Positions 1 to 64,000 of a DNA stretch of 64,000 nt are shown here, piece after piece (position 1 is the stretch's first letter; every line of letters begins with the position of its first letter). The DNA is from Chitinivorax sp. B (GTDB lineage: Bacteria; Pseudomonadota; Gammaproteobacteria; Burkholderiales; SCOH01). Made by a program: the position numbers and the translations under genes. The stretch is from contig NZ_SCOH01000008.1 of NCBI RefSeq assembly GCF_005503445.1, positions 1 to 64,000 on the forward strand, read 5' to 3'. The notes under the pieces were generated by a model. The model did not search any database. It worked only from the letters and a program-made list of their open reading frames with translations, and had not been told where the DNA came from.

Positions 1-295
1 AGGTAACAGTAATAACACCTTGTGCACCAACGCCAACGCTATTTACTGCATTACCTTTAATCGAACCTGAAGATGCCAATCCTGCCGAAACGTTCGAGCC
101 AGGGAAACGACCATTTGAGCTGTAGAACTCAGTTACCGAAGCTTTTGCGCCAGAAGCCAGACCCAAACCTTCAGCTACATGCGAACGCTTGGTGTAATCT
201 TGATAAGCAGGGATCGCAACAGCAGCCAGAATACCGATGATCGCAACGACGATCATCAATTCAATCAGGGTAAAACCTTGTTGTACGCGCTTCAT
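1..295 (-). CDS. pilA: Type IV pilin major subunit PilA (3' part outside window)
   Basis: Structural subunit of type IV pili, made as a prepilin and cleaved by PilD. The visible N-terminus has a short positive leader, MKRVQQG, then the cleavage site and the hydrophobic helix [20 protein letters not shown] with the conserved Glu at mature position 5. After that come [13 protein letters not shown] and a Ser/Gly-rich stretch. The window edge cuts the gene after about 98 codons, so the C-terminal disulfide loop is not visible. The ATG at 293-295 follows the ribosome binding site AAGGAG closely. The gene appears to be a single transcription unit behind a sigma-54 promoter about 70 bases upstream. 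Assignment to the type IVa pilin family is firm; major rather than minor pilin is inferred from the leader and promoter. Confidence 0.93.
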
Positions 296-363
296 AAACT
301 TCTCCTTAGAACAGTGTGTTGACCACACGATAAACACATTGTGTGTTTCCGTGTCATTCAATA

Positions 364-379
364 AGCATATTACATGCCA
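364..379 (-). promoter_or_regulatory. Sigma-54 (-24/-12) promoter of pilA
   Basis: The minus strand reads TGGCATGTAATATGCT, with the invariant GG and GC separated by exactly ten bases, close to the consensus TGGCACG-N4-TTGC. The predicted transcription start is near 352, giving a leader of about 57 bases before the pilA ATG. pilA is a known RpoN/PilR target in Pseudomonas, which fits. Confidence 0.75.
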
Positions 380-503
380 GCTTTACCACAAAATATTATT
401 CCCATAAATATCAACATGTTATGAAATACATAAGAAAATTAGCATTCTCTACGTTGGTATAGTCTGTTTTTCGAATATAGATTGATACCACCACCACGTC
501 AGG

Positions 504-524
504 AAGTGACATTTTTTGTCACTT
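504..524. repeat. Perfect 8-bp inverted repeat downstream of the FHA gene
   Basis: AAGTGACA, five T, then TGTCACTT, directly after the FHA stop codon. The minus strand has no U run after the stem, so it is a weak intrinsic terminator for the FHA gene. The arms contain TGTC/GACA and lie about 160 bases upstream of the predicted pilA start, so an activator site for the sigma-54 promoter is an alternative. Apart from this and the promoter, 296-525 shows nothing else. Confidence 0.4.
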
Positions 525-525
525 T

Positions 526-1125
526 TCATGCGGCCAATTCCTTGAACTGCATTTTTGCCTCACCAATCTCAATGACATCACCATCACGTAAGCCGATCGA
601 TTCACCAAGTTTGACAAGTTGGCCGTTCAGCATTGGAGGTTTGCTTCCCTCTACAAACAATAGTGCATATCCGGTCACATTTCGAACTACAGAAACGATA
701 CACAAGCCTGCTTTACCAAAAGTGGTGCTTTCTTTGCTGAGGTCGATGGTACGGCCTGCGTTGGCGCCAGTGTTGACCTGCAGGGTGGCTTTTAGCAGTG
801 TGGGGGCTTGTAGAGTGGTGTGGCCAGTGCTGCTGATGATGCCGGCTTTGTATACTAGGTTATATCGGCCAATTTCGAGGCGGTCGTTAATTTCGAGATA
901 ACGCTTTTTGACGGCCTTGCCATTGGCAATGGTGCCGTTGGTGCTATCGAGGTCTTCCAGGAACGAATCGGCGCCGATGGTCTGGATTTTGGCGTGGTAG
1001 CCACTGACGGTTGGGTCATCCAGGCGCAGGTCGTTGTCCGGACGGCGGCCGATGGTGAGCTGGCCCGGGCGGAGTTCGATTTCTTGTAAGGTTTCGCCAT
1101 TACGCATGACGATAAGGCGGCCCAT
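526..1125 (-). CDS. FHA-domain protein (two FHA modules)
   Basis: Predicted cytoplasmic phosphothreonine-reading protein of 199 residues. The first forkhead-associated domain (about residues 5-90) has the canonical GRRPDNDLRLDD, the phosphothreonine-contact SGYHAKI and the LEDLDSTNGT motif. A second, degenerate FHA-like fold follows (about 110-195). It keeps a hydrophobic strand pattern and PPMLNG but lacks the SxxH element, so it may not bind phosphopeptide. The start has a good AAGGA site. It lies downstream of, and on the same strand as, a PP2C phosphatase and a Ser/Thr kinase, 190 bases away. A role as reader of that kinase is inferred from context. There is no type VI secretion gene nearby, so a T6SS TagH-like role is not supported. 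Confidence 0.85.
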   Translation of the reverse strand: MGRLIVMRNGETLQEIELRPGQLTIGRRPDNDLRLDDPTVSGYHAKIQTIGADSFLEDLDSTNGTIANGKAVKKRYLEINDRLEIGRYNLVYKAGIISSTGHTTLQAPTLLKATLQVNTGANAGRTIDLSKESTTFGKAGLCIVSVVRNVTGYALLFVEGSKPPMLNGQLVKLGESIGLRDGDVIEIGEAKMQFKELAA

Positions 1126-1219
1126 AGTGTGTCCTTCCTGTTACGACAATGGGAGCCAGTGTCGTGTTTCACGTAGATTGCGACTGATAAAAGTGATGGA
1201 TTTCGCGACGAATCGAGGC

Positions 1220-1257
1220 GCAAACCACAACCATAGCGAGCTATGGCGATGATTTGT
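1220..1257. repeat. Imperfect palindromic intergenic element
   Basis: The core CCATAGC-GA-GCTATGG (1231-1246) is a perfect 7-bp inverted repeat. The arms extend imperfectly outward to 1220 and 1257, with about 13 of 18 positions pairing. It fills the 190-base gap between the phosphatase and FHA genes and looks like a dispersed repeat palindrome, though only one copy was noticed in this window. It could also form a hairpin in the kinase-phosphatase-FHA transcript. Confidence 0.4.
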
Positions 1258-1315
1258 AACGAAGAATCGGCGTGATGGACGCACCTTTATGTCTCAAGAA
1301 AAGTGAAACATTACA

Positions 1316-2161
1316 CTAGTGGCCGCGATGATTGCCCAACCAGGAGAACAACTTGGGCATCCAGCGCGGGTGGGTAGGGAACGCTGCTTTGATATGGATG
1401 AGGATAACGGAGACATTGTCTCTACCACCGACATCGTTTGCAGCATCAATCAAATGATCGGCGGCATCGTGTAGTTGCAATTGATTGGATTGCAAAACAT
1501 GCAAGATGTCACTATCCGCCAACATATCATTCAGACCATCAGAGCAAAGCATGTAAAGATCACCAACTTCAACCTGAAATTCGTTGAATTCTGGCTCTGC
1601 GTACGCCTCAATTCCCAAGGCTTTGGTGACAAGGTTTTTGTATTCGACGAATCGGGCATCTTCCTGCCGCACCAAACCTGCGTCAATTTGTTCTTGCAAC
1701 AATGAATGATCGCGTGTGAGCTGTTCCAGATGTGTTGCTCGCAGGCGATAAAGCCGGGAGTCGCCTATGTGTGCCACCATCATCTTGTTATCGTAAAACA
1801 GTGCTGTAACCAGGGTGGTACCCATACCTGAGCATTGTGACTGGGTTTGGGCAGCCTCGAACACCGCAGCATTGGCTAGTTGTATCTGGCTCTCCAACAT
1901 GGTCAACGCATTGGGCCGGCCATTAACAGGGTCAATCCGATGCGGTTCATAATGCAATAGCGCTTGCCTCAATCCTTGCGAAATCAGATTGACAGTCATG
2001 CCAGAGGCAACGTCACCTGCATTGTAGCCACCCATGCCATCAGCCAGAATGGCGAAGCCGCAGTCTGGATCCATTGCTACTGCGTCTTCATTGCGCTCTC
2101 GGACCAAGCCGGGATCGGAACGACAGACCATCTCCAGCGCGTGAGACAGCTTGGGCGTCAT
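1316..2161 (-). CDS. PP2C-family protein Ser/Thr phosphatase
   Basis: Metal-dependent phosphatase of 281 residues, soluble and cytoplasmic. PP2C signatures are visible in order: RERNEDA near residue 20, the metal-binding DGMGGYNAGDVAS, GMGTTLV, HIGDSRLYRLR, LVTKALG, LYMLCSDGLNDML and GGRDNVSVILI. All the aspartates that hold the two Mn/Mg ions are present, so it should be active. Its ATG overlaps the last codon and stop of the upstream kinase gene (ATGA), so the two are translationally coupled. This is the usual pairing of a bacterial eukaryote-like kinase with the phosphatase that reverses it. Similar enzymes are called Stp or PrpC; the exact symbol is left open. Confidence 0.92.
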   Translation of the reverse strand: MTPKLSHALEMVCRSDPGLVRERNEDAVAMDPDCGFAILADGMGGYNAGDVASGMTVNLISQGLRQALLHYEPHRIDPVNGRPNALTMLESQIQLANAAVFEAAQTQSQCSGMGTTLVTALFYDNKMMVAHIGDSRLYRLRATHLEQLTRDHSLLQEQIDAGLVRQEDARFVEYKNLVTKALGIEAYAEPEFNEFQVEVGDLYMLCSDGLNDMLADSDILHVLQSNQLQLHDAADHLIDAANDVGGRDNVSVILIHIKAAFPTHPRWMPKLFSWLGNHRGH

Positions 2162-3756
2162 GCCTTCCTCATCATCTTGTTCCTGCAGTTTCTTAACGCT
2201 TCGGCCATGTCAGCAGCAGTTTCATAACGTAGATCGGGAGTTTTAGCCAAACAACGCTCCACCAACCGGACCAGGGGCACTGGCATGTCCTGGCGATATT
2301 CGGTAATCAATGGAGGAATCTCGTTGGCAATCGCCCCCATCAATTGGGCCAACGACTTACCCTTGAATGGTAGCTCTCCAGTCAGTAATTGAAATAGGGT
2401 CACCCCCAGCGAATAGATATCAGCCCGTCCATCAAGCTTTTTGCCTGCCAGTTGTTCCGGTGACATGAAAGATGGCGAACCCAATACTAAGCCTGTCCTG
2501 GTTCGACTGGAATCGGTTATTCGAGCAATACCGAAATCAGTTACCTTGAGTTTGCCATCTTCGTTCAACATCAGATTCGCAGGTTTGATATCGCGGTGAA
2601 TGATGTTCTGCTTATGCGCATAGTGAAGTGCATCTGCGGCATCGGCAATGTATTCCAGCACGCGTTCGACAGGCAGCAACGTATTTGCCGAAGCGTAGCG
2701 ATTCAGATCATGCCCGTTTAGAAATTCCATCGCAATGTAGGCCAAGCCATGATCTTCACCTGTATCGTAAACAGCGACAATGTGAGGGTGCTTGAGGCGC
2801 CCTGCAGTTTCCGCCTCACGGAAGAAACGGGCACGTGCATCAGTCAAATCTGACGCTTCAAATTCGTCAGATAACGCCATGGTTTTCAATGCAACGACTT
2901 GGCCATTCTCTGCATCTCGACCTTGAAAAACGATCCCCATAGAGCCTTTGCCAAGCTCACGTTCAACCTGATAGCGCCCAAGCTGGCTCACTCTGGGAAT
3001 CGCCGTTACAACTGGGCTGGCGTATGGTGTGGATATTGGCGCAGAAACCGGGGTCGCGCTTACAGTAGGCATTGATTTCGGGATTGTAATGGCTGGCTTC
3101 TGGCGAGCCAAACGACGCGGCAAGTCTCGATATTCCGGATCGTGGCTGGCAATGTGCTCAAATACTTTACGCGCCATAATCAGTTGTTGACGGACTTCAA
3201 ATGCCTGTGCCAACCGGTAAAGCCGATCCATTAATGGGGGATCAAGCGGGCATTGCCGCAACAATTCAAATGCTGGTTCAAGTTGCCCTTCCTCCTGAAG
3301 CGCAATCCCTTGTTTCAACAATTGGCGGTTCTGACGATCTTCAGGTGAAGCGAATTGTGAGATGACTTGTGACACTAAGCCCAGAAACAACATCATTATG
3401 GCAGCCATCAACGGCAACCAAAGTTGACCAGTCATCCACCCAACTACCTGCAGTACCAACAAGCTCACAATAGAGATGGTCGCAATCAATACCGTGCGAC
3501 CAAGCTCCAACACTGGCCACCACAACACGACCGGTAGCGCCCCCAGCAGGAGCACCCAAATGCTGGGTTTAACCACGTCACCCGGTATCCCTGCGTCAAG
3601 TGGCTTCCAAGACTGGACAGTGGTGTAAAGCAACTGTTCAAGCAGTGCAAACACATCTGTAACAAAGAAAAGTAGTAGCGCTACCAACAAGCTGGCAGCC
3701 GCTGCAAGCGTATTGACACGTAATCCTGGTTGATTGAAACGATCCATAACAGTCAT
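2158..3756 (-). CDS. Membrane-anchored eukaryote-like Ser/Thr protein kinase
   Basis: Protein of 532 residues. The N-terminal 140 residues carry about four hydrophobic segments. Next is a helical repeat-like stretch (about 145-230, TPR-like, with LFELL-type helices) and a Pro/Thr/Ser-rich linker. The C-terminal kinase domain starts at GRYQVERELGKGSMGIVFQG (about 260). It has the catalytic Lys in VVALKTM, HRDIKPANLML, DFGIARI in the activation loop, and GSPSFMSPEQLAG, so it should be active. Unlike the PknB type, the membrane part is N-terminal and there is no PASTA region. It forms an operon with the PP2C gene (4-base overlap) and probably with the FHA gene. The organisation resembles CHASE2-type kinases that have lost the sensor, but that is only a suggestion. 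Confidence 0.9.
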   Translation of the reverse strand: MTVMDRFNQPGLRVNTLAAAASLLVALLLFFVTDVFALLEQLLYTTVQSWKPLDAGIPGDVVKPSIWVLLLGALPVVLWWPVLELGRTVLIATISIVSLLVLQVVGWMTGQLWLPLMAAIMMLFLGLVSQVISQFASPEDRQNRQLLKQGIALQEEGQLEPAFELLRQCPLDPPLMDRLYRLAQAFEVRQQLIMARKVFEHIASHDPEYRDLPRRLARQKPAITIPKSMPTVSATPVSAPISTPYASPVVTAIPRVSQLGRYQVERELGKGSMGIVFQGRDAENGQVVALKTMALSDEFEASDLTDARARFFREAETAGRLKHPHIVAVYDTGEDHGLAYIAMEFLNGHDLNRYASANTLLPVERVLEYIADAADALHYAHKQNIIHRDIKPANLMLNEDGKLKVTDFGIARITDSSRTRTGLVLGSPSFMSPEQLAGKKLDGRADIYSLGVTLFQLLTGELPFKGKSLAQLMGAIANEIPPLITEYRQDMPVPLVRLVERCLAKTPDLRYETAADMAEALRNCRNKMMRKA

Positions 3757-3882
3757 CAGGTCGAGGAATTATCTATTATGTTATAGCGGTAACCGCTGCC
3801 GAATAGCTCAAAAACCATATGCGGAAGAATTTTGCGGATTTTTGTTGTATGTACAGTCTTACCTTGCGACAGCTTGCAAACA

Positions 3883-3915
3883 AAAGAAAGCCCGGGGCAA
3901 GCCCGGGCTTTCTTT
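3883..3915 (-). terminator. Intrinsic terminator of the RND efflux operon
   Basis: A 14-bp perfect stem (AAAGAAAGCCCGGG at 3883-3896 against 3902-3915) with a five-base loop. Read on the minus strand it ends in CTTTCTTTTG, just after the TolC-like stop codon. The rest of 3757-3931 is the upstream region of the kinase gene, with nothing else recognised. Confidence 0.88.
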
Positions 3916-3931
3916 ATCATCAAACGGGCGA

Positions 3932-5287
3932 TCAATTCTTGACCAACAACTTGTTGACCGATTCCAGGTCGCTCTCGGACAGTTTGCCCGCCTGGAAGGC
4001 CAGATTCAGCTTTGCCAGCAGATAGTTATAGCGGGCCTGCAACAGGTTCGACAAGGTCTGGTAGTACTGTTGTTGCGCATTCAGCACATCTACGTTGGTC
4101 CGCACCCCTACCTGCTGCCCGGTCTTGGTGGCATCCAGCTGGCTTTGGGCCGATACCAGCGCCTGTTCCAATGCCTGCACCTGGGCTGCGCCACTGGTCA
4201 CACCCAAGAAGGCAGACTTGGTGTCCTGTTCCACACTGCGCCGGGTTGTCAGCACATCCTGCTTGGATTTCTCATAGTTGGCTGCCGCTTCTCGCGTTTT
4301 GGAGTCCAACCCACCACCGGCATAAATTGGCACGTTCAACTGTAACCCTACAGAGTAGGTACGGGTTTGATCTGTCCCCCCATTGCGCGCACCCACCTCA
4401 TCCCAGTTCTTGCCGACCCGGCCCACCAAGTCCAACGTAGGGAGATTGGCCTGACGATTACGTTGCACTTCGTACTTGGCGACCTGTTCACCCATTTGCT
4501 GAGCTTGTAATACCAAATTACCATTAGTAGCCATATCCTGCCAGCTGTTAAGATCTCTTGGCTCCGGCAGTGTGGGTTTCATTTTGGTATTAAGCGACGC
4601 GATCCAATCCTGACTGGTACCAGTAATTTGGCGCAGCGCATTGGTCTTGACTTCCAGATCATTGCGGGCAGCAATTTCCTGAGCATTGGTCGCATCATAA
4701 CGGCTTTGTGCTTCATAGGTATCGGTAATAGTGGCCACCCCTACCTGAAACCGCTTCTTGGCCTGAGCCAATTGTTCAGAGAATGCTTCTTTTTGAGACG
4801 CTGCCACCGTTACCGCATCGCGTGCCTGCAACACATCAAAATAGGCCTTGGCTACACGCAACATCAATTGTTGTTCAGTCAACCGATATTGTAGCTCTGC
4901 TGATTGGGCAGCCAACTTGCCCTGCTCATAGGTCGTCAGGTTCTGGGCGCGGTAAATTGGCTGTTGCGCACTGATGGCTGCATCGTACTTGTTGCCTTTA
5001 CGGTCGACTGTATCTGGCATACCGGGCACGGAATTCGCAAATTCGGTACGGACCCAGGCTCGGCCAGCCTCGGCTGAAGCCCCCACTTGTGGCAGCAACT
5101 GGGAGCGACCCTGAACAGCTTTTTCCTTGCCAGCCTCCATGCTGTAACGGGCTGCGGCCAATTGTGAATCGTATTTCAGTGCATAGCGGTAAGCTGACAG
5201 CAGGTCGCCGGACCAAGCGGACGATGCTGTGAACAGGTAGGCCAACCCGCACAGCAGCGCGGTCTTGTTGAATGGCAATTGGGTCAT
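3932..5287 (-). CDS. TolC-family outer-membrane efflux channel
   Basis: Last gene of the efflux operon. The start at 5285-5287 is chosen because it gives a clean signal peptide (MTQLPFNKTALLCGLAYLFT, cleaved near AWSG) and follows GAGGA; the reading frame is open about 22 codons further upstream. The mature protein has the two pseudo-repeats of the TolC family: LLSAYRYALKYDSQLAAARY, then long alpha-helical hairpins with QPIYRAQN, and in the second half VPIYAGGGLDSKTREA and GVRTNVDVLNAQQQYY. At about 451 residues it matches TolC rather than the shorter OprM lipoproteins, and there is no lipobox. It should trimerise and form the exit duct for the pump encoded just upstream. Confidence 0.92.
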   Translation of the reverse strand: MTQLPFNKTALLCGLAYLFTASSAWSGDLLSAYRYALKYDSQLAAARYSMEAGKEKAVQGRSQLLPQVGASAEAGRAWVRTEFANSVPGMPDTVDRKGNKYDAAISAQQPIYRAQNLTTYEQGKLAAQSAELQYRLTEQQLMLRVAKAYFDVLQARDAVTVAASQKEAFSEQLAQAKKRFQVGVATITDTYEAQSRYDATNAQEIAARNDLEVKTNALRQITGTSQDWIASLNTKMKPTLPEPRDLNSWQDMATNGNLVLQAQQMGEQVAKYEVQRNRQANLPTLDLVGRVGKNWDEVGARNGGTDQTRTYSVGLQLNVPIYAGGGLDSKTREAAANYEKSKQDVLTTRRSVEQDTKSAFLGVTSGAAQVQALEQALVSAQSQLDATKTGQQVGVRTNVDVLNAQQQYYQTLSNLLQARYNYLLAKLNLAFQAGKLSESDLESVNKLLVKN

Positions 5288-5318
5288 GCAGTATATCCTC
5301 AAATAATCCCCGGTATGC

Positions 5319-8300
5319 TTACACCGGCTTTTGAATCTTGAACCATGCCGCATACAAAGCCGGCAGGAACAGCAAGGTCAGCAAGGTGGCTACCAACAGG
5401 CCACCGGTAATGGCAATGGCCATCGGCCCCCAGAAGGTATTGCCCCACAACGGAATCATGCCAAGAATGGCTGCCAGAGCCGTCAACATGATCGGTCGGA
5501 AACGCCGCACGGCTGATTCGACGATAGCAGTCCACGGGTGTTGGCCAGCAGCGATGTCCTGCTGGATCTGGTCCACCAAGATCACTGAATTACGCATGAT
5601 CATTCCCGCCAAGGCGATCACACCCAGCATGGCCACAAAACCGAATGGCTTGTCTGCCACCAGTAGGGAAATGGTCACCCCAATGATGCCCAACGGTGCT
5701 GTCAACAGGACAAGCATTGTGCGTGAGAAGCTTTGCAGCTGCAACATCAGCAAGGTCAGAATAGACAAGACTGTCAATGGCATCACTGCATTGATTGACG
5801 CCTGGGATTTCGAACTGGATTCCTGTGCTCCTCCCACCGCAATGGCGTAGCCTGGCGGCAATTTTGCGCGCAACGCCTCAAGTTTGGGATCAATCATCGC
5901 CGTCACAGTCGGTGCTTGCACATGATCCGGGATATCAGCCCGCACATTGATCACAGGTACGCGATCACGTCGCCAGATTCCGCCCTCCTCGGCTTCATAT
6001 TTCAATATCGCAATCTGCGACAACGGCACATACTGGTTGTTCCCGGTAAAGACATTGATGTCTTTCAGCGCACTGACACTTTCCGGTGTTTCAAACTTGG
6101 CACGCAACACAATATCCACCTGCTTGTCGCCTTCACGCAGCTGTGTCACCGGAATACCATTGAGCATGGCGTACAGAGTCTGGGCCAACTGTTGCGAGTT
6201 CACCCCAAGTGCCCTTGCCTTGTCCTGATCGATTTCCAGACGCAAAGCCTTGGTCATGTCATTCCAGTTGAGATTGACATTGCGGGTATGGGGATTCTCC
6301 CGCACCACCTTGGCCACATCGTCAGCAATCTTGCGAATCTGGATCAGATCCGGCCCGGAGACACGGAACTGCACCGGATAACCCACGGGCGGACCATTCG
6401 GCAAACGCGTTGCATGGCCCAGTATCAGCGGGAAGTGCGTATTAAACAGGTTCTCGATCTTGCCCATCAAACGCTCGCGTGCCGCACCGTCCTTGGCTGT
6501 CACAATGATCTGCGCATAGTTCGTACCAGGTGGAGGCTCATCCAGCACCAGTACAAAACGCGGCGTCGGGGCACCTATGTAGGTAGCGAAATTGTCGATA
6601 TCGGCATCGCCAGACAGCATCTTCTCCAACCGCGCTACTTCGCTTTCTGTCGCCTTGTGTGATGCCCCTTGCTTCAACCACATGTCCACTACGATCTCAG
6701 GTCGGGTCGAATCCGGGAAGAACTGCTGTTGAACGAAGCCAAACCCCGCTACTGCAGCCACGAACGAACCCGCTGTTGCCAGCATCACAGTCTTGCGATG
6801 ATCGACACACCACGTGACCAATGCACGGAACCGCACATAAAACGGCTTTTGATAGACAGCATGTTCGTCATGCTCGCTTTGAGGCTTGATCTTGAGCAGA
6901 TGAAAGCCGATGTAAGGTGTAAACAACACCGCCACAATCCATGATGCCACCAGCGCAATCGCAACCACAGCAAACATCGAGAACGTATACTCACCAGCAG
7001 CCGACTTGGCCAACCCCACCGGCAAAAAGCCCGCTACCGTGATCAACGTCCCCGTCAGCATCGGCATGGCCGTGGAAGTGTAGGCATAGGTTGCTGCCTT
7101 GAAGCGGTCCCAGCCCTGCTCCATCTTCAATGCCATCATCTCGACGGCAATGATCGCATCGTCCACCAGCAAGCCCAGTGAGATGATCAACGCACCCAGC
7201 GAAATCTTCTGTAAATCGATGCCCAGTATTGCCATGGTCAGGAACACCATGGCCAGTACCAGTGGAATTGCAATTGCCACCACCGTACCGGACCGCAACC
7301 CCAGGCTCCAGAAACTGACCGCCAGTACAATCACGATGGCTTCGATCAGTGTAGTGACAAATTCGTTGACTGACTCCTTGACTACCTTAGGTTGGTCTGC
7401 AACGCGATGTACCTCCACACCAATTGGCAGATTACGTTTGATCCCGGCCAGCCCATCGTCAATATGCTTGCCCAATGCAATGATGTTGCCACCACGCTGC
7501 ATGGAAATCGCCAGCCCCAAGGCAGCTTGCCCGTTATATCGCATCCGTTGCTCTGGCGGATCGGCATAACCTCGCTTGACCTCGGCAATATCACCAAGGC
7601 GGAAGGTTCGCCCCAATGCCGATACACCAATATCACGAATACTCTCCTCATCCAGAAAATCGCCTGTCACCCGCAGGAAGACTTGATCCGAATGGGTTTG
7701 CACATCCCCTGCTGGCGCCATGGCATTTTGCGTTTGCAGGGTCTGGATAATCAACCGAGGGTCGATTCCCAATTGAGAGAGCTTGCTGGGTGAAATCTGC
7801 ACATAGATCTTTTCGGATTGCTCGCCAATGATCTTCACTTTGGCGACATCGGGTACTTTCAGTAGGACATCCCGTGCATCTTCCACATATCTTTTCAGTT
7901 CTGCATAACTGAAACCCTTGCCAGTAAAGGCATATACGTTGCCATAGGTATCACCGAATTCATCATTGAAAAATGGTCCCAGCACCCCTTCCGGCAGGGT
8001 ATGCCGAATATCGTTGGTTTTCTTGCGAACCTGATACCACGCATCTGCCACCCGGGTCGGGTCCACATCATCACGCAGGTTGATGAAGATTTGCGATTGA
8101 CCAGCTTGGGAAAAGCTCTGAATGAAGTCCAGCCCTGGCGTTTCCTGCAGCTTACGCTCAATCTTGTCGGTCACCTGCTCTTCAATCTGACGGGCAGAAG
8201 CCCCAGGCCAGACAACCGATATCACCATCCCGCGAAAAGTAAAAGCCGGGTCTTCCGCTTGCCCCAGCTTGAAATAGGACAACAAGCCGGAGATGGCGAC

Positions 8301-8369
8301 AGCGATGATGAAAAATTTGACCAGGTCCTGATGCTTAAGCGCCCATTCTGAGAGGTTGAGCTGTTTCAC
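5319..8369 (-). CDS. RND efflux pump, inner-membrane transporter (AcrB/HAE family)
   Basis: Proton-driven tripartite efflux pump of 1016 residues. The family layout is visible: TM1 (VKFFIIAVAISGLLSYF), the first periplasmic porter loop beginning PAFTFRGMVISVVWPGASA, and TM4 with the paired aspartates GLLVDDAIIAVEMM needed for proton relay. Then come a second periplasmic loop and the TM10-12 block with GMIMRNSVILVDQIQQD. The N-terminus is closer to the VexK/TriC-like subgroup, which keeps a RQIEEQVTDKIE element, than to AcrB itself. The ATG overlaps the end of the adaptor gene by four bases. Substrate cannot be told from sequence; multidrug or detergent export is the family expectation. Confidence 0.94.
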   Translation of the reverse strand: MKQLNLSEWALKHQDLVKFFIIAVAISGLLSYFKLGQAEDPAFTFRGMVISVVWPGASARQIEEQVTDKIERKLQETPGLDFIQSFSQAGQSQIFINLRDDVDPTRVADAWYQVRKKTNDIRHTLPEGVLGPFFNDEFGDTYGNVYAFTGKGFSYAELKRYVEDARDVLLKVPDVAKVKIIGEQSEKIYVQISPSKLSQLGIDPRLIIQTLQTQNAMAPAGDVQTHSDQVFLRVTGDFLDEESIRDIGVSALGRTFRLGDIAEVKRGYADPPEQRMRYNGQAALGLAISMQRGGNIIALGKHIDDGLAGIKRNLPIGVEVHRVADQPKVVKESVNEFVTTLIEAIVIVLAVSFWSLGLRSGTVVAIAIPLVLAMVFLTMAILGIDLQKISLGALIISLGLLVDDAIIAVEMMALKMEQGWDRFKAATYAYTSTAMPMLTGTLITVAGFLPVGLAKSAAGEYTFSMFAVVAIALVASWIVAVLFTPYIGFHLLKIKPQSEHDEHAVYQKPFYVRFRALVTWCVDHRKTVMLATAGSFVAAVAGFGFVQQQFFPDSTRPEIVVDMWLKQGASHKATESEVARLEKMLSGDADIDNFATYIGAPTPRFVLVLDEPPPGTNYAQIIVTAKDGAARERLMGKIENLFNTHFPLILGHATRLPNGPPVGYPVQFRVSGPDLIQIRKIADDVAKVVRENPHTRNVNLNWNDMTKALRLEIDQDKARALGVNSQQLAQTLYAMLNGIPVTQLREGDKQVDIVLRAKFETPESVSALKDINVFTGNNQYVPLSQIAILKYEAEEGGIWRRDRVPVINVRADIPDHVQAPTVTAMIDPKLEALRAKLPPGYAIAVGGAQESSSKSQASINAVMPLTVLSILTLLMLQLQSFSRTMLVLLTAPLGIIGVTISLLVADKPFGFVAMLGVIALAGMIMRNSVILVDQIQQDIAAGQHPWTAIVESAVRRFRPIMLTALAAILGMIPLWGNTFWGPMAIAITGGLLVATLLTLLFLPALYAAWFKIQKPV

Positions 8370-9457
8370 GAGCGCTCCTCTTGCAGCAACTTGACGGGTT
8401 GATTCTCAAACAACAGCGTGACACCTGCGGTAACCACCCGCACACCATTTTGCAATCCGGCAGTCACAGTAATGTCGTTATCGATGTACTTACCGATGGT
8501 AATCGGCTGGGCTTTGACCTTCATCGTTTTTTCGTCGATGACCCACACCATTGGCTGTTTGCTTCGTTGGAACACTGCTGACAACGGCAGGCGAACCGCC
8601 TGCACGGAACCGGCCCGTGCCACCATCACATTGGCAGTCATGCCCAGCCTGACAGATTCATCCGGGTTGAGCAGTGAAACCCGGGCCGCATAGGTTCGTG
8701 TGGTCGGGTCGGCGTCTGGCGCCAGCTCACGCAATTTGCCTTCATATTGCTTGGTTGGGTCCGCCCAAAGGGTAATCGTCAGTTTGTCAGCCTGCTTCAA
8801 CTCATCAACACGAGATTCCGGTACGCTGACCCGGACTTCCTTTTCATCCAACCTCGCCACACGGATCACACTTTGCCCTGGTGCCACCACCTGGCCAGCC
8901 TGAGCATCAACCCCTGTGACAACACCATCCTTATCAGCGGTCAGTTCGCTATATCCAGCTTGATTGGTATTGATGTTGAATTGAGCATGGGCCTGATCGT
9001 ATCGGGACCGGGCTGCTTCAAACAGCAAACGACGCTGATCGAATTCAGCCGGGCTGATGAATTTACGTTCCAATAAATGCGCATATCGATCCAGATCCGA
9101 TCTGGCCTTGTCGAAATCCGCCTTGGCCGCAGCCAGTTGCGCCCGCATTGCCTGTACGCCCAACTGCAGGTCTTGTGGGTCCAGCCGGGCCAACACCTGC
9201 CCTGCGGTCACCATGTCACCCACTTGTACCAAGCGCGAACTGATTTTGCCACCCACACGAAAGCCTAGCGGTGTTTCATAGCGTGCACGAACCTCTCCAG
9301 AATAGCTGGCGCCCTCGTTCACCGCACCAACTCGCACAACCATGCTTTTGACCGGCCGCACCTGTTCCTGTTTTTCCTGTGCCTGCTCACAACCTGATAG
9401 GGCAACCGCCGCCACGATCAGTACACCTGGCCACAAACTGCCTGTATGCATGCCCAT
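8366..9457 (-). CDS. RND efflux periplasmic adaptor (membrane fusion lipoprotein)
   Basis: Adaptor linking the pump to the TolC-like channel. It has a lipoprotein signal with lipobox LSGC and acylated Cys at residue 23. The family domains follow in order: the first half-lipoyl domain (GKISSRLVQVGDMVTAGQVL), a short alpha-hairpin (about 110-175), the second half-lipoyl (DGVVTGVDAQAGQVVAPGQ), then the beta-barrel and membrane-proximal domain ending EEKTMKVKAQPI-like. Its 363 residues are typical. It sits between tetR (9 bases upstream) and the pump gene (4-base overlap), so all three are co-transcribed. Confidence 0.93.
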   Translation of the reverse strand: MGMHTGSLWPGVLIVAAVALSGCEQAQEKQEQVRPVKSMVVRVGAVNEGASYSGEVRARYETPLGFRVGGKISSRLVQVGDMVTAGQVLARLDPQDLQLGVQAMRAQLAAAKADFDKARSDLDRYAHLLERKFISPAEFDQRRLLFEAARSRYDQAHAQFNINTNQAGYSELTADKDGVVTGVDAQAGQVVAPGQSVIRVARLDEKEVRVSVPESRVDELKQADKLTITLWADPTKQYEGKLRELAPDADPTTRTYAARVSLLNPDESVRLGMTANVMVARAGSVQAVRLPLSAVFQRSKQPMVWVIDEKTMKVKAQPITIGKYIDNDITVTAGLQNGVRVVTAGVTLLFENQPVKLLQEERS

Positions 9458-9466
9458 CTCCCTTGC

Positions 9467-10105
9467 CTATTCAATTCTGTGGCAAAGCCCGCGTCTGAGC
9501 AGGCCAAGGTAGCTATCGAGAAAGCGCTGCTCATCAAAGGGCTCGTTCACACACGCCCCCAATGAATGCTGCCAGATCATGGCCATCATGACCGGCGCGA
9601 TAACTACCCGCATGGTGTAGTCTATGTCCATTGCGCGAAATTCGCCGCGCTCCACACCGTATTGCAACGCGTTCATGACCAAGTTCTGCCCACGGCAGAC
9701 AACTTCGTCATAGTAATAGGTTGCGACTTCCGGAAAATTGCCTGCTTCTGCCACCACCAGTTTGACAATCCCTGCCAGCTTGGTCTTGGCAATGGCCCCC
9801 CACATGAAGTGGATCACGGCCTCCAACAGTTGCTCGCCGGTGCCATCAAAATCACGGACCAACGCTTCGCCGGTTGCAATACTCGGTAGCAGGCCTTCCC
9901 GAATAACAGCCTTGAACAGCTCTTCCTTGTTCGCAAAATAAAGATAGGGTGTACCTCGTGTCACGCCGGCACGTTTGGCAATGTCTTCGATCTTAGTCGC
10001 AGCAAAACCGCGCTCAACAAACAGGTCGAGCGCAGCATCAATGATTTCACTTGGTCTAGCTTGCTTACGGCGAGACCAGCGACTGCCAGCTGGCTCTTTG
10101 ACCAT
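9467..10105 (-). CDS. TetR-family repressor of the efflux operon
   Basis: Protein of 212 residues with an N-terminal TetR helix-turn-helix: IIDAALDLFVERGFAATKIE, then DIAKRAGVTRGTPYLYFANKEELF. The C-terminal two-thirds is an all-helical ligand-binding and dimer domain. It is the first gene of the operon, nine bases before the adaptor gene, and an 18-bp palindrome lies just upstream of its start. Local autorepression with induction by a pump substrate is the likely mechanism; the ligand is unknown. The N-terminus has an extra basic stretch (RWSRRKQAR) before the HTH. Confidence 0.9.
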   Translation of the reverse strand: MVKEPAGSRWSRRKQARPSEIIDAALDLFVERGFAATKIEDIAKRAGVTRGTPYLYFANKEELFKAVIREGLLPSIATGEALVRDFDGTGEQLLEAVIHFMWGAIAKTKLAGIVKLVVAEAGNFPEVATYYYDEVVCRGQNLVMNALQYGVERGEFRAMDIDYTMRVVIAPVMMAMIWQHSLGACVNEPFDEQRFLDSYLGLLRRGLCHRIE

Positions 10106-10126
10106 ATCCGCCTACGCGCATAAAAA

Positions 10127-10144
10127 TAAATGAACAACCATTTA
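10127..10144. promoter_or_regulatory. Candidate TetR operator
   Basis: TAAATG-N6-CATTTA is a perfect palindrome centred about 30 bases upstream of the tetR start, placed to block the efflux operon promoter. A weaker GCAA-N6-TTGC repeat follows at 10145-10158. The whole gap 10106-10440 (335 bases) holds the divergent control region of tetR and the MBOAT gene. I saw no other gene or clear terminator in it. Confidence 0.55.
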
Positions 10145-10440
10145 GCAATTCAATTTGCAATGTATTCATAAAGTAAAGTGATGTCAATGTCGCATCATGC
10201 TGCAAGCAGCCAGCATGGCTGAAATCTCCATTTCAAACAATTGGATGATCCTCTGCGTTATCATTTAAAACATGGGATTTTCACTCACACCTCAACGCTC
10301 GTTTTGTCTCTGCCACTTCGTACAGCAAAACAATCAGATATCCCCACTCCATCAAACTGATCGTGATCTACGACGCATCGCCCTGCGCTTGCCGCCGCAA
10401 AAAAGATAGAATTGCGCCTTTGCCACCGCACCTTGCATCG

Positions 10441-11979
10441 ATGCTGTTCAATTCCTATGTGTTTATCTTCGCCTACCTGCCCATCGTCTTGATGGGGTTC
10501 TATTTGGCTGGGCGATATAGCCATCAGTGGGCATCATGGTGGCTGGCCACAGCCTCACTTTTTTTCTATGGCTGGTGGGATGCACGCTTTGTTGGCCTGC
10601 TGTTGGCATCAATTGCTTTCAACTATGGTGCCGGCTATCTGATTGCGTTATGGGCGGCCCGAGATAAACGGCAACAGAAATGGCTGCTGGGGCTGGCCAT
10701 CACGGTGGATCTCGCTTTATTGGCCTATTTCAAATACGCCAACTTCTTTGTGGAAAATCTTGCGACCGTGATGGGTGAACGGTTGTCCATCGGTGAAGTG
10801 CTGTTGCCGCTAGGAATCTCTTTTTACACCTTCACGCAGATTGCCTTTCTGGTCGATACCTACCAAGGTAAGGTCAAGGAATTCCGCTTGGTGCATTACA
10901 CGCTGTTCATCACCTATTTCCCCCATCTGATTGCCGGACCGGTGTTGCATCACAAAGAAATGATGCCCCAGTTCGCCCAACCCGCCACCTGCAAGTTGAA
11001 CTGGGACAATATGGCGGCAGGTTTGGTTATTTTTCTGCTTGGACTGGGTAAGAAGGTGCTGATCGCCGATGCCTTGGCACAATATGCAATCCCAGTATTC
11101 CAGGCCGTGTCGCAAGGCCATCAGCCGATGTTTTTTGAGGCCTGGATCGGGGCGCTGGCTTACACCTTGCAGTTGTATTTCGACTTCTCGGCCTATTCCG
11201 ACATGGCCATCGGAATTTCGCTACTTTTCAACGTGCAGTTACCACTCAATTTCAACTCCCCTTACAAGTCCACCAGCATCATCGATTTCTGGCGATGTTG
11301 GCACATGACCCTGTCACGCTTCCTGCGTGATTATCTGTATATCCCACTTGGTGGTAACCAGAGTGGCAACGCACGTCGTTACCTGAACCTGATGATTACC
11401 ATGCTGCTTGGTGGACTATGGCACGGCGCAGGCTGGACCTTTGTCATCTGGGGTGGGCTACATGGTGCCTACCTGTTGATCAACCACGCCTGGCGTACCC
11501 TGCAAGCCAAGCTGCAACGCCCGCCCAGTGGGCGTTTCTGGACATTGGCTGCCGGGTTGCTGACCTTTACATCGGTAGTGGTGGGCTGGGTATTCTTCCG
11601 TGCGGATTCGGTTCAAAGTGCAATCATCATGCTGGAAGGAATGAGCGGTCTGCACGGCGTAGCCTTCGCACCTCAGTGGGGCGAGGGGTGGCTCAGCTCT
11701 ACACTGATGGCACTAGGGGGAAAGTTCACGGGGGTCACGCCCCTGACGGGCCTCAACGCCAGTCAGGCTTTCAATACAATTTTACTTGGATTGTTGATTG
11801 TGTTCTGCCTGCCGAACACCCGACAAATCGTGCAAAGCCCCCCCACAGAACGGCAAGGGCTACTACGCTTGTTGCACCTGCGGCTTAGCGGGCTGCATGC
11901 TGCTCTGCTGATTGGTCTGGCTTATGCGGTGCTCACCCACCTGCATCGTCCGTCTGAATTCTTGTATTTCCAGTTCTGA
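10441..11979 (+). CDS. MBOAT-family O-acyltransferase (AlgI-like)
   Basis: Polytopic inner-membrane acyl-transfer protein of 512 residues with about ten hydrophobic segments. The ATG at 10441 (MLFNSYVFIFAYLP) is chosen over an upstream in-frame start because the N-terminal sequence MLFNSYxFIF is typical of the family. Signatures include LPLGISFYTFTQIAFLVDTY, YFPHLIAGPVLH, LYFDFSAYSDMAIG and the catalytic-histidine region GGLWHGAGWTFVIWGGLHG. The family moves acetyl groups across the membrane to a periplasmic polysaccharide or peptidoglycan. The next gene overlaps by one base and encodes a periplasmic SGNH protein, the usual partner. There is no alginate or cellulose gene nearby, so the name algI is not used. 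Confidence 0.9.
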   Translation: MLFNSYVFIFAYLPIVLMGFYLAGRYSHQWASWWLATASLFFYGWWDARFVGLLLASIAFNYGAGYLIALWAARDKRQQKWLLGLAITVDLALLAYFKYANFFVENLATVMGERLSIGEVLLPLGISFYTFTQIAFLVDTYQGKVKEFRLVHYTLFITYFPHLIAGPVLHHKEMMPQFAQPATCKLNWDNMAAGLVIFLLGLGKKVLIADALAQYAIPVFQAVSQGHQPMFFEAWIGALAYTLQLYFDFSAYSDMAIGISLLFNVQLPLNFNSPYKSTSIIDFWRCWHMTLSRFLRDYLYIPLGGNQSGNARRYLNLMITMLLGGLWHGAGWTFVIWGGLHGAYLLINHAWRTLQAKLQRPPSGRFWTLAAGLLTFTSVVVGWVFFRADSVQSAIIMLEGMSGLHGVAFAPQWGEGWLSSTLMALGGKFTGVTPLTGLNASQAFNTILLGLLIVFCLPNTRQIVQSPPTERQGLLRLLHLRLSGLHAALLIGLAYAVLTHLHRPSEFLYFQF

Positions 11980-13049
11980 TGAGAGCTCAGACAATGCGAT
12001 TGTTGATTTCTCCTCTCAAGCCAAAGCAGTTCAGCTTGGTCATTGTGGCAGCCATGCTGACCATGGCATTGGTAGGGATGACAGCAAGTTACTGGTTCAA
12101 ACCGTTGCAGGGAGACCTGACGCGCATCGGATATCTACCGGAATCCGATTTCATGCCTATCCAGGCGCAAGTTCACAATGTGCCTGACACGAGTCCCCCC
12201 ACCCCTATCGACCGAGCTGATATGTTGATCATCGGTGATTCATTTTCAATCACCAACGATTGGCAGCGCCATTTACATGCCAAAGGCATCACGACGACCA
12301 TGCTGCATTGGGACGATCTACAATATTGCGGCCCAAATGACACCAGCTATGCAGACTATTTGGTGCGGCGAATTCGGACAACGGGCTTCAGAGGCCGGTA
12401 TCTTGTTCTGCAAAGCGTGGAACGGGCATTTGAAAATCGCATGCAGAATCACTGCCACAAGCAAGCTACCATCAACCCGGCTGCTTCTGTTGCTCTCCAT
12501 ATCCCACTACAACCACCTACACTGGGCTGGGGCTGGGTCTACCAAACGCTGTGGCACACGTTGCAACTACGATTCGCTCCCACTCGTGACCGGCAGTTTG
12601 GCGATACGCGGGTGATCGCCATGAATGGCTGCAAATTGTTCAGCCATCAACAGTGTGGTTACAGCCTGTTTTACAAAGAAGATTTCGAGAAACCCAGTTT
12701 CAGCAGTACCTTGCAGGTAACCGCCATCGATCAACAGCTTCGACAATTGAACCTGCAACCGTTATGGCTGGTCGTGCCTGACAAATCTACGGTCTATCTA
12801 GGGTATGGGACGCAAAATGAACGGCCTTACGTCAATATCTGGCAGGCCTTAGCGACTCACAGTCATGTCATCGCACCGGATCTGGGCGCGTTGTTCCAGC
12901 ACCAAAGCCGACAACAACGGGATTTCTACTTACCGAATGACACCCACTTGGGTCAGGCTGGGTATCAGTCTCTTGCGGAACAGGTCCTCAAGGCTTTACC
13001 TGCCGTCCCTTCGCCAGGATTACCAACCACGGCAGAACCATCGCCTTAA
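11979..13049 (+). CDS. SGNH-hydrolase-like periplasmic acetyltransferase partner
   Basis: Protein of 356 residues with one N-terminal membrane anchor (about 15-37) and a periplasmic domain. SGNH/AlgX-type motifs are present: block I as MLIIGDSFS near residue 85 and the catalytic Asp-His block as NDTHLGQAGYQ near residue 330. The start overlaps the MBOAT stop (TGATG); an internal ATG five codons later is possible. Such proteins take the acetyl group delivered by the MBOAT protein and place it on the polymer. The two-gene cassette stands alone, so the polymer is unknown. The gene ends four bases inside the convergent kdpE. Confidence 0.8.
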   Translation: MRAQTMRLLISPLKPKQFSLVIVAAMLTMALVGMTASYWFKPLQGDLTRIGYLPESDFMPIQAQVHNVPDTSPPTPIDRADMLIIGDSFSITNDWQRHLHAKGITTTMLHWDDLQYCGPNDTSYADYLVRRIRTTGFRGRYLVLQSVERAFENRMQNHCHKQATINPAASVALHIPLQPPTLGWGWVYQTLWHTLQLRFAPTRDRQFGDTRVIAMNGCKLFSHQQCGYSLFYKEDFEKPSFSSTLQVTAIDQQLRQLNLQPLWLVVPDKSTVYLGYGTQNERPYVNIWQALATHSHVIAPDLGALFQHQSRQQRDFYLPNDTHLGQAGYQSLAEQVLKALPAVPSPGLPTTAEPSP

Positions 13050-13732
13050 TCGCGGATAAAACGATAGCCAATGCCTACTTCCGTAAGAATGTAATGTGGT
13101 TGCGCCGGGTCATCCTCCAGTTTCTGGCGCAAATGACCCATGTAGATACGCAGGTAATGGCCATGCTCGGTATGGTTTGGCCCCCATACCTCGCCCAATA
13201 GCTGGCGGTGGGTAACTACCTTGCCAGCATGACGCACCAAGGCGGTGAGCAGACGGAACTCGATCGGAGTCAGCCGGACTTCCTGCCCAGCCTTGAGAAT
13301 GCGGCGCGCTTCCAGATTGACTTCCACATCACCGAACCGGATCATCCCATCAGGCCGATCTGGTGCAATCAGGTAACGTCGCAGGTGGGCACGCACCCGG
13401 GCCAGCAGTTCCGCAACACTGAATGGTTTGGTCAGGTAATCGTCTGCACCGGCATCCAGCGCCGCCACCTTACTGGCTTCCATCGACCTGGCCGACAATA
13501 CGATAATGGGGATCGCACTCCAGCCACGCAACTTGCCGATCACTTCCACCCCATCGATATCTGGTAATCCTAAGTCCAAAATCACCAGATCCGGCTTGCG
13601 GGTGCCACATTCGATCAGCCCCACTTTGCCGGACTGTGCGGTATAAACGTCAAAGCCTTCCACTGCCAGTGAATCTGCAATGAACTGGGCGATCTGCTTT
13701 TCATCTTCGATCACCACAATATGATTACGCAT
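13046..13732 (-). CDS. kdpE: Response regulator KdpE
   Basis: OmpR-family regulator of potassium transport genes, 228 residues. The receiver domain has acidic pair ED at 9-10, phospho-acceptor Asp53 (LVILDLGLPD) and Lys in YLTKPF. The winged-helix domain has RLTPIEFRLLTALVRHAGKV and the final GIGYRF. The start at 13730-13732 (MRNHIVVIEDE) is chosen because it begins exactly at the receiver fold; it overlaps the end of kdpD by eight bases. The reading frame is open far upstream, but those extra residues are kdpD shadow. Confidence 0.95.
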   Translation of the reverse strand: MRNHIVVIEDEKQIAQFIADSLAVEGFDVYTAQSGKVGLIECGTRKPDLVILDLGLPDIDGVEVIGKLRGWSAIPIIVLSARSMEASKVAALDAGADDYLTKPFSVAELLARVRAHLRRYLIAPDRPDGMIRFGDVEVNLEARRILKAGQEVRLTPIEFRLLTALVRHAGKVVTHRQLLGEVWGPNHTEHGHYLRIYMGHLRQKLEDDPAQPHYILTEVGIGYRFIRD

Positions 13733-16433
13733 TGACTGAGTCTTCTTCTGGCATGTCAGGCGGGGTCCCCAATGGTAGCGCAATATGGAACACTGCCCCG
13801 CCTTCTGCACGATTTTCAGCCCAGATCCGCCCTTGATGGATCTCCACAATAGCCTTGCAAATGGCCAATCCCAATCCGACCCCAAGGGTTGAGGTTTCAT
13901 GCTCACCTCGTCGGAATTTCTCAAACAACTTCATTTCCGCCCCATTTGGCAAACCTGGCCCGTTATCCAGAACCGATAGCACCAACTCATGGTCGTCCTG
14001 CCGGCCCTCCAACCGTATAGTGGAGCCAGCTGGGGTATATTTCGCGGCATTTTCCAGTAGATTGCATAGCACCCGCTCCAGCAGGACCGCATCTACTTCC
14101 ACCAGGGGTAGATCCCGCGGCAAACTGGTTTGCACCACGTGATTCAGTAATTGCCGATGGCAAACGCGCAACGCACTGCCAATCACTTCCTCAATCATCT
14201 GCCACTGCTTGTGCAATTGCACATTCCCTGACTGAAACCTTGCCATTTCCAACAGGTTGGATACCAAGCCAGTCATCTTCAACGCTTCATCTTCAATATC
14301 CCGTGCTACCCGTTGGGCTACCTCAAGGTTGGCGTTTTGCCCCTGCAAAGAACTGGCTAGGCCAACAATTACAGTCAACGGCGTACGCAAATCGTGCGAA
14401 ATTGCAGACAGCAGGGAATTTCGTAGCCGTTCTGACTCCATGGATACCAAGGCATCCTGCGCCACTTCAACATAGTGGACCCGTTCAATGGCTAACGCGA
14501 TCTGTGCAGCAAAGGTTTCCAGCAGGCGTTGTTGTTCAGGCTGCAACATCTGCTTCAATGCAGGCGACTGAATCACCAACACGCCACGGGTACGCATGGG
14601 AGCTCGTAACGGTAAATATTTTGATGCGCAGGCAGGCAAGGTGTCCGTCCCAAGTCCGGCAGCTTGTTGATGGTCATAAGTCCATTGTGCAACCCCCAGG
14701 TCAATTTCTGGCCAGTTACGTCGTGTATCCAATACCGGCTGACGCACGGCTTCGTGGCTATCCGGCAACAAAATTGCCGCCCGTACCTTGAACACAGCCT
14801 CGACCGCTTCCAAACTGATCTCCAGGATCCGATCATAGGTCAACGCACTCGCCAGCTCTTTGGACAGGTCATACAACGAAGCTACCCGTTGCTCACGGTA
14901 GCGTGCGATATGGGCCTGGAAACGAATACCCGCCATCAAATTGCTGATAGTCAGCGCGACAATCAGCATGACACCGAAAGTCAGCAGGTATTGGGTATCG
15001 CTGACAGCAAACGATAAACGCGGTGGGATGAGAAAGAAATCAAAAGCCAAAACCGATAGCAAGGAGGCCAGCACCCCAGGCCAACGACCGAAGCGGGCGG
15101 CGATGGCCACCACGCCCAGTAGGTAGATCATCACTACATTGACCAAATCCACATACTTGACCAGAGCAATACAAGCCAACGTGATCAGCATGATCAGCGC
15201 CAAGGCCCAGCCCATGCCACGACGTTGGGCTCCGATGGTTTCGCCATCGGCCAACAACTGTATTACCGGTTCGTGACCGGAACGTGGTGTCGTCTCATCC
15301 TGCTCCGACACCACATAGACATCCATGTCACGAACTCGGGCCAGTAGGGTATCCAGTACACGGCGGCGAAGCCACTTGTGCAAACCCGATTGGCGAGCCT
15401 GTCCCACCACCAGTTTGGAGACGTTCCGACTACGTGCGTAGTTCAGCAAGGTATCAGTCAAAGCCGAGCCTGCCAGGGTCTGCGTTTCAGCGCCCAGCTG
15501 CTGCGCCAGCCGAAGATTGTCAAAGATCGCCTGTCGTCGAATATCCGCCAAACGTTGCCAGCCCGGAGTTTCAACATATACAGCAATCCAGTCTGCACGC
15601 AGGTTGGCCGCCAATCTAGCTGCGGCACGCACCACTGCAGCCCCATCATCCGGCCCCAGGCAAACCAATAAACGTTCCTTCGCCTGCCAGACACGATGAA
15701 TGGACTGATCAGCGCGATATTCCCGCATCTGAGTATCGACACGGTCGGCCGTACGTCGCAATGCCAGTTCCCGCAATGCGATCAGATTGCCTTTACGAAA
15801 GAAATGCTTCACCGCCCTATCCGCCTGATCAGGCAAATAGACTTTGCCCTCTTTCAGGCGCTGTAACAGCTCTTCGGCGGGTAAATCGACCAACAGGATT
15901 TCATCGGCCTGATCGAACACCTTATCAGGCAACGTTTCATAAACCCGAATCTGGGTGATCTGCCCGACCACATCATTCAAACTTTCCAGGTGCTGTACAT
16001 TCAGCGAGGTATACACATCGATCCCCGCCGCCAGCAATTCTTCCACATCCTGCCAACGCTTCGGGTGTCTTGAACCGGCCAGATTGGAATGCGCCAACTC
16101 ATCCACCAGGATGACTTGCGGGTTGCGAACCAGGGCTGCGTCGATATCGAATTCCGACAAGGTATGCCCACGGTAGTCGATCTGCTTGCGTGGCAATACC
16201 TCCATGCCTGTAAGCATATTGGCAGTTTCAGTGCGGCCGTGAGTCTCCACCACACCCACCACCACATCCACACCCGATTGCCGCAATGTTTGTGCTGCTG
16301 CCAGCATGGTGTAGGTTTTCCCGACACCAGCAGAAGCCCCAAAGAAGATCTTGAGCTTGCCGCGTTGCTGTTTGGCTTCTTCCTGGCGGATTTTGTCCAG
16401 TAACTGATCTGGGTCTGGGCGGATATCGATCAT
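13725..16433 (-). CDS. kdpD: Sensor histidine kinase KdpD
   Basis: Sensor of K+ limitation and turgor, 902 residues, close to the E. coli length. Domains in order: KdpD N-terminal ATP-binding domain with Walker A GASAGVGKT (about 30) and DELAHSN; a universal stress protein-like domain (about 250-375); four close TM segments (DUF4118, about 400-500); a GAF-like domain; HisKA with SAISHDLRTPLTV; and HATPase with NLLENAAKYTPAG and GLGLAICKAI. The start MIDIRPDPDQLLDKIRQEE matches the family N-terminus. Further upstream starts would add an unlikely hydrophobic stretch. It follows kdpC by 132 bases and should phosphorylate KdpE. Confidence 0.95.
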   Translation of the reverse strand: MIDIRPDPDQLLDKIRQEEAKQQRGKLKIFFGASAGVGKTYTMLAAAQTLRQSGVDVVVGVVETHGRTETANMLTGMEVLPRKQIDYRGHTLSEFDIDAALVRNPQVILVDELAHSNLAGSRHPKRWQDVEELLAAGIDVYTSLNVQHLESLNDVVGQITQIRVYETLPDKVFDQADEILLVDLPAEELLQRLKEGKVYLPDQADRAVKHFFRKGNLIALRELALRRTADRVDTQMREYRADQSIHRVWQAKERLLVCLGPDDGAAVVRAAARLAANLRADWIAVYVETPGWQRLADIRRQAIFDNLRLAQQLGAETQTLAGSALTDTLLNYARSRNVSKLVVGQARQSGLHKWLRRRVLDTLLARVRDMDVYVVSEQDETTPRSGHEPVIQLLADGETIGAQRRGMGWALALIMLITLACIALVKYVDLVNVVMIYLLGVVAIAARFGRWPGVLASLLSVLAFDFFLIPPRLSFAVSDTQYLLTFGVMLIVALTISNLMAGIRFQAHIARYREQRVASLYDLSKELASALTYDRILEISLEAVEAVFKVRAAILLPDSHEAVRQPVLDTRRNWPEIDLGVAQWTYDHQQAAGLGTDTLPACASKYLPLRAPMRTRGVLVIQSPALKQMLQPEQQRLLETFAAQIALAIERVHYVEVAQDALVSMESERLRNSLLSAISHDLRTPLTVIVGLASSLQGQNANLEVAQRVARDIEDEALKMTGLVSNLLEMARFQSGNVQLHKQWQMIEEVIGSALRVCHRQLLNHVVQTSLPRDLPLVEVDAVLLERVLCNLLENAAKYTPAGSTIRLEGRQDDHELVLSVLDNGPGLPNGAEMKLFEKFRRGEHETSTLGVGLGLAICKAIVEIHQGRIWAENRAEGGAVFHIALPLGTPPDMPEEDSVNA

Positions 16434-16565
16434 GCAGAGTAGATTCTTAATTGATTGAAATGAATTTGAAACTACATAAAACGTCACCATGCAGAAGACC
16501 TTAGACACTGCGGATGCCATACTCAGCATACCTACAGGTCCAAGGCCCCAAGTTGAGCTGACAGC

Positions 16566-17138
16566 TTACTTCAACGCCTCCAGCGCCAGATTCAACTTCA
16601 ACACGTTGACACGCGCTTCACCCAGGACACCCAACTGACGCTGCTCAGTATTGGCTTCTATCTGCTCACGCACTTTGTCAACGGGCAGGCCGCGAACACG
16701 CGCCACACGATTGAGTTGATACAGTGCTGCCGCCACACTGATATGCGGGTCCAACCCGCTGGCAGAGGCAGTGACGAGATCGACTGGTACCGGGGACTTG
16801 TTGTCCGGATCCGCTGCCTGTAAAGCCGTCAATCTGGCCTGTACCGCATCAGATAACGCAGGGTTGATGGGCCCTAGGTTGGAACCGCCAGAAGCCCCGC
16901 CATTGTAGGGCATGGGTGCGGTGGCCGATAATCGGCCCCAGAAGTATCTGGGCTCGGTAAACTGCTGCCCGATCAAACTGGAGCCGACCGGCTTACCATC
17001 ACGATAGATCAAGCTGCCCTCCACTTGGCTAGGAAACAACAACTTGCCCAGCCCCGTGGTCAGCAGCGGATACGCCACCCCAGTCAACAAGGTCAGGCCC
17101 GCAAAGGTCATCAATAGAGGACGAATCATTTTGTTCAT
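16566..17138 (-). CDS. kdpC: K+-transporting ATPase subunit C
   Basis: Single-pass membrane subunit that stabilises the KdpFABC complex and aids ATP binding. It is 190 residues: TM at 5-28 ([19 protein letters not shown]), then the periplasmic domain with [44 protein letters not shown] and the final [10 protein letters not shown]. The ATG follows GAGGT six bases away. It starts 12 bases after kdpB, so the two are co-transcribed. Confidence 0.96.
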
Positions 17139-17150
17139 GGGTTACCTCGT

Positions 17151-19220
<2,070 letters not shown>

Positions 19221-19242
19221 TGATTTGCTCCGAATTCTCTGC

Positions 19243-21051
19243 TTACTTCAACGACAGCATCTGCAGGTGTTCCACCACCGGGCCCAGAGCTAAGGCAGGG
19301 ACATAGGTCAAAGCCCCGACCAACAGCACCGTGCCAATCAGCATGGCAATGAACAATGGCCCGTGGGTTGGCATGGTACCAACGCCCGCCTCGATCCGTT
19401 TTTTCGCCGCCAGGTTACCCGCAATGGCCAGGACTGGCACGATGATCCAGAAGCGGCCAAAGAACATGGCCGCAGCCAGCATGATGTTGTAGAACGGTGA
19501 ATTGACCCCCAGGCCGGCAAACGCGCTACCGTTGTTGTTGGCTGCGGAACTGAAGGCATACAGCACTTCGCTGAAGCCATGCGCACCCGGATTGAAGATA
19601 CCCGCCTTGCCTGGCTCCACCATCACGGCGATGGCGGTGCCACCCAGTACCAGAATCGGGGTGACCAGAATGATGATTGACGACATCTTGATATCGAATG
19701 CTTCAATCTTCTTGCCTAGGTATTCCGGCGTGCGTCCAATCATCAAGCCCGCGATGAACACCGCCAACAAGGCATAGATCAGCATCGTATACAGGCCCGA
19801 GCCCACGCCACCGAACACAACTTCACCCAGTTGCATCAGCCACATCGGTACCAAACCACCCATCGGGGTCAGCGAATCGTGCATGCTGTTCACCGCACCA
19901 CACGATGCTGCCGTTGTGACTGTGACAAACAGACTGGACGCCGCAATCCCGAAACGGGCTTCCTTGCCCTCCATATTGCCGCCGGCTTGCAAGGACGATG
20001 CATGCTGATCTACGCCAGCCTTATCAAACAATGGATTACCCGCTTGCTCAAAATAGGTCGTGACACCGGCGAAAAACAGGAACATCACACCCATTGCAGC
20101 ATAGATCGCCCAACCTTGGCGCCGATCACCCACCATCACACCAAAGGTGTAGCAAAGCCCAGCCGGGATAATGAAGATCGCCAGCATTTCCAGCAGGTTG
20201 GTCAGCGGGGTGGGGTTTTCGAATGGATGAGCCGAGTTGGCATTAAAGAAGCCGCCACCGTTGGTGCCTAGCATCTTGATCGCTTCCTGCGATGCAACAG
20301 GCCCCATGGCCAACGGTTGTTTCTGCTGGGTGATTTTTTCCATGACTGGCTTCCCTTGCTCATCCAGCACGGGCTGACCAGTATGGTCTAGCTTGGCTTG
20401 TTGCCAGGTCACAGGCTCAACCGTTGCCACGTCCTGATACGCCGAGAAATTCTGCACGACGCCCTGCCCCATCAGTGCTACAGCCAGCAGCATCGACAAG
20501 GGCAACAGCACATGTACCGTGATACGGGTCACGTCCACCCAAAAATTGCCAATAGTCTGGGCTGATTTACGGGCAAAACCCCGAATCAACGCAATCACCA
20601 CTGCAATACCTGTTGCCGCGGACAGGAAATTCTGCACCGCCAGGCCCAGCATCTGGGTGAAATAGCTCATGGTGGTTTCGCCACCATATGCTTGCCAGTT
20701 CGTGTTGGTAACGAAGCTGATGGCAGTATTGAAGGCCAAATCAGGTGGCACACCACTAAATTGCTGAGGATTGATGGGCAGTAGGCCTTGCAAACGCTGC
20801 AGCCCGTACAAAAACACAACACCCAGTACATTGAACAACAGCACCGCCACGGCATACGCCTTCCAGCCTGTTTCGACTTGTGAGTCAACACCCGCCAAGC
20901 GCAACAGAATATGCTCCAACGGGCGCAGTGGTTTCACGTACCAGGCATCCTGACCTTCCATGACCGTGGCCAGCCAAATCCCGACAGGCTTCGCCAACAG
21001 GCACAACAACAAGGCGAACACGCCAATTTGAATAATTGCAGTCTGCGTCAT
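19243..21051 (-). CDS. kdpA: K+-transporting ATPase subunit A (channel-like)
   Basis: Ion-selective subunit of the Kdp pump, 602 residues with about ten TM segments. The four channel-like pore repeats are recognisable: [53 protein letters not shown] and [17 protein letters not shown]. The ATG immediately follows the kdpF stop, and its ribosome site (GGAG) lies inside kdpF, so the two are translationally coupled. Confidence 0.97.
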
Positions 21052-21141
21052 TTAGAACTTCTCCGGCCTCAGCAATGCCACAAAAAGATAAATGGCCAAT
21101 ACCGCCACCATGCCACCAGCCAACCAATACATCCAGGTCAT
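21052..21141 (-). CDS. kdpF: K+-transporting ATPase small subunit KdpF
   Basis: A 29-residue hydrophobic peptide, too short for usual gene finding. It begins MTWMYWLAGG, has a single membrane helix and ends in LLRPEKF, the typical C-terminus of KdpF outside enterics. Position, directly abutting the kdpA start, supports the call. It stabilises the KdpABC complex in the membrane. Its ATG overlaps the stop of a second tiny ORF upstream (TCATGA). Confidence 0.9.
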   Translation of the reverse strand: MTWMYWLAGGMVAVLAIYLFVALLRPEKF

Positions 21142-21230
21142 GATCCGCCCCCCAGCCGTACCACTCCACCGACCAGGCCAAATGTTGCCAGTGTAAACAA
21201 GACAACAAGACCCACATACAGCACATCCAT
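21138..21230 (-). CDS. Tiny membrane protein upstream of kdpF
   Basis: A 30-codon ORF starting MDVLYVGLVVLF and ending VVRLGGGS, with one predicted membrane helix. Its ATG at 21228-21230 is preceded at six bases by a perfect GGAGG, stronger than the site of any other kdp gene here. An in-frame ATG at 21234-21236 abuts that GGAGG and is unlikely. The stop overlaps the kdpF start by four bases (ATGA). It is probably the true first gene of the kdp operon and a coupling leader or an extra small subunit. I do not recognise a named family. Confidence 0.65.
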   Translation of the reverse strand: MDVLYVGLVVLFTLATFGLVGGVVRLGGGS

Positions 21231-21324
21231 TTTCATCCTCCGATCAACACGTATCGTCTGCAAGGCCCATTACGTCAACATTCGCGTATCACCAATTACA
21301 GACACGCGTTGCGTCATCAACCCG

Positions 21325-22404
<1,080 letters not shown>

Positions 22405-22477
22405 TTCAGACGGATGCCGGGTAGGGATGCGCTATAAACTGTGTAGGAATGTGTGCGATCCAGAGGAGATTGAAACG

Positions 22478-22909
22478 ATGAAAACAGCACGCCAGTTGCT
22501 GCAAGAAAAGCCGCGCCAGGGTATTTTCTCGGTTACACCGGATGCAACCGTCTACAACGCGTTGCAGTTGATGGCGGAAAAAGACATCGGCGCCCTGCTG
22601 GTGATGGAAGGTGACAAGCTGGTCGGGATTTTTTCAGAACGCGACTATGCTCGCAAAGTCGTACTGCAAGGCAAGGCATCCGCCTCAACTCCGATTCGCG
22701 ACATCATGACCACCAAGGTGTTGTGTGCCAAACCGGATAGTACAATCGAGGATTGCATGGCCATCATGTCGGAAAAACGCTTTCGGCACTTACCAGTAGC
22801 CGATGGCGAAACGGTACTGGGTGTATTGTCGATCACTGACTTGGTGCGCGCACAAATCGCCGAGCAGGAATTCGTCATCCAGCAATTGGCCCATTACATC
22901 TATCAATAA
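22478..22909 (+). CDS. CBS-domain pair protein
   Basis: A 143-residue stand-alone Bateman module: CBS1 (about 17-70, SVTPDATVYNALQLMAEKDI) and CBS2 (about 80-135, DSTIEDCMAIMSEKRFRHLP), each ending in a VGI or LGVLS strand. Such proteins bind adenosine nucleotides and regulate partners; the partner is unknown. The start follows GAGGAG. It lies 73 bases after argB and is followed by a strong terminator. Confidence 0.88.
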   Translation: MKTARQLLQEKPRQGIFSVTPDATVYNALQLMAEKDIGALLVMEGDKLVGIFSERDYARKVVLQGKASASTPIRDIMTTKVLCAKPDSTIEDCMAIMSEKRFRHLPVADGETVLGVLSITDLVRAQIAEQEFVIQQLAHYIYQ

Positions 22910-22925
22910 CCTCGACCTAGCCCGC

Positions 22926-22953
22926 AAACGGCCCGCCCAGCGGGCCGTTTTTG
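22926..22953 (+). terminator. Intrinsic terminator after the argB-CBS genes
   Basis: AAACGGCCCG (22926-22935), loop of five, CGGGCCGTTT (22941-22950), then further T. The next gene's ribosome site begins only a few bases later. Confidence 0.85.
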
Positions 22954-22968
22954 TTCAGGAGTACTGTA

Positions 22969-23619
22969 TTGCTTCGCAGACCGATCTGGATCTTTGATCT
23001 CGATAACACGTTACATAATGCTGACGTACATGTCTTCCCTGCCATCAATCGTGCGATGACGCTGTACATGATGCAGGAGCTGCAACTTGACGAGCACGAA
23101 GCCAACCACCTGCGACAACATTACTGGCGTCGCTATGGTGCCACTTTGCATGGCCTGATTCGCCATCATGGTACGCATCCCGACCACTTCCTGTACCACA
23201 CCCATCAATTCGACAATCTGCCAGCCATGCTGGTTGCCGACGCCAAGTTGCATCACACCTTAGCCCACCTGCCAGGCCGAAAACTGTTGTTTACCAACGG
23301 CCCTGCCAGTTACGCCGTCACAGTCATCAGCAGCCTGGGCATTGCCCATTTATTCGACGATCTGATTGCCACCGAACACGTCGGTTATCTAGCCAAACCA
23401 GACCCGCTGGCATTCAGGCGGGCACTACAGCGGCACCAACTTCGTCCCGTAGACTGCATCATGGTCGAAGACTCGTTGGTCAATTTGCGTACGGCAAAAC
23501 GGCTAGGTATGCAAACCATCTGGCTGACGCGATCCTGTCGTCGCCCAGCAGGCATCGACTGGCGTATCAGCCGCATCACCGATTTGAGTCGGTTATCGGT
23601 GGTACGTCCCATCAAATAG
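22969..23619 (+). CDS. Pyrimidine 5'-nucleotidase (HAD superfamily)
   Basis: Predicted nucleotide phosphatase of the SDT1/PHM8-like HAD subfamily, 216 residues. Motif I IFDLDNTLHNADVHVFP carries the nucleophilic Asp; motif II is FTNGP; motif III Lys is in AKPDPLAF; motif IV is MVEDSLVNLRTA. There is no ATG at the domain start. The best start is a TTG at 22969, seven bases after AGGAG, giving MLRRPIWIFDLDNTL. An upstream TTG at 22951 would lie inside the terminator. It probably salvages or removes pyrimidine nucleotides; substrate is inferred from subfamily. Confidence 0.87.
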   Translation: MLRRPIWIFDLDNTLHNADVHVFPAINRAMTLYMMQELQLDEHEANHLRQHYWRRYGATLHGLIRHHGTHPDHFLYHTHQFDNLPAMLVADAKLHHTLAHLPGRKLLFTNGPASYAVTVISSLGIAHLFDDLIATEHVGYLAKPDPLAFRRALQRHQLRPVDCIMVEDSLVNLRTAKRLGMQTIWLTRSCRRPAGIDWRISRITDLSRLSVVRPIK

Positions 23620-23649
23620 TGGTAAAAATTCAGCACGCTCCAGAAAGAA

Positions 23650-24264
23650 ATGCATATGTTGATTCGCAAATTATTCAAGTTCGAGAATGCCCACATCGTC
23701 CGCAACTGCACCTCAGACCGTTGCCGTCGCTCCATCCACGGCCACAGTTACAAGGTTGAGTTGTTGCTGGAAGCCCACGCGCTGGACAATGGGCAAATGG
23801 TGTATGACTTTGGCCTGATGAAAGGTACGATTCGCGATGTGATTGATGCATTCGATCATGCCATCGCCTTTTGGGATAAGGATGATCCGGTCTACATCAA
23901 TTACTGCAAACAATTCTCGGCCCGTTGGATCGGCATTCCGGTGTCTCCTTCTGCCGAACAGTTTTCACGCCTGTTCTTTGTGCTGGTTGATGCCATCATG
24001 CAAAACACTGTTATGCGGAATGGTGAACCGGACGATGTCAAACTGCATTCCGTCATTGTGCACGAAACCGAAACCGGCTATGCACAAGCCTTTCGAGATG
24101 ATGCCTATAACTTGCGAATGGGTGAAATCAAACTGTCCGACATCTTATTCTCAGAACAAGTCAAACAAGAATGGGGCAACCCGGCAATGTTCGACCAACT
24201 GTTGGCCGGTGAACGCTTCATCAATCCGGATGTCGCCCTGCAGGTGAACGTTGCAGAAGACTAG
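23650..24264 (+). CDS. 6-pyruvoyl-tetrahydropterin synthase / QueD-family protein
   Basis: T-fold enzyme of 204 residues, longer than E. coli QueD (about 120). Zinc ligands are visible as the His of FENAHIV and the HGH of RRSIHGHSYKVE, with a Cys five residues before the HGH as likely catalytic Cys. The second zinc/proton-relay region includes FDHAIAF, and substrate-binding Glu is in VIVHETETGYA. It could make 6-carboxytetrahydropterin for queuosine; the tRNA-queuosine genes queA and tgt are elsewhere in this window. A PTPS-like role cannot be ruled out. It lies 30 bases after the nucleotidase gene, same strand. Confidence 0.82.
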   Translation: MHMLIRKLFKFENAHIVRNCTSDRCRRSIHGHSYKVELLLEAHALDNGQMVYDFGLMKGTIRDVIDAFDHAIAFWDKDDPVYINYCKQFSARWIGIPVSPSAEQFSRLFFVLVDAIMQNTVMRNGEPDDVKLHSVIVHETETGYAQAFRDDAYNLRMGEIKLSDILFSEQVKQEWGNPAMFDQLLAGERFINPDVALQVNVAED

Positions 24265-24303
24265 CCTCCACAAGACGGGGCACAGATCAGTTCAAGCAAG
24301 GGA

Positions 24304-25443
24304 TTACAACCAACTGTTGCGACTTTGACGCGATTGCTGTAAGGCAAAACCGAGCAGGAACACCAACATCAACCATGGCCACAGATCCGCCATGGCGTGT
24401 GACATACCATTAAAATTGGCCAATTGCACGTTAGGTCGACGGAACAGGGCCAGTGCAGCACCCGCACTGGCTTTCAGCGGCCACAACCAATCCACCAGCA
24501 AGCTGGTCAGAATGGCAATAAAGCAGGTCAGCGCACGTGGAGCCATCGCCAATTTCAACAACAAGGGCAATAACACCATGGCAGCCAGCAGGCCGCTGAC
24601 GGTTCGCCAGTTCAACCATTGAAATAGCGCAAACGGCTTCAACAACATACCGGCCATGGCCAGTTTGATCACCAATGCAATCGATACGATCAACAGCATG
24701 GCCACCAGCCAGAAACGTCGATGCTGCACCAGTAGCGACACCATCAGCCCTACTATCAGCAAATTGAACATGGCGTCACTGGCTTCCAGCAATTGCAGGA
24801 ACAAGCTGGGGTCCTGCAGGGGCGATTGGAAGGGCTGTGGCAAGCCACCCGGTCGGAACACGACTCCAAACAACGGGATCGCCGGATCAAGTTGGGTAAT
24901 GAACCAGCTGATCAATAGAACCAAGCCAAAATCAGCCCAACCGCCTCCGACAAACCAGTGATGGCGGAGCAGATTCAAACGTCGGACGATTGTCCTTGAA
25001 CCAATCCCCCAAGCAAACCAAGCACCGATTACACCACCCAATGTGTTATGAAAAATGTCCAGATTGGAAGGCACCCGATTGGGTAGAAACATTTGTACCG
25101 ATTCCACACTGAAGCTCAATGTGGCACTCAGCAGCACTGCCAATAAAAAAGCGCCCATTCCGGCCAGACGTGGCCGGAACAGGCTGAACAATGCTCCCCC
25201 CAGTGGCACATAGGCCAGCACATTCAGAATGTCATCAATACGCGACTGATAATAGGGGGTGGGGTAGCCCAGAAACGCCCACAACGGCGTACTAGGCCAA
25301 CGCCAAGCAGAAAAAGGGTACAAGCTGACCAATAAAATGATCAGAGCGTAAATCCACGAGAAGTGGCGAGAGAGGTATGAACGCGGCGCCTCGCGGGCCA
25401 GTAGCGCTATTGGCGTTTGCCAGGGCATGAAAACGGGCTTCAT
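24304..25443 (-). CDS. VanZ-like family membrane protein
   Basis: Polytopic membrane protein of 379 residues. The N-terminal 170 residues match the VanZ-like fold: LYPFSAWRWP near residue 42, DDILNVLAYVPLGGAL, and VESVQMFLPNRVPSNLDIFHNTLGGVIGAW. The C-terminal half adds about five more TM helices without a recognised family. VanZ itself gives teicoplanin resistance; the function of this longer proteobacterial form is unknown. It is convergent with the QueD-like gene. Confidence 0.8.
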   Translation of the reverse strand: MKPVFMPWQTPIALLAREAPRSYLSRHFSWIYALIILLVSLYPFSAWRWPSTPLWAFLGYPTPYYQSRIDDILNVLAYVPLGGALFSLFRPRLAGMGAFLLAVLLSATLSFSVESVQMFLPNRVPSNLDIFHNTLGGVIGAWFAWGIGSRTIVRRLNLLRHHWFVGGGWADFGLVLLISWFITQLDPAIPLFGVVFRPGGLPQPFQSPLQDPSLFLQLLEASDAMFNLLIVGLMVSLLVQHRRFWLVAMLLIVSIALVIKLAMAGMLLKPFALFQWLNWRTVSGLLAAMVLLPLLLKLAMAPRALTCFIAILTSLLVDWLWPLKASAGAALALFRRPNVQLANFNGMSHAMADLWPWLMLVFLLGFALQQSRQSRNSWL

Positions 25444-25520
25444 TGCAGATCGCAGTACCGCAACCAGAACCAGCTGGTACCGCGATCATTCCATACAGAT
25501 TGCCATTGCTGAGTGGCATC

Positions 25521-26576
25521 TCAACGCGAGACCACTTCAGCCCACAAAGTCGCCATCAAACGGCGCGTACGCGCATCCAGCGGCATCATGGCTTCGAGCT
25601 TACCGGAAGCCGACTTATCTGGAAAGATCACAACGTTGCGCTGAAGTTCTGGTGCGATATATGGCAAAGCCGCACGATTGGGATTACCAGCCCCCACCAG
25701 GTTGGTCAGCTCGGCACTATTGCGGCCATCCAGCATGAAGTTGATGAACTTATAGGCCAGATCCGGTCGCGGTGCATCCTTAAGAATCACCATGCTGTCC
25801 ATGGCCCAACTGGCCCCCTCTTTTGGTAGAATGGCACGGATACGTGCACCCTCCTGGCCGGTCTGCTGGTCTGCAAGAAAGAAATCATTGGAATACCCCA
25901 AGGCCAGCCAGACTTTCCCATTCGCCAACCGATTGGCGTAGTTGTAGGAGTCAAACCCTGCCCAATAGGGTTTGGCACGTTGAATCAATCGTTGCGCCTC
26001 GCGCCAGTGACGTTCATCGTCCGAATTGGCCGGGTAGCCCAGGTAATGCAAGGCAGCACTGAATACTTCGCGGGAATCATCCAGCACCGATACCTTGCCC
26101 TTCAGCGGTTCAAGCTTCTGCGGTTCAAATACCACCGCCCACGAATCCACCTGAATCCCCAATTCGGCCAGTTTCGTCTCGTTATAACCAATCACAGTTG
26201 TCGTGTAGGAATACGGCACCGAATAGCGATTGCTTGGATCAAACGGACGCCCCAGATAGGTAGGGGAAAAATTGGCAAAGTGACGAACCTGTTTGCGATC
26301 CAATGCTTGCAAATAGCCTTTGCGGATCAACTCTGGCAGCACAAAATCACTAGGTACCAACACATCATAAACCGGCCCACGAGCGGTCAGTTTTGCCTGC
26401 ATCTCGTCCATACCTGCGTAGAAATCCTGTATCACCTTGCACTTGCAATACTCTTCAAAACGCTTGATGGTCTGTGGTGCAATGTAATTGTTCCAGTTGT
26501 AGAGATGAAGCGCATCCGCAGCATGCCCCCAAGCGGAGAGACAGGACAAAGTCACGGCAATCCAGAAACGTGTCAT
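25521..26576 (-). CDS. Periplasmic polyamine-binding protein (PotF/PotD-like)
   Basis: Solute-binding protein of 351 residues. The start at 26574-26576 (MTRFWIAVTLSCLSAWGHAA) gives a clean Sec signal; the long upstream extension in the frame lacks family features. Mature signatures: LHLYNWNNYIAPQTIKRFEE at the N-terminus, VLVPSDFVLPEL, RYSVPYSYTTTVIGYNETK, LDDSREVFSAALHYLG and LGYSNDFFLADQ. This is the putrescine/spermidine ABC-importer family. No potGHI-like permease or ATPase gene is adjacent, so it is an orphan binding protein. The 78-base gap before the VanZ gene holds nothing recognised. Confidence 0.87.
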   Translation of the reverse strand: MTRFWIAVTLSCLSAWGHAADALHLYNWNNYIAPQTIKRFEEYCKCKVIQDFYAGMDEMQAKLTARGPVYDVLVPSDFVLPELIRKGYLQALDRKQVRHFANFSPTYLGRPFDPSNRYSVPYSYTTTVIGYNETKLAELGIQVDSWAVVFEPQKLEPLKGKVSVLDDSREVFSAALHYLGYPANSDDERHWREAQRLIQRAKPYWAGFDSYNYANRLANGKVWLALGYSNDFFLADQQTGQEGARIRAILPKEGASWAMDSMVILKDAPRPDLAYKFINFMLDGRNSAELTNLVGAGNPNRAALPYIAPELQRNVVIFPDKSASGKLEAMMPLDARTRRLMATLWAEVVSR

Positions 26577-26735
26577 CAGGAGACCCTGCGTTATGAAGAA
26601 AAGATGGCGCACCAACGTGATCTGGCACGGAATATTCGGACAAAACCCGCAGCCGCGATTGTAAAGGCAATCGGGGGTGACCACGATACTTTGTCGCAAC
26701 CAGCCGGCTTGCGCTGCCCCTCGTCCCGTCTGGTG

Positions 26736-26763
26736 AAAAAAGAAAACACCGCAACGTGCGGTG
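26736..26763 (-). terminator. Intrinsic terminator of the Sel1-repeat gene
   Basis: A 7-bp stem CACCGCA-ACG-TGCGGTG (26747-26763). On the minus strand it is followed by TTTTCTTTTTT, just beyond the Sel1 gene stop. Confidence 0.8.
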
Positions 26764-26788
26764 CTTCGGCTGATCCCTACAATGTCGA

Positions 26789-27607
26789 TCAGTAGTTGCT
26801 GCGAACCGCTTGCGCCTTGTCGTACCATTGCTGTGCCTGCGCGGTATCAATCTGCTCACCCAGCTCACCATGTTCATAGATGGCACCAAGGCGTTCCATA
26901 GCCAGATCATTACCGCCATCTGCCGCCTTGCGATACCACTTCAGTGCATTCAGCGCACTACGCGGCACCCCCCAACCTTTTTCATAGAACTCACCCAAGT
27001 TATACATGGCCAGCGGCAGACCTTTATCAGCTGCAATAGCATACCAACGCAAGGCTTCACCATAGTTTTGCGATACACCCTGTCCTTCCTGATACATCCC
27101 CCCTACATTATTGATGGCCATCAGGTCGCCTTGCGCTGCCGCCTGTTTGAATGCCTCCAGCGCCTTTCCAAAATCCTGCTTCGCCCCCTGGCCGGTGTAA
27201 TACATGTATCCAACATTGGTTTGTGCTGCGGCATTTCCTTGGTCGGCCGATTTACGGAACCACTCAAAAGCCTTTCCCAAATCCTGTGCCACCCCATTAC
27301 CCACCCGGTACAACCATCCCAGGTTTTGTTGTGCCTCTGCATCGCCCTGCTCTGCTGATTGCCGGAACCATGCCACAGCCTGTGTCGAATCAGCCTTCAC
27401 TCCATAGCCTTGAAGATACATGAAACCAATATACTTTTGGGCTTGTGCATTGCCATGCTTAGCCAGTGTCTTGAACTCTTTCATTGCAGCTTCATACTTT
27501 TGCGCCCGATAGGCACGTAAACCCGAATCGAGATCCGCCCAGGCCGGGGTACTCAGAACCATTACCAGCAACGTTGGCAACAACGCCTTTCCAAAACGAA
27601 ATACCAT
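26789..27607 (-). CDS. Exported Sel1-like repeat protein
   Basis: Protein of 272 residues with a signal peptide (MVFRFGKALLPTLLVMVLST, cleaved near AWA). Six or more 36-residue Sel1/TPR-like repeats follow, each with an AxxxLGxxYxxGxGVxxDxxxAxxWxxxAA pattern (for example NLGWLYRVGNGVAQDLGKAF and NVGYMYYTGQGAKQDFGKAL). Such repeats act as protein-protein scaffolds in the periplasm. The ATG at 27605-27607 follows GGGAG; a start six codons upstream is less likely. It has its own terminator. Confidence 0.86.
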   Translation of the reverse strand: MVFRFGKALLPTLLVMVLSTPAWADLDSGLRAYRAQKYEAAMKEFKTLAKHGNAQAQKYIGFMYLQGYGVKADSTQAVAWFRQSAEQGDAEAQQNLGWLYRVGNGVAQDLGKAFEWFRKSADQGNAAAQTNVGYMYYTGQGAKQDFGKALEAFKQAAAQGDLMAINNVGGMYQEGQGVSQNYGEALRWYAIAADKGLPLAMYNLGEFYEKGWGVPRSALNALKWYRKAADGGNDLAMERLGAIYEHGELGEQIDTAQAQQWYDKAQAVRSNY

Positions 27608-27969
27608 ATCGACTCTCCCTAGCATCCGCTCAAGATCATGTCCTTACCATTAAACACCAACTTGCCCATGCAATCCCGACATCATATTAAAGCTTTTACA
27701 CTAATCCAATCAATGTAAAACAACAAGCGTCTGAATTACATGGAAAAGTACTAATAATTAGGGCAAACTAGGGAATTCCACGGTGACACACAGGAATGTG
27801 CAAAGTGGCAAACTCAAGACAGCAACAAGAAACATGCCAACAAGCGACAGAACGCTGGCATCCACTCCCAATGAAAACTTCGGGCATGAAGCATGCTGGC
27901 CATCTTGCAAGCATCAGCCTAACTAAACACGTATCAGTAAGGGTTTGTATGAGACAGACCAAATCGGAT
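27608..27969. other. Intergenic region without a recognised gene
   Basis: About 360 bases between the Sel1 gene start and the ubiB stop. It should hold the Sel1 promoter and the end of the ubi transcript. The 64-codon minus-strand frame at 27768-27962 has no ribosome site or family features and is left out. It is visibly AT-rich near 27680-27770. No clear hairpin or T-run was found. Confidence 0.5.
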
Positions 27970-29475
27970 TCAGCGTAACAGCACCAACACCGCCAACAAA
28001 CCCACGATGACTGCCAACAACCAGTTCTGCCGCTTCTGTTCTCGCATCAGCTGAATATAGGCTTGTTTCATCACGTCACCCTGATTGTTCGATAGTGCTT
28101 CGTGCAAACGGCGGGGCAATTCCGGTAACAAAGCAGCAAACTGTGGACCCTCGCGCTTGAGATTGCGTACCAAAGCCTCAAATCCAAACTGCTCATGCAT
28201 CCAACGCTCCAGAAACGGCTTGGCCGTCTGCCACAGATCCAGATCTGGATTCAGCTGCCGACCCAAACCTTCAACGTTCAACAACGTTTTTTGCAACAAC
28301 ACCAATTGCGGTTGTATCTCTACATTGAAGCGGCGTGAAGTTTCAAATAACCTTAGCAACACCTGTCCGAAGGAAATTTCAGACAATGGTCTGTCAAAAA
28401 TCGGTTCACAGACTGTCCGTACCGCAGCTTCCAGCTCTTCAACGCGGGTTTCAGGCGGCACCCAGCCAGACTCAATATGGGCAGTAGCGACACGTTTGTA
28501 GTCGCGATTGAAGAAAGCCAGAAAATTCACCGCCAGATAGTGCTTGTCAAAATCAGTCAGTGTGCCGACTATGCCAAAATCCAGTGCAATATAGCGCCCA
28601 TCCGCCGCTGCAAAGATATTACCTGGATGCATGTCTGCGTGAAAAAAACCGTCGCGGAACACCTGGGTAAAGAAGATTTCGACACCGTAGCGACTCAGCT
28701 TCTTCAAATCAATTCCATCTGCACGAAGCCTGTCGATTTGTCCTATTGGCGTACCACGCATCCATTGCAGCACCATGACTTCACGTGAACAGTAGTCCCA
28801 ATGTACTTCCGGCACGATCAACATATGCGAATGCAGAAAGTTACGACGCAACTGACTGGCATTCGCAGCTTCCCGCATCAAATCCAGTTCATCATGCAGA
28901 TGCTTGTCAAATTCAGCGACAACTTCACGTGGCCGTAAGCGCTTACCGTCCGAAAACAGCCATTCGACCAAACCAGCCATGATGCGCATCAATGCCAAGT
29001 CTTGATCAATGATGGGCAAAATACCAGGTCGCAGAATCTTGACCGCCACCTCCTGATCGTCCGGCAGCACGGCATAATGCACCTGCGCCACGGAAGCACT
29101 GGCCACAGGTTTTTCATCGAAGCGTTTGAACACAACTTCCGGCGGCAACCCCAAGTTACGCAACAGCACTTCACGTGCCAAAGCACTATCAAATGACGGG
29201 ACCCGATCTTGCAAGCGCGCCAACTCATCTGCAATATCTGGAGGCATGAGATCGCGTCGCGTTGACAGTACCTGCCCAAACTTGACGAAGATGGGGCCCA
29301 AACGCTCCAATGCACGCCGTAAACGAACGGCCCGCGGTGTGGATAGATCGCGCCAGAACAATACTCCCCGTACCAATGCACGCAAGCCACGAACCCGCTC
29401 ATGCCCCAACAAAAATTCATCCAGCCCGTAAGCAAACACCACATGGATAATCTTGAACAGTCTTAACAGGAACAT
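27970..29475 (-). CDS. ubiB: Ubiquinone biosynthesis accessory kinase-like protein UbiB
   Basis: Atypical kinase/ATPase of the ABC1/ADCK family needed for ubiquinone synthesis, 501 residues. It has the signature KxGQ motif in [19 protein letters not shown], the Ala-rich loop in [14 protein letters not shown], the Lys in VAVKILRPG, the DxxPGN-like [10 protein letters not shown], and the metal-binding [10 protein letters not shown]. One or two membrane helices close the C-terminus ([15 protein letters not shown]). It ends the ubi gene run, 79 bases after ubiJ. Confidence 0.95.
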
Positions 29476-29554
29476 GACTTGAAACAGGCTGGTTAATAAA
29501 GAAATTGAATGTAAAAGTAACTAATATCTTGCCAGTGATTCAAATGGGGTAATG

Positions 29555-30124
29555 TTAACTGGATTGCTTTAAATCCATAGCCAACCGTGATAAGCGCTTC
29601 TCGGCACGCTCAACGTCATCGCGTAATTGATCGACCTTAGACAAGAAATCTGCTATGTCATCCGGCTTGGCAAGCAGTGGTGCATCCTCAGTCCAGTGCT
29701 CGGTGTATTGCTTGGCAAGACGTGAAGCAAACTCGCCCCGTGTACCGAACAGGTCCGCACCCAATTGGGTAATCCGATGTGCCAGAACATCCCCTACCAA
29801 GCGCGACAGATCTTCCTCTGCATCCCAACGCAATGCCTTGAGCACCTTTCCGACTTCCGCCCCCAAGGTCGCATCCCCCTCAATTGCAATATCACGGTAT
29901 GCCGCTTCATCCTTCAGCGCCAATCTGGGTAGCAGGCTGAAATGAAATTGCAAGGTGGTATCCGGCTCAGCATCCGTTGCCTGTAATACGCCATCCTCAC
30001 TCACCAAAAAGCAGATTTGCAAAGGCAGCGCCATAATAGCCACAACCTTACCAGCGTGCATTGCCATCTGTGCCCGCAAAGAGGATTGCTGAGCCAGTAG
30101 ATGATTCAAGGGTGCAAGCAACAT
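29555..30124 (-). CDS. ubiJ: Ubiquinone biosynthesis accessory factor UbiJ (SCP2 domain)
   Basis: SCP2-type lipid-binding scaffold for the soluble Ubi complex, about 189 residues. The N-terminal SCP2 fold (about 1-105) includes GKVVAIMALPLQICFLV and AIEGDATLGAEVGKVL. The C-terminal half is a helix with coiled-coil character (VDQLRDDVERAEKRLSRLA), typical of UbiJ. The ATG at 30122-30124 (MLLAPLNHLL) is preferred over a TTG five codons earlier. In E. coli the order ubiE-ubiJ-ubiB is contiguous; here a transporter gene sits between ubiE and ubiJ. Confidence 0.88.
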   Translation of the reverse strand: MLLAPLNHLLAQQSSLRAQMAMHAGKVVAIMALPLQICFLVSEDGVLQATDAEPDTTLQFHFSLLPRLALKDEAAYRDIAIEGDATLGAEVGKVLKALRWDAEEDLSRLVGDVLAHRITQLGADLFGTRGEFASRLAKQYTEHWTEDAPLLAKPDDIADFLSKVDQLRDDVERAEKRLSRLAMDLKQSS

Positions 30125-30248
30125 AGCGGGAGACCCCAAAAAGTTGAATGATCAGATCGTGCATTCAAAAAAACAGACAGCCTTGACTATCCAGCTGACC
30201 TTGCTGACGCTAACTTCCGCATTTTATGACTGATGGGAATCGGCTCGG

Positions 30249-30551
30249 CTAGTGACCACTACCAGACAGACTGAGCAATGCAGTACCACCAATAATCAAC
30301 AACAGGCCACAGATTTTCATCCACCCCATTGATTCACCAAACAGTACAACACCAACCACAGCGACAATCGCCATGCCCACCCCACTCCAGATGGCGTAAA
30401 CCACACCCACTTCTAGCTTTTTCAGCACCAGACCCAATAACCAGAACGAAACACAATATCCGGTCACCACCATTAGTGCGGGCAACCAGCGGGTCATACC
30501 TGCCGAAGCCTTGAGTGAGCTGGTCGCGATGGTTTCAGCCACAATCGCCAA
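30249..30551 (-). CDS. Small multidrug resistance (EmrE/QacE-type) transporter
   Basis: Four-TM proton-coupled exporter of the SMR family. Signatures are the TM1 glutamate in LAIVAETIATSSLKASAG, VTGYCVSFWLLG and VYAIWSGVG, which favour the EmrE/QacE branch over the Gdx branch. The end given is the only standard start codon in frame, a TTG at 30551, but it leaves just five residues before the essential Glu. The frame stays open to 30590 and encodes [12 protein letters not shown], the missing half of TM1. The true start is therefore probably non-canonical (CTG at 30587 or ATT at 30590). AAGGA lies at 30596-30600, and the CTG overlaps the ubiE stop. A sequencing error is the alternative. Confidence 0.83.
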   Translation of the reverse strand: MAIVAETIATSSLKASAGMTRWLPALMVVTGYCVSFWLLGLVLKKLEVGVVYAIWSGVGMAIVAVVGVVLFGESMGWMKICGLLLIIGGTALLSLSGSGH

Positions 30552-30583
30552 AGCCAGCAGCCCCCATACACCTATCTGGGAAA

Positions 30584-31321
30584 TCAGAATTTATATCCTT
30601 TATGCAACGCCACCACGCCAGCAGTCAGATTGTGATAATCCACACGATCAAAACCAGCATCACTCATCATCTGTTTCAACTCTTCCTGCCCCGGATGCAT
30701 GCGAATCGACTCTGCCAAATAACGGTAGCTATCCGGATCATTGGCAATCAGCTTGCCCATGATCGGCAAAGCCTTAAAAGAGTAAAGATCGTAAACCGGG
30801 GACAATGGCTTCCAGACTTTGGAAAACTCCAGTACCAGCAAGCGTCCGCCTGGCTTCACGACACGGTACATTTCCTTCAACGCCAGATGCTTGTGGGTCA
30901 TGTTCCGCAGACCAAACGCCACCGTAACACAATCGAAATAATTGTCAGGGAAAGGTAGTTTTTCTGCATCGCACTGCGCAACGGGCAGCAAAACCCCTTT
31001 ATCCAGTAAACGATCCCGTCCCACCGTCAACATCGAACTGTTGATATCCGTCAGCCAAACTTGCCCTGTCGGTCCAACCTTTTTACTGAATGCATGCGAA
31101 AGATCTCCCGTGCCGCCAGCAATATCCAATACACGAGCACCTTGTCGCACCCCAGCCTGCTCAATGGCGAACACTTTCCATAGCCGATGCAATCCACCGG
31201 ACATCAAGTCGTTCATCACATCATATTTTTGGGCAACCGAATGAAACACGCCCGCTACCTTGCGGGCTTTTTCCGATTCATCAACCGTCTCGAAGCCAAA
31301 GTGTGTCTGTTTATCAGTCAT
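30584..31321 (-). CDS. ubiE: Ubiquinone/menaquinone C-methyltransferase
   Basis: SAM-dependent C-methyltransferase of ubiquinone synthesis, 245 residues. Typical N-terminus [20 protein letters not shown], then [22 protein letters not shown] motif [53 protein letters not shown] and the C-terminal [14 protein letters not shown]. Its ATG overlaps the DUF971 stop, and its stop overlaps the probable start of the SMR gene. The three are therefore very tightly packed. Confidence 0.97.
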
Positions 31322-31695
31322 GATGGGTCTCGTGATGCACCCGCCGAATCAAGGCGGGCAAGGTAATCCTGCCAATTGGCAGCTTGGTTGACACCAAGCT
31401 GATATAAGTAATCCCATGAATACAGGCCGGAATCATGTCCATCATCAAACACCAACTTGATTGCATAATGCCCAACCGGTTCAATCGCCCGAATATTGAT
31501 CTGTCGTTTGCCAACCTGCAATACAGCTTGGTCTGGCGAGTGGCCACGTACCGCCGCCGAGGGCGAAAACACTCGAAGGTACTCGCAAGGCAGTTCGAAA
31601 CGCACTTGATCGGGAAACACCAGCTCCAAGATATGGGATTGCTGATGTAAACGGATTTCGGTTGGGATGGGAGTGGTATGACTGAGTCCGGCCAT
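31318..31695 (-). CDS. DUF971 (gamma-butyrobetaine hydroxylase-like N-terminal) protein
   Basis: Small soluble protein of 125 residues with the DUF971 core: [67 protein letters not shown] (given in two parts: residues about 70-102) and the final WQDYLARL. Similar domains occur near Fe-S and ubiquinone genes and may bind a metal; no role is established. Start at 31693-31695 (MAGLSHTTP) chosen over three earlier codons. A 4-base overlap with ubiE shows co-translation, as seen in many betaproteobacteria. Confidence 0.85.
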
Positions 31696-31824
31696 GAAGC
31701 ACATTCCGTGCAGAGAAGCCGTAATCTTAACAAATTAGGGACCGGCTTGCAGTAACACTACTGGTGTCGTGAACTATACGATCACTGCCTATTCAATCCC
31801 GAAATTAGCCGAATACATCGCGAG

Positions 31825-31842
31825 TTGTCACGTTCATGTAAT
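31825..31842 (+). promoter_or_regulatory. Candidate Pho box upstream of phoB
   Basis: TTGTCACGTTCATGTAAT holds two TGTCA-like half sites eleven bases apart, as in the E. coli Pho box. A -10-like TATCCT (31853-31858) lies exactly ten bases downstream, the spacing expected when PhoB replaces sigma contacts at -35. It implies autoregulation of phoB-phoR. The gap 31696-31890 also carries the DUF971 promoter in the other direction. Confidence 0.6.
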
Positions 31843-31890
31843 AATCGCTACCTATCCTTGCAACAATAACGAATTGTCGAGGAACGCATC

Positions 31891-32580
31891 ATGCCTGCAA
31901 ATATTCTTTTGGTTGAAGACGAACCCGCCATCCAGGAATTGATCGCCTTTAATCTGGAGCAAGCCGGCCATCATGTCTTACGTGCAGAGACTGCTGAACA
32001 AGGCTTGAATTTCATTCGTACGGCACTACCCGATCTGGTGTTGCTGGATTGGATGTTACCTGGACAATCCGGCGTCGATTTCACTCGACGGATCCGTAAT
32101 GACGAACGGACACGTCATGTCCCAGTCATCATGTTGACTGCCCGCTCCGAAGAACACGACAAGATTTCAGGTTTGGAAAGTGGTGCTGATGACTACATCA
32201 CCAAACCATTCAGTCCTCGTGAATTACAAGCCCGTATTAAAGCAGTGCTACGCCGCCGCGCCCCACAAATGACAGATGATGCAGTTGAGGTCAAAGGGCT
32301 ACGCCTAGACCCTTCCACCCATCGTGTCACCGCGAACAATCACTCCTTGGATCTCGGCCCGACAGAATTCCGGCTGCTACATTTTTTCATGACCCATTCG
32401 GAACGAGTGCATTCTCGTTCGCAACTACTAGATCATGTCTGGGGCGATCATGTGTTTGTTGAGGAGCGAACAGTCGATGTTCATATCCGCCGACTTCGTG
32501 GTGCACTTGAACCCACGGGTCACGCGGATCTGATCCAGACTGTCCGCGGTGCAGGTTACCGCTTTTCAGCACAAATGTAA
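31891..32580 (+). CDS. phoB: Phosphate regulon response regulator PhoB
   Basis: OmpR-type regulator of 229 residues. Receiver: ILLVEDEPAIQELI, phospho-acceptor Asp53 (LVLLDWMLPGQSGVD) and YITKPFSPRE. DNA-binding winged helix: LDLGPTEFRLLHFFMTHSER, VHSRSQLLDHVWG, RTVDVHIRRLRGALEP and the final TVRGAGYRFS. The SGLESGADDYITKPFSPREL region and the HV-F-EERTVDVH recognition helix match PhoB rather than other OmpR paralogs. It has a GAGGA ribosome site and lies 68 bases before the kinase gene. Confidence 0.92.
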   Translation: MPANILLVEDEPAIQELIAFNLEQAGHHVLRAETAEQGLNFIRTALPDLVLLDWMLPGQSGVDFTRRIRNDERTRHVPVIMLTARSEEHDKISGLESGADDYITKPFSPRELQARIKAVLRRRAPQMTDDAVEVKGLRLDPSTHRVTANNHSLDLGPTEFRLLHFFMTHSERVHSRSQLLDHVWGDHVFVEERTVDVHIRRLRGALEPTGHADLIQTVRGAGYRFSAQM

Positions 32581-32648
32581 GCCTGACCAACCCGACTCCA
32601 TAGTATTGGTTGATACCGCACGGCAATATCCCTGCCGTGCGATAATTC

Positions 32649-34016
32649 TTGAATCACTATCCTTCAACAAAAGCGCTTACTTTGTCAGGCATTTACAGTC
32701 GCACATTAATTCTTCTGGGCTTCATGGCACTCATCTCCGCCATGACTTGGTTCGGCATGGGCCCGGTTCCCGGTTTGGCTATAGCTGCTCTTCAACTATT
32801 GCTAATGTTGCTTTTCCACGTTCACCACCTCGCCAAACTATATGCCTGGCTCAAGAGACCCACTCTTGACCTCGTTCCAGAAAGCTTTGGCAGCTGGGAT
32901 GAGGTCTACACCCAGCTCTATCAAATGGTGCGCACTCAGTCCCGTAGCCAGCATAAATTGTCTACCGCCCTTGATCGCTTCATCAGTGCTGGAGAAGCCA
33001 TGCCAGATGGTGTCGTAGTGTTGAATGAAAAAGATCGCATCGAATGGTGCAATCCGGTTGCCATGCGTCATTTCGGTCTGGATCGGCGACAAGATATCGG
33101 TCAACAAATCAGCTATCTGGTGCGTACCCCCGATTTCGTCAATTATCTACATACACATGATGCTGCCCACCCGTTGACCTATCGATCAGCACGGGATAAG
33201 GACCTGATTCTGACCATCCAGTTGGTTCCTTTCGACTCGACTCGCAAGCTACTGATCAGCAGGGATATCACCCAGCTGGAAAAAATCCAGACGGTTCATC
33301 GTGACTTTGTTGCCAACGTCTCACATGAGTTACGAACGCCGCTGACCGTCATCGGCGGCTTTCTGGAGACACTGATTGACTTGACACACCCTGATCCTGT
33401 CATTACTCATAAGTATATGGATCTGATGTTGTCACAAACCAAACGTATGCAGCGCATTGTGGAGGATTTGTTAACCCTTTCACGGCTGGAAAACCAGCAA
33501 AACTGCCTGCGAGCTGAGCCAGTCAACATTCCACAACTCCTTCAATCGATTTTGAGCGAAGCACAGGGGCTCTCTGCTGGACGCCATCAAATTTCATTGG
33601 ATATAGCTACAGACTTATGGATTCAGGGTAGTCGGGATGAATTGCACAGTGCATTTGCCAACCTTGTCAGCAATGCCGTACGTTACACGCCTGAAGGCGG
33701 GCAAATTCGATTATCTTGGCGAATGGAACAACGACAACCCACATTCACTGTATGTGATACTGGCATCGGCATCGATGCTCAACACATTCCTCGTTTGACA
33801 GAACGCTTCTATCGTGTCGATAAGGGCCGAGCACGCGATACAGGTGGCACCGGTCTCGGACTAGCCATCGTCAAGCACATTCTGCTACGCCACGATGCCA
33901 GGTTGGATATCAGCTCAGAGCTTGGTTGTGGTAGCAGATTCTCTGTTACCTTCCCGATTGGGCACGTGATTACGACCTCTCAGAAAACCCCTGAAGCGCA
34001 TACAACAAATCTGTAA
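32649..34016 (+). CDS. phoR: Phosphate regulon sensor histidine kinase PhoR
   Basis: Inner-membrane kinase of 455 residues without a large periplasmic domain, as in PhoR. Two TM helices (about 16-55), a linker, a PAS domain (about 100-210, AMPDGVVVLNEKDRIEWCNP), HisKA with FVANVSHELRTPLTVIGGFL, and HATPase with NLVSNAVRYTPEGG and DTGGTGLGLAIVKHIL. The start is unsettled. The frame begins at a TTG (32649) and another TTG is at 32682; the first ATG would remove TM1. No phoU or pst genes follow, so Pst must be encoded elsewhere. Confidence 0.9.
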   Translation: MNHYPSTKALTLSGIYSRTLILLGFMALISAMTWFGMGPVPGLAIAALQLLLMLLFHVHHLAKLYAWLKRPTLDLVPESFGSWDEVYTQLYQMVRTQSRSQHKLSTALDRFISAGEAMPDGVVVLNEKDRIEWCNPVAMRHFGLDRRQDIGQQISYLVRTPDFVNYLHTHDAAHPLTYRSARDKDLILTIQLVPFDSTRKLLISRDITQLEKIQTVHRDFVANVSHELRTPLTVIGGFLETLIDLTHPDPVITHKYMDLMLSQTKRMQRIVEDLLTLSRLENQQNCLRAEPVNIPQLLQSILSEAQGLSAGRHQISLDIATDLWIQGSRDELHSAFANLVSNAVRYTPEGGQIRLSWRMEQRQPTFTVCDTGIGIDAQHIPRLTERFYRVDKGRARDTGGTGLGLAIVKHILLRHDARLDISSELGCGSRFSVTFPIGHVITTSQKTPEAHTTNL

Positions 34017-34186
34017 TGTATTTCATCCCATAATGTGGAGGTCTGACTCTTGTCGCTTCAGCGAATGAACAAAGTTGGCTTCCAGCTGGACTCGCGGCAC
34101 AGCAGACCGCCGGCAAGGCAATAAAATGCTCGACACCACATCAACCCAACGTCATAATGCGCATGGCAGCAGTTGCATAACGCATG

Positions 34187-34203
34187 CGACAACCCAGATG
34201 TCG
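34187..34203 (+). promoter_or_regulatory. Candidate activator site (CGACA-N7-TGTCG)
   Basis: A perfect 5-bp inverted repeat centred about 113 bases upstream of the predicted sigma-54 transcription start, where enhancer-binding proteins usually sit. A PrsR-type activator would be the natural candidate from knowledge of PEP-CTERM regulation, but none is encoded in this window. The rest of 34017-34280 shows nothing else. Confidence 0.4.
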
Positions 34204-34280
34204 GGATATTTTACACGGCCAAATTGATTACGTTGATCGAAATTGCCGTATTTTAATAGGAACAATGAGTTAACCGATCA

Positions 34281-34296
34281 TGGCATAGTAATTGCT
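34281..34296 (+). promoter_or_regulatory. Sigma-54 promoter of the PEP-CTERM gene
   Basis: TGGCATAGTAATTGCT has GG and GC ten bases apart and the preferred TTGC at -12. Expected start near 34308 gives a leader of about 110 bases before the ATG at 34419. It is one of three good sigma-54 promoters seen in the window. Confidence 0.75.
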
Positions 34297-34418
34297 GATT
34301 AATTCGCAAGATGTAATATGCCCATGACAAGCATTGATCACTCCTGCCCCAACAGGCAACCCAGATGCTACGCCGCTCGAATTGGTAGTAAATTCAGATT
34401 ATTGCAATGAGGTTATTC

Positions 34419-35171
34419 ATGAAAACACGGAAAATACTCACGGTGCTAGCTGCACTTAGCACGGTTGCCGTTGCGCCTGCTTTTGCAGCCAATATGCCAG
34501 TAAGTTGGAGCTTTTCGTCCGCGAGCGATTCTAGCTATTCCAGCTCACTGACCCTGACTGCTGCCAGCGGTGCCAAAATTAAGGCACGCGCCTACTCGTC
34601 TTCGCAAACCGACGGCACCGGCGCACTAGGCGGTGCATATATGAAGTCATGGGGCTCCAGCGGAATTGGAATCGCCAATTGCACAAGCGGTTCAAATTGT
34701 AATGAAACCCAGGCTCCGAATCACAGCATCGATACTCAAGGTAAAAATGACTTCCTTCTGCTTGAGTTCGATGATTTTTACACCGTTAATGATTTTACTG
34801 TAGGCTGGACTGGCCGAGACTATGGTGCAGGCTATGATTCTGATATCCAACTCTGGTCTGGTCCAACTAGTGGTGCGGCGGGCCTAGATTTAACTGGTGC
34901 TTGCATTAGCGGCTGCGCCACAACTCTAGCTTCTCTCGGATTCGCCAATACCAAGGTATTTAATGATGTCAACAGCAACCAAAGCAATCCGGTTACTGGT
35001 TTGAACAAATCCCGCTACCTCTTGGTTTCTGGTGCTCTGAATTCCGGCGACAACGACTACTTCAAGTTCAAGTCTGTTGCAGCAACACGTAATCTAGTTC
35101 CGGAACCTGAAAGCTTGGCAATGCTGGGCTTGGGCTTGGCAAGTTTGGCGTTTGTACGCCGTCGCCGCTGA
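34419..35171 (+). CDS. PEP-CTERM sorted surface/exported protein
   Basis: Exported protein of 250 residues. It has a Sec signal (MKTRKILTVLAALSTVAVAP, cleaved after AFA), a Ser/Gly/Asp-rich middle of beta character, and a C-terminal exosortase signal: VPEPESLAMLG, a short TM helix, then RRRR. Two Cys pairs (CTSGSNC, CISGC) may form disulfides. The start follows TGAGG. The function of the middle is unknown; relatives carry the label PEP-CTERM sorting domain-containing protein and go to the cell surface or EPS matrix. No exosortase gene is in the window. Confidence 0.9.
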   Translation: MKTRKILTVLAALSTVAVAPAFAANMPVSWSFSSASDSSYSSSLTLTAASGAKIKARAYSSSQTDGTGALGGAYMKSWGSSGIGIANCTSGSNCNETQAPNHSIDTQGKNDFLLLEFDDFYTVNDFTVGWTGRDYGAGYDSDIQLWSGPTSGAAGLDLTGACISGCATTLASLGFANTKVFNDVNSNQSNPVTGLNKSRYLLVSGALNSGDNDYFKFKSVAATRNLVPEPESLAMLGLGLASLAFVRRRR

Positions 35172-35202
35172 CTTCAGCACCTGCCACCATAGTTGTTCAA
35201 AT

Positions 35203-35232
35203 AAAAGGCCACCTGATTTCTGGTGGCCTTTT
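35203..35232 (+). terminator. Intrinsic terminator of the PEP-CTERM gene
   Basis: AAAAGGCCACC (35203-35213), eight-base loop, GGTGGCCTTTT (35222-35232). It separates the PEP-CTERM gene from prsT, so the two are probably separate transcripts. Confidence 0.88.
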
Positions 35233-35314
35233 GCATTGATGACCTTGCTGCCCTCAGCATCTTTCCTGCGGCTGGTATACACTGCTACAACATCAAGCTT
35301 TATCGATTACCGAT

Positions 35315-38134
35315 ATGCCACAAATGAAATGTAACATCATCCCCTGCAACACACACAATTCACCTAGCTTTCGCAGGACTTCTATTGCACTGCTCCTGAC
35401 TGGCTTCATAGTAGCAGGCTGCGGTGATCATATGAAAGGACATGATCAACTGGTCCAGGAGGCCCAGCAAGCTAGCACCAAAGGCGATCATGCTCTGGCA
35501 ACAATCAATTTGAAAACCGCTGTCGAACAAGAGCCAGATCGTGCAGAAACGCGCATCCTTCTAGCCAAGAGCCTATTGGACAACGGCCTGCCGAATGACG
35601 CAGAAAAACAACTTCGACGAGCTTTTCAAATCAATAGTGATCGCAAGCAAATAACTCCACTACTTGTCAAAAGTCTGTTGGCTCAGAAAAACTACAAAGG
35701 TGTCATTGACGAAACCGACACCGCAGCAGGGGCTGGTATACTGGATTTGATCTCTTTGGCGGGGCGAGCCAAAGCATTCTTGATGCTGAACCAAGTTGAT
35801 GAAGCAGATCACATCTATGAACAATTGCTCAAGCAATCACCAACTAATATAGAGGCACGGATAGGCAAAGCACAAATCGCCATGACACGTGGCGAGCTAG
35901 ATAAAGCCGCTGATATTATTGGGTTGATTCTGAAAGCCACGCCCAATCAGACTGATGCATTAGGCATATTAGCTAGCATACAGTCCGCAAAAAATGACAC
36001 AGCAGCAGCCATTGGCACCTACAGCAGAATTATCGCTCAAACACCCAAAGAAACGAGCGCCTACGTCCGCTTGGTTGATCTACTAGCATCTAACAAACGT
36101 TTCAACGAAGCAGAGCAACAGATTGTTCGCATGCGGGCAGCTATCGAGGCGCCCGGCATGGCAGAGTACTTGTCAGCCATTGTCGCTTTCCGACAAGCAA
36201 AATTAGATGATGCTCGCAAACGAGTGCAAAATGCAGACCGCGAAATGCCACAGTTTGTACCCGCCATGCTGTTAGCCGGACAAATTGAACTAGCGGCAAA
36301 CGAGCCCCTGAAAGCCGCTAACGTATTTCAACAGGTTCTCAACCTATCCCCAAACGACATTCAAGCTCGAATGCTGTTAGCACAGGCCCAAATGCTGCTC
36401 AAACAGCCGCAAAAAGCTTATGAGACGCTGAAACCAGCGCTGTTGGCAGCACCTTATTCGGCCCCACTTTATACGCTAGCAGGTGAAGCACTCCTGTACA
36501 GCAATGATGATCGACAAGCCATTACATTTTTGGAATATGCAGCAAAGCTTGCTCCAGACAGTGCTCGTGTTAAACAATCACTGACCCTTTCCAAGATGGC
36601 TAAGGGCGAAACCAGTGAAAGCAGTGTTGACAGCAGCAAGCTCAATCCGAGAACCGCTGAAGTAGTGAAGATTTTAAATGCTCTTAATGCAGGCAAATTT
36701 GCAGAAGCTGAGCAAATGGCTTCGAAACACGCAGCTACTCACGAAGATGATGCACTCATGCATAATCTGCTTGGAGTGGCACGTGCTCGTGCTGGCAAAG
36801 CAGAACCCGCCCGACAGGCATTCGAGAAAGCTCTTGCCGTCCGTGGTGCGTACTATCCCGCACTAGTCAATCTATCACTGCTGGATATCAAACAGGGTAG
36901 TCCCGACCTTGCCATCGCTCGGTTTGATCAGATTTTGAAAGCTCGTCCAAATGATGTTACTGCCTTACTGGGAAGGGCAGAAATCGGTATGCGGGCAGGA
37001 CAGAGTCCAGCACAAGTTGAACGATTCCTGCAGGCAGCTCATAAAAGCAATCCCGCCATGCTCCAGCCATCACTCATGTTGGCACAACTCTATTTTCAGC
37101 TTGCTGATCATGGCCGAGCTTTAGAATATGCATTAAATGCTCGAAATATTGCGCCTAATAACAAAGAAGTACTTCGTGTACTTGGCATGAGCCAGCTGGC
37201 CACTGGTGATCGTGCTGGTGCAGTGACTACACTGACACAGTGGGTCGTTGCTGCCCCTGGAGAAGTCACACCGTTGATCCAATTGGCACGCGCTCAGGCC
37301 AATGATAATCGCTCCGCCAGTGCCGAACATAGCTTGAAAAAAGCGTTGGAAATCGAACACCAAAATGTTCAGGCTCATGTTGAATTAGCTCTGCTTTACG
37401 CTAAGACCGGCCGCGCCGCCGACGCCAATCGGAAGTTAGCAGAACTTGGGGCACTCAAGTTATCCGAAACTGACTTGCGTGAGTTACAAGCCGATGTTGC
37501 CATGGCTGCTGGTAAATCATCTGATGCTACTCGTGCCTACCAAGCACTTTATCAAATTTCACCCTCACCTAGGCTATTATCCAAATTACATGATTCTTTG
37601 GTACAGGCAGGGAAAACAGATGATGCCATTCGTTTAGGCCAAGCCTGGATCGAGAGAAATCCGGAAGACATTGGCAGTCACTATTTTCTTGCAGACGCAG
37701 CCTCCCGGGCCAATCGTCCGAAAATTGCAGCTGGCTATTACGAAACCATACTCAAGCGTAATCCAAATGACATGACTGCATTGAATAACGGTGCACAAGC
37801 CTATGCAACCTTTGATAGTAAACGAGCAATTGCGTTAGCGTCCCAAGCCTATAAGTTGGCACCAGAAAATCCGTTCATTCTGGATACTTATGGCTGGACA
37901 TTAGTACAAAGTGGCAAATTCAAAGAAGGGCTCAAATATATTGAGCAAGCTTTCCGGAAAAATGGTCGGCAGCCAGATATTAATTATCACTATGCTGTCG
38001 CCCTAGCCAAGGCCGGTGATCGCTTAACTGCAAAAGAGCGCCTGGAAGAATTACTGAAGACCAACCCCAACTTCATCGATGCTGCAGAGGCTAAGTACTT
38101 GCTGGAACAGCTTTCAAGAGAAGTAGGGGGCTAA
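35315..38134 (+). CDS. prsT: PEP-CTERM system TPR-repeat lipoprotein PrsT-like
   Basis: Large lipoprotein of 939 residues. The signal with lipobox VAGC puts the lipidated Cys at residue 36; an alternative ATG lies three codons in. The remainder is a near-continuous array of about 20 TPR units (for example GDHALATINLKTAVEQEPDR and YYETILKRNPNDMTALNN). The length and architecture match the family that accompanies exosortase/EPS loci and is thought to help exopolysaccharide export or PEP-CTERM protein handling. Here it stands next to a PEP-CTERM substrate but without exosortase or glycosyltransferase genes. Base composition looks more AT-rich than the first 30 kb. Confidence 0.83.
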   Translation: MPQMKCNIIPCNTHNSPSFRRTSIALLLTGFIVAGCGDHMKGHDQLVQEAQQASTKGDHALATINLKTAVEQEPDRAETRILLAKSLLDNGLPNDAEKQLRRAFQINSDRKQITPLLVKSLLAQKNYKGVIDETDTAAGAGILDLISLAGRAKAFLMLNQVDEADHIYEQLLKQSPTNIEARIGKAQIAMTRGELDKAADIIGLILKATPNQTDALGILASIQSAKNDTAAAIGTYSRIIAQTPKETSAYVRLVDLLASNKRFNEAEQQIVRMRAAIEAPGMAEYLSAIVAFRQAKLDDARKRVQNADREMPQFVPAMLLAGQIELAANEPLKAANVFQQVLNLSPNDIQARMLLAQAQMLLKQPQKAYETLKPALLAAPYSAPLYTLAGEALLYSNDDRQAITFLEYAAKLAPDSARVKQSLTLSKMAKGETSESSVDSSKLNPRTAEVVKILNALNAGKFAEAEQMASKHAATHEDDALMHNLLGVARARAGKAEPARQAFEKALAVRGAYYPALVNLSLLDIKQGSPDLAIARFDQILKARPNDVTALLGRAEIGMRAGQSPAQVERFLQAAHKSNPAMLQPSLMLAQLYFQLADHGRALEYALNARNIAPNNKEVLRVLGMSQLATGDRAGAVTTLTQWVVAAPGEVTPLIQLARAQANDNRSASAEHSLKKALEIEHQNVQAHVELALLYAKTGRAADANRKLAELGALKLSETDLRELQADVAMAAGKSSDATRAYQALYQISPSPRLLSKLHDSLVQAGKTDDAIRLGQAWIERNPEDIGSHYFLADAASRANRPKIAAGYYETILKRNPNDMTALNNGAQAYATFDSKRAIALASQAYKLAPENPFILDTYGWTLVQSGKFKEGLKYIEQAFRKNGRQPDINYHYAVALAKAGDRLTAKERLEELLKTNPNFIDAAEAKYLLEQLSREVGG

Positions 38135-38287
38135 AATTCAGACAGATCCACCGCTGTGATATTCATCTTGATAGTCCTGGAAAAATAAGGCTACTCCAAT
38201 TGACACACTTGGTCCAATTAAGTCAGCGCTGGTGCTTTCATAACCTCAAACAGGCCGGCCAAATCAACACAGACATCGACAATGATA

Positions 38288-38845
38288 TTACTCCATGACT
38301 GTATGTGAAATCCCTGTATCAGAAAGTCTAGGCCAATCAAAGTATGGCCCAGGATCCGTTTTACGCCCAGGTGCAATATCTGAATGTCCTTGCATCGCCC
38401 TGAATGGAAAATATGCCTTTAACAGATTGGCCAATCCTCTGAGCACGTAATACTGCTCATCAGTAAATGGTAGATTGTCAGTTCCTTCCAGCTCTATACC
38501 AATAGAAAAATCATTACAGCGGTCTCGTCCAAACCAACTTGACTGCCCTGCATGCCATGCTCGATCAAAACATGAAACAAACTGAACCAATTCCCCATCA
38601 CGGCGAATAAAGAAATGTGCGGAAACGCGCAAATGCTGAATAGATTGGTAGAAAGGATGGGATCTCGGATCAAGGCTATTGGTGAAAAGTCGCTTAACCC
38701 CGTCGCCACCAAATTCATTTGGTGGCAGACTGATATTATGTATCACCAACAAATCAACAATTGTTCCCGTAGGCCGTTGATCAAAATTTGGTGATTTCAC
38801 ATGGGTTGCAGGTACAACCCAACCATTTCCATCTAGTGTCAACAC
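38288..38845 (-). CDS. ampD: 1,6-anhydro-N-acetylmuramyl-L-alanine amidase AmpD
   Basis: Cytoplasmic zinc amidase of cell-wall recycling, about 185 residues. Zn-ligand and core motifs: DLLVIHNISLPPNEFGGDGV, SAHFFIRRDGELVQFV, RAWHAGQSSWFGRDRCND, SIGIELEGTDN and GHSDIAPGRKTDPGPYFDW. No ATG precedes the domain. The likely start is GTG at 38845, six bases after GGGGTGA; a TTG at 38851 is the other option. By removing muropeptides it affects AmpR-type beta-lactamase induction; no ampR or ampC is present here. Confidence 0.92.
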   Translation of the reverse strand: MLTLDGNGWVVPATHVKSPNFDQRPTGTIVDLLVIHNISLPPNEFGGDGVKRLFTNSLDPRSHPFYQSIQHLRVSAHFFIRRDGELVQFVSCFDRAWHAGQSSWFGRDRCNDFSIGIELEGTDNLPFTDEQYYVLRGLANLLKAYFPFRAMQGHSDIAPGRKTDPGPYFDWPRLSDTGISHTVME

Positions 38846-38906
38846 AGCCAATCACCCCAGCTGCTCAATCAAACATTAGCCTTCCTTAAAAGAAGGCCAA
38901 CTTTAT

Positions 38907-39554
38907 TCAAACTTGTTTCGAGGTCTCGCGCCGATGACGCAACCATTCAAAGACTACGGGTAAGAAGGAAATAAAGATGATTGCCACCATGATCAACTTC
39001 AGATTTTGCTGTACAACTGGAATCGCACCAAATAGATAACCGCCATAAACAAAAGCAAGCACCCATGCAACTGCACCTATCACATTATAGGTGATGAACT
39101 TGTAGTAACTCATCTCACCAACACCAGCAACGAAGGGAGCAAAGGTACGAACAATTGGGACAAACCGTGCAACAATGATAGTCTTGCCTCCATGCTTCTC
39201 AAAAAAAGCATGTGTGCGTTGAATGTGCTCCTGTTTTACCCAGCGCGAATTTGGACCTGCAATCACGTGCCCAAAGCGTTTACCAATAGCATAGTTGACT
39301 GTATCACCCAGAATGGCAGCCAAAATCAACAAAATCACCAGAAAGTGCACATTCATTGCGCCTTGCGAAGCCAATGCGCCTGCAACGAACAACAGGGAAT
39401 CACCTGGTAGAAAAGGTGTAATCACCAAGCCAGTCTCGCAAAATACTATCAAGAACAGGATACCGTATACCCACGTCCCATACTGCTGAGTCATCTCCAG
39501 TAAATGCTGATCAACATGCAAGATAAAATCGATTAAGTATTTGATGACTTCCAT
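38907..39554 (-). CDS. DedA-family membrane protein
   Basis: Inner-membrane protein of 215 residues with the DedA/SNARE-associated domain: [74 protein letters not shown]. Conserved Arg and acidic residues are present. Members are probably lipid (undecaprenyl-phosphate or phospholipid) transporters that support envelope homeostasis; the exact lipid is unknown here. It follows the SecDF terminator, so it has its own promoter. Confidence 0.9.
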
Positions 39555-39643
39555 AAAAGCTCGTTTCTCAAAATCAGCAATATAGCCCGTTATGGTGCAA
39601 TCTGCCTGTTCATTACCGCAGATAATTCATGATCACAAAACAA

Positions 39644-39661
39644 AGGCGGGATATCCCGCCT
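39644..39661 (-). terminator. Intrinsic terminator of the yajC-secD-secF operon
   Basis: The palindrome AGGCGGGATATCCCGCCT follows the secF stop; on the minus strand it is followed by TTGTTTTG. Confidence 0.8.
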
Positions 39662-39666
39662 CTGTT

Positions 39667-40599
39667 TCAAACAACTGCTTCTTCTTTTTTCTTAACCTGA
39701 ACAACAAAATGCTCTCGCTTCACACCTAGCCACATCGCCAATGGGCAAGACACCAGTACTGAAGAATAGATACCAAACAAGATACCAATCGTCAGTGCCA
39801 AGGCAAAGTTATGCAAAGTGGGACCACCAAAAAACAGCATCGACGTTACCATCATCTGTGTCGATAAGTGAGTGATAATGGTGCGACTCATCGTACTTGT
39901 GATGGCATTATCGATTACAGCAGACACCTCACCCTTCCGCATTTTGCGGAAGTTTTCACGGACTCGGTCAAATACCACCACTGATTCGTTGACCGAATAT
40001 CCCAATACCGCAAGCACGCCTGCCAGTACAGGCAAATCGAACTCCCACTGAAACAACGCAAAGAAGCCCAGAATAATGATTACATCATGCAAGTTGGCAA
40101 TAATTGCCGCCACAGCAAAACGCCACTCGAATCGCAAGCTCAGATAAAGCATGATCCCTGCAATCACGATACCTAAAGCGGTAAGACCATGTGTAAACAG
40201 CTCTTCACCTACCGCAGGGCCAACAAACTCAACTCGACGCAGCTCAACAGCATTGTCAGAGCTCTTTAACTTGCCGATGATATTTTCAGACAATTGTGCA
40301 CTAGTCAGCCCCTTCTTGATTGGTAAGCGGATCATTACATCACTTGCCGTACCAAAGTTCTGAACAACTGCATCCGGAAAACCAATCTGCTTCAAATCAT
40401 CCCGAATATGATCCAGATTAGCCGCCTGTTTGTAGCTGACCTCCAACACTGTCCCACCAGTAAAATCCACACCGAAATGCAAACCCTTGGTGGTCAGGAA
40501 AAAGACAGCCGCAATAAAAGTAATCAGCGAAATGATATTAAACTTCAGCGCATGGCGCATGAAGGGAACATCTTTTTTGACGTGAAACAGCTCTAACAT
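39667..40599 (-). CDS. secF: Protein translocase subunit SecF
   Basis: Proton-driven accessory subunit of the Sec translocon, 310 residues with six TM helices. Motifs: FGVDFTGGTVLEVSY after TM1, VGPAVGEEL, LHDVIIILGFFALFQWEFDL, VLGYSVNESVVVFDRVREN and TMSRTIITHLSTQMM. It starts 18 bases after secD with a good AAGGGA site. It works with SecD to pull proteins out on the periplasmic side. Confidence 0.97.
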   Translation of the reverse strand: MLELFHVKKDVPFMRHALKFNIISLITFIAAVFFLTTKGLHFGVDFTGGTVLEVSYKQAANLDHIRDDLKQIGFPDAVVQNFGTASDVMIRLPIKKGLTSAQLSENIIGKLKSSDNAVELRRVEFVGPAVGEELFTHGLTALGIVIAGIMLYLSLRFEWRFAVAAIIANLHDVIIILGFFALFQWEFDLPVLAGVLAVLGYSVNESVVVFDRVRENFRKMRKGEVSAVIDNAITSTMSRTIITHLSTQMMVTSMLFFGGPTLHNFALALTIGILFGIYSSVLVSCPLAMWLGVKREHFVVQVKKKEEAVV

Positions 40600-40616
40600 G
40601 TTGTTGTTCCCTTCGC

Positions 40617-42440
40617 TTACACCGATACGCTCTGCAAGCGACGACGGTAGCCGTAAATCAGATTAGTGAGGCCGCGCGCTACAAATACAGCACTAAACAT
40701 GGATGTCAGGATACCGAGGCAATGCACCACCGCAAAACCACGCACTGCACCAGAACCGAAAATCAGCAATGCTACACCAGCAATCAATGTAGTGACATTT
40801 GAATCAAGAATCGTCGCCCAGGCATGTTCGTAGCCAGCTTTAATGGCTGCTTGTGGTGACACCCCATTGCGAACCTCTTCACGAATTCGCTCGTTGATCA
40901 ACACGTTTGCATCAATCGCCATACCCAATGTCAAAGCAATCGCAGCAATACCTGGCAAGGTCAAAGTCGCTTGTAACATAGACAGCACTGCAATCAACAG
41001 GAACAGATTCACCCCCAACGCGAACGTAGCGATAAACCCCATCATGCGGTAATAGATCAGCATGAATATCATGATCGCAATGAAACCATAGAGCGTGGAG
41101 TTAAAACCTTTCGCGATGTTTTCTTTCCCCAAGCTTGGACCAACAGTACGTTCTTCAATAATGGTCATAGGCGCAGCCAATGCCCCAGAACGTAGTAACA
41201 GCGCGGTATCATTAGCTTCTGCGGTGTTCATCGAACCAGAAATCTGCACTCGCCCACCGCCAATTTCCGTACGAATAACAGGTGCAGTTACAACTTCCGC
41301 CTTGCCCTTTTCGACGAGAATCATGGCCATGCGTCTACCGATGTTGTCACGGGTCAACTGCTTGAAGATGGCTGCACCAGTGCTATCCAGGTTAATGTGA
41401 ACAGCGGCCTCACCATTCTCGCCAAAACCTGGCTGCGCATCATTGATATTGTCGCCTGTCAGCTCCACATCCTTTTTGACCAGAATCTTGACTGGTGTAC
41501 CGCCAGGGCCGATTTCATCCAATAGCTCGAAACCAACTGGTACGTTACCAGCCAAGGCATCCTGCAATTTTCCTTGGTCGTCCTCAACCAATCGGACTTC
41601 CAATGAGGCGGTACGACCTAATATGTCTTTCGCTTTGGCAGTATCCTGAATACCCGGCAATTGAACAACAATTCGGTCCTCACCTTGCTGCTGAATAATC
41701 GGTTCAGCCACGCCCAGCTCGTTGACTCGATTATGTAAGGTGGTGATGTTCTGCTTCACCGAATCAGTTTGTACTCGTTTCAATTCCTCAGGCTTGACAG
41801 TAGCAGTCAGCTTGATATCACCCTCTTCCTGAACCTTCACCTGCAATGTTGGCAAATCTTTTTCAATGGCAGCGCGGGCAGCACGTAACCCTTCTACGTC
41901 ACGGAATTTGACTTCAATATTGTTACCAACTTTACGAATCTGGCCAAAGCGGATATTTTTATCACGCAGATCACGGCGAATATCCCCCGTATAGCGCTCC
42001 ATTGCCTTTTCCATAGCAGCCTGCATATCTATTTGCAACAGAAAATGCACACCACCACGTAGGTCCAGACCTAGAAACATTGGGCGAGCGTGAATACGAG
42101 TCATCCAATCTGGCGTCTTTGACACGCTATTCAGCGCGACAATGTACGTTCCGCCTAACGATTGCTGAATGACATCACGTGCCTGCAGTTGGGTAGTATT
42201 GTCCTTGACCTTCACTTTGATGCTGGTACCGTCCAGCAAAGTGCCCTCTACGGGTACCTTGGCATCAGTCAACGCCTTTTCAACCTGCACCATGGTGGTC
42301 GAATCCAGCTTAGTAGACTGACGCTCAGGTGATATCTGAACGGCAGGTGATTCACCATAGAAATTGGGAATGGTGTAGAGCGTACCGATGATCAGTGCAA
42401 TGGCAATGATCACGTACTTCCAGAGAGGATATCGGTTCAT
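40617..42440 (-). CDS. secD: Protein translocase subunit SecD
   Basis: Partner of SecF, 607 residues. TM1 near residue 10-28 is followed by the large periplasmic P1 domain, which begins after LGLDLRGGVHFLLQID. The P1 head and base regions end in RTVGPSLGKENI. Five C-terminal TM helices follow, with AIALTLGMAIDANVLINERIREE and WATILDSNVTTLIAG. Conserved DLRGG and Asp residues are present, so it should be active. It follows yajC on the same strand. Confidence 0.97.
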   Translation of the reverse strand: MNRYPLWKYVIIAIALIIGTLYTIPNFYGESPAVQISPERQSTKLDSTTMVQVEKALTDAKVPVEGTLLDGTSIKVKVKDNTTQLQARDVIQQSLGGTYIVALNSVSKTPDWMTRIHARPMFLGLDLRGGVHFLLQIDMQAAMEKAMERYTGDIRRDLRDKNIRFGQIRKVGNNIEVKFRDVEGLRAARAAIEKDLPTLQVKVQEEGDIKLTATVKPEELKRVQTDSVKQNITTLHNRVNELGVAEPIIQQQGEDRIVVQLPGIQDTAKAKDILGRTASLEVRLVEDDQGKLQDALAGNVPVGFELLDEIGPGGTPVKILVKKDVELTGDNINDAQPGFGENGEAAVHINLDSTGAAIFKQLTRDNIGRRMAMILVEKGKAEVVTAPVIRTEIGGGRVQISGSMNTAEANDTALLLRSGALAAPMTIIEERTVGPSLGKENIAKGFNSTLYGFIAIMIFMLIYYRMMGFIATFALGVNLFLLIAVLSMLQATLTLPGIAAIALTLGMAIDANVLINERIREEVRNGVSPQAAIKAGYEHAWATILDSNVTTLIAGVALLIFGSGAVRGFAVVHCLGILTSMFSAVFVARGLTNLIYGYRRRLQSVSV

Positions 42441-42493
42441 GTTATATGTGATACGAACGTGGCGTCCATTGATTCAGACGCCAACGCAACAAG

Positions 42494-42817
42494 TTAAATG
42501 TTCTTCAACGTGCCCTTTGGCAACACAGCAGTAATTGCTGGACGTTGCAGGGTCAGTTCGACTTTATCAGCAACTTCCACCACGACATACTGATCAGACA
42601 ATTTAACAACCTTGCCTACCAAGCCACCATTAGTCGCAACTTCATCGCCTTTTTGTAGATTGGCCAGCATGTTCTGATGTTCTTTCATTTTTTTCTGCTG
42701 AGGACGGATCAGCATGAAATAAAAGAGTACAAAAATCACGACCATCGGTAATAGAGAAACGAGGTCGAAACCAGCAGGTGCAGTAGCTGGCCCATTAGCG
42801 TATGCGGTACCAATCAT
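42494..42817 (-). CDS. yajC: Preprotein translocase subunit YajC
   Basis: Small single-pass membrane protein of the SecDF-YajC complex, 107 residues. The start at 42815-42817 (MIGTAYANG) follows GGAG; the frame is open 23 codons upstream, but that part is not family-like. It has one TM (SLLPMVVIFVLFYFMLIRPQ), then QKKMKEHQNMLANLQKGDEV and the C-terminal beta domain. It is the first gene of the yajC-secD-secF operon. Confidence 0.96.
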   Translation of the reverse strand: MIGTAYANGPATAPAGFDLVSLLPMVVIFVLFYFMLIRPQQKKMKEHQNMLANLQKGDEVATNGGLVGKVVKLSDQYVVVEVADKVELTLQRPAITAVLPKGTLKNI

Positions 42818-43025
42818 GTGGAAAAAACTCCGGAGGTTCCAAACAAAACCGGCATTGTAGCCGGAAGCGGTGACAAATTCGAGCAACTATTCGGCCAAGT
42901 TACTCAGTGCGAGCCCGGAGCTAAGACTATGGCTGACCATAAGGGTTCCCAAATCAATCAACGCATAACAATCAGTCGCCCGCCTCCAAGTCAGGACAAC
43001 AGCATACACCAAAACGAATCACGGA

Positions 43026-44090
<1,065 letters not shown>

Positions 44091-44110
44091 TCAAGGGCGC
44101 CCAAAAGTGA

Positions 44111-44136
44111 ACATGCCGCCCAATCCGGCGGCATGT
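44111..44136 (-). terminator. Possible terminator after tgt
   Basis: Perfect 10-bp stem ACATGCCGCC-N6-GGCGGCATGT in the 216-base tgt-trpS gap. The minus strand continues TCACTTTT, only weakly U-rich, so it may instead be a leader hairpin of trpS. Confidence 0.5.
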
Positions 44137-44276
44137 TGATGATGTTCAGTAGATGCAACGAACCAACGGTGCCGCCTAAGGGAAGCGCCACCAATAGAGA
44201 GAACCCAAAAAGAAAATGACGTTGATTGATCGCATGTTATTGATAATGCCTGGGCAAACTGCTGTTCGTCAAGGCC

Positions 44277-45900
<1,624 letters not shown>

Positions 45901-45904
45901 ACAC

Positions 45905-46007
45905 ATACCGCATTGCGGCAGAATGCACAGCGTGAAATCCAGCTAGGCGCAAGCCTGCTCCTCTCTCCTAAGATTTATCGGGGTACATTTAGTACCCCGT
46001 TTTTTTT
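45905..46007 (+). ncRNA. Candidate terminator-ended small RNA
   Basis: A plus-strand transcript must end at the strong terminator at 45979-46007, yet no coding gene lies upstream on that strand. Three hairpins follow each other: CCGC-ATT-GCGG (45908-45918), a GNRA-loop hairpin AGGC-GCAA-GCCT with an extended AGC/GCT stem (45941-45959), and the terminator. Between the last two is an unpaired C/U-rich stretch, CCTCTCTCC, a typical anti-ribosome-site seed. The 5' end is unknown, so the start given is only the first hairpin region. No known RNA family was recognised. Confidence 0.5.
45979..46007 (+). terminator. Strong plus-strand intrinsic terminator
   Basis: CGGGGTAC, five-base loop, GTACCCCG, then eight T. 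It is oriented for plus-strand transcription, while both flanking genes are on the minus strand. Confidence 0.92.
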
Positions 46008-46033
46008 GCACTGCAAAAGTCTCACACATTAAT

Positions 46034-46059
46034 AAAGCAGCGGGCTCAGCCGCTGCTTT
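46034..46059 (-). terminator. Intrinsic terminator of the asparaginase gene
   Basis: AAAGCAGCGG-N6-CCGCTGCTTT; on the minus strand it follows the asparaginase stop and continues TATTAAT. It forms a convergent pair with the plus-strand terminator. Confidence 0.75.
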
Positions 46060-46085
46060 CATCCATCAGCTCAAGCAAAAACCAA

Positions 46086-47159
46086 TCAGTAGCTATAGAA
46101 CATCCGCTGGATATCTTTTGTCGAGGTGGTTTTAGTCAATGCCAGCATCAACAAGACCCTGGCCTTTTGCGGGTTTAACGAGTCACTGACGACAAAGTCC
46201 AACTCATCGTCCCTAGCCTCTCCATTACGTGCCACAACACCATTACCGACTCGGGAGCTGCGCACAACTACGACCCCCTCCTTACGAGCATCAATCAGAC
46301 CTGCCTTCATGGGTTCCGAAAAGCTACCGTTCCCCATGCCAGCATGAATTACACCTTTCACACCAGCTTTAACAAAGGCATCCAGCGCCACTCGATTGCT
46401 GTTTGCGTAGGCATACACAACATCCACAGCGGGCAGGCTTTCCAGGTCAGAAATATCAAACTCGGATTCGGTAGTATGCTTGCGGGAGGGCTGGCGATAA
46501 AAATATGGTCGCCCATCCTGGATGTAACCTAATGCGCCCAACTCGGGAGAACGAAACGTGTTGACCAACATAGTGCTGGCTTTGGTAACGTCACGCGCAG
46601 CACTTACTTCATCATTCAATGATACCAACACACCTTTACCAACAGCCTCCTTACTCCCAGCCAAAATCACTGCGTTGTACAAATTAAGTGGACCATCTGC
46701 ACTCATAGCCGTAGCTGGCCGCATGGAGCCAACCAGCACGATCGGCTTCTTGCTTTTGACAACCAAGTTGAGGAAATATGCGGTCTCTTCCAACGTATCG
46801 GTTCCATGTGTAATGACAATACCGTCTACGTCATTCTGCTTTGCAAGCACATTGATACGCTTAGCCAGCTTCAGCCAGTGATCGTTATTCATGTTTTCGC
46901 TGCCGATTCGGAACAGTTGCTCGGCACGAACTTGCGAGATCTTCTTGATTTCAGGCACCGCATCAATCAATTGATCCACACCGATTTTACCCGCCTCATA
47001 GCCCACTGTGGCCGTGCTACTTGCAGCAGCACCGGCAATGGTACCTCCGGTCGCAACAATAATGATGTTGGGCATTGGTCTAACTGGTTCGGCCTGAACA
47101 TGGATGGCGGCTGCGCAAAACAGTGCGCCCATTAATCGAGTCAGCATAGTGTTCAACAT
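46086..47159 (-). CDS. Type II (periplasmic) L-asparaginase
   Basis: Hydrolyses asparagine (and possibly glutamine) in the periplasm, 357 residues. The start at 47157-47159 follows AGAGGA and gives a signal peptide (MLTRLMGALFCAAAIHVQA). The two catalytic Thr are in IIIVATGGTIAGAAAS and VITHGTDTLEETAYFL. Next are VLVGSMRPATAMSADGPLNL and GMGNGSFSEPM. The mix of motifs matches AnsB and the glutaminase-asparaginase group equally well, so no symbol is assigned. It is a single gene with its own terminator. Confidence 0.92.
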   Translation of the reverse strand: MLNTMLTRLMGALFCAAAIHVQAEPVRPMPNIIIVATGGTIAGAAASSTATVGYEAGKIGVDQLIDAVPEIKKISQVRAEQLFRIGSENMNNDHWLKLAKRINVLAKQNDVDGIVITHGTDTLEETAYFLNLVVKSKKPIVLVGSMRPATAMSADGPLNLYNAVILAGSKEAVGKGVLVSLNDEVSAARDVTKASTMLVNTFRSPELGALGYIQDGRPYFYRQPSRKHTTESEFDISDLESLPAVDVVYAYANSNRVALDAFVKAGVKGVIHAGMGNGSFSEPMKAGLIDARKEGVVVVRSSRVGNGVVARNGEARDDELDFVVSDSLNPQKARVLLMLALTKTTSTKDIQRMFYSY

Positions 47160-47405
47160 GGGATTCCTCTTAGTAACGCCGCGAAAATGGCAAAACATGC
47201 GACAAGACAGATGGTCTTACCTGAGGCTACTGGCGGGGTAGTGTGGATATCTCGTAAGGGATACGCACAATAGTCAAATCAACTACATTGCTGACAGGCG
47301 TAATTTATTTACTGATAAACGGAAGAAAAACGAAGTTCTTAATCTGAGTTTACTCAATACCCTTTGTCATACAACGCAGCATCAAGTAATTGGTACCGAC
47401 GATTT

Positions 47406-48218
47406 TTATTCGTGACATGCCAAAGGGCGAGCCAAGCGGACAATATGTCCACCATCAGGTAGACGCTCCAGCATTGTCAGACGCATGGGCAAGCCACTAT
47501 CCTGATCTCCCACCCAAACGTTGCCCTGATAGCCCGCGCCAGTATCAACAAAACAATGGGAATAAATTGTTACAGGATGCGGCACTGGGTTATGCCCACA
47601 GTAGGTCAATGACAGCCCTGGATAGAAATCAGGTTCAGCATCGGACAGGGCAGCCAATCCTGCCTCGTAAGCCAACACCCTTGCCCAAGTCAACGTTTCG
47701 ATCACTGGACTATCGTCTGGCCAAGCTTGATTATCAATATCGGTATCAGTCCACAACATGACAGGATCAGGACAAGCCAGCAAATGTGCGTGGACCATGT
47801 TGAATCGCCTGGACGAATTTTGACCTACCACAATAATATGTGGTAGGTCCATGACTGCACCTGATAATGACCATAACTCGTCGTCCATGGCATCAATCAG
47901 CTCATCGGCCCAAGTCCCACCATTGACCCGATGAAACATACGTCGCGTACCATCCGGATCTGCCATTGCATCCAACAGCAACCGCTCATGGTTACCCTGT
48001 ACAGTATGTAACCAAGGCTGGCGCAGCAGCCGCAAGCAATCCAGCGAACGCGCGCCACGATCTACTAGATCCCCCGTAGCAAACAATCGATCGACAGCTG
48101 GATCGAAATTGACACGTTCCAACATGGTAATCAAGTCATCCAGGCAGCCATGAACATCTCCGACGATAAAATCGCGCCCTTTGATGTTTTCCGGCAAGTA
48201 GGAGACCTTGGGAATCAT
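47406..48218 (-). CDS. ApaH/PrpA-like metallophosphoesterase
   Basis: Calcineurin-type phosphatase of 270 residues with all metal motifs: [10 protein letters not shown] near residue 20, [16 protein letters not shown] near 46, [13 protein letters not shown] near 73, MVHAH and [11 protein letters not shown]. The conserved HxxGWH-type pocket of true ApaH is not evident, so a protein phosphatase (PrpA/PrpB-like) is as likely as a diadenosine tetraphosphatase. Its start overlaps the queA stop by four bases, so the pair is coupled. The 246 bases between it and the asparaginase gene hold nothing recognised beyond the latter's promoter. Confidence 0.85.
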
Positions 48219-49249
48219 GGCTGAGGCTGCCTGTCGATCAGCATTGCATCACCATAACTGAAAAAGCGATAACGTGCCCCAACTGCATGTTGATAGGCAT
48301 GTTTTACATACTCATAGCCGGCAAAAGCGCTGACCAGCATCAGCAAGGTGGATTTTGGCAAATGAAAATTGGTCAGCAGGCGATCAACCGTTTTGAAATA
48401 ATATCCTGGCGTGATGAAAATGTCTGTCTCACCCTGGCCACCTTGTAGACTACCTTGCTGTGACGCAGCTTCCAATGCACGCAAACTTGTTGTACCCACT
48501 GCAGTGATTCGCCGCCCCTCCTGCTTTGCCTGCTCTACTATGGCCGCGGTAGCGGTTGGCACGTCATACCATTCCCGATGCATTTTATGCTCAGCAATAT
48601 TGTCTACACGTACCGGTTGAAAAGTACCAGCACCAACATGCAAAGTCACCTCCGCCAGTATCACGTCCATTTTCCGCAGCAAACTCAACATCGCTTCGTC
48701 AAAATGCAAACCTGCTGTAGGCGCTGCAACCGCTCCTGGTGCCTGGGCAAAGATTGTCTGATAGCGGGTTTCATCCTCGCTATCAGGATGATGCCCAATA
48801 TACGGAGGAAGTGGTAAACGCCCAGATTGCTCCAGAATCGAAAACACATTATCCTCATCCAGAAAACGCAGATGGAACAATTCGTTACAGCGACCAACCA
48901 TCTCGACACGCCATCGGTCAGCCAACACCAAATAGGCACCAGGCCTGGGAGAGCGACTGGCGCGAATATGTGCCAGCACTTCATGCTCACTCAAGATCCG
49001 CTCGACCAACACTTCGACTTGTCCACCGCTTTCCTTTTGACCAAACAAACGTGCCTTGATGACCTTCGTATTGTTGAACACCAACACATCACCCGCACGC
49101 AACAACATCGGCAAATCAGCAAATCGCTTATCTTCCAAGCTACCGTTTGTTCCATTTAGCGTTAGCAGCCGACTACCAGCACGTTCGTCAGCTGGATGTT
49201 GGGCTATCAATTCATCAGGCAAGTAGTAATCGAAATCTTCAGTTCGCAT
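48215..49249 (-). CDS. queA: S-adenosylmethionine:tRNA ribosyltransferase-isomerase
   Basis: Makes epoxyqueuosine from preQ1-tRNA, 344 residues. Family motifs: [22 protein letters not shown]-like N-terminus (residues 5-26), [67 protein letters not shown] and [20 protein letters not shown]. In most relatives it sits directly before tgt; here an asparaginase and a phosphatase gene intervene. It is the first gene of a two-gene unit with the phosphatase. Confidence 0.97.
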
Positions 49250-49419
49250 TGCAAGACCAACACATCAATTTTTCGAATCAAATCGGATAACAGCCACTTA
49301 GGCCGATATTCTGGAATTTCATATGCATTTTCCACCACTTAAACACGCCATACAGCCACTCGGCACGAAAAATGCAGTGGCGAAGTATAACTTATGACTC
49401 GATTAATGTGGAAAAGTGC

Positions 49420-49448
49420 TTGCCATCGTCGACTCATTGATACATAAT
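49420..49448 (+). promoter_or_regulatory. Sigma-70 promoter of tRNA-Leu
   Basis: TTGCCA (49420-49425), 17-base spacer, CATAAT (49443-49448), followed by a CCGCCGCC discriminator of the kind seen at stringently controlled stable-RNA genes. Expected start is about 30 bases before the mature tRNA. Confidence 0.7.
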
Positions 49449-49485
49449 CCGCCGCCTAACTTGATTGCAAGTCAGTTAACCACCT

Positions 49486-49572
49486 GCCCAGGTGGCGAAA
49501 TAGGTAGACGCAGCAGACTCAAAATCTGCCGGTGGCAACACCATGCCGGTTCGATTCCGGCCCTGGGCACCA
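49486..49572 (+). tRNA. tRNA-Leu (anticodon CAA)
   Basis: An 87-base class II tRNA with encoded CCA. Acceptor GCCCAGG pairs with CCTGGGC. The D-loop has GGTAGACGC, the anticodon stem GCAGA/TCTGC encloses loop CTCAAAA (anticodon CAA), the long variable arm is CGGTGGCAACACC, and the T-arm is GCCGGTTCGATTCCGGC. It reads UUG codons. Confidence 0.97.
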
Positions 49573-49585
49573 AATCTAAAACATC

Positions 49586-49609
49586 AAGCCCGCTCTAGCG
49601 GGCTTTTTG
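49586..49609 (+). terminator. Intrinsic terminator of tRNA-Leu
   Basis: AAGCCCGC-TCTA-GCGGGCTT followed by TTTG, 14 bases after the tRNA. Confidence 0.9.
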
Positions 49610-49798
49610 TTTGCCTGCGCATCCCCCACAAAATGTTTATATTGAAGTCATCTTCTTGATTGCGGATGACGCGTGTCCATGGTTTTCTCCCCAGTCCTAG
49701 TAGCCACCAATACCTGGCTTGGAACCATGTACAATCAACCAACAGCCATGGAACAGGCTAGATGCTGTTTCATGACCGGATAAGACGGATAACCCGTC

Positions 49799-52603
49799 AT
49801 GCACGACCTTTCACCTTCCGCTACCACTAGTTCCCCTCCTGGCTTACCCGAAGGGTTAGTCTCCACGCAGTTACTAGATAAACTGTTTACAGGAATAGTG
49901 ATCATCAGCCCTCACGGCATACTTTGTTATTGCAATGGCACTGCAGCCACCCTGTTACAGGACAATGAAGCTGAACTTATCGGCCAGAACACCCAGAAAG
50001 ACTGGCAATGGCAGACATTCTCTGGTATGTCACTAGCAACAGCAGACACCCCCCTTGCTTCAACACTTGCAGGACAACAAAACTACCCAGCCAAGCATAT
50101 CCAACTGTCTCTTGGCCAAAAGTCTCCCATAAGTCTGCAAGTTGCAAGCCACAGATTATCAACAGAAAATGGAGAAATCTGGGCCTTGTTGGAGCTCAGC
50201 GCCCCCACCTCCCAACAGATATCTGCGGATGGAAATGAAACATTTCGCGCTATTCTTGACGAAGCCACAACTATCGCTGTTCAGGGCTACGATGCGCAAC
50301 GCCGTGTTACCTATTGGAACAAAGCAAGCGAGACCTTTTTTGGGTTTACAACAGCAGAAGCACTTGGGCACACCATTGAGTCGCTGGTGTTGGACCCCAC
50401 AGACCATACCGCCTTTGTTGATGAGTTCGAGCAGATTCTGAATGGCCGGATTCAGCCCAAGCCTCGCGAATATTTGGCCCAACGCAAGGATGGCAGCCGA
50501 ATTGAAGTATATTCAACACAAGTACCGATCACACTTTCAGACGGCCGTCACGAGCTTTACTGTATCGACATCGATCTATCGGAGATCAAGGAGTTGGAGC
50601 GAGAGCTGGGCTATTACTACACCCGCTTACGTGCACTCTCAGATGCTTCGACATTCGGCATTCTCGGCATCGACCCTGAAGGTTACATCAATTACGCCAA
50701 TGTCAACCTGCAGCGCATTACTAACCGAACAGCCGGGGAGCTCTTGAATCGGTTATGGTACGCAGACCTGCTGATTGATGATTCCCCGCTTGCCATTGAA
50801 GCGTGGGAAAATGCTATTAACAAACAACAACCCACATCCATTGAAGCTCGCTACCCCACTGCAGAAGGCCAGTTGCGCTGGCTGCGCTACAGCTTGGCCC
50901 CTTTGCCGCTAGGTGACGGCAGGACAAGCATTGTCGCCAATGTAGAGGATATCAGCGACCGTAAGCAGATGGAGCAGGCCCTGCTGGAAAGCGTAGAAAA
51001 GTTTGAAACCACCTTCCGCTTGTTACCCGACTTGGTTGTCCTCACCGATTTAGCAAGTGGCAACATACTGGATATCAATGATCAGGTTCTCTCGCTAACA
51101 GGCTATCAGCGGAACGAAGTGCTTCATGAGGCAGGTTCCTCCCTCACATTATGGATTGATACGGATATTCACCAAACCCTGGTGGCAGAATTGAACAGAC
51201 TCCACGAGGTCCGTCTGCGAGTGATCCCTTTGAGACGGAAGGATGGCACCATCCGACAGGTTGAGTATTCAGCATCGACCAGCAAGATTGCCAGCCATGT
51301 CGTGATGATTTCGGTTCTGCGGGATATCACAGACAATTTGATGCTTGCGTCGCAGCTTCACGAAAGCCGTACGCGGTTTGAAGCCGTATTTGACCTGATC
51401 CCGGAATTGTTGGTTTTTACAGATCTGAATACCGGTGAAGTGCTCAACGTCAATCGGCATGGTGAAGCTTTGCTTGGTTATTCTGTAATAGAAATGGTGG
51501 GCAAATCAGCACTTGATCTAGGTATTTGGGTCAACCCAGAGCAGCGTCAGCTCATGCTAATGCAGCTACAACAAGGTCAATCCGTTCAGTCCATGGAGGC
51601 AGAGTTTCGCCACCGCAATGGACACACCGTATGGGTAGAGCTCTCCGCAGCTGCATTTGAACAATGTGGCCGCATGATGATGTTGGCTGCCGTGCGGGAC
51701 GTGACTGAGCGGCACCATCTGCAGACTGCCATGCAACATCTGAATACGGAATTGGAGCAGCGTGTCGAATCACGCACCATTGAGTTGAAAAATGCGCTGA
51801 CAACTCTACACAACGCGCAAGATGAGTTGATACACCGAGAAAAACTCGCCACTTTAGGCTCACTGGTCGCCGGCATTTCGCACGAGCTGAATACGCCAAT
51901 TGGCAATGCCGTAACAGTTGCCAGCCTGCTGGAAGCGCGTGCCAAAGAAATGGCCAATACCCTGCAGACCGGCTCCCTTCGCCGGTCTGAATTTGAATCC
52001 TATATTTCAGCAACCTATGATGCCGTCACCCTGCTCTTACGCAATCTGGGCAATGCGCGTGATCTGATTACAAGTTTCAAGCAAGTTGCAGTAGATCAGA
52101 CCAGTGAAAAACGGCGCCCCTTTGATCTTAAATCGGTACTTGAAGAAGTCCTGGCAACGTTGGCGCCACGCTTCAAGCATCTACCCTACCGTCTTTCACT
52201 GGATCTGACCCCCAACATAGCCATGGACAGTTTTCCCGGTCCATTGGGGCAGGTACTGACCAATCTTGTGAACAACGCCTTGTTACACGCGTTCGAGGAA
52301 CGTACAACGGGCACGGTATACGTAATTGCGCGACAACGCGATTCCATGCATGCTACGCTGATAGTGCGTGACAACGGCATTGGCATTCCGCCTGAAAATA
52401 TGAACAAAATCTGGGATCCATTTTTCACAACCAAGCTCGGTAGCGGGGGCAGTGGCCTCGGCCTGAATATCGTATACAACATCGTGACCCATGTTCTTGG
52501 TGGCCAGATTAAAGTGGAAAGCCAGCCAAGAACGGGCACATGCTTCACATTGACCCTGCCCTTATCAGCTCCTCTGAAAAGCGAATCAGGAGGTGCGGCA
52601 TGA
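49799..52603 (+). CDS. Cytoplasmic multi-PAS sensor histidine kinase
   Basis: Protein of 934 residues with no clear TM helix. About five PAS domains are seen: near 28-120 (GIVIISPHGILCYCN), 150-265 (QGYDAQRRVTYWNKAS), 275-390 (GILGIDPEGYINYAN), 405-520 (LVVLTDLASGNILDIN) and 530-645 (LLVFTDLNTGEVLNVN). A coiled coil follows (LNTELEQRVESRTIELKNAL). HisKA carries LVAGISHELNTPIGNAV and HATPase carries NLVNNALLHAFEE and GSGGSGLGLNIVYNIV. The stop overlaps the start of the next gene (ATGA), so it almost certainly phosphorylates that REC-EAL protein. The signal is unknown; redox, light or ligand sensing through PAS is possible. About 190 bases after the tRNA terminator hold its promoter. Confidence 0.93.
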   Translation: MHDLSPSATTSSPPGLPEGLVSTQLLDKLFTGIVIISPHGILCYCNGTAATLLQDNEAELIGQNTQKDWQWQTFSGMSLATADTPLASTLAGQQNYPAKHIQLSLGQKSPISLQVASHRLSTENGEIWALLELSAPTSQQISADGNETFRAILDEATTIAVQGYDAQRRVTYWNKASETFFGFTTAEALGHTIESLVLDPTDHTAFVDEFEQILNGRIQPKPREYLAQRKDGSRIEVYSTQVPITLSDGRHELYCIDIDLSEIKELERELGYYYTRLRALSDASTFGILGIDPEGYINYANVNLQRITNRTAGELLNRLWYADLLIDDSPLAIEAWENAINKQQPTSIEARYPTAEGQLRWLRYSLAPLPLGDGRTSIVANVEDISDRKQMEQALLESVEKFETTFRLLPDLVVLTDLASGNILDINDQVLSLTGYQRNEVLHEAGSSLTLWIDTDIHQTLVAELNRLHEVRLRVIPLRRKDGTIRQVEYSASTSKIASHVVMISVLRDITDNLMLASQLHESRTRFEAVFDLIPELLVFTDLNTGEVLNVNRHGEALLGYSVIEMVGKSALDLGIWVNPEQRQLMLMQLQQGQSVQSMEAEFRHRNGHTVWVELSAAAFEQCGRMMMLAAVRDVTERHHLQTAMQHLNTELEQRVESRTIELKNALTTLHNAQDELIHREKLATLGSLVAGISHELNTPIGNAVTVASLLEARAKEMANTLQTGSLRRSEFESYISATYDAVTLLLRNLGNARDLITSFKQVAVDQTSEKRRPFDLKSVLEEVLATLAPRFKHLPYRLSLDLTPNIAMDSFPGPLGQVLTNLVNNALLHAFEERTTGTVYVIARQRDSMHATLIVRDNGIGIPPENMNKIWDPFFTTKLGSGGSGLGLNIVYNIVTHVLGGQIKVESQPRTGTCFTLTLPLSAPLKSESGGAA

Positions 52604-54804
52604 GTCATGATGATGAACTGTTGCACTTTGCCGATGAACACGAAACACCCGAGCAGGTACCACCGGACGGGCAGCACTGGCTGGTATTGATTGTCGATGA
52701 TGACAAAGAAGTTCATCACGTGACGACGTTCGCTCTGCGTGAAGCCATCATCCATCATCGCCGCCTCTCCTTCCTGCACGCCTATTCTGCGGCAGAAGCC
52801 GAACGCATTCTGACGGAGCGACACGACATTGCCGTTGTTCTGCTAGACGTCGTCATGGAACGGGAAAATGCAGGACTGGAACTAGTCAAAACCATTCGCG
52901 AGCAGCTTGGTCTGCATGAAGTCCGGATCGTATTGCGAACTGGTCAGCCTGGCTACGCACCAGAGCTTTCAGCCATTCGCGATTATGATATCAACGACTA
53001 CAAGACCAAATCTGAGCTGACGCTGACCCGCCTGCTCACCACAATGACCACAGCCCTACGATCATATGAGCAACTGCGTACCATTGCATCCGGCCAACGG
53101 GGCTTGGACATGATTGTGCACGCCGCCCCAGACCTGTTCGCACGACGCACCATGGATAGCTTTGCAGAAGGTGTCGTCAATCAACTATCAGCTCTACTGG
53201 AAGAACCTCCTCAAGGATTGGTTTGCGTACAACAGCACGCTGAAGGCGAGACCATTATCAGCGCCACTGGTCCGCAGGCCGCCTGGATTGGCCAACCGCT
53301 TGAATCGTTGCCGCAGGCGGATGTTCGCCACCTTGTCGGCAAGTGCCTGGAAGAGCAAGCTCATGTGCATGATCACCATGCCATTGCGCTTTATTTTTGC
53401 TCCCGCGCCAATGATCGCATGGTGGTCTACCTGCCTATTCACAAGCAACTGGCGCAAATCGATCTGAAATTACTGGAAGTGTTCTGCACCAATATTGCCG
53501 TCGGCTTTGAAAGTGTAGAGCTGTTTCAACGCTTACATGACTTTGCCTTCTCTGATCTGCTGTGCGAAATTCCCAACCGCGCCGGTCTGGTGCAAATGAT
53601 TGACGAACAACGTCAACGTGGTTTACTGGATGGTCAATTGATCGCATTAGTCGACATCGATCACTTCTCAGAAATCAATGATGCGCTAGGCCACGAAAAT
53701 GGGGACCGCCTGCTACGCGCCATTGCTGAGCGTCTTCGTACCGCCCTACCTGCCAATAGCAAACTGGCTCGAATCAATGCAGATACCTTCGGTATTTTTG
53801 GGCCAGAGAACGAACTGAAACCAGAAGCCCTGATGGCATTGTTTGATCCCCCTTTTGAAGTTGGCGAATACAACCTTCGAGTAGGCGGTACCATCGGCTT
53901 GGTCAGACTGGATGTTACCGATGGCAGCGGCCTTACCGCGTTGAAGTGCGCCAATATTGCACTAAATCGCGCCAAAAATGATCAACGCGGTCGCTTTTGT
54001 TATTACACCCAGGAGATGGAACAACACACACGACAGCGGCTCACTTTGCTACATGATCTGCGTGCCGCCATTGATGCAAGATTGTTACAGCTTTTCTATC
54101 AACCACAAATCAATCTGGCCGATGGACGGCCTGTTGGAGCAGAAGCACTCATTCGCTGGCCCGTCCAAGGCGGATTCATTCCGCCTGATCAGTTCATTGG
54201 GTTGGCAGAATACTCTGGCCTGATCATTGAACTGGGTGAATGGGTGATGCGTGTGGCCTGCCAGCAGGCGCAGCAATGGTCAGAACTCGGCTTTACGTGG
54301 ATGCGGATCGCAGTCAATGTCTCTGTGGTTCAGTTTCGCAGCCCGGATTTTGTCAGTACCGTTGCCAAAGTACTTCAGGAAACCGGCATTGAACCAGCTC
54401 GATTGGAACTGGAAATTACCGAATCCGTCGCCATGCAAAGTGCTACTGACATGGAATCCATTCTGAAACAGCTGAAATCACTGGGTGTCACCATGGCAAT
54501 CGACGATTTCGGCACGGGTTTTTCGTCACTCTCATACCTGCAGCGCTTGCCAGTAGATCGACTAAAAATCGACCGGGCATTTGTTAAGGAGATGGGCAAT
54601 CATTCCGGACGCAGCAGTATTGCCGACATGATTGTGCGTCTGGGACATGAATTGGGTATGACGGTAATTGCCGAGGGCGTGGAGACTCACCAGCATGTGA
54701 ACGCCCTGAGGCAGATGGGCTGCCAGGAAGCCCAAGGCTTTTTCTACAGTAAACCACTGCCTGCAGCAGAGTTTCTGTCCTGGCTAACGCCATTCAAATC
54801 GTGA
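52600..54804 (+). CDS. REC-DUF3369-GGDEF-EAL response regulator (c-di-GMP phosphodiesterase)
   Basis: Output protein of the adjacent kinase, 734 residues. Receiver (about 28-150) has VLIVDDDKE and phospho-acceptor Asp83 (VVLLDVVM). A DUF3369-type domain (about 175-330) follows. The GGDEF domain (about 345-470) is degenerate: RINADTFGIFG replaces RxGGDEF, so no cyclase activity is expected. The EAL domain (about 490-730) keeps GAEALIRWP, NVSVVQF, ELEITESVAM, IDDFGTGFSSLSYLQRLP, DRLKIDRAFV and VIAEGVET, so phosphodiesterase activity is likely. The start at 52600 follows AGGAGG. Phosphorylation would tune c-di-GMP breakdown and so motility or biofilm formation. Confidence 0.92.
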   Translation: MSHDDELLHFADEHETPEQVPPDGQHWLVLIVDDDKEVHHVTTFALREAIIHHRRLSFLHAYSAAEAERILTERHDIAVVLLDVVMERENAGLELVKTIREQLGLHEVRIVLRTGQPGYAPELSAIRDYDINDYKTKSELTLTRLLTTMTTALRSYEQLRTIASGQRGLDMIVHAAPDLFARRTMDSFAEGVVNQLSALLEEPPQGLVCVQQHAEGETIISATGPQAAWIGQPLESLPQADVRHLVGKCLEEQAHVHDHHAIALYFCSRANDRMVVYLPIHKQLAQIDLKLLEVFCTNIAVGFESVELFQRLHDFAFSDLLCEIPNRAGLVQMIDEQRQRGLLDGQLIALVDIDHFSEINDALGHENGDRLLRAIAERLRTALPANSKLARINADTFGIFGPENELKPEALMALFDPPFEVGEYNLRVGGTIGLVRLDVTDGSGLTALKCANIALNRAKNDQRGRFCYYTQEMEQHTRQRLTLLHDLRAAIDARLLQLFYQPQINLADGRPVGAEALIRWPVQGGFIPPDQFIGLAEYSGLIIELGEWVMRVACQQAQQWSELGFTWMRIAVNVSVVQFRSPDFVSTVAKVLQETGIEPARLELEITESVAMQSATDMESILKQLKSLGVTMAIDDFGTGFSSLSYLQRLPVDRLKIDRAFVKEMGNHSGRSSIADMIVRLGHELGMTVIAEGVETHQHVNALRQMGCQEAQGFFYSKPLPAAEFLSWLTPFKS

Positions 54805-54829
54805 AAAGACGAACTACTGGATAACTCGT

Positions 54830-55057
54830 TTATTTCCGCTGCATCCAGAACAGGAACTTACCTTGCTCCTCGCTACTTTGCAGGAGCTGATTCCCGGTTT
54901 GACGAGCAAAGGCTTCGAAATCCTTTGGAGTGGCTGGATCAGTCGCAACCACTTTCAAAACCTGACCAGATGTCATATCAGCCAAGGCTTTCTTGGTTCG
55001 CAAGATAGGCAATGGACAGTTAAGTCCAGACAGGTCAATTTCCTTATCGACGAGCAT
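54830..55057 (-). CDS. TusA-family sulfur carrier protein
   Basis: A 75-residue protein with the CPxP active-site motif in DLSGLNCPLPILRTKKAL and the typical SGQVLKVVATDP and LLQSSEEQGKFLFWMQRK tail. The family carries persulfide sulfur for tRNA thiolation or other uses. It is convergent with the EAL gene (25 bases apart) and has a clear AAGGA site. TusA itself or a YeeD/YedF-like paralog cannot be told apart here. Confidence 0.9.
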   Translation of the reverse strand: MLVDKEIDLSGLNCPLPILRTKKALADMTSGQVLKVVATDPATPKDFEAFARQTGNQLLQSSEEQGKFLFWMQRK

Positions 55058-55143
55058 CGGAAAAATCCTTCATTGGTATGAACCGTTTCAATCCATCGGG
55101 TAAAGACAAACACAACCTTTAAGACCGACCTACGCAAGTTGGA

Positions 55144-55566
55144 TTACTTGCAATCACCCATGCGCTTGCCGCTGTAGGTCTGCACCAAGTTCTTTTTATA
55201 AGTATTGGAATCAAGTACAGACTTAGTACTTCCAGTAATCGATGTTGCCGCCAATTGAACACTGCCTTCGGCCGTCACTTTGGGATAGCCGAAACAGTTC
55301 ATGTTATAGGTGATCTTGCCTGCAACATCCTTTCGATTGACAATTTCGCAGCCATCAGGCATGGCGCCAGGCACCATGGGTACAATCTTCAACAAGTTAT
55401 CGACATCAACAGTAGCAATACACCTGTTCAGCTTCAATGGATGCTGCGCGGGTGGCAGGCCCTCCATCTCATTCTTAATAGTGAATTCCCATTGTCCGGG
55501 TTGTACCCCCGCAGCCGTTACTGCCGAGGAAAATCCCAGAAGACACCACATCACACCTTTGAACAT
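55144..55566 (-). CDS. DUF3617-family exported protein
   Basis: Secreted protein of about 140 residues: signal peptide ([20 protein letters not shown]), then VQPGQWEFTIKNEMEGLP typical of DUF3617, conserved Cys residues (NRCIAT, DGCEIV, NMNCFG, MGDCK) and the VQTYSGKRMGDC end. The function of the family is unknown. The ATG at 55564-55566 overlaps the proB stop (TGATG) and has AAGG seven bases before; a GTG one codon earlier is possible. It is therefore coupled to proB, an odd pairing of a cytoplasmic enzyme and an exported protein. Confidence 0.85.
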   Translation of the reverse strand: MFKGVMWCLLGFSSAVTAAGVQPGQWEFTIKNEMEGLPPAQHPLKLNRCIATVDVDNLLKIVPMVPGAMPDGCEIVNRKDVAGKITYNMNCFGYPKVTAEGSVQLAATSITGSTKSVLDSNTYKKNLVQTYSGKRMGDCK

Positions 55567-56711
55567 CACTTCGCCTTTCCGGTTACCGGGGAAACAACGA
55601 TCAGATTGTCCCGGTGAATCAGCTCGGGTTCATCCACATAGCCGAGCACACTTTCAATTTGTTTGCTGGGTATCCGCATAATTCGGCGCGCTTCATCAGC
55701 AGAATAGTTGACAAGCCCTCGCGCCACTTCCTGCCCTTCAAACGTCATGCAACTAACCATTTCACCGCGAAGGAATTCGCCTTGCACATCAACTACCCCG
55801 ACAGGCAACAGACTGAACCCATCTTTACGCAATGCTTGTACCGCACCATCATCCAGCACCAAACAGCCAGCCACTTGCAAGTGATCAGCAATCCATTGCT
55901 TGCGGGCTGCCAATGGAGTGGTTCGCGAAATCAGCTGCGTTCCAATCACCTCTCCCTGAGCAAGCCGTGACAATACGTGGCCCTCCCGCCCGGAAGCAAT
56001 GACAGTATGCGCACCACTACGGGCCGCACGTTTCGCAGCCAGTATTTTTGTCAACATGCCGCCAGTACCAACATTACTGCCTGCACCACCTGCCATTTCT
56101 TCAAGATCAGGATGGCCCGCTTCGGCCTCGTTCACAAAGCGGGCATCTGGATACTTACGTGGATCAGCCGTATATAAACCTTGTTGATCGGTCAGAATGA
56201 TCAATGCGTCAGCATCAATCAAGTTGGTGACCAATGCACCCAAAGTGTCATTGTCGCCAAATTTGATCTCAGCAGTAACAACCGTGTCGTTTTCGTTGAT
56301 AATGGGGATAACACCCATACCCAGCAAGGTCAGCAGAGTAGAACGGGCATTCAGGTATCGGGTTCGATCCGACAGATCTTCATGTGTAAGTAGGATTTGT
56401 GCAGTACGCAGGCCATGCTCACGGAAACAGGTTTCATAGGCTTGCACCAAGCCCATTTGCCCAACAGCAGCAGCAGCCTGCAACTCATGCAGTGCTTTCG
56501 GACGACTTCGCCAACCCAGGCGTTGCATGCCTTCGGCAATGGCCCCGCTGGAAACCAGCACCACGGCCTTGCCAGCACGATTCAGCGCCGCGATCTCTGC
56601 AGCCCAGCGCTGTAACGCAACATGATCCAAACCCCGACCATCGTTGGTGACCAGACTGCTGCCTACTTTGACAACCAGCCGATGTGCGTCGGCGATGACG
56701 GAACGGAGCAT
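55566..56711 (-). CDS. proB: Glutamate 5-kinase (with PUA domain)
   Basis: First step of proline synthesis: glutamate to gamma-glutamyl phosphate, 381 residues. Kinase domain: [70 protein letters not shown] and [16 protein letters not shown]. The C-terminal PUA domain (about 280-375) has [20 protein letters not shown] and [15 protein letters not shown]. The expected neighbour proA or obgE is not in the window. The 194-base gap upstream holds the terminator of the ArsR gene. Confidence 0.95.
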
Positions 56712-56819
56712 GGTGAATTTTCACGAGCGTGTCGAACAGGCTCGCTATTATAGGCCCACCCTTGACGATGGGAAAGCCACTACCGTAGCGCGGTACGCAA
56801 GAGTCATTGTCCACTGAGG

Positions 56820-56857
56820 AAAAAACAGGGCCGATCGATACCGATCTCATCGGCCCT
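56820..56857 (-). terminator. Intrinsic terminator after the ArsR-type gene
   Basis: A 9-bp stem AGGGCCGAT...ATCGGCCCT (56827-56857) with a 13-base loop; on the minus strand it is followed by GTTTTTT. It lies about 50 bases beyond the regulator's stop. Confidence 0.8.
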
Positions 56858-56905
56858 GCCAGGGCAATAAACCCCGGTTATCCAGCAGCATAGAACTGAT
56901 ATGAA

Positions 56906-57343
56906 TCAACGTACCAAGCGTACACCTGCATCAAATACGGTTGCTGACCCACCGGCAACACGCGGCTGCATTGGAGTAACAGTCGTCGGAGCGGTCGGGC
57001 GGCTCTCTCGAATCGGGCGATCCGGCATCGACAGCAGACGATTACGATCACGCACCAGCAACTGAGTCGACTCACCAGCTTGCGCCATCAACTGTACGAT
57101 CTTGAATGCCCAAGCAGGCAGTTGCGGATTGATACGGTAATACATCCATACACCATCCCGGCGAACGGCCAACAGCTTGGATTGACGCATCTTGGCCAAG
57201 TGGCGTGACACCTTGGGCTGTGCGCAATCAACTGCATGGCACAGTTCGCAAACGGAAAGTTCGTCTTCGGTCAACAACAGTGACAGCATGCGGCGGCGTG
57301 TCTCATCGGACAAAACGTTGAAGAAATCGATATCGGTAATCAT
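56906..57343 (-). CDS. ArsR/SmtB-family transcriptional regulator
   Basis: Winged-helix regulator of 145 residues: FFNVLSDETRRRMLSLLL, VCELCHAVDCAQPKVSRHLA as the recognition region, and GVWMYYRINPQLPAW as the wing. The Cys pair in VCELC, plus a third Cys in VDC, sits where ArsR proteins bind As(III). The C-terminal 45 residues form a Pro/Thr/Arg-rich tail not usual for the family. No arsenic resistance gene is nearby, so the inducer is unknown. It lies 49 bases downstream of the unknown 212-residue gene and may share its transcript. GAGGA precedes the start. Confidence 0.85.
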   Translation of the reverse strand: MITDIDFFNVLSDETRRRMLSLLLTEDELSVCELCHAVDCAQPKVSRHLAKMRQSKLLAVRRDGVWMYYRINPQLPAWAFKIVQLMAQAGESTQLLVRDRNRLLSMPDRPIRESRPTAPTTVTPMQPRVAGGSATVFDAGVRLVR

Positions 57344-57392
57344 GTTGGTACGGTCCTCGCTGGCTGGTTTAACACACTACTTTGTTTAATTA

Positions 57393-58031
57393 TCAAATCG
57401 AGACAACCAATGCTCCGTCGTCATCGAAGTACGGCAACCTGGGCGGTTGTGATACATCAATCTTTCGCGTTAGCCGCCCGGTTGAATCAAACTGGATCAG
57501 CTCTCGCGTTTCCAGCTTGTAACTCAGGTTGCATGGGTCTTCCCATGCGGCCTCCAGCTGTTGTGTCGAGCTAGCCCAGAATGCTGGACACCAGATGGCA
57601 TCACTGGCTTTCAATGTGGCACGATCACCACAAACATCCTGCATTTTCTGTGAAGGCAGCGCGTCGTAGAGGCGCACATTCAACTGGAACCGCGACATTT
57701 GCGCCCATCGTTTGAGCGCAGACAGACCAAGCAGCAGTTCCAGATGAATCTGCTCCGCCGCTGCACGAGGATGTTTCGTTACAGCGTAAAGATAACGTTT
57801 CAACTGCTCACAATAAGGGTTCATCAACAGAACACGTAATTCGCGAAAGGTTGACTCACTCGTCAACGGGAAATCCGATAACTCGGCTCCCGTTCCACCT
57901 ACAAAATACATGACAGCGTGTCGACTTGGCTGATGCCACAGGCTTTGTCGCTGTTTTGCACGATCCCTTTGGACCTGTGCCGGAAAATGTTCAGAACGCA
58001 ACATCCGGTTAAAGTCTGCCAAATCGCGCAC
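57393..58031 (-). CDS. Hypothetical protein, 212 residues
   Basis: I do not recognise a family. The protein has no signal peptide or TM helix. It has a basic N-terminus, a middle of likely helices (EQLKRYLYAVTKHPRAAAEQ, HLELLLGLSALKRWAQMSRF) and a C-terminus of short strands (LIQFDSTGRLTRKIDV). The frame opens with GTG at 58031 next to ACGAGG; an ATG eight codons later lacks a ribosome site. It sits 55 bases after the small membrane protein gene and 49 before the ArsR gene, all on one strand, so a three-gene operon behind the sigma-54 promoter is plausible. Long open frame and spacing support a real gene. Confidence 0.7.
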   Translation of the reverse strand: MRDLADFNRMLRSEHFPAQVQRDRAKQRQSLWHQPSRHAVMYFVGGTGAELSDFPLTSESTFRELRVLLMNPYCEQLKRYLYAVTKHPRAAAEQIHLELLLGLSALKRWAQMSRFQLNVRLYDALPSQKMQDVCGDRATLKASDAIWCPAFWASSTQQLEAAWEDPCNLSYKLETRELIQFDSTGRLTRKIDVSQPPRLPYFDDDGALVVSI

Positions 58032-58086
58032 CTCGTTTTTATCTGCTGTTATTCAGGCCCGCAGCCAACAACACTCAATAATTCAA

Positions 58087-58431
58087 TTACTTCTTAGTCC
58101 AACTATCGCCGTTGCCAACCACCACAAAATCACCGCTATGGGTTTGGGGCGTCTCAACGGCGATCTCTTTTCCCGGCTTCACCGTTTTTTCCAAGGCAAC
58201 CACTGCCGTTTTTCTGGACTTCTCATCTACTACACCAGACAACTGCGGCGCCACGGCAGGCTGTGCTACCTCTATTGGATGCACCGGAGCGACATTGTCC
58301 GCTTGCTCCGCCAATCGCACTGACTCAGGCTTGTACTCGACTGCCTCATAGGCAGACAGCAGATTCAACCCGATCATTGCCATACCGGCGGTTAGGCTGA
58401 CTGCATAAAGTGTGGTGTCAAATCGTTTCAT
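58087..58431 (-). CDS. Single-pass membrane protein of unknown function (predicted GlrR target)
   Basis: A 114-residue protein: cytoplasmic start MKRFDTTLY, one TM helix (about 10-31, AVSLTAGMAMIGLNLLSAY), then an 80-residue Ala/Val/Pro/Lys-rich, probably flexible, periplasmic tail ending GDFVVVGNGDSWTKK. The ATG at 58429-58431 follows AAGGCG. A strong sigma-54 promoter lies about 48 bases upstream, with GlrR-type binding sites behind it and glrR itself next. No family is recognised. By context it is an envelope-stress or cell-wall response factor, but that is inference. Confidence 0.78.
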   Translation of the reverse strand: MKRFDTTLYAVSLTAGMAMIGLNLLSAYEAVEYKPESVRLAEQADNVAPVHPIEVAQPAVAPQLSGVVDEKSRKTAVVALEKTVKPGKEIAVETPQTHSGDFVVVGNGDSWTKK

Positions 58432-58478
58432 GTTTCGCCTTTTCAGGCCGGTGAAATCAGCACCGGCAATCCTGTATA

Positions 58479-58494
58479 AGCACATTCCATGCCA
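58479..58494 (-). promoter_or_regulatory. Sigma-54 promoter of the small membrane protein gene
   Basis: The minus strand reads TGGCATGGAATGTGCT, with GG and GC exactly ten bases apart. Predicted start near 58468 leaves a 37-base leader before the ATG. Confidence 0.8.
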
Positions 58495-58558
58495 AAAACG
58501 AAAATTCACGCAATATCAATTACATATAAAATAAATCTAATTTACCAAAACAAAAGAC

Positions 58559-58576
58559 TGTCGCCGTTTAGCGACA
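58559..58576. promoter_or_regulatory. GlrR-type binding site 1, also a terminator hairpin
   Basis: TGTCGCCGTTTAGCGACA is a perfect TGTC-N10-GACA, centred about 99 bases before the predicted sigma-54 start. It is also a 7-bp hairpin (CTGTCGC/GCGACAG) with T-rich flanks on both strands, so it may double as the glrR operon terminator. Confidence 0.75.
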
Positions 58577-58623
58577 GCCTTTTTTCGTAAAAAAATAAAT
58601 CAATTAAAAACAACATATTACAG

Positions 58624-58641
58624 TGTCGCCAATCGACGACA
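58624..58641. promoter_or_regulatory. GlrR-type binding site 2
   Basis: TGTCGCCAATCGACGACA is a second perfect TGTC-N10-GACA, 65 bases from site 1 centre to centre, just after the glrR stop codon. Both sites share the extended TGTCGCC start. Confidence 0.75.
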
Positions 58642-58649
58642 AATTTGAT

Positions 58650-59996
58650 TCATTTGTCATCTTTAAACGACGCAGGATCCAGCTCGTGACGCTCAAGTAA
58701 TTTATAAAACTCAGTCCGGTTACGTTTTGCCAATTTTGCTGCCTGCGACACGCTGCCATTGGTAATCTTCAGCAGTTGTATAAGGTAATCTCGCTCGAAC
58801 CCTCGACGGGCCTCTTCAAACGAAGTGATCCCTTCCCCCTGGCGAGCCAGCACCATTTCCACAGCAGCACCAGACACCACTGATGTGGTACAAAGCGCTA
58901 CTACCTGCTCAATTACATTCTGCAACTGACGAACATTGCCAGGCCAGGTACTGGTAACCAAATGTTCAATCGCTTCTGGTGAAAAACTGTTGATCTCCTT
59001 GCGATAACGAGGTGCCAGCATCTGCAGAAAATGCATGGCAAGCAATGGAATATCCTCACGTCGCTTATCCAGTGACGGCAAACTCAATGACACCACGTTA
59101 AGCCGGTAATACAGATCCTCCCGGAACACCGCATCGCGAATAGCTGCCAGCAGATCCCGATGTGTGGCAGAAATGACCCGCACATCGATATCCACCAACT
59201 TGACCGCTCCAACAGGACGAACCTGCCGATCTTGCAACACCCTCAATAACTTGACCTGCAGACTCAATGGCATATCACCGATTTCATCCAGCAACAGGGT
59301 GCCACCATTTGCAGCCTGAAACAGTCCAGTATGGTCACGTTGCGCACCTGTGAACGCCCCCTTCACATGACCAAACAGCTCAGACTCAAGCAGATGCTCC
59401 GGAATGGCACCACAGTTGATGGCGATAAATGGCTTGTCATGACGATGGCTAGCGGCATGAATCGCACGGGCCAATACCTCCTTACCTGTACCACTCTCGC
59501 CCTGGATTAGTATGCTGGCATCACCCTGCGCAACCAAAGCCGCCTTGGTCAGCACTTCTTGCATCTGCGGATTGCGGGTTTGAATTGCATCACCAAAAGG
59601 CGTGGCATGCAGCCCTTCCACAACCGGGGCTGATGTACGAAGCGCCTGGGCCACCTCATCGAGCAAGACCTTGCCATCCACCGGTTTTGCCAAGTAACCA
59701 AACACCCCGCGGCGGGTCGCGGCCACGGCGTCAGGAATGCTGCCATGCGCAGTCATGATGATGACCGGTAGGCCAGGATGTGTACGATGCACAACATCAA
59801 ACAATGCCAGGCCATCCATACCTGCCATCCTCAGATCGGTGACAATCAGTGACGGTCTAGTTTGTGCAAGTGTCACCAGCGCCTCCTCCGCGCTGCTCGC
59901 TGCAATCACGTCATGACCAGCACTGGTCAAACGAAGATTGAGCAAGCGCAATAAGTCAGCATCGTCGTCAACTATCAGAATACGTGTCCCAGGCAT
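58650..59996 (-). CDS. glrR: Sigma-54-dependent response regulator GlrR (QseF)
   Basis: NtrC-type activator of 448 residues. Receiver with IVDDDADLLRLL, phospho-acceptor Asp54 (LIVTDLRMAGMDG) and Lys in GYLAKPVDG. AAA+ domain with Walker A GESGTGKEV, the sigma-54 contact loop GAFTGAQ, Walker B GGTLLLDEIGDMPL and FREDLYYRLNVVSL. Fis-type HTH at the end (NGSVSQAAKLAKRNRTEFYK). Gene order kinase-lipoprotein-regulator equals glrK-qseG-glrR of enterics. It starts four bases after the lipoprotein gene. TGTC-N10-GACA sites follow its stop codon. Confidence 0.92.
   Translation of the reverse strand: MPGTRILIVDDDADLLRLLNLRLTSAGHDVIAASSAEEALVTLAQTRPSLIVTDLRMAGMDGLALFDVVHRTHPGLPVIIMTAHGSIPDAVAATRRGVFGYLAKPVDGKVLLDEVAQALRTSAPVVEGLHATPFGDAIQTRNPQMQEVLTKAALVAQGDASILIQGESGTGKEVLARAIHAASHRHDKPFIAINCGAIPEHLLESELFGHVKGAFTGAQRDHTGLFQAANGGTLLLDEIGDMPLSLQVKLLRVLQDRQVRPVGAVKLVDIDVRVISATHRDLLAAIRDAVFREDLYYRLNVVSLSLPSLDKRREDIPLLAMHFLQMLAPRYRKEINSFSPEAIEHLVTSTWPGNVRQLQNVIEQVVALCTTSVVSGAAVEMVLARQGEGITSFEEARRGFERDYLIQLLKITNGSVSQAAKLAKRNRTEFYKLLERHELDPASFKDDK
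58655..58672. promoter_or_regulatory. Possible GlrR-type site 3 (one mismatch)
   Basis: TGTCATCTTTAAACGACG matches TGTC-N10-GACA except for the last base and lies in the last codons of glrR, 31 bases from site 2. Confidence 0.4.
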
Positions 59997-60000
59997 CTAT

Positions 60001-60600
60001 TCAGCTCTTTCTTCCAGCCTTGCGGAGCTGCAGCTCCAAGGTTTTCAGGGCTTCCAGCTTGGTCTGCAGATCATTGGCCCGCAGGGCTTGCTGTTCAGCT
60101 CTCTCCTGTGCCGTTTCGGCCTTACGTTGCTCTTCCTTGATCCGAATGGCCGCTTGCTCTGCACCGTCTTCCAGACGCTTCATTTCACCGGCCATTACCG
60201 CGAGCAAATTGACCAATGGACGCCTTACATCATCACCACGACCTTCACGTTGTGCGAGATCCAGCAACATCATGGCACGCTCCAATTCCTTGGCACGTGC
60301 ACCGGGCTGCAAATACAGCATGGCCAGCTGAATACGCCGCTGATCGTTACGATCTCTGACGTAAGCAACACGTACCGCCTCCAATTCCCGTGCCAGTTCC
60401 GCAGAAGGTAATTTACGAACCCGCTCCCAATATTGCAGCAACTCATCCAGATCATTACGTGGTACAACCGCTGCGGCTTTAGCATCGGTTTCAACCTTGA
60501 TGGGCCTGTTTGCATCCCCCCGCTCTGACTTGCCAGTCAGAACATGACAACCGGTCAGCCACAACGTAGCCAGCAATGCAATCGTGCAGTGCTTTGTCAT
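60001..60600 (-). CDS. QseG-like lipoprotein between GlrK and GlrR
   Basis: Lipoprotein of 199 residues with lipobox LTGC (Cys18), then a helical domain: LDELLQYWERVRKLPSAELA, LEAVRVAYVRDRNDQRRIQL, MLYLQPGARAKELERAMMLL, and a C-terminal coiled coil (ERAEQQALRANDLQTKLEAL). In E. coli QseG is an outer-membrane lipoprotein that contacts and stimulates the QseE/GlrK kinase. Sequence similarity was not measured, but position, lipidation and the early helical domain agree. The ATG overlaps the kinase stop (ATGA). Confidence 0.78.
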   Translation of the reverse strand: MTKHCTIALLATLWLTGCHVLTGKSERGDANRPIKVETDAKAAAVVPRNDLDELLQYWERVRKLPSAELARELEAVRVAYVRDRNDQRRIQLAMLYLQPGARAKELERAMMLLDLAQREGRGDDVRRPLVNLLAVMAGEMKRLEDGAEQAAIRIKEEQRKAETAQERAEQQALRANDLQTKLEALKTLELQLRKAGRKS

Positions 60601-62069
60601 AGTGCTTCATCAGTCCAATATGAAATAGGCAAGCGCACACGAAAATGCGCACCCTGTTCGCGATCACAGACTTCAATCGAACCGGCCAATGCCCGCACGA
60701 ATTCAGCCACAATAGCCAACCCCAAGCCTGAGCCGGGTACAGGTCCTTGCTCAGGGGCTGCCCGATGATAAAAACGCTCAAAGATCTTCGTCCGCTCACT
60801 GCGTGGGATGCCAGGCCCTTCGTCAATCACATCCACCCACAACTGATCATCATGTTGCGCCAAGCCAAGTTGAATCGCAGACTGCGGCGGTGCATGTTTG
60901 ATGGCATTGGATAGCAGATTATCGATGATCACCCTCAGCTTCTCCGCATCCGTTTCGGTGACGGCACGCGGGCAAACCAACTGAATGTCGATGGACTTGT
61001 TCAGTGCCTGCATTTGCAAGCCACTCATAACCTTGCGCACCAATTGTTTGAGTGGCACCAGCTCCAACTTGACTTGGCGTGCTTGCGACTGCACGGCACC
61101 GTATTGCAACAGCTCCTCAATCTGACGTTGCAAGCGGATGGCATTCTGTCGAAGAATACCAGCGACCTCTTTCTGGGTTGGTGTTAGTGCACCCAATGAG
61201 CCATCAGACAGTAGATCCGCCCCCTCGCGCAAAGCGGAGAGTGGTGTTTTCAAATCATGTGACACCTGCTGTAAAAAGCGGGTTTTCTGCTCTTCCACTT
61301 CTCTCAACTGTTCACGCAACCAGTCCAATCGTTGCCCTAAGCGGCGCAGATCCTGTGGCCCATCCACCTCAATCGGTGTACGCAGATCCCCCCGCCCCAA
61401 TTGGGCAATCGCGGCCTCAATGCCACGTACAGGCCGCGCCAGCATCATTGCAAATACAATGATCAGGCCCAGTGCAACCGGCATCATCATCCATAGTTGC
61501 TTTAGCACGATGTTGCGAGAATGTGCCGCCATATCACTCATCGACTCCACTTCCCGCTCAATGAGTGCATCGCTCTCCTTCAATACGATGCTCATTGCCT
61601 GCCCAAGTTCCTCATATCGATCCAGCGCTGCCACCAGCCGATCGATTGATGCTGCGTGGACATTGACCTCGGTATCGATCTGAGCCTCCAACTGGCCCAG
61701 ATTCTGCAAGTAGTGGCGATATCGCTGACGAAGAGCCAGTTGCTTGAGCGATGCCATGGTCTTACCAAAATCGGCATGTGCACTACGATAGGCATCCAGA
61801 AAGTCTGCATCGCCCAAAATAGCGTATTGCCTGATATTCCGCTCCATCCGGTCCGTCTCGTCCGCAAGTTCGCGGGCTCCCTGTGCGAAGCGAGTGGCTT
61901 GTATTACTGCCCGCTGACTTTGCTTGGAAAGCTTGTCGATAGACAACGCACTGGTGATCAAGGCAAGGGCCAGCGGCAATCCCACCAGCGTAAAACCGAT
62001 GACAACCAGCATGAGAAACGACTTGGGATAACGGACCTGCATGCTCTTGTCGAATTTGATGTTAGCCAA
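60597..62069 (-). CDS. glrK: Sensor histidine kinase GlrK (QseE)
   Basis: Inner-membrane kinase, about 490 residues: TM1 (SFLMLVVIGFTLVGLPLALAL), a mostly helical periplasmic sensor (about 45-195), TM2 (LWMMMPVALGLIIVFAMMLA), HAMP (RPVRGIEAAIAQLGRGDL), HisKA with LQQVSHDLKTPLSALREGAD, and HATPase with NLLSNAIKHAPPQSA and PGSGLGLAIVAEFV. The frame opens at a TTG (62069); an ATG nine codons in (62042, MQVRYPKSF) is equally possible and gives the same topology. It is the first gene of the glrK-qseG-glrR operon. In enterics this system reports envelope state and drives sigma-54 targets. Confidence 0.9.
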   Translation of the reverse strand: MANIKFDKSMQVRYPKSFLMLVVIGFTLVGLPLALALITSALSIDKLSKQSQRAVIQATRFAQGARELADETDRMERNIRQYAILGDADFLDAYRSAHADFGKTMASLKQLALRQRYRHYLQNLGQLEAQIDTEVNVHAASIDRLVAALDRYEELGQAMSIVLKESDALIEREVESMSDMAAHSRNIVLKQLWMMMPVALGLIIVFAMMLARPVRGIEAAIAQLGRGDLRTPIEVDGPQDLRRLGQRLDWLREQLREVEEQKTRFLQQVSHDLKTPLSALREGADLLSDGSLGALTPTQKEVAGILRQNAIRLQRQIEELLQYGAVQSQARQVKLELVPLKQLVRKVMSGLQMQALNKSIDIQLVCPRAVTETDAEKLRVIIDNLLSNAIKHAPPQSAIQLGLAQHDDQLWVDVIDEGPGIPRSERTKIFERFYHRAAPEQGPVPGSGLGLAIVAEFVRALAGSIEVCDREQGAHFRVRLPISYWTDEAL

Positions 62070-62181
62070 ACATCATATGGCAACTTGATTGAAAGCTACA
62101 ATGGCTTCATTAAATTAAAGAAAAACGGACTGATTCATGCGCTTTGAAATACCCCTACAAAACAAAGACAATTAAACTTAT

Positions 62182-62209
62182 TTATCAGAGGGTTAAATAC
62201 GCGTATAAT
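62182..62209 (+). promoter_or_regulatory. Sigma-70 promoter of trhP
   Basis: Perfect -10 TATAAT (62204-62209) with TTATCA 16 bases upstream and a GC-rich discriminator (CGCGCCCC). Confidence 0.65.
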
Positions 62210-62237
62210 CGCGCCCCTCCTCTTCAAAGCCGAAATC

Positions 62238-63590
62238 ATGTTGAAAGCTCCTGAACTTTTGTTACCTGCCGGTACGCTCGACAAAATGCGTGCGGCGTTC
62301 GATTACGGTGCCGACGCAGTCTACGCTGGCCAGCCGCGCTACAGCCTGCGGGCGCGCAATAACGAGTTCAAGCTGGAACAGTTGCAACAAGGCATCGAGG
62401 AAGCACATGCGCGCAGCAAGTTATTCTTTGTTGCCAGCAACATTCTGCCGCACAATGCCAAGGTGAAAACCTATCTGGCGGACATGGAGCCGGTCATCCA
62501 GATGAAGCCAGATGCCTTGATCATGGCCGATCCAGGCCTGATTGCCATGGTAAGGGAGAAATGGCCGGAAGTACCCGTCCATTTGTCGGTTCAGGCCAGC
62601 ACCACCAATTATGCGGCAGTCAAATTTTGGAAAAGTCTGGGATTGACCCGCATCATCCTGTCCCGTGAACTGAGCTTGGACGAAGTTGAGGAAATCCGTC
62701 AGGAATGCCCGGACATGGAACTGGAAGTATTCGTGCACGGTGCACTTTGTATCGCCTATTCCGGCCGCTGTCTGCTATCCGGCTACTTCAACCACCGTGA
62801 CCCGAACCAAGGTACCTGCACCAACTCCTGCCGCTGGGACTACAAAGTCCACAATGCCGAAGAAACCGATGGTGGTGACTATGAAGTCATCAAGTTCGAC
62901 TTCAACAAGGCATTAGAGCAAGCCAACCAGAGCTTCTCTTCAATGGGCAACCAGCAGCGCCATCCACTAGCAGATCGTGTCTATTTGATTGAAGAAGGCA
63001 ACCGACCCGGTGAAATGATGCCGGTGATGGAAGACGAGCACGGCACCTACATCATGAACTCGAAGGATCTACGTGCTGTAGAACACATCGAGCGCCTGGT
63101 GAAAATGGGCGTGGATTCATTGAAGATTGAAGGCCGTACCAAGTCGCTGTATTACGTCGCCCGTACCGCGCAGGTTTACCGCCAGGCCATTGACGATGCC
63201 GTGGCAGGCCGCCCGTTCAACCCGGCATTGTTGGCCGATCTTGAAAGCCTGGCGAATCGTGGCTACACCGATGGCTTCTATGTCCGTCATCACACTCAGG
63301 AATACCAAAATTACATCAACGGCCACTCACAGGCGCATCGCAGCCAGTATGTGGGCGATATCATCGGAGTGGACCCGGAAACTGGCTGGGCAGAGATTGC
63401 GGTGAAGAATCGATTCCAGATTGGCGACAAGCTGGAAGTCATCCATCCGTCTGGCAATCGCACCATTGAGCTGAAAGAAATGAAGACCAAGGAAGGTCTG
63501 GCGTTGAACGTGGCCAGCGGTAACGGTTATATCGTTTATGCACCGCTGGGCGAGAACGTGGAGAAAGCGCTGCTGGCGCGCTTCATGTAA
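62238..63590 (+). CDS. trhP: U32-family tRNA hydroxylation protein TrhP (YegQ)
   Basis: Protein of 450 residues matching the E. coli YegQ length. Features: ELLLPAGTLDKMRAAFDYGA at the N-terminus, VHLSVQASTTNYAAVKFW, and the Cys-rich core LEVFVHGALCIAYSGRCLLS and GTCTNSCRWDYKV, which holds Fe-S ligands. Next are YIMNSKDLRAVEHIERLV, DSLKIEGRTKSLYYVA and GFYVRHHTQEYQNY. In E. coli TrhP forms 5-hydroxyuridine at position 34 of several tRNAs using prephenate-derived metabolites. It was formerly annotated as a U32 peptidase. Confidence 0.93.
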   Translation: MLKAPELLLPAGTLDKMRAAFDYGADAVYAGQPRYSLRARNNEFKLEQLQQGIEEAHARSKLFFVASNILPHNAKVKTYLADMEPVIQMKPDALIMADPGLIAMVREKWPEVPVHLSVQASTTNYAAVKFWKSLGLTRIILSRELSLDEVEEIRQECPDMELEVFVHGALCIAYSGRCLLSGYFNHRDPNQGTCTNSCRWDYKVHNAEETDGGDYEVIKFDFNKALEQANQSFSSMGNQQRHPLADRVYLIEEGNRPGEMMPVMEDEHGTYIMNSKDLRAVEHIERLVKMGVDSLKIEGRTKSLYYVARTAQVYRQAIDDAVAGRPFNPALLADLESLANRGYTDGFYVRHHTQEYQNYINGHSQAHRSQYVGDIIGVDPETGWAEIAVKNRFQIGDKLEVIHPSGNRTIELKEMKTKEGLALNVASGNGYIVYAPLGENVEKALLARFM

Positions 63591-63644
63591 TACCTTGGCA
63601 GCCAGTCTCCATTCCCGGTTGGCGGCGGCGACTACAGGCAGACA

Positions 63645-63676
63645 AAAAAAAGCCCGTCTTGCGACGGGCTTTTTTT
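63645..63676. terminator. Bidirectional terminator between trhP and the cold-shock gene
   Basis: AAAAAAAGCCCGTC (63645-63658), loop TTGC, GACGGGCTTTTTTT (63663-63676). It has a T run on both strands between convergent genes. Confidence 0.93.
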
Positions 63677-63695
63677 CATCCGGTTCAATCTGCGA

Positions 63696-63899
63696 TTAAG
63701 CAGCTTGAATATTCGATGCTTGTTTACCCTTCGGGCCTTGAGTGATTTCGAACGAAACCTTTTGGCCTTCCTTCAGGGTTTTGAAGCCTGGCATATTAAT
63801 AGCCGAGAAATGGGCAAACAGGTCTTCACCACCACCATCAGGAGTGATAAAGCCAAAACCTTTAGCATCATTGAACCACTTAACAACACCAGTCGCCAT
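63696..63899 (-). CDS. Cold-shock domain protein (CspA family)
   Basis: A 67-residue single-strand nucleic-acid-binding protein. RNP1 is GFGFITP and RNP2-like is LFAHFSAI, with [12 protein letters not shown] at the start and [11 protein letters not shown] at the end. It acts as an RNA chaperone; whether cold-induced or constitutive is not known from sequence. AGGAGA is six bases from the ATG. The leader 63900-64000 runs out of the window and is AT-rich, with no cold-shock box identified. Confidence 0.95.
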
Positions 63900-64000
63900 T
63901 GCGATCTCCTAAAATTACAAAGTTCTACAACATATTACGGTTTCAGTTTCAAGACCGCAAACGGCTTAACCAGTGATGCAGAAAGCTTGAATCCAAATAC

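Follow-up and report, generated by a model that had tools for sequence, protein, structure and literature searches.

The window analysed here, a stretch of 64,000 nucleotides, carries queA, a phosphatase-like gene, a type II asparaginase gene, a proposed small RNA (sRNA) and tgt, in that order. Its lineage is betaproteobacterial, judging by the names borne by most of the closest Tgt relatives. The asparaginase gene (46086–47198) and tgt (44277–45464) both lie on the minus strand, as the first-pass annotation had stated, and flank the sRNA on its 3′ and 5′ sides, respectively. The sRNA itself would occupy 45839–46007 of the plus strand (~169 nt), with a 3′ end set by a terminator and an uncertain 5′ end (45809 to 45869 all possible). 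Beyond tgt and on the same strand is a gene for tryptophan–tRNA ligase (43026–44060, 344 aa; TIGR00233 above cut-off). The locus was compared within one family: the window's own genome (G000), another species of the same genus (G001; locus L002, 3,150 bases), a member of another genus (G003; locus L003) and two members of a third genus, g2 (G002 and G004).

The proposed RNA ends at an intrinsic terminator on the plus strand (45979–46007), where the stem CGGGGTAC/GTACCCCG (45979–45999) forms 8 bp, six of them G-C pairs, around a 5-nt loop and is followed by a run of eight T (46000–46007); the 8-bp stem and the eight T are as first described. The region has 2 terminator-like sites where 0.8 would be expected, a number close to chance; conservation, not the terminator alone, lifts the locus above that level. 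Two stable hairpins had been claimed upstream, and one of them is robust: a 7-bp stem with one bulge and a GNRA tetraloop (45941–45959, plus strand; GCAA, or GTAA in G003), whose mean pair probability is 0.94–0.95 in the window RNA, 0.79–0.85 in G001 and 0.66–0.69 in G003. The other, CCGC-ATT-GCGG, is weak, with only 4 bp, and in the relatives the same stretch is part of a longer imperfect stem. The consensus fold of the three sequences contains a central imperfect stem (45908–45935, plus strand) in which 88.9% of cells are paired, with no two-sided changes among the three sequences.

Between the GNRA hairpin and the terminator lies the C/U-rich seed CCTCTCTCC (45960–45968, plus strand), which is complementary to Shine-Dalgarno-type sites and invariant in three genomes. 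It had been described as unpaired; its position is as claimed and it is largely free, but it is partly paired, with a mean unpaired probability of 0.61–0.78 in the window RNA (varying with the assumed 5′ end), 0.51–0.81 in G001 and 0.83–0.90 in G003. Across eight folds the range was thus 0.51–0.90, the seed being mostly free in most of them and half paired in some; two of the three folds of the window RNA show partial pairing of the seed with an AGGGG stretch nearer the 5′ end. A 139-nt stretch folded better than its shuffles in the three genomes (z of −3.34, −3.48 and −2.53, with 0, 0 and 4 of 200 shuffles per genome as stable as the native sequence).

Conservation of the element was assessed by an ungapped comparison of the window with G001, anchored at GGGTTATCCC. 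Identity is low in the upstream flank (13/61), in two spacers (16/43 and 7/28) and in the downstream flank (17/78), so that within the genus the flanks of the element are ~22% identical, and it is high in a putative FNR-type box with its extension (45761–45782; 19/22), a possible −10 (5/6), the 5′ part (27/35) and the modelled part (96/113). The segment from hairpin to seed (45945–45978) is the most conserved of all, with 33 of 34 positions identical. Conservation begins abruptly near 45860, with the separate conserved box ahead of it. Across two genera (three genomes), no change occurs in GCCTGCTCCTCTCTCCT or in any of the seven base pairs of the GNRA stem, the only tetraloop change being GCAA to GTAA. 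All eight terminator pairs are kept, with one GC-to-AU two-sided change and one UA-to-UG change (G003). The conservation of hairpins and C/U-rich loop on which the first-pass annotation had made its proposal depend was therefore found, in that the GNRA pairs, GCTCCTCTCTCCT and the terminator pairs are kept in three genomes. For an alignment of three sequences the covariation does not reach significance: 176 of 500 shuffles matched the single two-sided change. A coincidence of chance hairpins with a chance terminator would agree with the near-chance number of terminator-like sites, but it is extremely improbable given that three genomes, from two genera, conserve the element. These comparisons make it very probable that the stretch is a genuine small RNA gene of narrow distribution.

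Its distribution was followed by several routes. In a blastn search of 41 genomes, the region matched G001 (83%, E 1e-39, window 45860 to 46009) and G003 (82%, E 2e-23, window 45861 to 45969). G019 gave one further match (39 nt, E 0.0065), which includes neither seed nor terminator. The element is thus strongly present in three of five family genomes, its own genome counted. A covariance-model search of related genomes, proposed at the outset, did return strong matches in three family genomes, and these are the sequences (G000, G001 and G003) from which the RNA model was built: among 399 genomes of the order, the three builders scored 120.8–136.4 bits and 17 further genomes reached 18.7–27.9 bits at E 0.1; among 369 genomes of the class, the match was strong in the window's genome only, with 19 others at E 0.01 and at most 29.7 bits. 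The weak matches outside the family (18.7–29.7 bits) were rejected as relatives, ten alignments of 18 matches sharing chiefly the terminator. Homologues were also sought through the neighbourhood of tgt, for which 589 loci were found and 80 retained; a model scan of 58 sources (55 of these 80 loci plus the window, L002 and L003) gave only 16–20.3 bits beyond the three builders, and the remaining 25 loci were covered by string search alone. Plasmids yielded no match to the element, and two viral contigs have in common with it only a 17-mer, around which hairpin and terminator are absent. In genus g2 the element is absent, and a phosphatase-like gene adjoins tgt in G002 (L196) and G004 (L195); L005 looks alike. 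Filtering was strict and the genomes were a sample, so distant relatives may have escaped these searches. One of the weak matches, L097:1501–1569 from a different family, also has TCTCTCTCCC a short way ahead of its terminator and is possibly another sRNA with a C/U seed.

The genomic setting differs on the two sides of the element. tgt lies on the 5′ side in all three genomes. The 3′ side is occupied by the convergent asparaginase gene in the window, has no asparaginase at the corresponding place in G001, where the next downstream gene is convergent, and carries a co-directional truncated asparaginase fragment of 152 aa in G003. As each of the three genomes has a different 3′ side, the sRNA element is not tied to the asparaginase gene. 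The G003 fragment (L003:966–1424, minus strand) lies beside the sRNA, inverted relative to the window order, and matches the C-terminal part of asparaginase at 70% identity (141 aa aligned). This setting bears on the reading in which the stretch is no more than the terminator or 3′ end of a transcript that comes from upstream or runs antisense (to tgt, for instance), or else the leader of a downstream gene. The location of tgt upstream on the opposite strand and the truncated asparaginase frame downstream in the same direction in G003 both fit such a reading. However, the next downstream gene is convergent in the window and in G001, the onset of conservation near 45860 is abrupt with a separate conserved box before it, and a bare terminator would not hold hairpin and seed invariant; we regard this explanation as improbable.

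Coding potential was considered on both strands. No reading frame common to all three genomes is kept. A plus-strand peptide was rejected, as the frames differ between genomes and the frame common to the window and G003 meets TAG in G001. The terminator had been reported to have no plus-strand gene before it, and indeed there is no convincing one: the nearest open reading frame (45734–45946, 70 aa) is stopped in G001, where the aligned part ends after MTTGLSRKGY. On the minus strand, the conserved stretch could be read as a small gene with the ribosome site AGGAGAGAGGAG, a TTG start beginning at 45952 and a 26-aa peptide. Its Shine-Dalgarno-like sequence is strong and lies 5 nt ahead of the TTG, and the two genus members share the position at which the 26-codon frame closes. 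In G003, however, the start is TTA and no stop occurs there within the 27 codons read, while 12 of the 14 codons that differ within the genus are non-synonymous. The peptide was rejected on the TTA start and the amino-acid-changing codons; it would also leave the plus-strand terminator, its T-run and the FNR box unexplained, and a minus-strand gene is thus very improbable.

The follow-up analysis added an upstream element that was absent from the first-pass annotation, an FNR/Anr-type box with the sequence ATGAT-AAGA-ATCAA (45761–45774, plus strand). It is a pattern match with 9 of 10 bases of the FNR/Anr consensus and one mismatch. The 64-kb window contains 7 boxes with at most one mismatch, where 3.4 are expected, so a single box proves little. 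G001 has an FNR-type box at L002 1402–1415, the only one in its 3,150-base locus, where 0.17 are expected, and in both G000 and G001 the conserved GGGTTATCCC starts 95 positions after the last box base. That two diverged flanks each carry a box in the aligned position is a stronger point than one box alone.

Comparison with G001, which has TTAAGT-17-TATAAA at the aligned place, suggests a possible −35 of weak consensus, TTAAAA (45803–45808, plus strand), and a possible −10, CATAAA (45826–45831, plus strand; TATAAA in G001), separated by a 17-nt spacer. With these elements the RNA would begin near 45839 and the FNR box would lie near −71.5, in a class I arrangement; a class II arrangement would be without a good −10. 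A consensus promoter scan did not report the proposed −35/−10 and gave one plus-strand site (45743–45771), which overlaps the FNR box; promoter-like sites on both strands were at chance level (2 found, 1.5 expected). A curated FNR model scored above cut-off in G000, G001 and G003, as well as in G004, which lacks the sRNA, and the FNR proteins of G000, G001 and G003 have the N-terminal cysteine cluster. No FNR box was present near the RNA in G003, so FNR control would be at most genus-wide. Within the window's genus, the balance tips slightly towards FNR activation of the sRNA.

The features expected of an Hfq-dependent trans-acting sRNA are present, namely a terminator with a U-tail, a separate conserved seed and a host Hfq gene, the last being encoded in all five family genomes. 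Two pattern searches gave 49 places, three of them within the sRNA; five genes were taken on to translation and two to a test for orthologues. Matches to the seed pattern barely exceeded reversed-pattern controls (30, three of them the sRNA itself, versus 21), with a modest excess before ATG (19 versus 10). Over 51 gene starts of the window, mean pairing with the seed did not surpass that of shuffled seeds, 158 of 200 of which equalled or exceeded it. The ribosome site of dppA, a gene for a dipeptide-binding protein, pairs at −18.7 kcal/mol in G003, the match that picked the gene, at −17.0 kcal/mol in G001 and at −15.7 kcal/mol in G000; among 118 background starts, taken from the window and 18 loci with a crude choice of start codon, one reached −17.0 and two reached −15.7. 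The G000 and G001 sites are near-copies and therefore come close to a single observation, in a test that covered two genes. The best NCBIfam match of the product is DppA, below the model's cut-off. The other gene, amtB, was rejected as a target: pairing was −19.7 kcal/mol in G000 (the match that picked it) and −16.2 kcal/mol in G003, but −7.8 kcal/mol in G001. From predicted pairing, dppA is the best target candidate found, a weakly supported lead.

The sRNA first envisaged is supported by conservation; with weak target evidence, its anti-ribosome-site role is plausible only. Weighing both, we think action in trans at ribosome sites reasonably likely. The element could instead be a conserved sRNA that is neither FNR-controlled nor directed at ribosome sites, its seed pairing elsewhere or the RNA mainly binding protein. 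Such an sRNA would be in keeping with the missing box in G003 and with seed matches at start sites that are not clearly above controls, but would not account for a box whose position and spacing agree between two species with surroundings only 21–37% identical, for hairpin and seed being the most conserved part, or for dppA pairing in three genomes. We consider it unlikely, though a serious competitor.

The explanation that we prefer, and hold to be moderately probable as a whole, is an independently transcribed trans-acting sRNA that is activated by FNR in the genus and whose seed blocks ribosome sites. The gene would be transcribed independently into an RNA of ~140–200 nt, and in the window's genus FNR would probably activate it at low oxygen through the box at 45761–45774. 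The RNA would fold into a 5′ domain, the GNRA-capped hairpin and the terminator, with Hfq loading at the U-tail of the latter. CCUCUCUCC, exposed in the segment that separates the hairpin from the terminator, would pair with purine-rich ribosome-binding sites and block initiation, with peptide uptake (dppA) as the best candidate target found for repression. Transcription, oxygen control, Hfq binding, repression and targets are all things that we infer. A further-reaching idea, which we put forward as doubtful, is that a clade-specific FNR-activated sRNA, evolved apart from FnrS/AniS, lowers the uptake of peptides, and perhaps of ammonium and other nutrients, as oxygen falls, using one invariant anti-Shine-Dalgarno seed and so joining oxygen sensing to nitrogen supply.

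Comparison with known systems began with Rfam, which contains an FnrS family. A scan of the window gave only a tRNA at gathering score and no family at threshold for the element, and homology to FnrS of Enterobacteriaceae was not seen among the five weak Rfam matches of the region. E. coli FnrS ends in a terminator and resembles the proposed sRNA in this respect and in FNR control, which is predicted here; the two belong to different lineages. E. coli FnrS is reported to be FNR-controlled, to repress genes not needed without oxygen and to have a class II box at −41.5 (PMC8139620, PMC3032703); the sRNA box would more likely be class I, near −71.5. Closer in lineage, Neisseria AniS and gonococcal FnrS are described as betaproteobacterial, FNR-linked and induced without oxygen, AniS being annotated as NMB1205; for gonococcal FnrS, a class II site and a fold of 5′ stem-loop, unstructured region and terminator are predicted (PMC4423775, PMC3032703). 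The sibling NmsR RNAs of Neisseria are reported to repress TCA-cycle genes through UC-rich single-stranded anti-Shine-Dalgarno regions, two in each of the two siblings (PMC5362039). By analogy with these Neisseria RNAs, compared by description only, the sRNA would act most like AniS, gonococcal FnrS and NmsR. Titles, abstract beginnings and passages of the open-access literature held no description of the sRNA, and a search for the seed string gave, among the matches listed, titles on animals, people or plants.

The best sub-threshold Rfam matches of the element, RF00519 suhB/mmgR (20.4 bits, gathering 41) and RF02866 ncS16 (18.4 bits, gathering 48), were rejected; like the sRNA, both have a C/U stretch ahead of an intrinsic terminator. 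The betaproteobacterial toxic small RNA family RF02278 (gathering 50 bits) gave no match at the locus even at E up to 10. It scored over cut-off elsewhere in four of five family genomes, the window's included, and the three places listed for G000 are all on other contigs. As these RNAs sit at other places, the sRNA is a separate anti-ribosome-site candidate. In Burkholderia, such double-hairpin RNAs are reported to have unpaired C/U-rich stretches, as does the sRNA, and 55–80% of their predicted interactions fall around gene starts (PMC5688073); the sRNA is longer and has one C/U-rich stretch. The element thereby adds a small RNA family without an Rfam model match at threshold, spotted from raw sequence, and places an anti-ribosome-site candidate alongside the double-hairpin RNAs already known from these genomes. 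Should the FNR link prove true, the element would be one more sRNA that responds to oxygen with no demonstrated sequence relationship to FnrS, and could help to address how frequently switches of this sort arise anew.

Several RF02278-type loci were recorded in passing. G000:C16:81303–81365 (55.6 bits; L186) and G000:C12:106864–106924 (44.5 bits; L191) are double-hairpin RNAs of this type. The latter represents a second RF02278-like subtype, which has TTTCTCCTCTATTTCTCCTTTGTA and recurs in the other family genomes (L189, L190, L192 and L193); in L189–L193 it is preceded by the palindrome-like ATTAGATAATTCTAAT, whose last block ends AAT or AATC and which is perhaps an operator.
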